Shown: positions 1 through 64,000 of the stretch, in pieces
How positions within the stretch are numbered: the first letter of the stretch is position 1
Layout of the letters: every line of letters starts with the position of its first letter
Origin: Nautilus pompilius
Lineage: Eukaryota; Mollusca; Cephalopoda; Nautilida; Nautilidae
DNA length: 64,000 nucleotides
Assembly: GCA_018389105.1 (NCBI GenBank)
Contig: JACATO010000121.1
Location: forward strand, 1,187,501-1,251,500
Direction of reading: 5' to 3'
Program-made: the position numbers and the translations under genes
Notes under the pieces: model-generated
Databases searched by the model: none
Seen by the model: the letters and a program-made list of their open reading frames with translations, nothing else
Told to the model about the DNA's origin: nothing

Positions 1-285
1 GAATGTGAAGTATCTGTTAACCTTTTATAAACTAAATTATACAGTATGTAATTGTTCATAATGTACATGAAGGGAAGTGTCTGTTTACATTTTACAAATT
101 GTTATTGTTCAGAATGTATGGGATGTGTGAGAGCATTCAATTTGTACATGAAGCATAGATGTTTGCATCTTACAGAGAATAGACAGGTATTGAGAATCTA
201 CATAATGTGTGCTCTTTTTCATTGTACAGAAAGATTGAAATGTTTACAGTGTAGTTGTTCAATGTTTATTTAATATTATTTATTT
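1..285. repeat. ~80-bp imperfect tandem repeat (minisatellite), cut by window edge
   Basis: The ten-base word GTACATGAAG begins at 63 and again at 144, and GTACAGAAAG begins at 224, giving a period of 80-81 bp. Each copy is followed by a related stretch of the form TGTTTACA(T/G)..TTACA. The first 60 bases match the latter part of a further unit, so the array continues to the left of the window. The 73-codon open frame at 52-273 is a by-product of the repeat and is not called. Confidence 0.55.
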
Positions 286-2063
286 TAAAACTGTAATCAA
301 CTATTGTGTATTATATTTTTGATACACTATGAATAGTTACATTCTTTGAAGATTTAAGTGTGTGGGGAGAGAAAAAGGAATCATGATGCTTTCTTTAGAT
401 AATGATAGCCATTAAACTTTGATGAAATTTCAAGGAATGGCAAGGATAACTTCGGTAACATTTTGCTCCCCACCCCCCAACTTTTCCAAAAATAAAACTT
501 TAACCAAAAAACAGATAATGCTAAAGTGAATTTCCATTCTTTTAAATTATTTTTGTATTTTTATTATATGCAGAAATCTTTTTTTTCACTTGTTATCCCA
601 AATTAGCATCAGGAATGAACTAGAATACATTTGGAGCAGTATTAGATTGAAACACAGCAGTGATGTACAAAACCTCAAATGTTACTCATAATACACAGTT
701 TTTTTTTTTGCTGTTGCCTGCTCATTTTTTCATACTTTTTCATAAAGAATTTTAATAATATTGTCGGCTCTACAGAATTTTTAAATCAACAGAATAACTA
801 TTTACTTGGCTTATTTCTCATGGAATATTTACTAAACAAGCACAGAATTCTCAAATGAAGTATTGTTAATCCCTAGCTAAAGATATTTTGTAATAGTTTC
901 CTATATTATTAATTTCAAAGGGAAGTTAGTAAATTTAAACTTCAAATATCCATGGGTGAGCACTTTTTGTCAAGACAACCAAAAATGACTCCTCTGAGAA
1001 TGTGTATCATTGTTATGCATGTATGTTTTGGCCACATTATTGTGTTCTATGGCATTCATATGGGTTCAGATGTTACATTGTTTTTTTAATACTCAAAAAT
1101 TCCAAAGATGATCCAAAAAAACAAGAGTTCAGCAGGCACTAAAGAATGTAATTTCTTATATGCATTTGTGATTAGTGCTTTTAGTATTGGAACCAAATCA
1201 TAAACAGCAACGATAAACTGACTGGATTTCAATATTCTTTTTTTAAGTACATGGTTATTAAGAAAAATCATTAATGGCCTGGTTGGACTTTTTGATATCA
1301 TCAGTGTATAAAGAGAGTGATGATGACAAGAATTTTATTTTTTTTCATTTTGTATCTCTGAAAACTATACTCCATATGATGACTCAAAATATTTCAATTC
1401 TGTCTTTCTTGTTGTGCATTCTTTGTGTTAATACTTACTGGTTTGCTAAAGGATGCTATCATTAATGTTTTTACAAGCTGACAAGAACCTTGCCATGGCA
1501 AAAAAAATTATTTTACACACACATTTTCAATCAAGCATATTTTGTTGTTGTTTCGAACAAATGTACAGTTATTTTCGATTACGTAGCCATAATGGTGTAT
1601 TCAACTGAAATGCTAAATAAAACGAAACAATTTCAGAGAGTAATCAATGCCTTTTGTGATTAAGCCAGAGAACCCAATATGATATCTGTCTATCTTTAAT
1701 AATGCAGGATTTATGGAATATATTTCTAAAGCATTCCCTGCAGCAGATACCATTTAGTGATCAATTTAAAATATATTAAAAAAAATTTTTTTTAAAAATA
1801 TATAGTGAAGTTAATAAATTTTGACTTTTATTAATCTAAATCAGTTCTGTTGACTTCTAGAATAAAATTTTTCTGTTACTCTTCCCCTGGAGTAGGGCTG
1901 CATAGATTTGAAAAGTATGAGTCTAGATTACTTCAGAACTCTCTCGTGTCTTATAACCATTGGGATAAATATGACCCGGGTTTTAAAAAAGAAATGCATT
2001 ATTTATTACTTTTCTTAACTTCTATATTAACATTCTTTTTAGATCTGAAATGATGCAGCATAT
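286..2063. other. AT-rich span, no gene seen
   Basis: Only short chance open frames occur. A near-perfect A/T palindrome lies at about 1769-1804 (an A8 run followed by a T8 run, flanked by ATATAT arms). I see no splice-flanked coding exon or recognisable element. Confidence 0.5.
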
Positions 2064-2348
2064 TAACTCTCTGTGTACCACCTGTGGTGTTATTTGCATT
2101 TACTATCCTTCCAGTCTATATTACTCAGCACAGATTGAACCTTAGTGGCTGTGACACACAGCGCCTCAATAATATTAACTCTTTGTAATAATTTATCCGC
2201 ATTCCGCTCCAACTTCATGCGTTTTGCATTATAAGAGTGTTAACTAAATATACGGTCAGTTCAGCACAAATACTAACTAGACTCTAGAGCTTTTAAACTG
2301 GGTCCAGGTGGTATAAGACAAAATCTGATGAAGTATATGGAGAGTTAA
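2064..2348 (+). repeat. TTAA-ended dispersed repeat, copy A (MITE-like)
   Basis: This copy starts TTAACTCTC and ends GAGAGTTAA, so the tips are inverted repeats flanked by TTAA. Just inside each tip is a second inverted block: TACCACCTG on the left and CAGGTGGTA on the right. The right 174 bases (TTAA at 2175-2178 to TTAA at 2345-2348) align with copy B at 9492-9667, and about 60 bases further left align with copy C near 59037-59095. TTAA duplications with C/G-rich tips are typical of piggyBac-type non-autonomous elements. That assignment is inference, since no transposase is present. Confidence 0.6.
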
Positions 2349-3680
2349 TAAACTGAATAATAATTACAATATTTTTATTAGTAGGAATAAAATATATTTT
2401 AATGACAAGATTTTAAAAAAGGCAAATAAACTGGCGTTAACAATTTTATGCAGATATATAATAGGTTTAAAACTGGATTTTATATGCAATTTTTAACAAC
2501 TAAATGCTAAATGGACCCTTAACTAGTAGCAAATCTGACAAACTACTTTTGGTATTCTTTTTGAATTCTAGTTGCAAAATGTTTTTTTTTTTTTTTTCCT
2601 GACATAATGAACTGTTTTTCTTATTTACTATTTTTTTCCATCAAGCTGAAGATGTTTAAACAAAAATAGGGAATGTGAAAGTTGACGCAACTCTAAATTT
2701 AAGTGTGCTGTTTTTCTAGACTGGCCTTACACTATCGTTTCTAGTTTATTTGATGTGCAACATTGATTACGCGAAACGTGTTTACATCTAGCCAACTGTG
2801 AGTGGTGGGCAGAGAAGGAAAGCAGCAGAGAGGATAATTAATCATCCAATGATGGATATATGAGCCTGTTTTTGTTTTTGTTTTTCTTTTTAAAGTCAGG
2901 CTGCTTGGCTGGTGGCAGTAAATCTAATTTCACCTAAAGGTAAAAAGGGGACTACATTGAGTCAGACATTTAATACTTTTGTTGATGTTTTTCAAAACAT
3001 TATAACACTTTGACAGTTTCATGTGCGAATGTTGGCTTTATACATTTATACTGTACAATAAAAATTCCATGGTTGGTGCAAACAGCATTACTGTTTAATA
3101 TCAGCTTTGTAAGAGATCTGGAATGTTCTAAAAATGGAAAAAAAGCAGCAGCAGTAATGTGGAGCGAGTGTGTTAATGTGTAATTTATTAATTAAATTAC
3201 TTATCTATCAATTTTGGGGGTCAGTTGTTTTTAGCTTGAATGAATGTGAATGTGATGGCAGTAAAAAGGTGTGAGACGGTGTTCGTGGATTAGGAAGTGA
3301 GAAGACAAGTCACTGTCATAAAACCCAAGATTGACAGAACAGAAAGTACACACCATCTCTGAAAACACAATGCCAATCACTCTTCTGTTAAATGGGGTAT
3401 CATAGAGTAGCTGAACTAACTGAAATTATTTAAGAAAAAAAGATAAATGGCTCTGATGGTTTTAGATTGTTATTTTAAAAATCTATCTTACTGTGTAATC
3501 ATTTAAAAGTATACAGCAGTCACATGCAGCTTTTATCTTGGGTATTTATTTGCCATCCTATTAGTAAATATTATTTGAGGTTTTTGCCATATTATTTATA
3601 TTGTAAATATGCTTATTATCTTTTAGTTAGTTAGTTTTTTGTGTGGGGAGGGAAATTGGTGTAAAATAGTGATGTCATAG
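2349..3680. other. AT-rich span, no gene seen
   Basis: It contains poly-T tracts (for example about 2581-2597) and no open frame of note. Nothing recognisable. Confidence 0.5.
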
Positions 3681-4055
3681 GGCGGCCAGTGGCCTAGTGG
3701 TTAGTTAGCCTGCTGGACTTCTAAAACCAGTGACCCTGGTCTGAATTTCTGTCGTGATTGACTCAGTTTAATGCACTTCCACCCTTTTTTCACAAGCCAG
3801 CCATGTGCGAGTCACATGCTCATTCCAATTTCCTCCCACATCTAAAAATAAGAAGTTCTACTCAGAACTTCCATTAGGCTTGTTTGGTAGCAGAAAAAGG
3901 TGTTGGCAGTAATTCCAAATCACAGTCTTGGAAGAACACTCCCTGCCACCCACCAGGTAGCCACCATTCTCAGTCCAGGACACAACACTGACGTCATTCA
4001 TCTGCTTTTCTTCATTGTCTGCAATGACTCATAGTGAACTGTATGATTTAAAGAC
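3681..4055 (+). repeat. tRNA-derived SINE, near full length
   Basis: An internal Pol III promoter is visible. Box A TGGCCTAGTGG is at 3690-3700 and a decayed box B, GGTCTGAATTTC, is at 3738-3749. The tRNA-like head is followed by a body with the words CAAGCCAGCCATGTG and TTCTACTCAGAACTTCC, then a tail ending near TGACTCATAGTGAACTGT. The tail and body align closely with the reverse complement of 57050-57400, and the head aligns with 39172-39488. SINEs of this kind depend on LINE machinery in trans. This is the best reference copy of the window's main SINE family. Confidence 0.7.
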
Positions 4056-6204
4056 AGTAGTTTAACATTTATATAATATTCAAAAAAAAATGAAGATACT
4101 CTCAATATTTATTGTAAAACATAGTAAAGTTTTATGCTGTTACATTTTAATATTTTAATTGTTTGTTCAATGTAGAACCAAATTATCAATAGGATGATCA
4201 AATTTAACCCTTTGATGAGTACATCCATATATTTATGGGAAGTGGATACTGATCCCAAAGACTAATTCTGTAAATATACATTTCCAAGGTTTCCCATCCC
4301 ACAGCTAGCTTTATTTTCTCTTTATTGATGTCTAAAATGTAACTCTAGGGTGGCAGTGGTTGTTTGTTGTTGCTTTTCAAAATATTTGTAGTAATTTATG
4401 TCCAACCATTTTTTTCTTCTCCCTCCCTCATTCTGAGATCTGGGAGTGTTGTAATAGAAATAGTAGAGAAAGACAAGAAAAAATAGCTAACCTGGTATAA
4501 TACTTCTTCTCCACCTTTGTAACATTACAGATATATGTTTTCGATTTACTCACAAGATGGCAGCATTCTCCAAAATTATTGGATATTTGATTGGCAGACT
4601 ATGAATTTGGATTTCTAAACAGTAACTTGATATATCAGTTGTACCCTATAAACACCAGAATCCCCTGCCAGGAGTGATAAATTGAGCAGTTATACCCATA
4701 AAAACAGCTTATTGAATTCTAAAAATTGATATAGCTAAGAAGGTAAAGTATCTTTATTGTTGAAAGATATTAATTAGCATGAGAGAAGTCTGGCAGAATA
4801 AGAATTAAGTTTTCAAAACAAAAATATTAACAAAAATATTTAGTCCCTTTGACACAATCTAGACAAAGCAGAATCAACTTTTGCAGAACAGAAGCCCCAG
4901 CAGGTATCATTAGCTCTGTAAGCTAGTTGGCCCTACATCATGTTTTTGAAACAAAATTTTGGAATTTTATTTCCTGAGGTCCTCAAATCTTCTGAATAAA
5001 GAGAGAGACAACGTGCAAAGTAATTCTCTTACTTAAAATAAATCACAACATAGATGATGCCACTATTATGGTACTTCTATGTAGTATAAAAATTGGTATT
5101 GGTAGATATACACTTAAGTTTTAACAAAAAAAAAAAAAATTCAAACCAAATACGGCTAAACAGCGGGTAAACAGAATATTTTAACGGTGCCTAGGTTATG
5201 AAAAATAAGAAAGAAAGCCAACTCAGGCACAATAAATAGAGAATAACAAAATACCACAAAAATGGGAAACAGTTGTTCATGTATTTTATTTTAATAAAAA
5301 GTTAGAGAAAAGAAAATAATAGAAATTCTTGGATTTTTAAGGTTGAAACCCAACCAGTATCATGACATTATCCAAAAACAAATTCATGATTCAAAAAGAG
5401 CCACATCTTCCCTAACTGCTGATGGGGAGTACAGACCGCTCCCTCCCATGGTTATGGGCTGGCCCAGCACAAACGATAACAAGTAAAGTACTGTCTCAGT
5501 GGAGAATGCGGTCCTCAAACCCACCAGAAGAGTGATGGAAATGAAGCATTAATTTTCATAAAAGGATAAATAAAACAAAGCTCAATTGAGGCCTCATTAA
5601 TATAAGTGAATGAAAATCTAAATAAAATGATTTCCTGTTTTGGTTTTGTAAAATCTGTGTTTGAGTGTTTTAAAGGAGTAGGGAGAAATCTTTTTTTTCT
5701 ATATTTAAAATTTCTTCTTTTCAAAATGTTTTGATTGCCTCCCCCCATTTAAAATAATTTTCAGTGAGAACCTTGGTCTTTATTTAGCATAAAGGTGAAT
5801 TGACTTTGAGTTTGTCAGCAACCTTATGACGTCAATGAATCAGAACTGATATGCCGACCAACTCTGGTACTGCATACAAACACGATGGATTAGATTCAAG
5901 CCTTCAGAAAGTACTTAAAGCTGCTCCCCTTTAATATATGGAAAAACCCAGCTTTGCATTTGATACACACTAGTTCCGCATAGCATCACGAAATACATGA
6001 TTCATGTATATGCATGTACTGTATCAATTCATTTCATTAATTTTATGATGTATGGATCTTTCTGTACAGGAACTGATAAATTGATATTGCAGTTTTTTCC
6101 GGCAGATTTTTTTTTTCTCTAATGTATTGCATTTTAGATCAATAAGAACTACATTAACTCCTGTTCCCCATTATCACATACAAGTGCTAAGCCAAAATAG
6201 AAAT
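4056..6204. other. AT-rich span, no gene seen
   Basis: A TTAACCCTTTGATGAG start at 4204 could be one end of another TTAA-type element, but I found no matching far end. A moderately GC-richer patch lies at 5400-5520. A perfect CRE palindrome (TGACGTCA) is at 5827-5834, followed by an AP-1-like TGAATCA. No supported gene. Confidence 0.45.
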
Positions 6205-6211
6205 TAATTAC

Positions 6212-6255
<44 letters not shown>
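6212..6255. repeat. (AT)n-(TG)n compound microsatellite
   Basis: About nine AT units pass directly into about thirteen TG units. Confidence 0.95.
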
Positions 6256-6259
<4 letters not shown>

Positions 6260-6484
6260 AGTCCAGACAGCTCTGTGCTGTCCAGCCCTCTGCCTTTAAA
6301 AAGTCCTTAATGAAGGAACATTCCGTGTTGTTGTTATAGGAACTTATCAGACAAATAAAGCTGAAACTACATTTTATTCTAACAAAGGTTTCACTTTCTA
6401 CATGTCAGCTCAAGAAATAAATAAATAAGCAGCTTATGTATGAACTCTCAGCAATACAGGAAGTGAAAGGTATTTTAGTCCAAG

Positions 6485-6690
6485 ACTATCCAGTATACAA
6501 GTGGTGAAGGTTCTGCAGGTAACTCTTGATTGGCTTGCATTTTGACCACTGGTCAAGACTCTCCAACTACACCTAGGTAACTTGCTCGGTCACCGACGTT
6601 GATTCCCCTTATATCTACCCCCATCCCTTCCACTGCTGTGAGATGTTCTTAGACCTCAGAAGTCAGGAAAAGGTTTTTTATAATAACCTG
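6485..6690 (+). repeat. tRNA-SINE, 5'-truncated copy
   Basis: The segment matches 31075-31265 along its length. Shared words include GTAACTCTT, TAACTTGCT(C/T)GGTCACC, CTGCTGTGAGATGT(T/C)CTTAGACCT and a closing AGTCAGGA/ATCAGGA. It lacks the tRNA head seen at 3681. This is a typical 5'-truncated SINE tail. Confidence 0.6.
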
Positions 6691-7714
6691 AGACTAATGA
6701 ATAATAATAATTTAAAAAAGCTAAATGCATCGAGTATAAATATATTTTTTCCTTGCGTCTTAAAAAGTTGGCAAAATCTAGTTTCAGTTAGCTTTCCATT
6801 TAACGTGAATTTATGAATAAACTTTGTGTACCCACAATGTCATTTTTACTTCTGGGTTGTTAAGTTATCTGATCTTTCAATAAGTTAGCTTTTTTCCTCC
6901 TGGTAATGCAATTTTTTTTTTTTTTTTAATTTTAAATTTAGCTGTAACATTGGATAATAAGTTTTATGCCATAGCAGAAAGTGTTAGAAGTCTGTTTCTT
7001 TGTTCACTACCAGAGAAGTGGAAGGGACTGGCCCACTGCTGCATGGAATGTGATCCTTCAGTTTATTTCTAGTTCCACGTAGGTTTTTATTTATCTATTT
7101 ATTTACTTATTAGTAAAAGACCTTGGAGGTCCGACATGTTGTCTTTTATGGGGCTTCTTCCCTAAGGAAATCTTGATAAAGACGATGGGGGTCCCGACAA
7201 ACAGGTGCTTCACACAATCCACCAATCAATTAAGTGATTATTAACCCTAACACTGATATTTAAAAAAAAAGAAAATCTGGAAGAGTAGATTAACAAAATA
7301 CAAACAAGGGGAATATATAAACTGTTCTTCATCGAAAGAGGTGCTAGTAGAAATGGAAGAAATTAGGTTGAAGAAATTAAATTAATCTGTTGAAGTCATC
7401 TCCAGAAGACCTTGCATTATGATGTAAGTTTAAAGGTGACTAATAATGTTATTAGTCAGTGAATAGTTCTGGTAGGGATTAGTGCTGTACAGTTTCCAGC
7501 GGATTATTGAGAGAATAAAGATGATGGCTATTTCTTTCAAATGACCAGCAGTTCAAAGAATCAGTATTTAGTGATAAACACAGATTATGGTCAGAGACAC
7601 AATTCCACACTGTACAAGAGCAATTTTACATTTGTCTTTCAAAACAAATCTAAAACAAAAATGTTTTTTCTTTATCTAAATTATTCACATAAAAGTGAAT
7701 TAAAGATGATCAGA

Positions 7715-7759
<45 letters not shown>

Positions 7760-9491
7760 TAATGAACAGGTGGTTGTACGGGATTAAAATTTGTAATTGT
7801 TACAAGGAAACAGATTAGGAAATCAAGCAGCTTAATCCTCAGATTATTACAAACTGGAAGAACTCATTAAAAAGAAAACAAAAGTTGGTTTAGATTTTTA
7901 AAAATTGTAGTATTATTTTTAGGAGACCTTTTCTGGTTGTAATCACCAGTTAACTGGTGACAGGTTTTATTTGCTTTGTCAAGACAATATAAATAAGTCA
8001 TCCATTGCCACAATTTACTTTCATATCAATTATAAAATGTTTCTTAAAACTACATAAATTTAATAATTAATAGAAGCCAAACAGCAGGGTCATTTGAAGA
8101 GATATGTATTCAATCTTTAAAAAATATTAATTAATATAAAAATTATATTAAGCTCCCATCTGATATGTATAACTCAGCCTATCGAGTATAAATAGTTATA
8201 AATTCCTTGGTAAAATTTAATTACTTCAGAAATTAAAGAGTTACATCAGTTTTATAATTTTATCACTTTACACACAAAACTTGCACTTTAATATAAAAAG
8301 AGAAGAAATTTAAATGAACTGTTTCATGAATTAGAACCTTCAGTTAAGCCAATTTTCAGATGGAAAAAAGTTAAATGTAAAAGTTGTCTAAATTAGAAAA
8401 TTATTGCTTTTCTATTCACTAAACAAAAAAAATAATTCACAATTTTATTATACATAGGTTGTTTCTTACTATGTAAGTATAGTTTTAAATGTCAGTTATG
8501 GTATTAAAAAATTTGGAAGTTTTCCAGAGATATTGTGAATTATCTCTTCCTGTGCCAAACACTACAGACGGTTCTTTTATCCATCACTTATCTTTACATA
8601 TTCCATTACTAGTGACAGTAAATGGTGCATTGTGCCAACATTTTTTTATCTTCTACACTTGAAGCATTTTTGATTTAATTTATTTGGCCAAATCTGACTG
8701 TTGTATTCTGCCTAAACAGATCAAGAATAAGCTGAGTTTTTGATATACTGCAAATGTGGTTATGCTATTTGACATATTGAAGAAATTACAAGAGGCTCTC
8801 GTGTGCAGGAATTTCAGTTGTTGTAAAGATTATCAATAATGCAGTGCCAATCAATATGGATGTCAGTTGTCTGCCCATTCCGCCCTTGGCCTAGCCCTCG
8901 AGCAATATCAGTGGATCTTGTTTGCTGGTCACTTCCCAAGATCAAAGAACGATTCATTTCAGTTCTTTAAAATACCAAAAATGGGTGGACAAATGGGTTC
9001 TGATGCTTTGTTTTCCCCAACTCTTGGTAAACCAGAAAAGAAAATGTTTTACAGACAGCAGCCTCTAACACTACCTGTCCTTTTGTTAGGTAACAACAGA
9101 AATCTGGATGATTTTCTAAATAGCCGATTAAAGATGAACATTTAAATGAAAGACTTATTGTATGCTTAATAAACTAAAGAAAATTAATGCTTGTAATTAA
9201 AATCCCAAAATACAATTTTTTTTAAATTTTAAATTTTGTTACACTCCATGTGCATAAAATCCAAAATATATAGTTTACATGAAAAAAAAAAAACACAAGG
9301 AGTTTATCAGAAGATCACTAGTCTTTTTCATTAAAAGAAATTATATATAATTCTAAAAAATAGGCTACTAATGTAAATATTAGAACAATATTATCACTGT
9401 ATCACTTGAAATGCATGTGTAAAGTCCACACTGATCAGAAGTTGGATATTATTTTGGGTTGCCCATAGTTCACTTACCTTCTTCATTAATA
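6691..9491. other. AT-rich span, no supported gene
   Basis: It contains poly-T at about 6911-6926 and the (AT)20 block. The longest open frame is 92 codons at 8867-9145 (+). It has no motif I recognise, no splice context and an alternative start, so it is not called as a gene. The stretch just left of 9492 (about 9455-9491) weakly continues the homology of the TTAA repeat family. Confidence 0.45.
7717..7756. repeat. (AT)20 microsatellite
   Basis: Forty bases of uninterrupted AT dinucleotides. Translation of this block produces a run of Tyr/Ile and is not a gene. Confidence 0.97.
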
Positions 9492-9667
9492 TTAACCCTT
9501 TGTGGTGATAAATCCCTATCAATCTAATCCCATGTGTTTTGCATTATGAGTGTTGACTAAATAAACAGCCCAGTTCAACACAAATAATAACTAGTGCTTC
9601 TAAGCTGAGGTGCAGATGCACCCCAGGTGGTATTAAGGTAAAAACTGACACAATATTGGAGGGTTAA
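9492..9667 (+). repeat. TTAA-ended dispersed repeat, copy B
   Basis: It begins TTAACCCTTTGTGG and ends GGAGGGTTAA. The inner sequence shares with copy A the words TTTTGCATTATGAGTGTT(A/G)ACTAAATA (with small differences), CAGTTCA(A/G)CACAAATA and CCAGGTGGTAT. Its length of 176 bp nearly equals the matching part of copy A (174 bp). Confidence 0.6.
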
Positions 9668-11230
9668 ACGTCATTGTGTATTATTTGGTTGATAATCAAC
9701 AGTTTGAAAATGCATAGTGATTGTGCAGAATTGTGAAAAAGAAAGACTCACCTGTAGAAGAACTGGGGGCCAAATAATTGTAAAGCAATTTGTTATAATA
9801 ATGCTAGCAAGTAGATTAAAGGATAATGAAAGCTGGTTTCTTTATGTGCTGTCTGATTTTTTTAGTTTTCCAATCAGGGCTATCAATTTTAATTTAATCA
9901 ATTTACAGTGTAAGAAACTACCAAGCAATCACTGTTTGTGAGGAGCCAGACAACCATTAATACAGTAAAAACCTGATGATGCACATGGGCATAAAAGAAG
10001 CATAAAACTCACTAACATCTTTGGAGACAACAGTTTCCCCCTTTTCATTATTTCTATCCTAAAATTTTCATTTTCAGATTTTTAAGATAGAATCACTCGC
10101 AAACAACTTTTGTTTCCCTGTCACAATTTCAGTAAACTGTTTAATGCTGTGGTGCCTATATATCACCAGGACGCAAAGCCCAAAATTCTTTGCCTTTATG
10201 CAGATTATAGGCATCAAACTAACTATTCATATCTTTTTTCATGTATTCAGAACATTTGATATTTAATGATTTGCATTAATTACGAGAGAACTTCACTGGA
10301 TCAATAATTTTAAAACTGTTGTGTTGCCAGAACCTTTATCATGAATACTGAATTATTTTGCTATTTAGTTTTGGTTAATTGATACCCAGAAATAAAAAGA
10401 AAACAACCTTTAGTTCCTGTCTACTATTTATTCCATTTGAAACTAGATTTTTTTTTTTTTTCCCCTTGGCTTAATAAACTCAATGCATTCAAATGCATTT
10501 TCTGTTTAGTTTCTCATGATCTGAGCTCTTCTCCGGGTGTAGACCACCTGGCCCTTGGTTCTGTGCAGGTGGGAAGAATTATTAGATGTTTGTGGGGTTT
10601 TTTGGGTGACGACAGTGCCATTGTAGGTAGATGCTCTGTGGAGGCTTTCTGAATTCTTTGTTTTTAAAACAAGAAAATAGCCAATTATGTCAATTCCAAT
10701 CCAGGTTAATCTGGAGTTTCGTAAATGAATCATAGCATTTGTATTTTGTAAAAAAAAAAAAAAAAGGGAGGAGGAAGGGTTAATAGAATCTGACCAAAAG
10801 AGTGTTTTTAAAAAAATAAATCAGTTATTTAAATTACTCAATATTAAGCGAGGTTTATGTCAAAACTTTTGCTTAGTTTGTTAAGTTCCTTTAGAATGTA
10901 AACAAATTCATCTAGGAAAATCAATTTCAGATTCTGAATACATTCAAAATATCCCAGCCCATTTAAATTATCAGTATTCTGAGTAACCATGAGAGCAACA
11001 CATTTTGCAGATATTCTGCTTGGGAATTTTTAAAAATATCTTTTTCTTTCTTTCTTTCTTTTACTACTGTCTATTTACTTCTTTTAACCTATAACTCAGT
11101 CATAGACTTTTCTAATTCTCTCAAAAGATGTGAGTGTGTAAAGTCACTGCTGATGGCCTGAAATGCTAGTGATAAGGGTATTATTATGAGTGCATGTTGA
11201 CGTCATCCAACCAACCATGACAGCTGCTGC
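9668..11230. other. AT-rich span, no gene seen
   Basis: A somewhat GC-richer patch at 10520-10730 gives overlapping open frames on both strands, which is a sign of non-coding repeat rather than a gene. A (CTTT)n stretch lies near 11043-11060. A perfect TGACGTCA palindrome is at 11198-11205, just before the GC-rich SINE. Confidence 0.45.
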
Positions 11231-11233
11231 TTG

Positions 11234-11580
11234 TTGTTGTTGTTGTTGTTGTTGTTGAGCGAGTTGGACTTCCGAACGAGGTTCTTTCAATGGCATCGCA
11301 TCCCATAAAGATAAGTGGCCTGTTCTCTGTCGAGTCCTCCTCGTAACTGAGAGATGTTCGTCGAGCCGACAAACGGCCCGGTCCCCCGACACCGTGGGCC
11401 CCAAGGACCCGGGAGGTCTCTCTCACGTCGGACACCAAGGAGATGTCGTACAGCTGTTTCACGCTATGGCGATCATCAGCGACAACTCTCCTCCGACCCC
11501 AGCCTGGGATCGAACCCGGTACAGGAGCAACGGTCCCCTTACGGAGCTAACCCGCTACCACCTGCCCCACCGGGCCGGCT
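11234..11580 (-). repeat. GC-rich tRNA-derived SINE with (CAA)n tail
   Basis: On the minus strand the element starts near 11580. Its tRNA-like head has a box A-like TGGGGCAGGTGGT (complement of about 11561-11573) and an excellent box B, GGTTCGATCCC (complement of 11507-11517). A body of about 220 bp follows and ends in a (CAA)n tail, read as (GTT)n at 11231-11257. GC content is far above the surroundings, and CpGs are numerous, which suggests a younger insertion than its neighbours. CTGCTG runs flank both sides. The overlapping open frames here on both strands are by-products. It is unrelated in sequence to the other SINE family in the window. Confidence 0.8.
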
Positions 11581-12094
11581 TTTGCTGCTGCTGCTGCTGG
11601 AGCATTACCAAGTGTGTGTAGTGTTACTACATCTCAGACGCACCTGCTGGTTTATAGAGCAAGACAGTATCGCTACAAATTATACCAAAAAATGTGGATT
11701 TCATTGTTATTGTTGCTTGATGGTAGATGTACTATAGCAACATTTCACTAACACGGATATCTTATTCTCAATATTTATGAAAGAGTTTTGTTTGTTGGCT
11801 AGTTTTTTTTTTTTTTTTTATAAATTCACCATTTCCTAGATCGTGCTTTTGTGAATAAAAGTAAATTACAAAATTGAACACTTATTCCTAACAAAAGCTT
11901 CCATTATGCAGCGGTAGATTTAAAAAAAAAAAAAAACACTTAGGAATTGAAATAAAAAAAAATAAACGATTCCCTTGCATTACTATACGTTCTACCCTCT
12001 AATGTTATTAAGTTTTGCTAAAACTAATACTAGAAGTCAAAGAAGAGTAGACTACAAGGCTTATAGTGGGTATTTAAAGTGAGAGTGTTAGTTT

Positions 12095-12180
12095 GATAGT
12101 CCACACCTTCGTCATCTTGTTCATCGCTGTGACGTGTCCATAGACCTCGAAAGTCAGGACAGGGCTTACCAAAAAGGAAT
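12095..12180 (+). repeat. tRNA-SINE tail fragment
   Basis: The words CCACACCTTC, TGTTCATCGCTGTGA and CATAGACCTCGAAAGTCAGG match the 3' portion of the copies at 6485 and 30935. It is a short relic. Confidence 0.45.
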
Positions 12181-15100
12181 TGAGAGTGCATGGAGTATGA
12201 AAATTAGTAAAACACATTCCGAGAATAAAACTATGTATGGGAACCTGGTATACTGCTCTGCTTTAGCAGAACTTGCCAAAGGAATACACTCAAGCTGATG
12301 ATGATGCTGGTCCTATAACACTAGAGAGTCAGGGCTCAAGCTCTAACGCGTGCAGTTTTTCTCTTCTGCAGAAACCCTATTTTCATCTCTGGTCATAAAC
12401 ATTTCTACTAGTGTCGAGCACTTTTGTCGGCTTTCGTGGCATTGCATTGTGGGAAGGTTCTCGGTGGATGGAAACGTTTTTTTTCTTCCAAGATTTTGCA
12501 CAGCTGCCCTCATGATTAAAAACAAAAAAACAACAGCAGGAGCAGTCTTCTCTTGCATCACTGACAAAGTTCATTCAAACAAAAGGCAGACCCAACAATA
12601 AGTGAATTTTAAAAACAATAACTTTATCTGCGGCTAAAGACGATGCAAATAAATGAAGATAAAAGGAGGCTTAGTTTCCCGAGGCAAAATGAATCAGTTT
12701 AAAATACAAAAATAAATAAAGGAAAAAATGTCAGAAACAATAAAGAAATCTGAATCAGCCGTTCGTTTTGTGCCTGGAGGGGCCCTACTGAAAACTGTAA
12801 TAAGAAACTATTCTCTTGCTCTTATATCCCTACTACTATAGATTATAGTTTTAATGATTTTTTTTTTGTAGTTATTTTTGCTGTTTTGTTTTTTTCCTAG
12901 TGTTGCCAGTCGGATGATTAATACCCAAAGATCTTGACAAGTTTGGACCACCGTCGTCAGGTAATCATCTTTATTACTGTCGTTTTGTTTTGTTTTTGTT
13001 CATCACTGCTTATATTTATGTTTAACCTGGAGATTTAGGTGACAGTTTCAGTTAAGAAAAATATTTTTGAAAATTAAATTAATACCAGGTAAAATGTAAA
13101 GATCCACAGACTTTGGAACTGACTTTTTGATAATTTTTCAAAATTTCAAATTCTATTACTACTTAATTTCTTGTTTAGTGTTTGTTTTTAGTTTTTCAAA
13201 TATTCATCCATTGTGTTTTAAACTCTATTTTATTTTGGAAATTTATTTAAAAGTTTGGAACATTCCTACTACTTCTTATTTTTAATGGTTGCCTTGCTGA
13301 GTTTTTCACAGGCTGCTTGAAGAAATTTGGAAAGTGTCAAGGTCACATGTGTGACTGACTTAAACATTAAATGATCATGCAAATTTTATTTAAAGTTTCA
13401 GCAAATGCATGACAAAGTTATCAGTAATTTGATTTTGTTTCTCTCCTTTTTTTTTCTAAGTATCCAGTGAGGTTCATATTTCCGATAATTTATTAGTTTT
13501 TAAATGAATCATAAACAGCATTTCATCCTGACTTTGACTATCCAGAAAACAATGTTACAACACATCAAATTCTTTTTAAAAAAATACCACTATGCACTAT
13601 CATTGAGGAGGACATAAACAATAAGGATAAACCAAAACGGTTTTTTGTTCTTCTGAGTACAGAATATAAATAGGGCTTTTTTAAAAATACTGCATCTTCC
13701 AGATGGTGCTGGAAAGATGGATGAGATCACTTCTGGTTGATATCTTTGATTATCTTATGTGTATAAGTTTGTGCTCAAAGAGAGAGACTGTAGGATTTGT
13801 AGATATTTCAAAAACTCTAAATCACAGTACTGGAGTGTTCTTCATGATGCTGATCTTCAGCAGTTATTCCATGTTTTATTTCAAATGTAGATTTCAGTGC
13901 ATGAGGTCAACCAACAGCACGTCCTCTGTGTACCATCTTTTATAAACTGTGATCATAAAAAATGCAATACAGTCTGCACGGATTTCAGACCTCTTTGCAG
14001 CCATTAAATGCATTGAGAATTTATTCTACTTAGACATCAGTGACAATGGCTGACCAAACAGTACAAGAGGAAACAGTTGGCAAAATCTCAAAATAAATAT
14101 AAGAAACTAAATGGGACTATAGTTCTGACTGAACAATAAGTGAAATGCATAAACAATTTAAGAAAAGAAAAGAAATAAGTTGTAAAGAAATACAGAGTCT
14201 TATGAAATAGAGGTACTTAAGCAAAGGTTATGTTTGAAACCTTCCAAGTCACACTTTAATTAAGTGCACGTGTTGGTCTTTTTGTGGTATGCTTTAAATG
14301 TGAAGGAATCAAGAAGGCACCCATTTAACTGACTAGAACAAATCTACAGGGTCATCTTTGTGAGGTTTGATGTACTTAGAAACGAAATTCTGCTGATATT
14401 ATATTCTTGCACTTGCTTGGGATGCTTAAGCTAGTTCGTTGAAATACTGGCTTGTTGGTCCTCAATAGCAAAAATGAAAAAAGTCTGAAATAGATTAGTT
14501 TTTTGGGAATATGTTTCACTTGTAATCAGGTTATTAAAACTGGAATAAAAAGAATGATGCAAAAAGCATCAGTTTATTCTTTGTTTGTTTTAAAATATAT
14601 TGCTGATAGAGAAGTTTGTATTTGTTTAATAAGGCAGAGAGATGGGAATCTGTAAATGATATATTCACAGAATGTAAAAGAAGCATTATTCTTTCTCTTT
14701 TCTTAAAGAATAGATTACTACGTAAACCAAGGAACATGGAAACTTTTTGTCTTGTAGTTTAAATCATCTGTATTCCATTGGTGGCTAAAACATGCCAAAT
14801 TTATTTGTACTTATTATTGGCTTTTTGTTGTCTTTTAAAAATAAAAATTGATGAAGTGGTGGCTTAAGGTAGAGGGATGAGTTGCGTTTTAATGAGTATA
14901 AATATTAAAATTGCCACAATATATTTGATAATACCACAGAGAGTTAATATAACAATTAATGGATAATCAGAAAAGAAAAAAGATTGCATAAATCATAAGA
15001 ACATGCACTGCTAAGGACACTCCTCTCAAGCAAGAGTTGGTAAATTAAGTTTATATTAGTAGATGTTAGAAATCTTAGAAAATGTGACCATAAATTAATT

Positions 15101-18100
15101 CTAGACTTAGAAATAAAGACAAACTCACTCTCTCTCTCATATAAAAAAAAAAAACGTTTTACCTCCATTGCAAGATGGACATCTGATTATCCCTTCCCTA
15201 CAGATGCACAACATAGGTCATGACATTTGTGACCTTGTATCTTGTTACCTTAAGTTTTATACAGTTACTTTTCCTAATGTTACTGAAATTCAAACCTGTG
15301 ATGAGAAGTTCAGCAATAAAAAAAAAAAACTATATATCTGCAAGCAGCTGTACCAACTTTGATTTAGAAGGAGGAAAAAAGATACCAACCATGTTTCACA
15401 ATACACAGAGTCAACATATATTTAAAAAAAAGGTTAAGCTAATATTTTTTTTTTTGTAAAACTTAAATTTGCACTGTAAAGAATGCTGTTATTATTTGTT
15501 AATTCTAATTCAATAACAGATCTCCAGGAAGAACAAACATTCTCTGTTGTCAGGTAAAAGTTGAGGCTAGTCTCACTTTATCTCATATACACCCATTGTA
15601 ACTGAATGCTGAACAAAGTTCCCTCATCATTTTGTTATTTTGGTTGAAGAAAAATGCCAAAAATGTTTCACCTGTTCATATCCAAACTCACAGTTCATAA
15701 GAATCAGATAACTATATTGAACAGAATAATAAATGTGCTAGTTACCATAGTTTGAAAAAGAGATGAGCTTAGTGTTTTATGAGTTTGTATAAACTAAATT
15801 CATCACAATAATTTCAGTTTCTGATGATGTTTCTTTCGTTTAGAAGCATATCTATGTATTTATTTTTTCCTATTGTTTTGTTATTTGTTTGCTTTCTAGT
15901 TTATATATGCTCTGTACCATTCATAGCAAAGCTGGTGAGATAAGCACATACATTCATGTTATTTTGGTGCCCACAAACTGCATCTATTGCTTTATGCTCT
16001 GAGATTAAACATCTGGATGGATGCAATGTGCGCAATCCTATCTTTGCCAAGGTTTGTTTTTTTTTTAATTTTCTTTGTTCTGTAATATTTTGTGGGAGAA
16101 AAAAGAGACAGTTGCTCAGAAATAAAATGAAAACTTTTCAACTGAAAGCTGCATTCTCTATTGATCACAGATCAGCAGGAGTTAAAAGAGTCATGACAGT
16201 GCTTTCTGTTGCAAACACTGGGCCGTTTAAGATCTGGATTTATCAGAAACATAGATCTGCTCTTTCTCTTTCTTTCTCAATCACTTGCTCACTGCATTCA
16301 TATTAAGAAATAAACCATTTTTTAAGAAATATTTTCCAAAGTATTGAAATATTGGATATGCTTTGTTTGCAAATTTATTTACAATACTAAATATTATTTC
16401 ATGAGTGAACATTGATAATCAATACATTTTCATCTCTTTTCTTTCTCACATTTTATCTTGTCAAAATCAATTGTAAAATACCTTATTTTGAAAGTGAAAG
16501 CTTAACGTCATGTTGTTGTATGTATTCTAGTTAAAGAATATCTTTCCAATAAAAGAAATATATGTATATAACAATTAAAAATCTGAAGAAAAAAACAAAA
16601 AAACAAATACTTAAAGACTGCATTATTTATGGGTGGTAAGTATTTCACGTTTCACATTAATTACAGCATCAATGTATATTATAAATTTCCTGCCTTTTTG
16701 GACCTACAACCTTGTTTCTATTTCTATTTTGAAAGGGAGATATTTTTTTAATAATTACTGAAAATTTTTGTATATGCAAAAGAAAATACACTTGTAGTAT
16801 GCAACAGTAAATATATATATATATATATATATATTTCACCACTAGATGCAATATTTTTAAAAAAGGCAGTTGCATATCCAACACTTATATTCTATCTCCT
16901 CTTGAAATAGTTAAAGATTTTTTTAGTCATGGTTATTATATTATCATTTTGTCGTGTGTGTATATATTATACATAAAAATGTTGCCACCAAAATTTTGTA
17001 TTTTTTATGGTTGTTTTTAAATTTTCTTTCCATGCCAACTTGAAATTCAAAATAATTTTTTGCAAACCAGAAATAGATATCACCTATTTGTGGTGAAACA
17101 TCATAGGCTGCCTAATTATAGTGTATATGTTTAATTTGTTTTCTTTTTATAATGAATACAAGGACATTTAATCCCATAGCTATGTCCATTACCATCACCT
17201 CTTCTCACTTTAAGTCATCATGTCTAAACTATAGAATCTCAACAAGATGGCCCTTTAAAGATTGTCATGATAACATGCTGAAGTGATCTGCCAGTGTTGC
17301 AACAGATTCAGACTGGATAACCAAAGAACTGTTTAAATCTTCTGCCTCTAAAGCTTTGCTTACAACACAATATCTGACAAAACCTGCTTATTTTTCCCAG
17401 AAAACATGGGAAAGGTATCAGTAACCTGTTCATAAAGACCAAGCAATTGTTGTGTTAAATCAGTAAGGATATTCTTCTAGATTTCATCTTTAATTCCTTT
17501 CATCAGATGGAATGGTATAATATAAACCATGAAAAACTAGAACCATACTTTTGATTTACTATATTTTTTAACTAAATGACCAAAGGTATAAGTGGTTAGC
17601 AGTTCCACAGATTTCCATTACATCCACTCTCACACAACTGTTTGCTCCTTGTCATCACAAGGACATTTGAAAAACATATATCTATGTTTACATATATATT
17701 TTAGATACAAGCATTTATAGTTTATATATAGATAGATACTGAGCCTCATTAATGTTTAATAACACATTTCAAACTGATGGTTATCATTACTCTCTAGAAT
17801 TCTGCTGGTAACTCTTGCCAATCATCTGTGAACATCAGATGTAAACTGATTTTAGTGACTGTAGACAATATCTTTATGTAGTAGTCAAGTGATTATTGTT
17901 ATGTTTCTGGGTCTAAGATAATGTTTCTAACTTTAGAATTAAACTCACATATATTCATTGCCCTGAATTTGCTAACAAAAGTTTAATTAATAGCAATGAC
18001 CCTTACAATTATTTCCTGAATTCAGTTGGTTATAACTCCCAAACCATAACATATGGAGAGACACAACTTACACCACATTGTATTGCCATACAAAAACAAT

Positions 18101-18234
18101 CATGTCTTTCTATTTTACAGATAAATTTCTTCTAAATTCAATATATAGTTATAACAGAAAAGATTAAAATAATACACCAATTTACTAAAACAAAATTATA
18201 TTGACACTCTTCTGGCTTTGTTTAATTTATTACA
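12181..18234. other. AT-rich span, no supported gene
   Basis: Six kilobases of AT-rich sequence with no recognisable exon or element. The largest open frame (116 codons, 15956-16306 +) starts at a non-ATG or chance codon and shows no motif or conserved composition. An (AT)n block is at 16810-16834. The 12340-12600 patch is open on both strands and unrecognised. Confidence 0.45.
16810..16834. repeat. (AT)n microsatellite
   Basis: About twelve uninterrupted AT units. Confidence 0.95.
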
Positions 18235-18740
18235 GTAAGTTCAGGAAGCAGCTTTTGTGGTTTTCATCATCTTAGAATCTACCACATCACCTACAGTTTG
18301 ATGGGTACTGCATTCTCAATGAAGATTGCCTTGTCTGATTTCTGATGGCACTTGTTGAATTTCTGCAGCAACTTCCACAGATATAGATGGGCATTTGTGG
18401 AGTATTGGCCAGAAACCCTGTCTCTTCAAATTTATCAATGAAATTATGATACTAAGCAAAACCCTAGGCTACATGGGCTTTGATGGACATCTCTGTCATG
18501 ATGAAAGGCACATAAAGCCACCCTACATTACATTCCTTGCTACAGAAAAACTCCAAGTGCTATCTAATATTGAAGAGAAACAGTTCACAGGCATTTCTGC
18601 AGGCAAAATGACATGTCTGACAGCTCCATTTGTTTCTCTGAAGGAACAGCCAGAAGTTGTATATGGAAGCTTCATTTCCTGCTGGTGGGCAGACAATGTA
18701 AACCAAAATCTATTGGAGCCCTGACCCGTGAAAGAAACAT
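18235..18740 (-). pseudogene. Decayed helix-turn-helix transposase relic (mariner/Tc-like), copy 1
   Basis: On the minus strand this segment reads FIDKFEETGFLANTP, followed after frame slips by residues parallel to those of the better copy at 54585-54985. DNA words shared with that copy include GATTTCTGATG, TTGAATTTCTGCA(G/A)CAAC and CATGATGAAAGGCA. The '(I)xKFEETGSVADAP' phrase is known from the N-terminal DNA-binding region of mariner/IS630-type transposases in invertebrate genomes. No catalytic domain remains and several stops break the frame. The 109-codon plus-strand frame at 18395-18724 is antisense shadow. Confidence 0.5.
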
Positions 18741-20589
18741 GGTAATAAATATTACTTGGTCACTGTTAGATTCCTGCATTAAAATTTTTAGCAACTGATA
18801 TCTACCTTTTCAAGCTCAAATAGTTTTATTCTACCTTTGTTCACATCCCCTAACAACATTTAAATATTGAACATCCTTTAGCTGGTCATAGTTCTTGAGG
18901 ATACATACATAAATTGTGACCCTAAGATCTTTTTTTTTTTTCCCCTTTTTAAAATAATTTGTCCTAGATGTTTGCAAATTCTAAAACGTCTCTTGCTTGC
19001 TTTACAAATCTAATCTGAAAACTGAATTGCTGCTAGTTTGAAAAGAACAAAACATTCTCCTCTTTTTCTTTTTTTCTTCAAAGTGATGACTCCTGTTAAT
19101 TTTCCTTTTATTATTCTTTGATCAGCAAAAAATAAAATTAAAGAAACATATTGCAATAGCATTCTAATTAATCTTATTATCACAAAAGTTCTTATAGTCC
19201 ATTTGACATTTCAGATGAATAGTTCATAGTTTATTTAGTTACAGTTTCCAGTATAAGAAAATAGATCAACTGGTACAATTTTTAGAACTTTTTAATAAAA
19301 CCTGTTTAAAATGCATTTCTCTACCAACTTCTCTGTACTTTAATTCCCACTGAATAATCTGTTTTTTTTTTGTTTTTTTTTACACGTAATCCGTTGAGTA
19401 GAACTTTAAATGATTTATTTATTGTTATACTCTGAGCTTCTATGCTCTGTATAACAAATTGATTTTTATTATGGTACTTTAGAGAAATAATCTCACTTAC
19501 AGGTGTCAGTTTATAGCCATGATCTTTAATTAACTAGATATTTAGCATTACACTAAAGTGATTTATAATAATAATAATAATTAGTCATTTTGTTTATTTG
19601 CTGTTATTAGTTTTTTTTGTTTGCCACCTGAAATAAAAAAAAACGAGTGTTTTTATATACATAAATATCATAGTGAAATTGAACAAAAGATCAAAGAAAA
19701 GCTTTAAACATCCAATAGAACAGTCTCTGGTTACTAAAGTGGTAAACTTAGAATGTAATTGTTTTATAAGTTTATGTTAGCAATGTTACTCTTGTTTTAG
19801 TAAAGATGTAGGATGTGATGTTCTGATTATAAAATAGCTTCACGTATTCCTACCTGTTCATTTCTCAGGGATCCTGGGCTCATTTGATGCTAAATGTAGT
19901 AACGATTAAACTCAACCTTTTTTGAATTATTTGTGTAGAAGGGAAGGGATTAAACTCTGATGAAATTTATCTTGCATTTTCAAAATTCTCAATTTTTTTC
20001 ACTCAGCATCAGCAACAGATGTTTTTGTTCTCTAATGAAACTATCCTAATATTCAATTCAAATGATTTGCTCACCAGAACCCATTTAAAGTTGCTTCTAA
20101 ATCCCAAAACCTTCCCATCTCCCAGACACTAGTTTCTTTAAACTGACAGTTTGAGATAGGGTGGGGGGAAAAAGAGGGAAAAAATTGCAATTTCTGCTCC
20201 ACTGCTTTCCATTTTACTATTAAACAAGAAGATAAAATGTTCCGATTTTTTTCTCAGATTGTGTTGCAATCATGTCAGATCCTTGGGTGCCATAAGTGGT
20301 AAGCAGCAGTTATTGACTTCATTTTCTAACAAAGAGTTTTTCGATGTTGGGTTCTCAAATAACCCCCAACTCAACTTATTCTTGTGATCACTTCTTTGTT
20401 CTTTAAAATCCACAATCAAATATATTGTTTGTTTCTCCTCAGGTTTATTGACATCACTTAAAAAAATAAATAAATGAAGCACTCATTTGTTGTTATGTTC
20501 TTTAGCCATTTCAGTTTTAAAATGGAATTTCTCTTGCTCATTCGTCCAGCCACTGCCAAACTTTTTTTTGTTGCTTTTTGTTTTTACAT
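18741..20589. other. AT-rich span, no gene seen
   Basis: Homopolymer tracts and a short (AAT)n at about 19567-19581. No supported gene. Confidence 0.5.
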
Positions 20590-20870
20590 CATCCATATCT
20601 CAGAGATTGGTTCTGCAACACTTGGAAGCACAGGGTGGACTGCTGAGGTCAAGAATCCAAGCTTGATTCCTTGTACCTCTCTAGCATGGTTTCCTCTCAT
20701 TATTCTCCACCAGCCAGCCACGTGGGTTTCTTCCAGACACTCCTGTTTCCTCCAGTATCTTAAAAAAATGAACACTTCTAGTAAGAATTTCCATGCCAAA
20801 GTCAGAAGCAGACAACCACAGCATTGTGCTCCTTCACCAGGTTTGTCCCCCTTGTAGACATCAGTGTAGC
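20590..20870 (+). repeat. tRNA-SINE copy
   Basis: It shows the family body words CCAGCCA(G)CCACGTGGGTTTCTTCC and ACACTTCTAGTAAGAATTTCC, which match the equivalent parts of 3681-4055 and the complement of 59690-59810. The tRNA head is poorly preserved. Open frames on both strands here (127 and 97 codons) are by-products of the SINE. Confidence 0.55.
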
Positions 20871-21389
20871 ATTGCAATCCATTGAACTCTAAAACAAATA
20901 GACCATCATGATGTAGTATACTGGAGACTTAAAAAAAATTATCAAGCAATAGAAAATACATTCTTCTGTATTCTGTGACTGAGAAAAGCACTTGATTACA
21001 GATATTTAAAAAAAAAAACAACAGAAAAAAAACCAAGCATTTATTGTATGACACAGCATTATGAGTTTTCAAAAATATATGATTATTCATTTGTTTGTCA
21101 AAAAAATAGAATAATAAAATTCTGGATAAGAAACAAATGATTACACTGGTCAACAAATATTTTTCATCAAACATATGTCAAGGTGTACTTAGTGTAGTTT
21201 TTAATGCTGATTTCAAATATACAATTAGTTTTTTGACATCACGTACAGTTTTCAAGATGAGAAATTTTTTTGATTTTAGCTCATGCATTATATAGAAATT
21301 CCAATTAATGATGTGTATGCATGTATTTCATTTACATCATGGAAACATACCTTTAAAATAAACTACATTATTCATTGCTGCAAAGTTCA

Positions 21390-21510
21390 GATGCAATATT
21401 TCATCATCTTAAATTAACCAGTCAAGTTTTGTCTGATGAAATAGGTATTTCAACATCTCAAATTGTTCAGTCATAATTGGTCTGACGAAATATTTCATCG
21501 TCTCAAATTC
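21390..21510 (+). repeat. ~50-bp subterminal tandem repeat, about 2.5 units
   Basis: The phrase (A)TATTTCA(T/A)C(A/G)TCT(C/T)AAATT recurs three times, at about 21396, 21447 and 21489. The first two are followed by a CAGTCA..TT..GTCTGA(T/C)GAA block. It lies between the left TIR and the start codon of the element gene. Such subterminal repeats often bind transposase or act as promoter elements, which is an inference here. Confidence 0.65.
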
Positions 21511-21564
21511 AATATAAGTATAACCGTTTGTATCTATTTCCTTACTTGTTTTACAGTGTTAACA

Positions 21565-23227
21565 ATGTCAAGACAGTGTAGAAATCCTCCTGATGTGTTT
21601 TGTTATGTCTGTGGACAATTTATTGTGAAAGCTCAAAAACGTACAATAACACCAGAGATCAAGAAGATTTATAAGCTATACTTTGACTGTCCTCTTGGAG
21701 ATCGGGACACATTATGGGCACCACATTTTATCTGCTCAGCTTGCTCAAATGGCTTACGTGACTGGTTCAATAAGAGGAAGAAGTCCATGCCTTTTGCCAT
21801 TCCAATGATATGGAGGGAGCTGAAAGGCCATTTTAATGACTATTATTTTTGCAAAGTAAATGTCACAGGATTTTCTATGAAGAATAAACACAAAATTGTG
21901 TATCCCAATTTGGATTCTGCAATGAGACCTGTGCCTCACAATGGAAGTCTGCCAATTCCAGTTCCACCAGATGATGGTATTGAAACATCAGATGATGCTG
22001 CTGACTGTCACGATAGTGCTGCTGAGGAAGATTACGTGACTGATGACGATAGCTTTGAACCTCAGAAATTTTCCCAAGCTGAACTGAATGACCTTGTCAG
22101 AGACCTATCCCTCTCAAAAGATAAAGCAGAACTGTTGGCATCAAGACTGGAGGAGAAGTATCTGCTAGAGCACGGTGTTCGTATAACTTATTTACGGCAT
22201 AGAAATGTGGTTCTACAAACGTGTTTTTCTGTTGAAGGCCCGCTTTGCTTTTGCAGTAACATCAATGGACTTTTTGAATGTTTATCACAAAATCATGATC
22301 CTGCAGAGTGGCGTTTGTTTATTGACTCTTCAAAACGAAGTTTAAAAGCTGTACTTCTCCCTAATGGTAATTTGAAGCCCTCCATTCCTATTGTACACTC
22401 CGTTCATCTTCATGAATCATGAGAATATGGAACTTTTACTTCATGCCATTGCCTATGAAAGATACTCATGGAAAATATGTGGAGATTTAAAAGTCATTGG
22501 AATTTTAATGGGAATGCAGTCAGGTTTCACAAAATACTGTTGTTTCTTGTGTCTATGGGATAGTCGGGCAACTGACAGACATTATTCGGAATCAAACTAG
22601 CAGACAAGAACATCATACCAGCCAGAACTGTCTAGCGTCAAGAATACACCTCTTGTAGATCCATGTAATGTCCTATTGCCTCCTTTGCACATAAAGCTTG
22701 GACTGATGAAACAGTTTGTAAAGACACTAGGGAAGAGAAATGCCAGAGGGTTTGAGTATATTGTAGAAAAGTTTCCCAAAATCACACAGGCGAAGTTGAA
22801 AGAGGGTATCTTTGTCAGACCCCAAATTAGAGAAGTACTCAAAGATGTCAACTTCAAGACAACACTGGTTGAACTGGAACTGCCTGCCTGGAATGCTTTC
22901 AATTGGATCTGTGAGAATTTCATGGGCAACAAGAAGGCAATGGACCACAAGGATGGCATCAAGAATCTTCTGAAATGTTACTCCGCAATGGGTTGTCGCA
23001 TGTCACTGAAAGCTCACTTCTTGGACTCCCATCTGGATTTCTTCGCAGATAACCTTGGAGCAGTGTCTGATGAACATGGTGAAAGATTTCACCAGGACAT
23101 TAGTGCTATGGAGAAACGGTACCAAGGCTTCTGGAATGACAGTATGCTGGCTGACTACTGCTGGACACTTTACCGCGATCAACCAGATCAGGAACACCGC
23201 AGGAAATCCAAATCACAATGTTTCTAA
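21565..23227 (+). pseudogene. CxxC-rich, DDE-like putative transposase, broken by one 2-nt deletion and one stop
   Basis: The gene of the 21-kb element would be about 554 residues. I chose ATG 21565 because the conserved part starts there; the open frame upstream uses TTG and TIR sequence. In order: cysteines C13-x2-C16, H54/C57-x2-C60, then a YYFC motif near residue 96; an acidic Ser/Asp-rich linker (about 145-175); a DDE-like core with WRLFIDSS (D~254), ICGDLK (D~308), a CCFLC cluster (~326-330) and DEHGERFHQD (E~504). A homologous N-terminus lies in the 37-kb element. I know this protein family as an unnamed, multicopy type in many animal genomes; its activity is not established, and the transposase reading is inference from TIRs and D..D..E layout. 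Breaks: a 2-nt deletion near 22420 shifts the frame, and a TAG stands at about 22598-22600. The rest runs in one frame to 23227. Confidence 0.75.
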
Positions 23228-23544
23228 CTCTGTTGTTCTAACTTTGTCTGTTTTGTCTGACCCATTTTTTGTGTATTCACTCTTTGTAGAATGATAGTGA
23301 TGATTTTTAACTCAATAAACTCATTTACTTTCTAAAAATAATATGTCCTTATTTATTACGTTAATGATTTCATATATACAAATATGTAAATATTTGCATG
23401 TATCTACTGAAAAACTGATACGTGCTGCATACAAATGGAGTGAAATTTTGAAATCAGCATGAAAAATTAGTCTAAAAAAGTTGGTTTGCATTCATGATGA
23501 GTATAATACATTTAATTTTGTTGACCAGTGTAATTATTGGTGAA

Positions 23545-23943
23545 AGCATCCCTATAAAATGTTCTAGAGTTCTGTCAATGAGAAAAGTAGTCAGTCCCCT
23601 CCCCCACCCATGGGATTTACTGCACAAGGGTTCCAGTCACTTTTCTAAACAAGTTATTGCCTGTTTCTATTTGTTTTGTTCAAGACAAAATGTTAACGTT
23701 GAATCCTTTTTGTGGAAGCTATTCTGGGTGAGCTCTCACATTCACCTGACCTATAATGCACTAATGTCTGAAAGCAAAAGACTTCAACTCTTTATTACAG
23801 CGAATAAGCTAAATTTTGAAGATGTAGTCGGTCTGCAAATTTACGCAGATCACCGTGGACAACAAAGGGATGTTCTCAGCACTGTGTCTCGGGCCATGAG
23901 TAGCACTTGGCGGGTGGCCAAGCTGTTCCAGATGATAATTTAA
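23545..23943 (+). other. Unidentified open frame beside the transposon end
   Basis: This frame is open for about 400 bases right after the right tip of the 21-kb element and stops at 23943. The final third is GC-richer and reads in a coding-like way (GLQIYADHRGQQRDVLSTV and onward). The apparent ATG at 23494 lies inside the TIR, so it is not a credible start. A TTTATTACAG acceptor-like site precedes the richer part at about 23800. I do not recognise the product. It could be a relic of another mobile element, a host exon or chance. Confidence 0.25.
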
Positions 23944-23949
23944 ATGGTT

Positions 23950-24175
23950 AAGTGTTACCAGCAATTTTCCTGCTACCAAACAAATCTAACAAGACTCTCT
24001 GCGGGAACCTTCTTTTTTGGATGTGGGAGGGAATCAGGGAGCCTGGAGAAAACCCGCACAACCAAACGGTGAAGAGCAAGAAGCTGCCAAACCAGGGGGT
24101 GAGGGAGTTTGCCAAACTGTGTTAGCCCCCCCCACAAAGCTTGGCAGTCTAGTAGGCTAACCACTGGACCACCAC
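23950..24175 (-). repeat. tRNA-SINE copy (reverse)
   Basis: On the minus strand the head reads GGTCCAGTGGTTAGCCTACT, a good box A context (complement near 24142-24174). The body has GGTTTTCTCCAGGCTCC and a phrase about cysteine-free AAGAAGGTTCC that parallels the family body. It matches 39172-39488. Confidence 0.65.
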
Positions 24176-24185
24176 AGTATCAAAG

Positions 24186-25574
24186 ATATATTAGAGGTGT
24201 TTAAATGAAACCCAGCTGAATATGATTATGGTGATTTTATTTCCAGCCAGGTTTCATATGAACATCCCTAGTATATGCAAAATTATAGAGTTACAATGTA
24301 CCTAAATATTTTAATTATAGGGTTAAAAACCAATATTATTATTGCCAGTTGCAACTCTAGAAATTTCCTTTAAAACTGCATCATCATATTTTGATTTTTT
24401 TAGAATTTAATTTTTAAAAGTATTCTTTATTTGTCTAATTTAAATGTATTTAGTTGTTTGGCAGAATTTGTAATTTTATACTGTCAATACCACTCAGATG
24501 ATGAGAATACTGGTATTATAATATGCTGTATAATGAAATTTGTATTCTCAACGGAAAATTTATAGTGCATGAAGACTAATACAGCTGAGCAATATACAGG
24601 AGATTTGGGAAGATAGAGCCAGTATATCCACATAGCATAGGTAATGGCATCGTGTTGAAGTAAAAGTCATCTATAAATAGATGATGGTGTCATTTCAGCA
24701 ATTTTACAATATTAAACATTCTTTCTAGTCCTAAGTGAAAACAGCTTGTAGTACCAGAGATTGGATCCATCAGTGTGACAAGTATCTTTGTTCCATTTAT
24801 TTTCATTTCTATGTATGCTAAATACTTATATGTTGATAATCATAGCAGAGTTTAAAGAATTTGATATTACAATAGTAGGCTTCTGCAGCATCTCCAACAG
24901 GCCACTATTAGAGTTTGTTTGAAAAAAAAAAATGGCATCACTGAGATATTTTATTGCCAAGATTTTAAAAAAAAGAAGAAAGTCTTTTTCTTTGAGATAA
25001 AATATTTCATTCAGTAACAAAACTCTTTCATTAGTAAGAAATCAAGTGAACATTGTCAAGATGGTTCAGATGGGACACTGGTGAGTTGTGGAAGCAAAGC
25101 AGAGGCAGACTTAACATGCATGTGTAGTTCTTGCACACACCCCACCAAGAAGATTATTTTAAAAAACTTTTTTGTGAATACCTTCCATTAAGCACGCAGC
25201 CGATAACTTCAGATTTTATGCTGTAATATGGAATAAATTCCTCCCCACATCCTTTTTGTTAACTTGGAAGTGATAAAACTGCATGGAGGTGTCAGGTGAC
25301 ATAATACGCTGTTGCAGAAAAGTAATCCAAATTCAGAACCTGAACCAGAGAATTAAAACTGCAAGAAACAGTCGATGCATTTAGAATTACATAGGATGTC
25401 ATCTGAGAAAAGGGCAGAGTTGAATGTTGAATTGTGAAAATGTGTAAGCATTTGAAAAAAAAATACTATATGCAGTATGGTAGGATTCAAATACGAAGGG
25501 ATTTTTAAATATCTGTGAAGGTGATACTGTCTCATCTTTATGCTTCCTCAGTTACAGAGGTTGTGAGATTAGGG
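24186..25574. other. AT-rich span, no gene seen
   Basis: No recognisable exon or element; only chance frames under 65 codons. Confidence 0.5.
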
Positions 25575-25860
25575 ATGTGCTCTAAGTGGGAGGGAGCACA
25601 AGTGAGAATTCTACTAGAGCTCTTTATTTTCTGATGATGTGGAGGGAGAAAACTGGAGTGACCAAAGGAATCCCACATGGCCAGCTGATACCATGGTGGT
25701 TCTGCAAAGTGAGCTGGTCTTAACCAGGGTCCTTGACCTGAGCACTCCAGTAAATAAACCATGGTGGGGGAGGCACCCCCACACCCATGCCCCAATTCAT
25801 TACATAACATCCCATAATTAACAATAGAGCAAATACTTCTGCATTCCTTTTTTGCTGGTG
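25575..25860 (-). repeat. tRNA-SINE copy (reverse)
   Basis: On the minus strand the body reads GGCCATGTGGGATTCCTTTG, then TCCAGTTTTCTCCCTCCACAT and AGCTCTAGTAGAATTCTCAC, matching the equivalent family segments. The head is degraded. The 149-codon minus-strand frame over 25538-25987 is a by-product of the repeat. Confidence 0.55.
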
Positions 25861-26718
25861 ATGTTGGTGGTTGTTGTTGCAAAATTTGTACATAAATGAA
25901 AATTTTACTGGTGGTGTTAAGATTTATACAGCGGATAGGAAAACAACAACAACAACTTACGGTTATCAAGTGAAGACATTGCAGCAAATTGATATCTGAC
26001 TCAGCTCACAGACTTAACAATTAGACAGCACAGAAGCCAAATATGACATCATTTGGGAAACAGAAATAATTCAATCAATAATTACTTTTCTTTTCTTTTT
26101 TTTTTTTTTTAAATTTTCAGAATTCAAAACCACCAGAGATTTATTTTAAAAATACTGCGAAATATATTGAAGACCTGTTTTTACTTATCTGTTCATGCAC
26201 AAAAAGAATATCTATTTAATTTCATTTTTCTTTTTTTTAAATAAGTTGCTTGAAACTTTTGAAAAAAATTGTGCATATTAAACAAAACAGTAACCTACTT
26301 ACCTACACACACACTATATATATATATAAAATAAAATTTTGTATAGTACACAAATTCTGTTTTCCCTTTATTTTAACTGATTCACAAGAGTTAAGCAGAT
26401 TTACCAGTTGAATAATCCCCTGACTTTTCTGTTGCAGGGTATACTTATTAGTTCGTCTTGTTAGATAAATAAATTAATACATGAAATCTTTTGCATATTT
26501 AATTAACAACTTTAAACCGGATAACCTGGCATGTTTCTTACACAGCCACATTTGTTAATACGAATGAACAAGTAGCAGATTTTCTTTTTTTGGTAGCTAT
26601 TTCACACTACAGAACAAGAAATTTTTCCAAAACTAACTAACAGTCAGGCAACAGGTTTTATATACATTGTACATTGCCTCCCAAATTTTTCCTAAACCAC
26701 TTTGTGCACAGACACACA

Positions 26719-26743
26719 ATATATATATATATATATATATATA
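26719..26743. repeat. (AT)n microsatellite
   Basis: About twelve uninterrupted AT units. Confidence 0.95.
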
Positions 26744-27134
26744 GAAATGTGAAACAGATTTTGTAAAGATAAAAAAAAAAATTAGAGAATTTATCCTCAT
26801 AACTGGCAGCAGGTTTCATCTTGTCAAGACAGATTTATTGCATAAAATTATCCATAATTATCACTCACTGCATGTCATGTCAGACTAATTTGCTGTAGAG
26901 ACTCCGCAGACATGAGATAATTATCACCAGAAAACGCAGTTATTTCAGCTGCTAGCTTGAAAGCTTCTAATGTGAGTACAATTAACTGTTAAAAATACCA
27001 CATTTTAAAGTATGAGTTGTCATAGACTCTTGGCACTAACTTTCATGTATCAACTTTACAGAGAAGAAAATTTAGCATAACCTTTCTTCTGATGTCTGGT
27101 CAACTAATTAACAAATTTTCCCCACCAGCACCTG

Positions 27135-27136
27135 AA

Positions 27137-27167
<31 letters not shown>

Positions 27168-27168
27168 T
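27135..27168. repeat. (AAT)n microsatellite
   Basis: About eleven AAT units with one interruption. Confidence 0.9.
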
Positions 27169-28599
27169 ATAAAGGAAAACAGTAATTGCAATATTCAATA
27201 TATCAACATTTTTATTTTTGTAATCCATCAGATTAAAGCACATACATATTTTTTCTTATAAAAAATATAGACTTTTTGTGTGGTTTGGCCCTTTTATTGA
27301 TACATACTGAATTAAAAGACGTTTCTTGAGCTGATAAATTAACTGCTAGGTGATGTTGGTTTTTTTTTTGATGATACAGATCTTCCAGCAGGAAAGCGTT
27401 TTAATGCTGAGTAATTTGAAACAAGAAAAATGATTACAGTATATATTGGATATAAAAATGCAAACCACAACCATTATAAAAGGAAACTGTCATTGTAGTC
27501 TCTTGTGCTTTAACTTTATGTCGGATGGAATCATTAAAAATACTCCTGATAACACCAGTTAAGCAATGTTTGAAACATTTTATTTAAACAAACTCTTATT
27601 TAACACTTTCAAGACCAACAAAGTGCAACTCACTCCCCATTTGTGCTTTCATTATAGTGTATCATAGAGAGAAAAGATTTTTAAAAAAGTTGTAGTTAAA
27701 TTATTTTCAAGACAGTCAGGTAACCTTCAGATGTTTTCACTAGTTGTTGCCTTTTTTTGTTTCCAAGGAATATGTCAACAAATGAAAAGTAATGCCAAGG
27801 TCAGATCTTCAGAAATCAGAGATGGAGAGCCCTCCTCTATATGGCTTATCCAGAATTCCATTATGAATGTTTGCATACGGTAATGAGATTGCCCTTTTTG
27901 ACTTTCTAGTTACTTACTATGGTATATATAGTAAAATGCTGATAATAAATAGGTACTTTTATTTATGTATTTGCAGCATGAAACAAAATTAATGGCATAA
28001 CTAGGAAATATCTACATTAATCCATACCATTAAAAATGTTTGCATTCATTGAGCATTTAACCTACTGTATACCACATCAATCTATACCTTACTTAAGCAC
28101 TTGTTAGTATTGCTGTTTAACTAACTAGCTGAATATTTAGTCAAAACACTAATAATGCGAACCATGTGGAATTACAGTGATACAGTTTTGTCATTACAAT
28201 GGAATTAATATTAATTAGCATGAAATATTTGTATAAAATTTTAGTTTGTTTGTGATCCAAGTTAATGGCCAAATTGTTGAAAATGAAAAAAAATCTAAAG
28301 ATGAAAATGCATAGCATTTTGTAATCATATACAAAATAGATGGTTTTGTTTTATTAGAAATAGAGAAACTTACATGATTTTTAGTGTTTGCCAATTTGGT
28401 ACATCTCCAAATATACAACACTCAATGAGGCAAAAATTAAAATTTCTAAAAAAAAAATAAATTTTCTTGATTTTGTGAATTAGGTTTAAATGCAAAGCTG
28501 AATGTAATAGTATCACTGACCAACTCTGCTACATGTATTTTTATTATATCTTAAAATATTTATTTAAAGTAAACCAGACCAGCACAGCCTTGCCATGGC

Positions 28600-30000
28600 T
28601 GATGGTCTAAGTTTCCTCCAATGCTTCAGACTATTATTACTCTCAAGGTCCTTACAAGAGACAGGAAGAGATGGGAATTGAACAACAGTAACTGTACCAT
28701 TGATTTAATGTTGTTGAGAGGCATCTTAACAGTGCTAAAAAACAGTGGAGCCTCAATAGACCTATTATCTGTCTTCATTTACTAAAATAGTTTTCAAGAT
28801 CAGATCTTCAATGATTATAACATTCTGTAGCCATACCAATGGAGCTAATTGCTCGGCTTCAGCCAGTGGTTTCCTCTCATGTTTTTCCATTCAGCCCATT
28901 TATCTCAAACATTCTCATGTAGCTGTTTGTAACTTTAATGTAATGTTGGTTGTTTAAGTCAACAAGGAACCATACCTTGCTGTGTTGGGGTGATCGACAT
29001 GTTGTTTGATTTTCTCTATGAATTTGATTGCTTTACTCTAAAGATGTAGTGCAACAGGAACCAAATCAATTTCTCTTAAAGGGCTGATGATAGGAGTGAT
29101 GCATAGAGCATTGCTTGTATATGTTTTGACTTGATCTTAAGCAACATTGAGCTTATCCAAGTTTTCTGCAGAGACAGAGGTATCCCATGCTACACTGCCA
29201 CACTCCATGGCAAAAAATATAAGCCTTGAAGAAGATCCAGAGGCATCTACTACTATCAGCACCCAAAGAAGTGCAGAAATTCATGGCATTATTTTCTTTT
29301 CCTTCCAGTGATTCTACAATGTTGCTAATGTTTTTAAAGCCTTAGCTAACTGTCTAGAGTGACTCCTATGATTTGAGTGATTTTCTCCTGAAAACATAAC
29401 AAATTACTGTAAAATAAATATTTTAGTCCTGTAGTTTGTTCTACAATTGTTGATTGTACATTGTTGTCACAGTCTTTTCCATATTTAAGGTGATTTTCTA
29501 AGCCCTAGCCCACACTGTAACAGCATTCATGATTCCATTTAACTTTTCTGCTGCAGAACTTTTGGATAACATCATCATTACTCTGTATGAGCTGCATGAT
29601 ACTACTGACATAAATAGTTTACACCATGACACACCCTCTCAAGAATGAAAAATTTAATCCATTTTATTACTTGTATTGGTACTGATCATTTAATGAATTG
29701 ATTGCGGAGACCATGTTTCCATATTTTGTAATATGCTGATTGTATGTCTATGAATATTGCCAATGTATTTTCTTTCCTCTGGAATGCATCTTTCACAGAT
29801 TCTGTAAACTGCACGTGATCAAATGTTGCTCTATCTGTCTTGAATCCTGCCTGTGCTGGTTATATGGGTGTTCTTTTAGGGAATGCAAGAAAATTATTCG
29901 TCTATGATAAGATAAATATTGGCTGCTATGTATATATGGTTGTGTGTTGCAGAATCTATTAAAACTAAGAATTGTGCACATATTTTAGCAATCATGAGAA
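28600..30000 (-). pseudogene. Jockey-like LINE reverse transcriptase relic
   Basis: Read on the minus strand, broken but ordered RT landmarks are visible. AGFKTDRATFDH lies near 29855-29817. LAIFIDIQSAYYKIWKHGL (29767-29708) is the 'F.D...AYD.VW' region with the D changed to Y. LNGIMNAVTVWARA then KIT(L)NMEKTVTT (about 29545-29470) is the 'W...W.l.iN..KT' region. IGVTLDS follows near 29370, and GSVAWDTSVSAENLDKL is near 29200-29150. The order and spacing fit the C-terminal half of a non-LTR retrotransposon ORF2 that reverse-transcribes its RNA at a nicked target. Multiple stops and frame slips show it is dead. Sequence up to about 30560, including NLSDHAVQW, may be a remnant of the upstream endonuclease region. 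Confidence 0.65.
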
Positions 30001-30934
30001 GTAAAAAAATTATCAGTGACTTTACTAGGAATGTGAAAGCTAATGGTAATACAAGTCAGGCTAATTTCTTAGCATAGTATCTGCATTAATTAATGTTGCC
30101 CAAAGGTGATTTCTCCTTTAAGAAACTGTCAACAGTATTGTGCATGGCTGAATCTACTTAACTCATGGTTAAAAAGTGTAGTTTACCCTGCTATTATGAT
30201 AGTCAGTGATCCTGATCAGACAAAGGAAATGTTACCACTGAAGGACTATAGCAAAGAAAAACTTTTGTGCTCATTTGTGATTCTCCACTGAACTGCATGA
30301 TCAGAAAGATTATGGTTAATTACCCACTAGGTGAGACCAATGGAACATTGTGACAAAACCTGTGGGATCACTTCACAACAATAATGACAATGTTGTCAGT
30401 CATACCTGGGTCATAAAGTTTCTACAAGCTTTACAGAAATACCTTCATACCCAGAAGAAAGCCAAAAATGGTCGCCATATGCTGACATCTTGGACCATTC
30501 CACTACAAAAGACCATATGATGCCACTCTGACACAAGTAGTTTGGCAGATATTTTTAGATGGTGAAGAAGAATGGTTACAGACTGTTAATTGTAAATTAG
30601 GCAATTTTTGTTGGTTTTTTTTTTAAATACTTCATGCACTAAGCTGAGCAGATATTAATTTTTTTTTCTTTTTTAGTTATTGACAGAAAAAATCTAGCAG
30701 AACATTACATATTAGCTAAGATGTCTTATGAATTTTGAAATTAAAAATAGTTTTTTTAATAACAGAATTTTTGAGTAGTTTAACTTACCAATTAAACAGA
30801 AGGTAAATCTCCACAAATAGAGAATAGTTCAAAAACTTTATATAACTTTGTCCTTTTGCAACAAGATTAAGACATCTTTAATTAAATGTTTGGTAACATG
30901 GTGATCCTGGTTATTTATTTACTGAATTTCTAAG

Positions 30935-31265
30935 GTTCAAGACCCAAATTTGGGTCCAGTTTGGGACCAGTTCAATTTGGCAAATCTCTCTTCCCCCTTG
31001 ATATGTTTTCTTCTTCGACAGCCAAATACATTTGTTTCCACCACACCAAAATTAAAAGTTCTAATAAGGAATTATAGGTAGTTGTGGTAGAGGCTCCATG
31101 AGTAACTCTTAACTGGCATGTATCTTGACCTCAAGTCCTCCAGCTGTACCCAGGTAACTTGCTTGGTCACCAAAGCTAATATGCCACACCTTCCTCCCCT
31201 TCTAGCTCCCTGCTGTGAGATGTCCTTAGACCTTGATCACATCAGGACAGGGGTTTGACAGGATG
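30935..31265 (+). repeat. tRNA-SINE copy
   Basis: The body carries AAAGTTCTAATAAGGAATTAT, and the tail carries GTAACTCTTAACTGGCATGT and CTGCTGTGAGATGTCCTTAGA. The tail matches 6485-6690. The head has a box B-like GGTTCAAGACCC at about 30933. Confidence 0.6.
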
Positions 31266-34200
31266 AACAACAAATTTACCAACTGAAATAAATGTTCGGG
31301 TTTTGATTTCAAGACACCGAGTTTTCTTGTTGTTTTGTTACTATGCACTTGCTATCATTTTCTGATAAAATCTGTCATTTAGAAAATAGGACCTCAGTTG
31401 ATTTCTTCCCTGGCATGTACTTTTACCCAAGATATTTTTGGATGTGCAATTTATTTGTATTTACAATAATTACAAGTGACAAAACCTAGAGAGAAAGAAG
31501 TAGAAAGCATTCGAAAAAAAAAGTATTTTGCATCACATTTCCAAGTTTCACATATCAGTCAGCTGATAAAACAACTCCCACAAACAGAATAGGCTTAGCT
31601 TTCCCATTTATTATTCCTTTTTTTGATCCAAGGGTTATCTACCTTTATTACCAGATTTAAAAAAAAAAACTGTTCTTCTATGTTTGCACTGTTTTTTTTT
31701 TTCTTTTCTTTTTTTTTTTTAAAGAAAAAATAAAACACCAGCAGATCTCACTATAGAACTTTAGATTGGATTTTATCGGAAGAAAATTCGTACCATTCCA
31801 TGTATCTACTTTCTTGTGCGGACCGGACATTATCTGAGAAGGCCCAACCAACTTATAAAGGATTATGCTTCAGACAAAATTACTCAATGAATTTATCTTC
31901 TAAACTCATTTGCTCCACACTTTGCTTCTGCATTCTTAAAAAAATCTCTCTCTCTCTCTCCCCCCACTAGAGCGCACAGTTCCCGTCCTGATTAGAATCA
32001 ATAGGCTCTACACTTGTGGCTATTGGAAACTCTTTCACCTCACAGTGTTCTTGAACTTAAATCAATAGGTGCATTGAACATTTTATTGACTGCCATTGTT
32101 AGCAAAGTCACTTGACTTGACTTGTTTGAGCAAAAAAAGGAAAGCAATTAATTTTTAATCAGCATCCTTGCACTAACAGCCTATTTTCTGCAAAAGTACT
32201 TTAAGTTAAGAGAAATAGAGAATGCACATGCTTCTTTGCATTTGCCTTGCATTAGCTGTTGAGAATAAGGGTTTCTTTCTTTTCAGTTTATGGTGATTTA
32301 GGAAGTGAAAAGGGATGGAAATAAAGAAAAGGAGGAAGAGGAAAATGAGATGATGCCATGTAGCAGCATCTGGAAGAATTCTGAAATCAAACACGGTGGA
32401 CATTCAGATTGTCTCTGAAATGTCCAAACTGCTGTTTTGGTTTAACTGTAGAAAGGAAGAAAAAAGGGGAGACCTAAAAACGACAGATAATGCTAGTATT
32501 ATTAATAACAAAAGGTACACAAATCTCTTGATGGAAAAAATCCCCTATAATCAAAATGAAAAATGAAAGAAAAAAAATCTTGTATTTATACATTAATATA
32601 TATTCATCGTACTGGAATTACTTCTGGAAATAACACAAAAAACTAAATGATTTTGCTTTCTTAATATCTATTTCCACATTTCTCAGTAAAATTCCATTTG
32701 CTACAGAAATTAAGTTCATGTGGATCTACTGATGGTTAATACTATAGTCTGATAAGAATATAAACTTTCTGGATATGCTGTAAAACATCCATCCCTCAGT
32801 TCATCCAAGCATTTTAGCTGATGTTTAGCACAGCTTCCATTATATTCATGCCTGCCTGGATAATCTGTTAAGGACCCATCATCAACTTTTTGCTGAAGGT
32901 TATTTTTCACTACATTAAATTCCAAGAACCTAGGAGTAAAGAGTCTGTGACCAGACAGTACTGAGGTTTCCTGAACCTAGTTTCTATATCCTCACTATCA
33001 TGTCCATCACCAAGGCAGAGTGGATCCACCACCACTAATTTACTGAAGCACACTGCCGTGTTTTCCACTCCAAAAAAAAAACGACTCCCACAAATGATTT
33101 CTGAATAATTAAGATTTTTCTTCTTCTTGTCAAAAAGAACATTTTGTCAATCCACTCTCCAATTTTTCACATATTTAGCTCAGTTTCATCTTTCCACTTT
33201 GTTTCTTCTACCTGAGTATGATCTCTTAGCAGCTCATCTCCAATGAAAACCATTGTTCACCAGCATTTTAAGTTCCACAAAGTTCCACAAAGACTCTGAC
33301 TCCCGTTCTTTGATGTAGTACACATGCAAGCTTTTCTCCTAGAATGTCATCTGTTCTTTAGTGATAAAAGTCTCACTTACCTTAGCTTTACTTATTTTTC
33401 TCTTTCATGGCCTTTTATACTAGTTTTTGTCACCTTTTAAAAGAATTTTTCACACAGAACCAGCAAAAACATTTATACAATGCACTTTTTGATGGATTAA
33501 CTAAGCACCTTCATCTGCCAAGACACAGGTGTCATTTGATATTCTTTTACTAAGCAAGGAAGAGAAGCAACTGATAGAATTATAAATAAAAATATTCTCT
33601 TTATTAACCAGTCATTTCTCTTGTATCTCAAGTATCTTAAAAGGATCACCAAACCACATTAAGTCATTTAGAATTTTTCCATAATTAATTCTAATACTCT
33701 CTCAGTATGTATATAAATTTAAAATAAAATAAAGATAAGGTATCTTTGTTTATCTAACAAACAAAGTATTATGAAAACAATGCACAAATAACATGAATTG
33801 TTCCACAACTTCTATCATTCCCTCATAGAGGCCTTTGTGTCATTGCCACCACTATTCACAGTGACATCACAAGCGAGATTATCACACACGAGTGACAGGA
33901 CATTTTTATTATGAAAGTACCTCACCTTGATATTTAGTTCTATTTTAAGTTCATTAGAAGTATATTATGCAAAATTTTCATATAAAAACTTGAAAAAAAA
34001 AAAAGAATTAGAAATAGAATGTATTAATTATATCCTTCCCTCCACCTTTAAAATCTGGCAAGTAAAGGTGTGTTCACCCAGAAGTATGTATCTGATTTAC
34101 TTTGCTGGACTGAGTAAACTGCGAGACTACTACAGACTATCTAAAACATTAGTTAGGTTTTGACTTAAAATTCTTCTAAAAATGTAACATTCTATAATAC

Positions 34201-36179
34201 TAAGTTTGCTTTTGTTTGTTTGTATTTAATGTTACTCGTTAACTACCTGTAACAGCAATGTGTATCAGTTCTCAATGGACCTCAGATAAAAATTCCTAAA
34301 ATTCATAATATATCGCTTTCATAAATCTCTGGAGATATTAAAATTTTTTTAATTAAATTTATTTCTTTAAAATTTATATATAAAATGCTTTAGACTATTT
34401 GACATGGTGCATGCAGATTATTCACCTGCAAAAATATTCTGCATATTTAAAACACATTGAACTTTTTTTTAAAATTCATATTAAACATGTGACCTTCAAC
34501 ATGTGCTAGGAGAGAAAAAAGAGAATCAAACACACACAAACATACATAATCAAATAATAGAAAACATTGTTACATGTATTTTATAATATTGTTAAAGTAA
34601 CAAAAAATAATAAGTACATTTTATTATTTGAGATGGACTGAACGAAAGATGCATACGTTGGCCACCAAACAAATAGCATGGAAGAAAACAACACAGGACA
34701 AACTTTCAAAGAGATCTGTGCAACCCCCATAACTTAGGGTACAGAGTAGGTGGGGGGGAGAGATTAATAACATTAGTATTCAATAGATTTTCTCATAACT
34801 TATGAATTCACTGAGCAACTCATCTGCACAAAAATAACAACGCAGAGCCTTAGAATAATACAAATTTAGTACAAAGAAAAGTAACACACACTATTTATTC
34901 CATTATAATATGTTTGTGTGTCTGAAGATGTAAAGCTTTTGGTATCAATCACTTTGTGTGTTCAGGAAATCTCATAATGCCATTACTGATTCCACTGTCA
35001 ACAAAGATTCAGAGTTGTATTTCGGTTATTATGTGATGTTTCCCATCTATAAACTGTCATTAAAATGTGAGTGTTTACATTTTTAAATTTTTTGGAAAAT
35101 GAATACAAGTCCCCACCATTCTAATGCAGCATTTGATGTGTTTTGTTTTTCGGTTCTAACAGAGGTGCAGTGGTTTTGAGATCTGTGAACATGAGATTTA
35201 CACACCCTGGTGTTCACTTGCGTTCGCTTGCTAGATCACATGGTGCTTCATTAGGTAGATTATAAAAGATGGCAAAAAAAACAAACAAACAGAACAGACA
35301 TTAAATCTTCTGAGCCAAGTCTTGAAATCAACACAGTTTGAAAATCGCAGTCTCCAAGAATTATGCTAAAGAGGAATTAATACAAAAAGGTACCAACCCA
35401 TAAGAGCAAGCAAGTGCATCTTCAAAAGAACTCCAATGCAAAGTCTTATTATATCTGTAGTTGAATTGATGATTAAAGATCAGAAAAAAGTGTACAAATG
35501 CTAAAGCTATTAGCACTTGTATTGTGATACATTTTTTTCTGTTAGTTAACAATGACTGCATGTATACAGATTGTAAAAAAAATGATCAAATTCTTTAAAT
35601 TATTAGGATTTCCTTCTTATCTCTCTAAAATTCTAAAATTCCCCATAAAATATCTCTATTCCTGTGAAAGACTGTCTCATGTTTGTTCTATTTATTTTGA
35701 ATTTTAAATTTGCATCATTCCTTTTGTCACATCACATTTTCCATTGATTTTTTACCTATATTTATCAACATATTTCCAGGTATACATCAAATTTACCAAA
35801 CTGGATCTAATAAAAGTATTACAAGGTATATTCTGGCTAACATCTCATGAAAAAAAATCATGAATACCAAAAGTAACTTCATAAAGAGTAAAATGACATC
35901 GCATCTTGCTATTTCTTTTCCTTGAAATTCAAATCTTGATGTTCTTTGCATATCCTAAAAAGAACTTTTATCATCATTATCTATTCTTCTTTTTTATTAG
36001 TTTTGACTATGAATTGAAAATATAGCAAAGCAGTAGATGTTAATCTGGATTAACAGACTGATTACCATAACAATGATGTGACTGATGTAAATTAAGCATA
36101 AATCATGAGACTTTCAAATGTGATTTTGTGATGCACTGCCAAATCCTTTCACTAATGTGGACATTTTGTTTTCTTTTTA
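31266..36179. other. AT-rich span, no supported gene
   Basis: About five kilobases without a recognisable gene. A (CT)n run lies at about 31946-31963. Two short minus-strand open pieces between 33070 and 32716 look mildly coding but match nothing I know and sit in different frames. The remainder is AT-rich with homopolymers. Confidence 0.4.
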
Positions 36180-36480
36180 AGTATTTACAACTTTTAAACA
36201 GCAAATCACCAATATCTTTAAAAAGTGATAAAGTGAGGGTAGTCAAGGGGAAAACAGTGGGTTTGTTATGGATAAAGAACATGGAAAACAGACAACAATA
36301 TCGTTTCAAACATAAAGTCTTGGTTTGCCAATGTTCAGTTTTCGGTCCTTTGTTGTTCTCAATACAAATGAATAGTACTGATAACATGGTTAACACAAAT
36401 ATTAAATGTGCAAATGATATTAAAATTTATGCTGGAGTTAATACTGAACAAAACACAGAGATAAGTTTCATATGGATTTT
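36180..36480 (+). pseudogene. Non-LTR reverse transcriptase fragment
   Basis: The open frame (138 codons from 36128) contains WIKNMENRQQ, then SVFGPLLFSIQMN and CANDIKIYAGV. These correspond to the RT signature WI..wL.nR.Q, then 'G(S)VLGPLLF.iyiND', then the catalytic 'FADDTKIY'. Here FADD has become CAND, so one catalytic aspartate is lost. The upstream palm and the thumb are missing. It is a short relic of a CR1/Jockey-clade-type element, on the opposite strand to the 28.6-30.0 kb relic and not obviously the same family. Confidence 0.6.
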
Positions 36481-36856
36481 AATAATTTATTACACCGGTC
36501 TTGTGAATATAGTAGAAAATTCAGTTAATACTAAAAATTATTAAACTATTCAGGCAGAAATAAAGTAAATTATAATCATTATTATGTGGCATAATTTAAA
36601 ATTAACGTTTCAGAAACTGTATTTGGAGAGGATTCATCATTAGCAAAAATTTTTAAATGTTCAGCATTTACTTACTAGAATGTTTTCACGTTTTAAAGTA
36701 ATCAAAATATGCTAAATGATTTAGAATATTACAGATGCCCAGTTTGGGTATAGATCAATGAAGGAAGATTAATGTTTTAAAAGTAACTATGCATTTTAAA
36801 TGTCCAGTTTAAAATAACAGGGGTCACCGCTACAACTGGCTAAAGCATCAATTACA

Positions 36857-37835
36857 CACAGGCCTGCAAAATTTGGGTCATTGGAAATTGTCTGCAATGT
36901 TATAACTGATTTTTATGTTGTTTGGTGTGCTGATTTCAAATATGACCACTATTTTTCTCTATCACGTAAGGATTTTTCACAAAGTGAATCCGAAAATATG
37001 GGGAAAGAGATTATTAATAGATATTCTGGTTGAAACACTTATTTGAAAAAAAAATTTTTTAAATAGTTTTTCTGGAGGTAGAGGTACTGGTATACCTGGG
37101 CCATGAGGTACAGGGCGTACTGCCGAGAGATTTGGATAGAAAATTTCTTTCTTAGATTGAACCCCTGTACGTTACACGAACAAAAGTAACAGTCATCACT
37201 GTGATTTCAGGGTTCCCTCCAGATCATAGGGATCCCAAAACGGAAAGACTTTTTCTTACCTTGAGACCACTGCCAGAATTCTTCCACACAAACAGAACAC
37301 ACTTTATGTGGGGCCCAGGACTTATCCTGGTCACCAAGTTTCACACCAAAATACGCTTAATACACTTTCTTAACAAAGTCTGTGATGTTTCTTTGCTGTT
37401 TCTTCACTGAAAAGTTCCCACAAATGTAACACAAGTCATCAGGTGCATTAAGACAACCCCTTTGCAGCCATAAACAGAAGAAAACCACTAAGGAAAAAAG
37501 AGAAAAAAGTAAACTTCTGCAGAAATGACAGATCTGGAAAAGTGCACTGGTTATCACAGAACCTTCTCACACAAAGATCTAATTGCAACTGAGTCTGAGT
37601 AGGGAGTGTGGAGAGGGGGAAACAAAAAAAGAGTAAAGAAAAATTAATTATAATTAATTTTTTGTTTAGAAGCTTAATACAGTGATTCTGGAGATATTGA
37701 AATGGAAACTTTGAGTTTGTGGGAAAATGGTACGTGATGGAATTTTTAAACTACTTTTACTGAAAACAGCACCCAAAAATCTATAGGAATCAGCTGTTAG
37801 TTTTCGGACAACTTTTCCATTGCCGGCCCCCTGTG
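36857..37835 (-). mobile_element. Internally deleted relative of the 21-kb TIR element
   Basis: The tips are CACAGGCCTGC on the left (36857) and the complement of GCCGGCCCCCTGTG on the right (ends 37835). TIRs of about 110 bp contain GCTGATTTCAAATAT (36929-36943) and CACGTA (36963-36968), with diverged mirror copies at 37761-37770 and 37731-37736. These motifs are shared with 21144-23530. Only the N-terminal part of the gene remains (37535-37075, minus), ending directly at the left arm, so more than a kilobase of the core is gone. This is the usual route from autonomous element to MITE. The flanks (CAATTACA / TTACCTAT) show no clear duplication. Confidence 0.7.
37075..37535 (-). pseudogene. 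N-terminal fragment of the CxxC/DDE-like putative transposase
   Basis: On the minus strand it reads NAPDDLCYICGNFSVKKQQR, then after a TAA stop AYFGVKLGDQDKSWAPHKVC, then KKKSFRFGIPMIWREP, then after another stop DDCYFCSCNV. Beyond a frameshift come YPNLSAVRPVPH and PGIPVPLPPE. Each block aligns with the protein at 21565 (CYVCG, LGDRDTLWAPHFICSAC, MPFAIPMIWRE, YYFC, YPNLDSAMRPVPH, LPIPVPPD). It has two in-frame stops and at least one frameshift. It keeps the CYFC pair that the 21-kb copy has lost by a Cys-to-Tyr change. Confidence 0.75.
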
Positions 37836-38455
37836 TTACCTATAGAAATGTAAACATTGAATGAACAAATGAATTAGGTTGTGGACACAGTTTCAATGGA
37901 GGCCTGGTACAAGAAGTGATGGTTTCTTGCCTTTATGTAGCAAGTAAAATGGTGACATTTGTCATGACAAATATTCATTAACATGCTGGATCAATTCCTC
38001 ACAACATTTACACCTTCTTTAGACAATAATCTTTAATAAATTTGTCGTCTCTCCTCTTCCAGTTGACAAGATGTGGGAAATTCAGTTTTATGGCAGTTGG
38101 GAAAAATATTAAATCTTAAAAGATAAATTTACAAAAATCTTTAAGTTAAAAAAAATATAAATAAATAAATGAGAAAGACAGTTGGATAGCATAGTCTTTG
38201 TCAAATTAATTTTTAATATGCTATTATTTATTGCTTTAACACCAGATATTCAACACAGTTTTTGCTTGCTTTCAAAAACAAAATAACAACAGCAAACAAT
38301 TAGCATTTACTGTTTTTAAAGTACGCAGTGAACAGAATAGTAACTGTACAATCCCTGTGTAGTGTGCATTAATGGAAATCAATGCTCAAGATAATTATTA
38401 ATTTGTTGCTGTTTATCTTGTTTTTCATTCTTTCTTCATGGTATTTTTCACTACA
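37836..38455. other. AT-rich span, no gene seen
   Basis: Spacer between two DNA-transposon relics; nothing recognised. Confidence 0.5.
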
Positions 38456-39016
38456 CAGTCGACCCCCCCCCCCCGGTTATTCGCGGAATTTTCCTTAGAA
38501 CCTAACTAATAATTGTTCGTGGAAACCCCTGCATATTCGTGGAATCGCAAATATCTTCCGCGATTTTTTATGGCTTTTTTCGTGGCAATATATATTTTTT
38601 CAAGCTTTTTAAGGCTAAATTATTAATAACAATATAATTTACTAATTTTGTAATATAAATACTAACGTAAATTCAGCAAAATATCAATATGAAATAAACG
38701 CTATTGGCTGGAGGTTTGAAAGTAACCAATCCGAGAGCGTTATTCATTTCTCCTCGCTGCTGATTGGCTGCTGCCCACGAGGCGCTGTCTCAGGCAGATG
38801 CAGCCCAGCATCATCCCAGTTTACCGTGTGTAGCCATCTCGAGTGTTTCTCTGAGTGTTGTATTTTTTAATTAAATTATTATTATATATTTACTTATATT
38901 TTACGTTATATTTTGACGTTTATAGGCATTTTTATGGACCACGTCCAATATTCGCAGTTTTCACTCTTCGCGGGTGCTCAAGGGACGTAACCCCCGCGAA
39001 TACCGGGGGACAACTG
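38456..39016. mobile_element. pogo/Tigger-like MITE
   Basis: The left tip reads CAGTCGACCCCC, extended by a C-run, then GGTTATTCGCGG. The right tip is the complement of CAGTTGTCCCCCGG followed by TATTCGCGGG. A TA follows the right tip at 39017-39018; the left has CA, probably a mutated TA. The 'CAGT(T/C)G.CCCCCGG.ATTCGCGG' tip is like those of pogo/Tigger elements of the Tc1/mariner superfamily, which duplicate TA. At 561 bp there is no transposase. The interior has a GC-richer 38700-38850 core with several CCAAT-type boxes (ATTGGCT at about 38703, CCAATCC at about 38727, GATTGGCTG at about 38761), possibly a relic of the autonomous element's promoter. Confidence 0.75.
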
Positions 39017-39171
39017 TATACAAATCAATCCATTTGCATCATGATAAAGAATATAAAACAATATAAAGAAAGTCCTTTTATATACAGAAATGAATGCTGC
39101 TAAGTTTTTTAAGTCTAATTTTGTTTCAGATTCATCTTTTCTTTCTTTTCTAGATAAGTTTTAAAATGTTT

Positions 39172-39488
39172 GAGGCTAGCCAGTGGCCTGGCAGTTAGAC
39201 TAGTGGACTGCCAAGTTCGAGGGCCAAGTTCAAATCCCAATAGGGGTCTACTCAATTTTTGTGAACTCCCTGGAATTGTTCCTTTTTAGCTGCTCTTCAC
39301 TAGCACACCATGTAGGTTTCCCCTGCCTTCTCTGGTTTTCTCCAAAATCTGAAAATAAAGGGTTTTAGTCGGCCCTTTGCATGCAACACCTTTCCTGAAA
39401 ATGAGTGCTGTAGTTGACCTCAGCGACCCAGGTGGTGTGGGTAGTTGATTAGTGCTCTTACTCTCCTGTCACTTGCCAGTAACTCAGT
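39172..39488 (+). repeat. tRNA-SINE, well-preserved copy
   Basis: Box A TGGCCTGGCAG (39184-39194) and box B AGTTCAAATCCC (39227-39238) are both clear. The body words include CTCTTCACTAGCACACCATGT, GGTTTTCTCCAAAATCTGA and AGTCGGCCCTTTGCATG. It ends a few bases left of the mariner at 39495, so the mariner inserted into or beside its tail. Confidence 0.75.
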
Positions 39489-39494
39489 CATATA

Positions 39495-40811
39495 CGATGT
39501 GTAGTCAAAAAGTATCCAACCTTTGGCCAAAACAACAAGTAATATTAAAAAACTCACCATTTTGATTTAGTCTCCTTCAAAGTATTTGCCTTGGGAGTCT
39601 ACACACTTCTGTCAGCATTCCTGCCACTGCTGGAAACATTTCTGGAAATCAATTTTTGGGATGCTGTAGAGCTCTGCCGTCGAATTTTGCTTAATGTCCT
39701 CTGTTGACTCAAATCTTCTCCCTTTGAGTGTTTTTTTGAGCTTTTGGGAATAGCCAAAAGTCACATGGAGCCAAGTCTGGGGAGTAGGAAGCCTGACGAA
39801 CAAGTGGTGTGTTATGCTTGGCGAGGAATGCTTGGACGTGGGCGGAATGAGTGGGTGCGTTGTCATGGTGGAGTTGCCAGTTCTTTGCTGCCCACAGGTT
39901 GGGTCGTTTTCGCCGCAACGCTTCACGAAGGTGACGAAGAACCCCCAGGTAGTATTCTTTGTTAATTGTCTGACCTTGTGGTGCATATTCATGGTGCACA
40001 ATACCTCTGTAGTAAAAAAAACAGGTCATCATCAGTTTAACATCGCTGCACACCTGTCTTGCTTTCTTTGGTCTTGGCGAGGATGGATGCTTCCATTGGG
40101 ATGATTGCAGTTTTGTTTCAAGAACATAGCCGTACACCCATGTCTCATCACCAGTGATGATAGTGTTCATGAAGTTTTGATCTTGGCTAGCACACTCCAG
40201 CATGTCCTGGGAGATTTCCTTTCTGCTGGTCAGACAACAACTTTGGTACAAATTTGGCCGACACCCTCCTCATGCACAAATCTTCTGTTATAATTGACTG
40301 AACTGACCCATGGCTGATTCCAACTTCGGTAACAATCTTCTCAATAGTCACACAACAGTCTTCATAGACTATTCCTCGAACCTTTGCAATCACTTCGTCG
40401 TTTCTGCTAGTCGATGGTCTGCCACAACGTGGCTCACTGTCCACTGAGGTGCGGCCATCTTTGAACCGGTTGTACCACTCCTTTATTTGTTTTTCCCATA
40501 TCATCATCTCCAAAGGCCTTCTGAATCTTCTCGATAGTCTGGGCTTGCGTATCACCAAGTTTTTGGCAGAATTTGATACAGTATCTTTGCTCAATGCGCT
40601 CGGTCATCTTGACTCAAAAAGAAAAATCGCACAGCACACTCTTCACGTCTGTACTCAACGCGTCACTGCTGGCGACTGGGGCAACCTACAGACACGAAAA
40701 TTTTTGTGCATGCTCAGGAAGGACACGGCCACCTAATACCCATGCAGATTTTGCTCATGCATTATTTTGTTCAAACAAATTCAAGGTCGGATACTTTTTG
40801 ACTACACCTCA
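39495..40811 (-). mobile_element. mariner-family DNA transposon (1.3 kb)
   Basis: Inverted tips share GTGTAGTCAAAAAGTATCC (about 39500-39518; complement near 40788-40806), then (A/G)ACCT. TA dinucleotides flank both ends (39493-39494 and 40812-40813), the canonical TA target duplication. Length and single-gene layout match a standard mariner. The gene on the minus strand is broken by frameshifts. Confidence 0.9.
39612..40607 (-). pseudogene. mariner transposase (DDxD type), frameshifted
   Basis: The start is the ATG at 40607-40605 (MTERIEQRYCIKFC), which opens the paired HTH N-terminus. Continuing are KEWYNRFKDGRTSVDSEPR and CGRPSTSR (the linker motif), then ISHGSVQSI and FVPKLLSDQQK. The catalytic parts are TGDETWVYGY (first D), HHDNAPTHSAH (second D) and YSPDLAPCDFWLFPK (third D). 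There are 33 residues between the last two aspartates, one fewer than the usual 34 of mariner. The frame must shift near 40500, 40215 and 39715, so the protein cannot be made. Mariner transposase cuts and pastes the element at TA. Confidence 0.9.
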
Positions 40812-40813
40812 TA

Positions 40814-42340
40814 TTTTGTGTGCTGGCTGCAAACAGATAGTTTTCGATGACTCAGGTGGCTAATATTCTATACTGACTACTTAGTACTTTCCATAATAAA
40901 ATGGTGATGGTACATTTTACAGTGACAGCCACAAGGTTTTCAGAAAAACAGATAATCAATAATATGTACAGGTAGTTACAATTATTATCTGGCAATATTC
41001 TAAGGATGCAGAATTTTAGCAATATGCAACTATGAATAAATATTTTGTTGCTACAGTCTGATTTCACATTTATGATATATACTTCAGTATATTTTTATTC
41101 TACCATTTTGTAAATAATATATTGCCTTCTAAAAGTTTACTTTTAGATTTGTTTATAAATCTTAACTCTTTTTTTAATGTATTCAGACAAATAAAGTGTT
41201 TCCTTTGTTGTGTTTAAAATTCTGAGTGATTGTTTCAGATTAAGTTACATTTCAAAGTTGAATGCTAATAAATTTCTTCATTGGTCCATTGTAGATGCTC
41301 AGTGTTTTTGTGGGATAGTATCCATTTTAAAATCAAAGAGAACTGGATATGAAAAAACCTCAATAATAAAAGTCTCACAGAAGAAAACAAACAAAAATAC
41401 ACACAGGAAGGGAAACATTTCCATTACCATTTCTGAAAAACTAAGGTGTATTAATAAATATGAACAACTGTGGTAGAGATAAGGTGGCAAAAATAATGTT
41501 TCAGACTATCTATTTGTACAAACATTGAATCCAACATGGCTGTACATTATGTTTCTGGACATTTGGATATTTATGTTGCCATATAATAAAGTTAAATCTT
41601 TTAGAGAAAATACATTTAATTAATTTTTTTTTTCCTTTTCAGTTTTTAGAGGGGAAAAAAAAACAAGTAGCAAACTTTAGGACAGTTGATAGGTAGCAGC
41701 TGGCAATCTCTCACTTCAATTCTGAAGGAATATGATCCATGAGGAATTCATCATGCTTGAAATGCTATTGATTTTTTACTTCAGCTACATAAAATGCATC
41801 CATTGATGTGTCTGTGCCAAGGCTTTTGCCCAAACCTCATTGAAAATTTGCCACATTGTCTCAGTGCAGTTCTGCTGTGTGGAAGAAAGTACATAAAAGT
41901 TCCTTAACATTGATCTTGTGTTAACGCATCAAGGTACTTGTATACAGCAATTCGCCTGCAACAGACACCACTCCTGCCTCAGAAAGCAATGAAAGCATTA
42001 GCTGCTAATGTTGTTTTATTATTGGAAGTTTACTTTATATTTAAATAGAAACTTTGCCTGATAAGTCAGTTTGAGTGCTACATCAACCATGTTCTAAGAA
42101 CATTTATACGTGCGTAATTTCATTTTATTTACTACTACTTTATACAATAACATTAACAGGATTTTTATTCTACTGGAATATCCAGAATTCAAAATATTGT
42201 ATTGCACTTTCTGTAATTGCTTAACACGTACCCATATTACTCATCAGCAATAGGGGGCTGGGATATCTGCAGCAGTTAGCCTGGGAACACCCAGTACCCC
42301 AGAGATGTTCAGTGTGTGTGTGTGTGTGTAGATTTTGCAA
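40814..42340. other. Span without supported gene
   Basis: AT-rich to about 41640. The stretch 41690-42340 is somewhat richer and might be the decayed upstream part of the hAT relic that follows, but I could not find a motif in it. A (TG)n run lies at 42312-42329. Confidence 0.4.
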
Positions 42341-42514
42341 CTGAGTACAAACGAGGATATGTCTTCATCTGAGTTGAATGAATAAATGTGCCATATGATG
42401 ATGATGCATGTTGCCAGTTTTGGAGCACATCCTTAGCAAATAACATCTTCTGAACAAGATCATGCAGTTCAAATTGCAAGACATGTTCATCAATGTCTGA
42501 ACAGAGCTTTATTT

Positions 42515-42717
42515 TGTATGCCGCCCATCACAGTTGCATCAGCTGAGCAATCATTCAGCAAACTCAGCTCATTAGAAACTGCTTGTCAGCAGACACACTC
42601 AGGACAGATTAAATTACCTTTGCCCTCTTGAGTATCAAGTGTGAACTGGCACAACAAGTTGATTTTAGTAAAATAATTCGTAACTTTGCTATGGAAATAA
42701 AGTTTGTAAAAAGCTAA
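42515..42717 (+). pseudogene. hAT-type transposase C-terminal dimerisation relic
   Basis: PPITVASAEQSFSKL reads at about 42521-42565. Then, after a frame slip, come LIRNCLSADTLRTD, a TAA stop, and FALLSIKCELAQQVDFSKII followed by RNFAMEIK. This follows the known C-terminal hAT pattern: S.ER.FS.L..IK..LRs.m...RL..L..LSIE....  This domain mediates dimerisation of hAT transposases and of ZMYM1-like derived proteins. Only the last ~65 residues are recognisable. Confidence 0.65.
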
Positions 42718-45700
42718 AATGACAAATTTGTTTTGGCTAAAATGCTACTTTGTAATATGTATGCTTTCTTAATAGCAAACCTTTTGAATTTTGATAAATA
42801 CATTTTATCTTTTGAGTCTATCCAGTAACACATGTAGCAGAAGACCTATAGAAGGTGGACATATAAGAGAGCCAAGGCTGGGGCCTGCATCTTTGGTCCA
42901 CCATGGGGCCTAAGTCAGCTTTTGGTGACCTTGCTTAAGGGTGCAGAGGGAGTAACAAAGATTTCTGCTTTGACTTAAAATACTATACCAAAACTTACCA
43001 ATATCATAATATGGAAGAAAAAAATTGTTTTTTCTCCTATTTATAAATTTATCCCATTAATAAAAATACTCATTTTTAATAAATGAGAGAACTAAAGAAC
43101 CATTTTTAAGAGTATTTACATGATATTAAATATGAAGGAGACTTATTACATACCATGGAAAGATGGCCTTTATGGCATTTATTAAAGATGATAATCTGTC
43201 TAGAGAGCTTGGTGCCAGGTTGGACTAAATAGCCTTCTGGGAAAAAAACAGCACATGCCATTTCATAACAGTTACTCTTGTGCCAAAAGCTAATCTACAT
43301 CAGTTTGTAACTGATGGAAATTGGTATTTATCTTTAAATACTTGTATTCAACCAGCACAACTGGTATAAAGTTTGTGATATGCCACATCAAATGACTTCA
43401 GTCTTGATTTCAAGAGAATTTTGTCGAAGTTGCTGCAACTTCAGTTGAAACAAGACTAAATAATAATTGTTTGGTGCTTTCTTTCTGTTCAGTCTGTTGA
43501 TTATGACTTTCTGATGGACACTCTGAGACTTGTAGTCCTTGGATACCAGAGGTACTTCTGATGGAAAAAAAAATCAGCCCAAAGTAAGTTGATTTATTAA
43601 TTACTAGGTTTTTAAAAAATTAAATACAGTAGCTTACCTGTAGCATACCAATTAACAAACAAAAGGTATAATCTTATATGTCTTCAAGTACTGATCCAAT
43701 ACATCATCTGACTGTTGTTAGCATATTTCATTTTGTTTGTCACATTTATTTTGAATGTTTTTACAATTTTTAAGTATCTATTAGAACAGTTTTTTTTTTC
43801 CTTTTTCTCTAAACAATGATATAAAAAAACTTTAAGTTTATATGAATGCAGCAACTCTTTTTGTAAGTAGGTCTATAAATCTTAAGGTCAACTGCATTAC
43901 ATAAATCAGTACCAGAATGATACAACAGCCACTGAAACTTAACCATTGAAATTACCATGCATGCACCATCAAGGTATGCTACATATCAATGTTTTAGAAA
44001 CAGTGCACTTTTGAATATTCTCACAGATGAATATCACACAGTGAGTAGTAAAGAAGGAATAGTTTTGATGTCATTTAAGGATTAACAAGTTGAAAAAGAG
44101 AAAAAAATTGGCATCTGTGTTCTCACAATGTGACCACCAAACGTAATTCATAAAACACACTGCTTTACTTTATTGCCCTTTTTTGCTCACTGGATGTTAT
44201 AAAAAAAATAATAAAAAAAACTGTAAGTTTTTGCTTCCTAACAATAATTATAAGAATCTGAAACTTTTTCATGTAACTCTGTTTGCGTCTCCATTATTTT
44301 GTAAGGGAGGGAAAAAAAGATTTTATATCAGATTAAAAGATAGTCTGGATAGTAGTAATAATATTTCTAAAGTTTATCTTATATGTATAATTTCTGAGAA
44401 TGAAAACAATTGCTTTGATTTTGTTATTTTATTTATTCAATGTTTTATTTGATTAAATATGGAAAACTATCTTTTGACATTTATTAGTTTATTTCTTCAG
44501 ATCATAGCTTTAATTCTCTTAAATTTCCCATAAATTCTCACTAATGCTGTTTTTGCTTTCATTTATTGTCACATGGTTTTAGTTTTTAATTCATAAAAAT
44601 GTGATTTCCACAAATCGTCATAATGAGTCCATCATTTCACTCATCATTTGTCCTCTAAAGACTGAGCAGGATGCACCTAAGAAAATCTGGTTTCTAGATT
44701 GATGAAATGCATCCATCACCATGAGGGAACCATTTCCATTTAATAAATTGTGTGCACAAATTTAATCATCTGACGTAATCTTGATATTGAAAAAAACATT
44801 TGAAGAGTTTCATTTAATTTGTTCCATTTTAGCTGCAAAGGGAAATAGATTTATTGAATATAATTGGTAAACGGTATTTCTTATAAAACAACTTTTGCTA
44901 CATCATTGTGAAGAAACAAGCAGACAGCAGGAAATTAACTGATGTCTAATCACAGAAAAAACTGGCTGTAATTTCATTTAGATATTTTTCTAATGAAAGT
45001 GTTCAATAAAAAAAAAATTCTTTTATCAAAAATATATGTATTTGATGTTAGGACTGCTTGTAATTCAAATGAAATGTTCCTCTGTAAAATTAAAATACTT
45101 GAGGCATTTAGATTTAATTTCAAACATTTCAAATTCACTTTCTTGGCTGAAGAATGGAAGGAAGACAGAATATGTAACTAGAATGCTGCAGCTCCTGAAT
45201 ATTAATCAAAAGATCAAAAAGAGAGGTTCATCCTACTTAAGCGTGCTTTTTTAATAATTAGCGCTATTTTCTACAGACATTGCATATCGATAAAAGTTCA
45301 GTAAGTGGGGGAACCAGTTAATAATTCAGTGTATTTAATTAATTATGCTTCGAAACATTTCTAGAATTTCGTAAAAAATCAAAGGACTATGAGACTAACA
45401 TTAATAAACTAAAAAAAGAAAACTTTTTATCCAAGATTATCATCCTGTTGTTTTTTTGTTATCGTTAAATCTAGTAACCAAGCTGGTTGACCATACTAAT
45501 AAATTCATAATCTACATGGGCTAATCATTTGAATGATGGCAAGTCCCAAGAGAAAAGGTTTCTGTAAAGATGACAAGTGCAAAACAGAATTTTCCAAAGT
45601 CTTGGAAAACAAAATCCATTTTAAAATTGGTAACTTATTTTCTGATACTGTGTTTCACATGCAAGAAACAACATTTCTGAAACACAATAGAACAAACAGC

Positions 45701-47400
45701 TTTGCATTTGAAAGAATTTTTCCCTTTAGCAAAATACATCAGATTATTCCTCCAGAGGTACTGTTAATTTATTATTTCATTGCTACCATTAAAAAATGCC
45801 TTTTTTTTCTTTAGTTTTGCCAAACACAAACTGCCATAATTACGATAATAGTAAAAATTATTGATTGTGATGTAATTATGACACAGAGCTGAATTCTATT
45901 TACTGAACTCCCTGTTTTAAAGACAATGCTGAATCCTTAGGAATAATAATTTCTTTCCACCTTTCTGATTCATATGGTAAGCTTCTAAAAATCTTATTAG
46001 TTAGCTGACATCACATTAAGCTATATATGAAGAAAAAAGATTTCCAGAGTACTGAGTATTACATTAGTGAATATGCAAACAGTAGTTATTTTGGTGTATC
46101 TGAGATTACTTTAGATAACACAGATATGAAATTGCATGCAAAAAGAAAGTTTAGACCAATTTATCTATAGGTCAGTTGACTAGATGCTATATTATTCATG
46201 TCATACTGTTTAATTCTGATACTTGAGTTCTCTTAAAAAAAATAATAGTAGTAGTAACTACTTTTCTGCTTCAGAAATTACTCTTCCATTTATTTGGATT
46301 TTCTGGAGATTCCATAGCTCTCCGATCAAGTGTTTAACACCTGTGAAGCTGTTGCATCAAAATGTACAATCTGTTTAATAGGAATCCCTGAGGGTTTTAA
46401 AAACTGGTATATTTCTGAGCATACAACAGTCTGAAGTTGCTAAAAGGGATTTATTTAAATGGATTGTGTAAACAGAAACACATTTTTGTTGGCATTATTC
46501 TATAAATCCAAAATTATAATAAAATAATATAATTCGATAGTATATCTGGCATGTCTTTTAAAAACTTTTATAATTTTTTTTTAATTTAACTCTCCTATTA
46601 TGTTCTGGATCTATTTGACCCAGTGCTGGTTCTCATCAACTCTAAAAGTTGTAAAATTTTAAAAAAGATCTAATGATATTTTGTGACTTTTCCTAGCTTA
46701 GAGTCATGAACACAATGAGAAATAGACAATTTTGGCATGTGTGGTTTTCCTATTGCTTATCTTCTATACAATCATTATGACAAAAGATGTCACCAAAATC
46801 TCAGCATAATAGAATGGCTAAGAATTTTCTTTAAAATAAAAAGTAACATGATGCTTTTGCCATCTAATAACTTTATTTGAGCAGTGGTTCAAGAGTTGAC
46901 AATAAGGAATTAGAATGATTAATCAGCATTATTAATTCTTTAAATTAAAGTGTGGAATTATAATGACATGAATCTAATTAGTATATACCTTGTAAACAGC
47001 TAAATGGTTCTGATGCTTTAACCCTTCTAATAGAATCACTGGTGCAAACAGCTACCACAGTCAAAATGATGCATTTAGAAGGCATCCATGGGTGAGATGC
47101 CAGCAGTTCTTCAGTTAGAAATAACACTCTTTATGGAGAAAAATACTGCATCTGTACTGCCTAGACCTAAGACCTCACTGTCCAACTTATACATGTACAA
47201 ATATGCATGTATTCTGGAATATAAATACACTAACTGCCCAGTACTATGCAAAACATTTACTACTGTAAATTTAATAAGCAAAAGAAACAATTATGATCGG
47301 TTAACTGAGTCTCTGAACCAATTCCTCCATTGATGGCTCTGGAGAAAAGTCAGCATGAAACAGATGCTCTTTCTCAGCAGGTTTGCTTGTTTTTAAAATT
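42718..47400. other. AT-rich span, no supported gene
   Basis: Nothing recognised. A TTAACTCTCCTATTATG start near 46587, followed by CTGGATCTATTTGACCC, resembles one tip of a TTAA-type element, without a visible partner. A 93-codon frame at 45533-45814 (+) has no recognisable motif. Confidence 0.45.
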
Positions 47401-47479
47401 GTGTAGTCATGTCCAAAAGGCCAAAAATCCCAGAAAAAGAATGCAGTGCTGCAGTTGTCCGCTAATAAGTGTTGCAAAT

Positions 47480-47640
47480 CTTGCACCACAAGAGGAATGG
47501 CACCCTCAGCAGTTGCAGGGAGATCCTCACAAGAACTCATCATTTTATTTTCTGAATGTGGGAGGAAGCCCAAACAGCCAACATGGGAAGAAGAGCAAGA
47601 AGAACCCATACCCGAGTTTTGCCAATTGTGCATATATCAT
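47480..47640 (-). repeat. tRNA-SINE fragment (reverse)
   Basis: On the minus strand the words TGCTCTTCTTCCCATGTTGG, CTTCCTCCCACATTCAGAAA and TGAGTTCTTGTGAGGATCTCC parallel the family body (CTCTTCAC..GCCATGTGGG, TTTTCTCCAAAATCTGA, GTTCTAGTGAGAATT). Confidence 0.5.
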
Positions 47641-47706
47641 CTCTAAAATGGTAATTAGAGCAGGACACCTATCTCATGCATTAGCTGATAAATGGCACTG
47701 CACCTA

Positions 47707-49275
47707 CACCGGATATTTCCAAATCTCCCACAGGCAGAATTTTTTTTGCTCAAAAGTTGTTTAAGTGTCTAGAGCACAAGGAAAAAAATTTTTTTACTTA
47801 CTCTTCCAGCAAAAATTTTTTAGGTTGATTTTTGTATTTTCACTCAATCCCCTAAATTATGCAGAGATTTCTGCAGAATAATTTGTTCTAACTTTTTTTA
47901 GAAACAACACAGATCTGTCTATTTTTCCTTCCAGTTTAGGGCATTCTACGGTATGAAAATCGGTGGCAAATGTGTTGTTTAATTCAGAATAGAGTTTGCG
48001 AAAGGTGTGCGGATTTGGAGAAGTGACAACAGTGAGCCCGTCCAACTCCCAATTATGCATGGCTTTCACTGCAGCTGCAGCTTGGCACCCACTCGCATTC
48101 TGGCTTCTTCCCATTGCCAGGTAGTCATCGCATATTAAATTAGTTGAGTCCTTTGCAGGTGATGCTGTTTTTGTGTAGTAGTGTCGTTTTGCTCATGTTG
48201 GAGATGACAAACTTTGAAATTCACTACTTTGTGTCACTTTTGGGATTTCTTTACAGAGTGGACCAGCTTTTGATTTTTCACAAATTAAACAGACACCTTT
48301 TCCACACAGAGTCATCAGTGCAAGGGACCAGCGATTTTGTGTAAAGTCAAGAATCTCATGAGCAATTTTTATTTTGTTGGACTTATTACAAAACGATGGA
48401 TAAAAGTACCGGCAACAAGATAGACAAACAGATGTTGGAAACCACTTGTTTGATTTTTCGTACTCCGGAATGAATTGCTTTAGTTGCTCAGCGACTTTGG
48501 GATTATCGAGAATGTAGAGAGTTTCTCGTTTGGAAGCTGCCGCCCTCCACATAGTTCGAGGTATGTTCTTGAAGCAGATGATGCAGCGAAGCATTCAGTT
48601 GCGATTGTGACCTTCAGATTTGTGGTATTCAGTTGGGTAGGGTGAAGTTAAAGGCCCTGGATTTTTTTCGACACAACCGCACACGCAGAGATTTTGGCCA
48701 CCCCAAAATGTAAATTCACTTCAGTCATCTAAAAGCAAACAAGTACAACACAATGTCATATCATGTACAATATTACTGTTTGAAATTCTAAAACAAACAA
48801 AAAAACCCTCTCAACATCACCATTTTTATGCATATTCCGAAATCACAAGATTTAATATATGTCTAATACTTTTGTGGTGTCCAAAGAACGTAGGGGATCA
48901 CGAGAGTGGAGGTGTATGGGTTAAAATGAAAAAACTCTGGAATAAATACGAATTTTTGGGATAACCTTTGGTCTTTGCAATAATTCGACTCAAAAAACTC
49001 GTTTTTTGAACTTTTCAAATCAAGCTGATCAGCAGTTTTTTTCCCCCAGATTTTAGTCAATCGCTTTTTAAAAAAAGTTAGAACAAATTATTCCGCAGAA
49101 ATCTCTGCATAATTTAGAAGATTTGGTGAAAATACAAAAATCGACCTAAAAAATTTTTGCCGGAAGAATAAGTAAAAAATTTTTTTTCTTGTGCTCTAGA
49201 CACACTTAGACAACTTTTGAGCAAAAAAAAATTCTGCCTGTGGGACATTTTCGAAACTAATGAAAATATCCAGTG
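47707..49275 (-). mobile_element. 1.57-kb DNA transposon with ~200-bp TIRs and a CxxC ORF
   Basis: 47707-47900 and 49069-49275 are near-complete inverted repeats, including CCCACAGGCAGAATTTTTTT, GCTCAAAAGTTG, CTAGAGCACAAG and GTTCTAACTTTTTTTA, with a ~13-bp indel near the tips. The tips are CACCGGATAT and CACTGGATAT. Immediately outside are TGCACCTA (47699-47706) and TGCACCAG (49276-49283), an imperfect 8-bp target duplication with six identical bases. A zinc-binding-type ORF reads on the minus strand and ends inside the left TIR. The 8-bp duplication fits hAT/P-like families; the exact family is not established. Confidence 0.8.
47857..48594 (-). pseudogene. CxxC zinc-binding-type element protein, one in-frame stop
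   Basis: The ATG at 48594 starts MLRCIICFKNIPR. C4-x2-C7 is followed by VCLSCC (about residues 57-61) and by LCGKGVCLICEKSK, so three cysteine pairs resemble a treble-clef or zinc-ribbon module. The frame stays open for 245 codons to 47857 except for one TGA at 48193-48195. After it come AKRHYYTKTASPAKDSTNL, CQAAAAVKAMHNW and, near the end, FLKKVRTNYSAEISA, which lies inside the left TIR. No catalytic triad is visible, so the ORF could be an N-terminal half left by internal deletion or an accessory DNA-binding protein. I recognise the cysteine layout from unnamed multicopy animal genes but cannot name a function. It is not the same protein as that at 21565. Confidence 0.6.
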
Positions 49276-49283
49276 TGCACCAG

Positions 49284-50153
49284 ATATAAAGACAACTTTA
49301 ATGTATCAATATACATTGCATAAAGTCAAGCTATGTTTACCAGTAAATGCCATTCAATCTGAACTTTGTTGAGTCATTGAAAATTAGATTTCATCATATT
49401 GTGGTTATTCTTTCCCAAAGTCTAGAAAGATTTACATTCATATACCACTGGTGTCTACCACTGAATTAGGTTTTCTCATCGTTGGCTTTTGGGATAGATT
49501 TTTTTTTTCCTTCAATTTACATGCACAGTAACTTGACCAAAAGATGTGGACAATCTCAATGCAGCAAGATATCTTGTGCATGTGTTATTCTTTCTATTTA
49601 TGCAACTGCCTGTACCATGACTGTGGCCTCACTTATCTCTTTACTGGTGATTTTTCCACCTGCTCTTATATGGCAGCAGCTTTGGTAACCAGGATTTTAG
49701 CTTACAAAATTTGTCAGTGCATGAACCTTGGTTTTAACAAGGCTGTCAGGTTACTTTGTTTGTCGATCTTCATTTTTAATTCTTAAAAATTAAACAAAAA
49801 CATTTGATTTTAGAAACTATCTCACATACTGTTTTCATTGCATCTTGAAAACACCCCAGCAAATCACAGAGGAGAGAAGTGTGGTGCTCTGACCTAAGTC
49901 ACCAACCAGGACTGGCAGAGAGAGAGACCTGCTATTGCTGGATATTAGGCCCCTCGCAAACCACTGCATGCTCACCTGTCAGACTTATTGTCTACCACCC
50001 ATTGTGTCAGACAAAGTTTTCATTTAGTCATATTTTATTTACAACAAAATTGAACATAAGAATTACATATTTGGCAATATATCCAATTATTCAACAATAA
50101 AGTGCTTTGATTTTTTTCACTTCCTCTGTGAATAGCTCAGTTTGACAAACCTA
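49284..50153. other. AT-rich span, no gene seen
   Basis: Short overlapping frames only; nothing recognised. Confidence 0.5.
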
Positions 50154-51767
50154 CAGCAGTGTGCAAAAGTCTTGCATAAAAATGACTAGACTTAGAAAAT
50201 GGGTTCTTATTTTGTAGAAATTAGTAACTATTGTATGTTTTCTGTTTTAATTGAAATGTATCGGTGTCTTTAAATGATTTATAACACTCAGATACATTTT
50301 GTAATTGCACAGTCAAAATTTAAATATTAATAAAATGATTTGCATGAAATCAGCTTGTGCAAAAGTGTTGCCTAAACTACAAAATATTAGAATATATATT
50401 TTGTGCTATAATAGTTTAGGAGAGTAGAATATATATTATGAAAAACTGTCATTTTCCACTATTCTGATTCATTTTTGTTCAATATAGTGATGCCAAGAAC
50501 CCGATATTTGACCCCCAGAACAGAGGGCCACAATCGTTCACATGAAAGAAGATGGTGAAACTGAGTGGGTCATTGCAGATCATATCGGTTGCAATCAGTT
50601 GATGATATCTTGTACCTGAAACATTGGAAAGCTGATGGAAGCCTAATTTCGAAACACAGAGCTGGCAGACCGCGGAAAACGACGGCTCGACAGGATCGTC
50701 TGATCGCCCGCATGTCGAGCTCGGACTGATTCCGCACTTCCACGACATCCAGACAGCCTTGTCAAGGCACCATGGGATCAAGTTGGCCTCATGCACCATC
50801 AGACGGCATTTGATCCACATGGGACTGTTCGGGCGATCGACACAGAAGAAGCCGTTCATCAGTCTGGACAATCGTTGAAAGCGACTGCAGTGGGCTCGCG
50901 ACGGTCCAGTGGTCCTGAATGTTGTTTTCCGACGAAAGCAAATTCGTGAGGGTCCACTTGGCGGGTCGGGTGTACATTCAGCGATCGGTGTCCAAGAAAT
51001 ACCATCCTAGTTGCACTCGACTGACTCTGCAGGCAGGGGAAGATTTGGCCATGGTTTGGGGCTGTTTTAAATCATCCAGTGTTGGTCCGTTGCATCACAT
51101 GGAGGGTCGAATGAATGCTCATGACTATGCTAAGATCGTCTCGGACATTGTCAAACCGTATATGTGTGACCACATGCCCCTGACAACCATCTATCAGCAG
51201 GACAACGCCCCCATCCACACAGCTAAGAGTGTCAAGGCCTTGATGGCAGAATTGCAAATCTCCCTCCTCAACTGCTCGACTCAAAGACTGGATTTCAATC
51301 CCATCGAAAACAATTGGCACTCAATTAAACTCAGCATTAGTGCCAAAAAAAAACGATTTGAAACAGAAAATCAAGGAAGCCTGGTCGGAGTTCAGTAGTG
51401 ACAATTGTCAGCGTTTGGTAGACAGCATGCCTCGTCATTGTGAACAAGTTATAAAGAATTTCAGATATTCTACTCATTATTGATAGATCTGATCACTTTC
51501 TGCATAATTGGAATTGAATCTGAATTGATTAGATAGCTGTCTAGATTTTATGCAACACTTTTGCTCACGTTGATTTGATGTAAATGATTTTCTAAAAATT
51601 ATAACTTTTCTTACAATGAAACAATACGCTTGATGTTATTGGAATAGATGCACAGCAGTAATATAGAAATACTTTAACGAACAAGATTTGATAACAACTG
51701 CTTTCGACAAAATACGAGCTAATTTACAGGAAAGATTATTTTTATGCAAGACTTTTGCACACCGCTG
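50154..51767 (+). mobile_element. Tc1-family transposon with IR/DR ends
   Basis: Outer inverted repeats of 30 bp with one mismatch begin CAGC(A/G)GTGTGCAAAAGTC (50154 onward; complement ends 51767). TA flanks both (50152-50153 and 51768-51769). A second, inner pair carries TGTGCAAAAGTGTTGCCTAA (50356-50375) and the mirrored TTATGCAACACTTTTGCTCA (51547-51566). Outer and inner repeats share the core GTGCAAAAGT.TTGC, so each arm has two direct repeats about 200 bp apart. This is the IR/DR architecture known from Sleeping Beauty-type Tc1 elements. Confidence 0.9.
50490..51483 (+). pseudogene. Tc1-type DD34E transposase, broken
   Basis: It starts MPRTRYLTP at 50490. After an early frame slip comes RATIVHMKEDGETEWVIADH then IGCNQ (first HTH), with HRAGRPRKTTARQDRLIAR in another frame (the GRPR linker). 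The catalytic part from about 50915 reads FSDESKFVRVHLAG (first D), YQQDNAPIHTAK (second D) and DFNPIENNWHSIK (E). Exactly 34 residues lie between the second D and the E. The C-terminus SMPRHCEQVIKNFRYSTHY ends with TGA at 51481-51483. At least four stops or frameshifts fall in the N-terminal half and one near 51360 (an A-run), while the 159-codon catalytic frame is intact. Confidence 0.9.
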
Positions 51768-51769
51768 TA

Positions 51770-53830
51770 ACACACCTGAGTGTTGTGCTGTCATCCTGTG
51801 GCAAGGAGGAGAAGTCATGCATAACTTATGTATCTATTCATTGCTGAATACATGCAAAACTTTTCAGGGTTACGTCTACCAATACAAAGTTACTGCCACT
51901 CTGTTGTCTCCATAATGATATTAAACTTAAGTTAAGCTGAAACCAAGAATCTCATGCTGTTGGCAGGCCTGCACATTGAGAACTTGTTTACCATGGCAAC
52001 TAGTGTTAAAAAAAATAAAGGCTCTGAAAGCCTGGAAGAATGGGGCTGAATACTATTTTTTTTTCCTTAAAACCAATTTTGCTTGTAGACAAATTGATAC
52101 TGCAAATGTTCTTTCAAAAATTGTTGCTTTTTTTTTTTTTTTTTTACAAAAAAAGGGGGTAAATTTTGTTCATTAGGGAGGCAGAGCAAAGAAAGAATGA
52201 TTGTTAAAAGTAAATCTAAAAAACAGCCTCAATAGTCTAATGAGGTGGAAAAAAAAAATGGTTTTAAATTAAAGCTTCCAGACATAAAGCAAAACAAATT
52301 GTTTGTGTCATAGAAAACATTATCTTTTTAGCTAAAACAGGATGAGGTATTCGTTTTTTTTTTCCCTTCTCTTTCTTTTGTACTTCTCAGTGACAACAGA
52401 GCAGAAGAAAAAAGAGGGGATGCTAATATTTTGTGAATGTGGAAGAAATAGGAAATTCTCTGATTTGAGACTGAACATTCATAGCTCAGGCACATCTATA
52501 TGGATTGAATCAGCAACACACACACACACACACCACACACACACACACCACACACACCACGCCAGAGAAAGCCCCTAAATTTTAGATTCTATTACAAAAA
52601 TCAATTCAAAAGCATGTTTGCTTTATTCTCGCACATTAGAAACAAAAACAGAAAATGACTAAGATATTTACAAACTCCAAATTGTCTATGAAATCATGCA
52701 CACAGTTCAAATACATATGTTCCAGACCTACGAACTTATGCCAATATTACTAATAAAGCCGGCATAAGGTTCTTTACAGCTGCCAGACTTAATGTTTTCA
52801 AACACACCATGATTGTACACAGACACTCTTGAAATGCTATTTTCTCTCTCGTTTTAATATTATGCTGTATTTTAAAAAAAGAAAGTGTGAATGGAATTTT
52901 AATTGATGCTAAGTTTCAAAATACTCGCTAAAGCTTTCTATGTATAAATCATCTACACCTGTAGGTATATTCAAACAAAGGCTAACTACTAATTTGGAAA
53001 TACTAGCTATTGTTTTACATATTGGTGTTCTTGTATCCAGTAGTGCTGGCAATTAGTTATAATTTAATGGTCAATTACAAGTTTAATCCAAACAGATCAG
53101 TGATTCTAATTGTATTATTTTCAGTTTTAGTTTGAATATTTGGGCATTTAACTACTGAGACTGATATAATTTAGGTGAAGAGTTAAATTTTATAAATCTT
53201 TTGATCGATCAGTTGTAATTAATTTATTTTTAAGAATCTGAAAATCTTTACACTGAAAAAAAAATTTTTTTTTTAAAAAAATAATAGTGACATTGTTTAT
53301 TAAAAAATATCTGTTTGCTTTATAATAAAGCAGGGGCCCACTACCTATTGTAGATCATGTAATTAATCTGTATGGCTCTCTCAAAGTGAATTTTGACTGC
53401 TAGATTCTACTATGAATGGATATTTAGAAGAAACAAGATGGCAGCTAAATATCAGTCAAGATTTCCCACAGTTATATTAAAGTTGAGGTTTACACTGATT
53501 TAAAGGTATGTAAACACAGAAAATTTTTGTTCCATCCAAACCAGATCAGAAGGAAAAAAACGTTTTATAGAAAGTTTTATTTTTAATTAAGATTTTGAAA
53601 AGAAAAGTTGTATGGCTGATAAAAGTCTGTCATTACCATGATTCCTAGTAGCTTTAAGCTAGTAGCCATTATGCCCATGCTTTGCTTTAAGCAAGCATCT
53701 AATTGACCAGCTTATGCTAGTGAACAAGGTAAATCTGTCTTAATGACTTGAATCAGTACTGTTTGCTGATTCCCCCCCCCAAGAAAAGTCCCTCTCTCCA
53801 TGAATGTGGACTTATCTCATGTGAGTTCTT
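51770..53830. other. AT-rich span, no gene seen
   Basis: It contains a (CA)n microsatellite at 52515-52560 and poly-T at about 52130-52147. An A9-T10-A7 palindromic run is near 53258-53284. Nothing else recognised. Confidence 0.5.
52515..52560. repeat. (CA)n microsatellite
   Basis: A CA-rich run with CC interruptions, about 45 bp. Confidence 0.95.
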
Positions 53831-53831
53831 C

Positions 53832-54110
53832 ACCAATTACTAATTGGATTGAGGTCAAAGGAGTGGATAGTCTATTCTGAATGTTTAATGATGGGCTAAA
53901 ATGAATTCATCCTCACTCGAGCTGTATTAGCTCCAGAATTGTCTTGTTTCTATGCCAATTTAATATCAGGCTGTTTCCCTAAGGTGACTTCTGTTCTGCA
54001 TTTAATGCTGCCTGGCTGGCAATGTTCATTTTTCTGCTGTCGAATGCAGGCAGCATCATCAGAACTGTTGGCTTGTTTGCCTAGAAGCTCCACCTAATGA
54101 CTCAAAACGC
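53832..54110 (-). pseudogene. Tc1/Tc3-like transposase scrap
   Basis: On the minus strand the piece reads KQDNSGANTARVRMNSF near 53955-53905, matching the known '(Q)QDNAP.HTA(R)V' second-aspartate motif. It then reads TIHSFDLNPISNW near 53870-53833, matching 'WP..SPDLNPIE.LW' with the catalytic Glu position changed to Ser. The segment is short and interrupted by stops. It is a different, older copy than the element at 50154. Confidence 0.5.
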
Positions 54111-54584
54111 TCTGAAAGACCTGAGACATTCATGAGCATGTGAACTTTAGTTTCTAATTAAAACTGCTCATGGATCATAGTAAATAGTCACAGTAACTAA
54201 TTCTTACAGAAAAGTGTTTGTTTATTTATATACCAGAGCACCATAAAATTACATTCTGCAGTCAGTTGCTTATAACTCTAAAACTGTAGCACATATGTTA
54301 ACAAAAAGTAGGCATGCATACACAGGAAGTCATGGGGGATGCACTCCCAGATTTTGCCACCTGGGGAGTGCCACATGCTGACATCACGTTAAAACAACTA
54401 AGTAAATTATAAAAATAAGTGTCTTCCAAAGGCAATGTGTAGCTGTGACAGAAAACAGTAAAAACTTTAGCTGCCAACATCAGTTTATTCAAACAAAACT
54501 TCATTAACATTTAGTTTAATTGGTTCAACTTGTCACACTAGGTTCAGTTGTTTCTCTGGGTCAAGCAAAGAGCAGTTCCTGCAA
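54111..54584. other. Span without supported gene
   Basis: No recognised motif; a mildly GC-richer patch at 54320-54400 is unexplained. Confidence 0.4.
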
Positions 54585-54985
54585 TCATACCTTGTATAAA
54601 AAACCACTGTAGTCTTGTACATCACCTTCCATGGTTTGCTGAGTTAGGCCTGGAAACTTGATAAAGCATTCTTCATGGGCATTAGCTTGGCTGATTTCTG
54701 ATGATGCATGTTGAATTTCTGCAACAACATCCTCAGATGTAGGTGAGCAATCTGATTCTGGTGCATCAGCCACAGATCCTGTCTCCTCAAATTTATGGAT
54801 AAGATTATGCAAGGCTCTTGGGTTACATGGGTTAATATCTTTGTCATGATGAAAGGCATGTCAAACTGCCCTTACATTATATTCATTGCAATATAAAATC
54901 TCCATAATCATTATGCAATCTTGGAGAGAAACTGTTCATAAGCATTTGCAAACCAATAACTCTGGTTAGCTTTATTTACAGAGGA
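54585..54985 (-). pseudogene. Helix-turn-helix transposase relic (mariner/Tc-like), copy 2
   Basis: On the minus strand one frame stays open from about 54862 to 54585. It reads FHHDKDINPCNPRALHNLI, then HKFEETGSVADAPES, then TSEDVVAEIQHASSEISQAN and KFPGLTQQT. The 'NP.N.R.L..LI.KFEETGSVADAPRSGRP' layout is a known N-terminal DNA-binding region of mariner/IS630-like transposases; here the GRP linker is lost. No DDE core follows. It is the sister of 18235-18740 and much better preserved. Confidence 0.6.
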
Positions 54986-57049
54986 GAAAACAAACATCAC
55001 ATTAGAATAAGTTCTATCATACCTCGACAGGTTTCGCTTTTCATATTCATTGTGAATGATACACTTGACATAAGTCATGTTAAAAAGAAAAGTTTCATTT
55101 TGTTTAAATTACATGAACAAGTTGCCCACAAAACCTTACTTCAAATTAGCATTAAAAAGTGATAAGCATCAGAATTTTATGGGCACAGCTTGATCTATCT
55201 ATTACCAATAATTGTTTGGTTTTCTTGTAGAAAATTACAAGTCAAATAACCCATAAGGGTTATTAAAATAAAAATGTATCTTTCCATTTTAAACATACCA
55301 TCATCATCTATTATCTACTGCTGCTGTTTATATATGTTATCAGGTTCTTCAGGTACAGAGGCTATGCTTGAAAACACAGGAATGCTGAAACTAACAAATT
55401 AGCATCTGTGAAAACATTAATAAGTAGCATATGGTTACAATAATTAGAACAAATTCTATGACCCTATGTTTAGCTCACCTGAGGTGTAGGAGGGTCTGTT
55501 TTACAAAAGCAACTGCATCATGCAACTAAGAAATTAGAAAAATGAAAAAGTGTATCTTGCTAAAATATGTAGATATTTTGTACACATTTTTTGTAATAGA
55601 ATTCAGATTAGTTTTTAGTTCGTTATCTCAAATAAGCTCGAAAAGTAAATTTCATTTTCCGCACGCACACATATGAAGTTTACTGCCAACTGTTTGGAAA
55701 TTTAAAATGATAGGTATACTCCTATACCTTTTTTTTTTCTAAATTTTATTTAAATCTATTTGTCTTGTTATTAAAGTCACCACTGGTAAACCATCAACAA
55801 CGTACTAGCACCAGCTGAAACAATCACAAAACAATGCATGAGCTCCAATTAGGTGAGTCTGCTAAAACTCACGATATTCTTTCCTGTTGGAAAACAGTTC
55901 ACAAAGACCTAGTGATCTGCCATTCTGGAAGGCGTATGGCTTTTGCATGCTTTTTTTAGCCACAAAGGATCTGATGGCCAATCACAATTAAGCGTCTGAT
56001 AATGGCATTCATGTTATGTCCAAATATTTGACGACGACATTCTTTTCTACTGGTTAGTTTAAATTACCAGACCCCCTCCCACTACCTGCCCTTATTGGGC
56101 AAACAACAATCCAAGCATTTCAAAAGGCCAGTACTGTACATTCCATATTTGCAGGAGGAAACGCAGGTTATTTATAAAACATGAAAAGGTTAGCCAGATT
56201 CGGATAGGAAAGACAACTGTTTTAAAGTAAAATCGTATCTATAAAGTTTTTTTTACTGTTCTTGATAGGTATTGGCTTTAAAACTGCATTGCTAAACAGA
56301 ATGTTTTTTTTTAGGATTATCACTGAACTCCAACACAAGATTATTTCAAATTTTAGTTCGAAGATAATCTTTTTTAAAAAATAAAAATAAAAAAGGCTAA
56401 AAATGAAATGTGGAATCTTTTGAGTAATCCTACACATTCCAGCCTGTCTGTTGGCTTTTGTTTGTTTTCACAAGTTTTCAATGCACCATTAACACTGAAA
56501 CCAGATGAATGAGTGGTAAAAGCTTGGATATAAATTAGGGTACAAAAGTCTTCTCTTTTTTTATAAATAAAACTAATAAGGCATGAATTTAATTATGTGG
56601 TGACAGCATCAAAATCAGTAAGTACATTTATTCGATATTTTAAAAAAAACTATGGATAAATCTAGTAAATTATCAAGAAAAGTTAATACTTGGGGTATCC
56701 TCCATTTTGCTTTCAAAACAACAATTTCGATCTATAAGACAATGGTTCAGTCAATTTATTAAAGACATCGTTATAATTTTCTTCTAAAACTCAGATATTG
56801 CATTCTAAAACAGGTTGGTGATAGTAGGGTTATGTTTTACCTCCTTTGTTTCAAGATGATCTTGTGTGATCTTGCAGAGGAAATTCCATCACTTTTACAC
56901 TGCTTGCTGCTGCTTTTCTTTTCAAGTACAGCTTACATACTTAAAAAAAGAATGTTCTAAGTCATTGTCCACTCAATTTAAAGCCATTAGTAATTAATCA
57001 GTTATATTATGTATAGTACGATGTTGAAGTTTTTAGTGGCACATCTCCG
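54986..57049. other. AT-rich span, no gene seen
   Basis: No coding exon or element recognised. Confidence 0.5.
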
Positions 57050-57400
57050 TGTCCGTCTGTAAGTCACAGCTCACTGTGAGTCATTATGAACAGTAAAGAG
57101 ATGCAAATGCTTAGTGTTGCAACTTGGGTCTAGAAGAGTAGATACTTGGTGAGTGACCTTGGTCTTTCCATGACAGTGATTTGGACAGTAAGTGCCACCA
57201 GCATTTTTTTCTACCAAACAAACTTAACAAAAGTCTCTACAAGAACTCTCCATTCTTAGATGTGAGAGGAAATTCACACAGCCAGTTGCTGGTGAAGAGA
57301 AGAAGAAACCAAGCCTCCAGCCTTGGCAGTCCAGTAACTGAGCCATCGTTCTCTCTTTGTCAGCCCTGGACATTACAAGCTCTGCCATGTTTTATTGAGG
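57050..57400 (-). repeat. tRNA-SINE, near full length (reverse)
   Basis: On the minus strand the head reads GATGGCTCAGTTACTGGACT, a box A context. The body has CTCTTCACCAGCAACTGGCTG and TTTCCTCTCACATCTAAGAA, and the tail has AATGACTCACAGTGAGCTGT. It aligns over most of its length with 3681-4055. Confidence 0.7.
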
Positions 57401-58383
57401 GCTAAAATCAATTTTATGCTAATCTTTTGCTAGATTTCGAATCACATAATGCCTTCTGAGAGTAACAAATATTTCAAATTTTTATTTATCTCTGAATGAC
57501 ACTTTTTTTTCTAATCTTCTATCGTATAATTTGAGCATCTGAAGACTCAACAATTCTTCCATTAAGTCCCACAGAAGAAAGTTTCTTCACTGTAAATCTG
57601 CTGACTTTTTATTCTAGTTTGGAACTCAGTTGGTTGCGCATCTTGGAAGCTGTTGCTCTTTTGATGCATAGAAGCATAAGCATGACATAGTGGTCTTACT
57701 TTGTAGTCGTCCCACATTTCTTCCTGATCTTTATTTTGATGTAAAACTGTTGACTTTTTTTGGTACTATTCCCAAGTTCTTTGGACTGCACCTTTGGGAA
57801 TTTGCAAATGAGATGCTACAAATTGTTAGCTATGTTTATCTTTTATCAGATCTGCAAACTGATCATGCACACTTCACTCAATTTCTTTGCCATTTTCAGG
57901 AAATACCACACTACAAATCTGCACATTATTTATTCCCTTATCTGAAACAAACAAATTGTTAACTGCATTAAAATCTTTACCTTAATCATAACATTTTACC
58001 TCAGTAATAACATTTAATAAAATTTGAATCCATTTAAATTCCTGAAAATAACGTAATTAAATTCTTATTTTAATTACTGGTTTTATTAAAGAAAAATATA
58101 GTTGAATAGACTTTTGAATCCTAGTATATTTGCACATCTATGCATCAGTTTCCATGCAATCATCAAATAAGATTAACAATAATCACAACCTTCCACTACC
58201 CATCAGAATACTGTGAATAGTTTAACAGAACATCACATGAGAAGTCAGTACACTGGTATTTTCATTGTTCAATAAAATGGTATTTCTTCTTCAACTTTTT
58301 TTCTAAAGTAATTTCCTTACAACTGAATAAACCATTCACAGGAATAAACATGTTTGATAAGTGATTTACTGATTACTTTTCAG
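57401..58383. other. Intergenic or intronic span 5' of the calcium-sensor exon
   Basis: AT-rich. The 90-codon frame at 57690-57962 has no recognisable motif. The last bases form the acceptor of the exon at 58384. Confidence 0.45.
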
Positions 58384-58503
58384 ATCAAATTCAAAATGGG
58401 AATGATGCACTCAAAGCGACTGTCTAAGGAAGACCTGGTGTTTCTCACTAAGCATACACACTTCACAGAAAAGCAAATCAAGACATGGTATCATGGTTTT
58501 ATG
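58384..58503 (+). CDS. First coding exon of a neuronal calcium sensor (visinin/neurocalcin-like) protein
   Basis: A pyrimidine-rich acceptor (GATTACTTTTCAG) precedes 58384 and a strong donor (ATG|GTAAGT) follows 58503. The start ATG is at 58396, giving exactly 36 codons and a phase-0 intron. The peptide begins [20 protein letters not shown] and continues with [14 protein letters not shown]. Gly2 with a small basic N-terminus is the N-myristoylation context of the family, and 'LSKED..FL..HT.....IK.WY.GF' is the diagnostic first segment of NCS proteins, just before the 'DCPsG' of degenerate EF-hand 1. These ~190-residue proteins bind calcium through EF-hands and switch onto membranes to regulate channels, kinases or cyclases in neurons. 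The remaining exons were not found downstream to 64000. The exact paralogue is not resolved. It is the only convincing host-gene piece in the window. Confidence 0.75.
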
Positions 58504-59036
58504 GTAAGTCAATGCATCACATAAATTTCATAATGCTAAAAAATAATAGGAAATAATCATAAAACCTTTGCATCAATTTTTTATAAAATAGTATATTGGC
58601 ACTATTCTTGTTATAATATGCTAATCAAAACACTATTTTAGACTTACTTGCCAAAAGAAGCAAATAAACAATAAACAATTTAAGTTTCTGCAAGGAACAC
58701 TAATATCTGTTAATAAGCACATTTACTTTACTCTATAAATAAAAATTGTTTTTGTAATAATTTAACCAAAATTAATTTTAAAATTTCCATACTCCTAAAG
58801 CATATACAGATGATGGCATAGGTCTTCTGTCCAGAAGACTGAAAACAGTTTCTTACATCATACAATGGCGCCTAGGTGATGTATGGTGGTAAGTTGTACG
58901 AACTTCATATATGTTCTAATATCACTTTTCCCTCTCACTTCAAGCTCAAAACACAAGATGGCAATTTTTACTAAACTCTTTGGAAGTGAAAGTAAAAAAA
59001 GCAGTAATCTCAAATTTGTAAAGCTTTGTTGGTCTG
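58504..59036 (+). other. Probable intron of the calcium-sensor gene (first part)
   Basis: It follows the GTAAGT donor at 58504. AT-rich, with no further exon recognised. Confidence 0.45.
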
Positions 59037-59245
59037 TATTAATCAGCACAGTTTGAGCCATAGGACCTGTGACATAATGCCTTCCTCAATAATATAACCC
59101 TTTTGCAATGACAAATCAGTATCAGTCCAGCCCCCCGTGTTTTGACTAAATATAGTCAGTTGAGCACAAATCCTAGTGCTTCTATGCAGGGTGCAAATGC
59201 ACCGTAGGTGGTATATAAAAACTACTATGTTATACAGTGAGTTAA
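59037..59245 (+). repeat. TTAA-ended dispersed repeat, copy C
   Basis: It shares with copy A the words ATCAGCACAG(T/A)TTGA, CTGTGACA and CCTCAATAATAT, then with A and B TTTTG..TAAATA, AGCACAAAT and AGGTGGTAT. It ends GTGAGTTAA at 59245. The inner TTAA is mutated to ATAA at about 59094, and part of the interior is deleted. It lies in the presumed intron of the calcium-sensor gene. Confidence 0.55.
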
Positions 59246-62200
59246 ATGCATTTGTTTTCTTGGTTTTTTTGCTAAATTTTATTACTATAATTTTTCTCAA
59301 GTTTTACAGTATAACCAAAATACCATCAGTACAGCTCTGGACTTCCATTTTTGCTACCTAACAGCTTATCTTTTCAAAGCATCCAGCCTTTAAATATTCA
59401 TAACAAACAAAGTTGTGTGATTTTCTTAACACAAGAGCTCTGACTTCTGTCTGCCATGCTTACAAACATGCATTATCGTTGAAAGTTTAGAAATACTAAC
59501 CCATTAAAATCTGTTCAAGCCACAGCTAATATTTGGCTAAATGCATAGTTGATTGATGGAGAATGTCACAGATCTAATAAGTGAACTCTAAAATCTTTGA
59601 AAATACTCTATTTCACATATATAGCAACCACCCTCATCAATCATCTATCCATGGCTCAGAGACTCCATATCAAGGAAATAAGCAGTTGATGGTTGCCTTT
59701 CTCAATGAATGTAGGAATGCTATGAAGGCCCTACTAGAAATCTTCATTTTTAGGTGTAGAAGAAAAATGAAATGCCCTAAAGAAACCCACATGGCTGGCT
59801 GACTGGTGAAGAAGGTTATTTAATCACTAATCCAAAATGGTTATACAACAAATGAGTTTGTGTGCACTCTTACTGATGTTTGTAGGCACATTTTCTAATC
59901 ATCTGCTGAGTTATGGTGTGCTGCTTTGTATTATGGCTCCCTTAGTGGTATCTTTGCTGGAAGGTTGTGTATCCATCAATAAAAAAACCCATTTAGATCT
60001 CACTTCCATCTATTGGTCAGCCACTTCTGGCTGTGTCAAAAACACCTCCTGCATCAGCTGTTTTGGTAGGCTAAACGATTTATGACTGGGTGCTGACTAC
60101 CAAACTCCTCAATGGGTCTTGTAGCCTCACCCGCATCTACTAATTCTTCCTTTGTTAAGAATATTTGAACTAACCTCAAATAAAGAAAAAAGAAGAGATA
60201 TTACACATTTAACGGTAAATATATGCACAAGATTTACATGAATGCATATGTATTTGCTTTTGATCCAAAAACCTTTCAACATTCAACATTTAAACTTGCA
60301 TTCACATTCTCAACTAAATAAGAAAAATTATACCCATGCCGAAAAATGGTAACTTTATTATATAATTCTGGCATGACCCCAAGAAAAAAAGCTATTTCTG
60401 TGTTTATGCCAAGGGAATTTGCAAATACAAATCAAATAATAAGTTTTTCCAACTGAATTAAAATACAGCCCCAACATACAAATCCACTTTTGTTCTCCAT
60501 ACCCCAGGGAATTACTAATGGTACCTGGCATCATAAAAGATGTTAAAAACACACACACATTTTTCTTTCAGACCCTGGTATTTAGCTACTTTATCCTTCT
60601 AATATGCACAATAACACAAAATGGTTAAGCCTTAGAACGGCTTCCAGCAATTTTGACTTTTCTATTGTGCTAGTTTTTTTTTTGTTTTTTTTTTTTCGAA
60701 GAAAGCTACTTCCCTAAATCACAAAAGTATTCCGAACGCAAAGAGTTAAGTATCTAAAATGTACAAGGAATAAAAATAATAGTAAAGGCATATATCAAAC
60801 ATTTATTTTCAGAAAATAACTGAAAACAAATAAATTTTTTTTAAATCTTTTTGGAAAATTTCATTGTGAAATCTGTCCCCAATTCACCAGCGTAAAAAAA
60901 AAGTGTTTTTAAGTCAAATGAATGAAAGCTAAATTACAGTAATCATTTTTCTCATCGCAAGATTATAACCACATAACAAATACTTGTGTATAATGTATTT
61001 CAAAAAAATTAAAATACATGAGTATTATAGAGAAACAGTATAAAGATGATCTTTAAAGAGAAAAAAGAAAAAAAATGGAAATGGTTAGGGTTAGTTATGT
61101 ATTTCTGTTGCTACTAAAAATATTTTGGCAGAATCCGTATGACTTCAACAAAGGAGCAGTTGTTGGTGATACAAATCGTTCTTTCACAGTTTTGCTCCCC
61201 ATAAATTTTGCTTAGAAAAGACAGCAAAAGAGGGGGAAGTGTTTTGATTGATTAATTTCTCTCTTTCCATACAGCTATTCATAAATTGCCTAACCTCTGT
61301 AGCTACAAAATCAAGTTTGGCATATGTGTTTAGGACTGCATTAGATGAGTATTGGAGAGCAAAAGACAGCTATATACCCTGCGTGCCCTTTTCAACTATC
61401 TAAATGTAATCAATGCTTTATAATCCTTAAATACAAGATAGCAAACAAGTAGATTTTTTTTTTTTTTCCTTTTAAGAATTCTGTGTCAAACACCAAATAT
61501 TTTAATGCTCTAAAGAAAAACTTTAAAAGTATGTTGTTTCTGGTTAAGTTTCACAGCTTGGTTGTGGCATCAGTCTTGGTGGAAAAGCTAAGTCAGTAAG
61601 AGAAGAAGAGTTATAATTTTACTTTCATAACAACCACAAGCTTTGATTTTTATTCTGAAATATGTAGAATTTAGCATTTTCTCAACACTGACTAGAAAAA
61701 AGGCCAAATATGGAGATAGTTCAATAGTGTACTGGAAATGCTAAAATAAAATACATATATAAATGTAAGTCATCTTATAAATGTCTGACATTCTTGCAAA
61801 TGCAAAATCAAAGTTTTGGGGAAGTTTATCTGGTTTATCTACACTTTATATATCACCATCGATCATTTCCTGATGTATTAATTTAATTGACAAAATGTGT
61901 TGATTGTCCTAAAACTATAGGTGTAGGTAAGGTAATGTGAAAAGGTTTATTCATCAATAATTTAAAACCCAAACTATTAGGCACTAGCAGGAGTCCACCA
62001 AAAATCATTGCAGATCCTGGATTCCAGTTGTATTAATACTTCACATTTAAAATGGAAGAGGGGAATTGGGAATTCTGCTTATGTTCAGCATAGGGTCAGC
62101 TTTCTTTGTATTTAGGAATCTTAAAGCAAACAGGGTGAATCCAGTGTTGTCTTTATTCCCATTCAACAAATGGAGAAGTGTTTTAAGAGTAAACTAGTCA

Positions 62201-64000
62201 GGTGTGTGTTGAAGGCACTTTCTGGTGACTCAAAAGAGAAATTGATAAACAGAGGAGGAAAGATGCATAAGCAGGACTCCAAAAATGCAGTTCGACATTA
62301 TTTTCTGATAACCATCATTGACACAAACAACGAGAACCACAACCAGGTTAATATAAAGGTCATACTGACGATTGCACAGGCATGTGATGATCTGTACGGA
62401 TCATTACCTCACAAATTATAAACAACTAAATTATCAAACAAAGCAACATACTCTTGGTTTATGGTCTGAAACAGCAAGAAAATTGCAGTTTTATAAATTA
62501 CTCTGTTAACAAGCTAACAGCAATGCATGATAAGCAAAAGTAATCTGTGCAAACCATGTAGAATATAAAAACACAAAAGGAAGCAAATAGAAGGGAAACA
62601 AAGGAAGTGAAAAATGTGCTATTAAAAGGCGGAAACAACCAATGAAGCATAAATACTTATGGGAGCTAGTACAACTTTTCATACAGGCAGTAAAAGCTGC
62701 CCCCACAGACTCAGCCTTTACTAGCAGATGCCTTTGGGTTCACCCCTCATAACAAAAAAAAAGGGTCACCTTTTGAACTTCCTGGCCGCCTTTGCTCAAC
62801 AGGTAGCTTGGAGTAGTCACATGGCTTCAGAGGACAGCAAATTTACTCCAACCAAAGCCATCTGCAGAAAGTATGTAAGGTTTCAATTGCACAAAAAATA
62901 TACAATCATGAACTCCAGAGTGAACAACTAAAAACATTTGTGAATACTTGGTTAGCTAACCAACCTTTGGGCTACCTAGAAGGCCAAAAAATTCATTGCA
63001 CCTTCCTTTTGTGACTAGAAAATTTTTCTGGTTACCAAATTTTAAGAAAATTTGGAGCCCTGGGGGAAACAAATTAGGTTAGACAGAGAGATACTGTCAT
63101 CCAAATCAATTGGCTAAATACAAATTGTATGATGTATACATATTTCTAAGGCAATAACATAATTTTGCACTGTACCGTATTATTTGTATTATTTTAATAG
63201 CATTTAAACAAACTCACATTTTCAAAAGGAGACAAAGTAAAAGCAAAAGCAAAAAGTACAAATTAGGGATGGTCAAATGAAGCTTTACTTTACTTGTATC
63301 TGGCCAGGTTGCGTTTGAATATACCCTATACAAAAGTAAAACTAAATCTACACAGGTAAACAAATATTTGGAATTTCACCTTAATTTACTATCAGCACTC
63401 AAGGTACAATAAAATTATTCAAAAAAAAAAAAAAAAAACAGAATAATTGTGCTCCCTATATATTAGAGTTGAAAAAGAAAAAGAAAAAAAACAAAACGGT
63501 GCAGATTTAAGGGATGTGGTGAAGGGGCAAGGGCAATTTGTCATTTAAAGTAGGCTTCAGTTATCTAATAGGTAAAAATTTTCTGAATTTGAACTTGAAA
63601 CAATATGTGGCAGTATCTTGATGCTATCTAAACTATATTTTTTTAGTATCCCTTAGATAGTGATTATTTAAATCTCGTAATTAGGGACTACCTGTTTGCA
63701 TTCTTCACACAGAATGGAGCTGTGATCACCATTAGAAATTATTTCAGATTACAAAAGAAAAAAAAAACTTTCTGAAAGTGAAGTGTATTGTCCACCTGCT
63801 TCCATATTCATCCTCGAGGAAAGTAGGAAAATCAGATATGCTTGTAGCACACAAGAGAAATTTTTTTACTTTCAAGATGATTTCACACAAGTTCAGATTA
63901 TAGTTAAGTTTATTTCCTTCTAATTGCAAGGTAACCAGAGAATAGAAACTTCTAAATCACTAGCCAAGTTCATAGTGACTGTGCCAACCAGTTCAAGAAA
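59246..64000. other. AT-rich, probably intronic span, no further exon found
   Basis: I looked for the continuation of the calcium-sensor protein (DCPsG, FFP.G, EF-hand loops DxDxDG) and found none. Frames up to 83 codons (for example 62170-62421) show no motif. A poly-A tract is at about 63421-63438. One SINE fragment (59690-59810) is included in this span. Confidence 0.45.
59690..59810 (-). repeat. tRNA-SINE fragment (reverse)
   Basis: On the minus strand the words CAGCCAGCCATGTGGGTTTC, CTACACCTAAAAATGAAGAT and TTTCTAGTAGGGCCTTCATA match the family body in order. The head is missing or degraded. Confidence 0.5.

Follow-up and report, generated by a model that had tools for sequence, protein, structure and literature searches.

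What kind of element occupies positions 21144 to 23530 of the window (the whole 64-kb stretch of DNA analysed here), where a single gene lies between inverted tips? The first-pass annotation had proposed a DDE-type transposase between its own terminal inverted repeats (TIRs), of an unnamed type. From its combined features, set against the published description of the group rather than placed in a tree, we conclude that the feature is very probably a decayed member of the Chapaev3 group (CMC/CMCT clade), one copy of an autonomous DNA transposon that moves by cut-and-paste. The view that the type was unnamed did not hold up, as the termini, target-site duplication (TSD), size and motif order match this published group. 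The element type has already been described, the families found here are members of a known animal group, and known categories are unchanged by the element; what is gained is a name and a likely mechanism for a protein previously known as an unnamed, many-copy animal protein.

The element, read on the forward strand, measures 2,387 bp from tip to tip and was delimited by its exact inverted tips and by comparison with its family. The 14-nt tip CACTGGTCAACAAA occurs exactly at 21144-21157 (+) and at 23517-23530 (-), on either side of one gene as the annotation had stated, and these two element ends are the only exact matches in the 64-kb window; the chance expectation for this tip in the window is 0.92 matches even at 2 mismatches. 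The inverted repeat extends inward past the 14 nt, imperfectly (local alignment of one end against the other scored 88, whereas the best of 200 shuffles scored 52), with the 5' TIR at 21144-21250 (+) and the 3' TIR at 23419-23530 (-), the inner limit of each being approximate. The left target-site bases are TTA (21141-21143), with an A directly before them, and the right target-site bases are TAA (23531-23533), with a T directly after them; the middle base on the right is unlike that on the left, and the window copy has no exact 3-bp duplication.

The transposase gene of this copy is broken in the way that the annotation had described, by a frame shift and one stop. Its first open part (21565-22419, +; 285 codons from the ATG at 21565) encodes the N-terminal cysteine-rich region, an acidic linker and the predicted first catalytic D, and ends with a TGA (22420-22422, +) at the point where the reading frame shifts. 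The second part (22421-23227, +) contains an in-frame TAG at 22598-22600 and runs to a final TAA at 23225-23227, giving a read-through product of 553 residues. Three cysteine-pair regions had also been reported; the third is damaged in the window copy, which has YYFC where most relatives have CYFC. We conclude that the window copy has lost the ability to make its protein. Copies with open frames, both from the same family and from a younger subfamily, are located elsewhere in the genome.

We used alignment A1 (15 rows from 14 copies, including the broken relatives L072 and L073, which are aligned in part) to predict the catalytic residues, numbered here as in the open copy L009. The predicted first catalytic D lies in FIDSS (22324-22326, +; D254), the predicted second D in CGDLK (22484-22486, +; D308) and the predicted E in HGERF (23081-23083, +; E507). 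The second D and the E are separated by 199 residues, and between them lie a C(2)C motif located 19 and 22 residues past the second D (22541-22552, +; C327 and C330) and an H(4)H motif, HFLDSH, whose second H is 17 residues before the E (23015-23032, +; H485 and H490). By our own reading, the sequence PPLHIK (22685-22690, +; L375-H376) would be the LH motif named in PMC4079192.

Residues D254, D308, C327, C330, H376, H490 and E507 are invariant in all 12 full-length rows of A1, in agreement with the earlier proposal that FIDSS, CGDLK and HGERF carry the D, D and E, with a CxxC after the second D. The N-terminal residues C13, C16, H54, C57 and C60 are conserved in the same 12 rows, and H485 is identical in 10 of them (one R, one gap). 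Intact relatives that are 48-51% identical (L069, L070 and L071) retain the D, D, C(2)C, LH, H(4)H and E, and among decayed relatives the second D is N in L072 and E504, the acid neighbouring E507, is K in L073. Between subfamilies dN was 0.35-0.51 while dS was saturated and could not be computed, and from this we conclude that the protein has been under constraint.

Searches of Pfam, PDB chains, PHROGs and NCBIfam returned no significant match for the transposase. At E<=1, no Pfam DDE family was matched by any of the 15 aligned proteins, and there were no Pfam matches to hAT or P domains. An AlphaFold2 prediction from the 15 rows of A1 gave a poor model (mean pLDDT 48.1, pTM 0.34). This low-confidence model has a strand that ends at residue 307, just before D308, helices over residues 375-476 and a helix at 503-520 that carries E507, while D254 has no predicted strand; taken at face value, the order of elements would fit an RNase-H core that carries a helical insertion, except for the strand at D254. 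Searches outside the host covered viral contigs, GTDB genomes, phages and plasmids, non-animal collections that are silent on animals, and found no relatives there.

The host genome searched (2,558 contigs) totals 727.6 Mb. It contains exact matches to CACTGGTCAACAAA 1,209 times (603 forward, 606 reverse), compared with 10 occurrences (6 and 4) of a reversed-pattern control. Beyond the 14 nt of the tip, L001-L004 run on into another sequence (TTTTTATTTTT..CTTTGGCAGACC) that matches the 5' end of the subfamily represented by L069, and because these loci carry the same tip with another inner sequence, the tip count mixes families. Among eight loci fetched by the tip alone, a facing partner tip was found within reach in L005 only; this copy is a deletion derivative of 1,348 bp with inexact flanks (TTA/GTA).

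A protein search of the same genome returned at least 82 matching rows (78 scored among 8,159 candidates). The best 30 rows, loci L009-L038, show 91-96% identity at the protein level, and their matched stretch is free of stops in 12 loci and contains stops in the other 18, so that the suggested search of the host genome for the same tips and intact frames yielded both. Eight of these 12 stop-free sister copies have open frames of 551-554 residues that begin at the same ATG; across the intact copies listed, open frames are 545-574 aa. Both tips are present, with at most 3 mismatches in 14, in all 30 fetched gene copies (the first tip bases are mutated in L009 and L010). These data support the annotation's view that the transposase lies between TIRs of its own. 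Gene copies lacking TIRs, which it had named as evidence to the contrary, did not occur among the 30 fetched. Over 31 copies (the 30 loci plus the window), tip-to-tip length is 2,294-2,416 bp, the mean pairwise distance is 2.9% and copies lie about 1.5% from the majority base (window copy, 1.5%), so that the set looks like one burst.

To assess target-site duplication across copies, as had been proposed, we compared the flanks of these same 31 copies. An identical 3-bp TSD was found in 23 of the 31 (22 with TTA or TAA, one with TCA), and none of 20,000 flank permutations reached 23 (mean 12.3). This count covers the 30 fetched loci and the window, with the remaining 52 of the 82 rows, most older copies among them, outside it; it scores the tip-mutated L009 as a miss and counts as two the single insertion site of L036 and L037, which gives 22 of 30 if merged. 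The base before the TSD is A and the base after it is T in 27 of the 31 copies, and the wider target site is palindrome-like (TRA-TWA-TYA). An exact TSD is absent from eight copies, the window copy among them, and in this respect the duplication holds for the family but not for the copy that raised the question. In the window copy and L030, TTA lies to the left and TAA to the right, whereas in L038 the two triplets are swapped; in these three of the 31 copies the mismatch is confined to the middle TSD base, with unchanged bases on either side. Such a mismatch could stem from mutation, from exchange between copies or from a TA stagger of 2 bp.

At the family level, the elements have CAC..GTG ends, a TWA TSD between A and T, and the size and motif order of Chapaev3. 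According to PMC4079192, Chapaev elements generally have TSDs of 3-4 bp and ends that are invariably 5'-CAC/GTG-3', and Chapaev3 has a TWA TSD, insertion always between A and T, and C(2)C-LH-H(4)H motifs. The silkworm example described there measures 2,289 bp and encodes a 556-aa transposase in two exons, and most other Chapaev3 elements appear, by the same account, to be single-exon. The elements studied here share with Chapaev3 the CAC/GTG ends, the TWA TSD between A and T, a length of ~2.3 kb, a transposase of ~555 aa, the DDE residues, C(2)C, LH and H(4)H, the mostly single-exon structure and the occurrence of deletion derivatives. Of the Chapaev3 families named in the same paper (Merrow, Garfield and Conan), which we compared by description only, Merrow and Garfield have two exons whereas the window gene has one. 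Chapaev3 transposons are credited to Kapitonov and Jurka 2008 in PMC4411706, which also places them with Transib and RAG1, and PMC3630058 records Chapaev3 in a fly.

We considered whether the window family could instead be a separate CMCT lineage, sister to Chapaev3, EnSpm, Mirage or Lanisha, with CAC ends, short TSDs and C(2)C/H(4)H held in common. Kojima 2025 (PMC12730594) describes CMCT lineages as sharing C(2)C and H(3-4)H, ends that are mostly CA..TG, and TSDs of 2-5 bp, and our comparison with Chapaev3 was made by description, not sequence; both points leave this alternative some ground. However, PMC4079192 ascribes to Chapaev3 the whole set of a TWA TSD flanked by A and T, an LH motif and a size of ~2.3 kb with ~555 aa, and we regard a separate lineage as very unlikely. 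EnSpm/CACTA elements share the CAC ends, C(2)C and H(3-4)H, with a 3-bp TSD in fungal families (PMC12730594), but their transposase domain Transposase_21 (PF02992) was matched by none of the 15 window-family proteins at E<=1. A search of the host genome with PF02992 carries no information, being empty along with its 14 controls. The 2-bp TSDs of animal CACTA relatives are described in PMC1636069.

The Chapaev3 assignment sets the element within a transposase assemblage that includes RAG1, an immune recombinase and distant relative. In Chapaev, Transib and RAG1, too, the stretch from the second D to the E contains C(2)C and H(3-4)H (PMC12730594). CAC ends are common to all three, and Chapaev and RAG1 also have a cysteine-rich N-terminus. 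In RAG1 the spacing D708-C727-C730 puts the two cysteines at +19 and +22 from the second D, which equals the spacing in the window family. No PDB chain, those of RAG1 included, matched the window-family profile at E<=10.

PIF/Harbinger and CACTA had been our first ideas, from the TWA duplication and the CACT tip respectively, and both were dropped on a check of motifs and literature. A PIF/Harbinger-type element would account for the duplication, since Harbinger 3-bp TSDs are TWA. A 3-bp TSD as such is given as canonical for Harbinger in PMC12730594. Against this reading, the Pfam searches of the 15 proteins yielded no DDE family, the ends are CAC, and the 199 residues between the second D and the E hold C(2)C and H(4)H. 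The Harbinger core (Pfam DDE_Tnp_4) is compact and has no such C(2)C/H(4)H insertion, and we give the PIF/Harbinger reading next to no weight.

It is just as improbable that the gene is a host gene, a domesticated transposase that is not part of a mobile element. The dN values point to constraint, as such a gene would require, but transposases of active lineages show the same. Furthermore, every one of the fetched copies lies between TIRs, TSDs flank 23 of the 31, the sites differ except for L036/L037, copies stand about 1.5% from their majority sequence, and 18 of 30 carry stops in the matched stretch. Transib, hAT, P and Kolobok were ruled against by the 3-bp TSD (it is 5 bp in Transib, 8 bp in hAT, 8 bp in P and TTAA in Kolobok, and 4 bp in Chapaev proper), and hAT and P also by the absent Pfam matches.

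For a Chapaev3 transposon of this kind, we envisage a mechanism in which the cysteine-rich N-terminus would help to bind the TIRs and the D, D and E would coordinate two metal ions within an RNase-H-like core. A zinc, coordinated by C(2)C and H(4)H, may fasten the helical insertion to this core, an arrangement found in RAG1 and Transib. Excision would take place at the CAC ends, followed by joining to a pair of target phosphates separated by 3 bp; the TWA duplication would then arise when the staggered joints are repaired.

The N-terminal region of the window gene contains a zinc-finger-like C-x2-C ... H-x2-C-x2-C arrangement (21598-21744, +) and is a candidate Chapa domain, the complex N-terminal zinc finger that occurs in Chapaev3 too according to PMC4411706. 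None of the libraries searched returned a match to a Chapa domain. Sub-threshold matches to zf-AD were obtained for 4 of the 15 transposases at E<=1 (best E 0.053), unrelated families reached similar E-values (Barstar 0.066, PIP49_C 0.044), and neither L070 nor the read-through protein matched zf-AD. Homology between the Chapa domain of Chapaev3 transposases and the ZAD (zf-AD) of animal zinc-finger transcription factors would mean that one arose from the other, for instance by capture of a transposase domain. Its sole signs are these zf-AD matches and that of the ORF at 48196-48594 of the window (E 0.021). We consider this homology improbable, because unrelated families score alike and because L070 and the read-through protein are without a zf-AD match.

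This single genome harbours several Chapaev3 subfamilies, and the open copies of one subfamily are nearly identical to each other. We took six stretches with further relatives (L069-L074); L069, L070, L071, L072 and L073 share 45-51% identity with the window family. In L069, L070, L071, L073 and L074, TTA or TAA flanks CAC..GTG ends on both sides, and in L072 the 3' end alone was found; the subfamily ends are CACAGGGG/CACTGGGG. L070 is 99.7% identical to L071 over 2,315 bp, at a different site, and 99.5% identical to L074 over 2,318 bp, and every copy has a TTA or TAA of its own at each end. As copies at different sites are 99.5-99.7% identical, we conclude that the L070/L071/L074 subfamily moved recently, and it is younger than the window family. 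Together with the mean distance of 2.9% between sister copies of the window element, this is in line with the recent activity that the annotation had suggested. A further 30 loci of another subfamily (L039-L068) entered the protein comparison only.

The window also contains a second, internally deleted Chapaev3-type copy, which belongs to another subfamily (36857-37835, -). Its tips are CACAGGGGGCC (5') and CACAGGCCTGC, with TAA on the 5' side and, on the 3' side, a TG duplication followed by TAA. It retains an N-terminal gene remnant (37135-37467, -) that is 50% identical to the window-element protein and has two stops. With this remnant as query, at least 150 relatives were scored among 2,282 candidates, and their identities span 49-98%.

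Other repeats and open reading frames (ORFs) were observed in the window. Another TIR element lies at 47740-49230, with arms of 124 nt that are 92% complementary and tips TCCCACAGGCAGAA; its ORF (48196-48594, -) encodes cysteine pairs and has a sub-threshold zf-AD match (E 0.021), and the element is possibly another Chapa-domain transposon. At 50315-51608, inverted arms of 62 nt (79%) surround an ORF that we take to resemble a Tc1-type transposase (DNAPIHTAKS). Overlapping ORFs at 39615-40603 (-), with HHDNAPTHSA and YSPDLAPCDFWLFP, presumably resemble a broken mariner-type transposase. Lastly, an 84-nt direct repeat occurs at 18310-18393 and 54666-54749 (79% identical, 36 kb apart), and its second unit lies inside an open frame at 54588-54860 (-).
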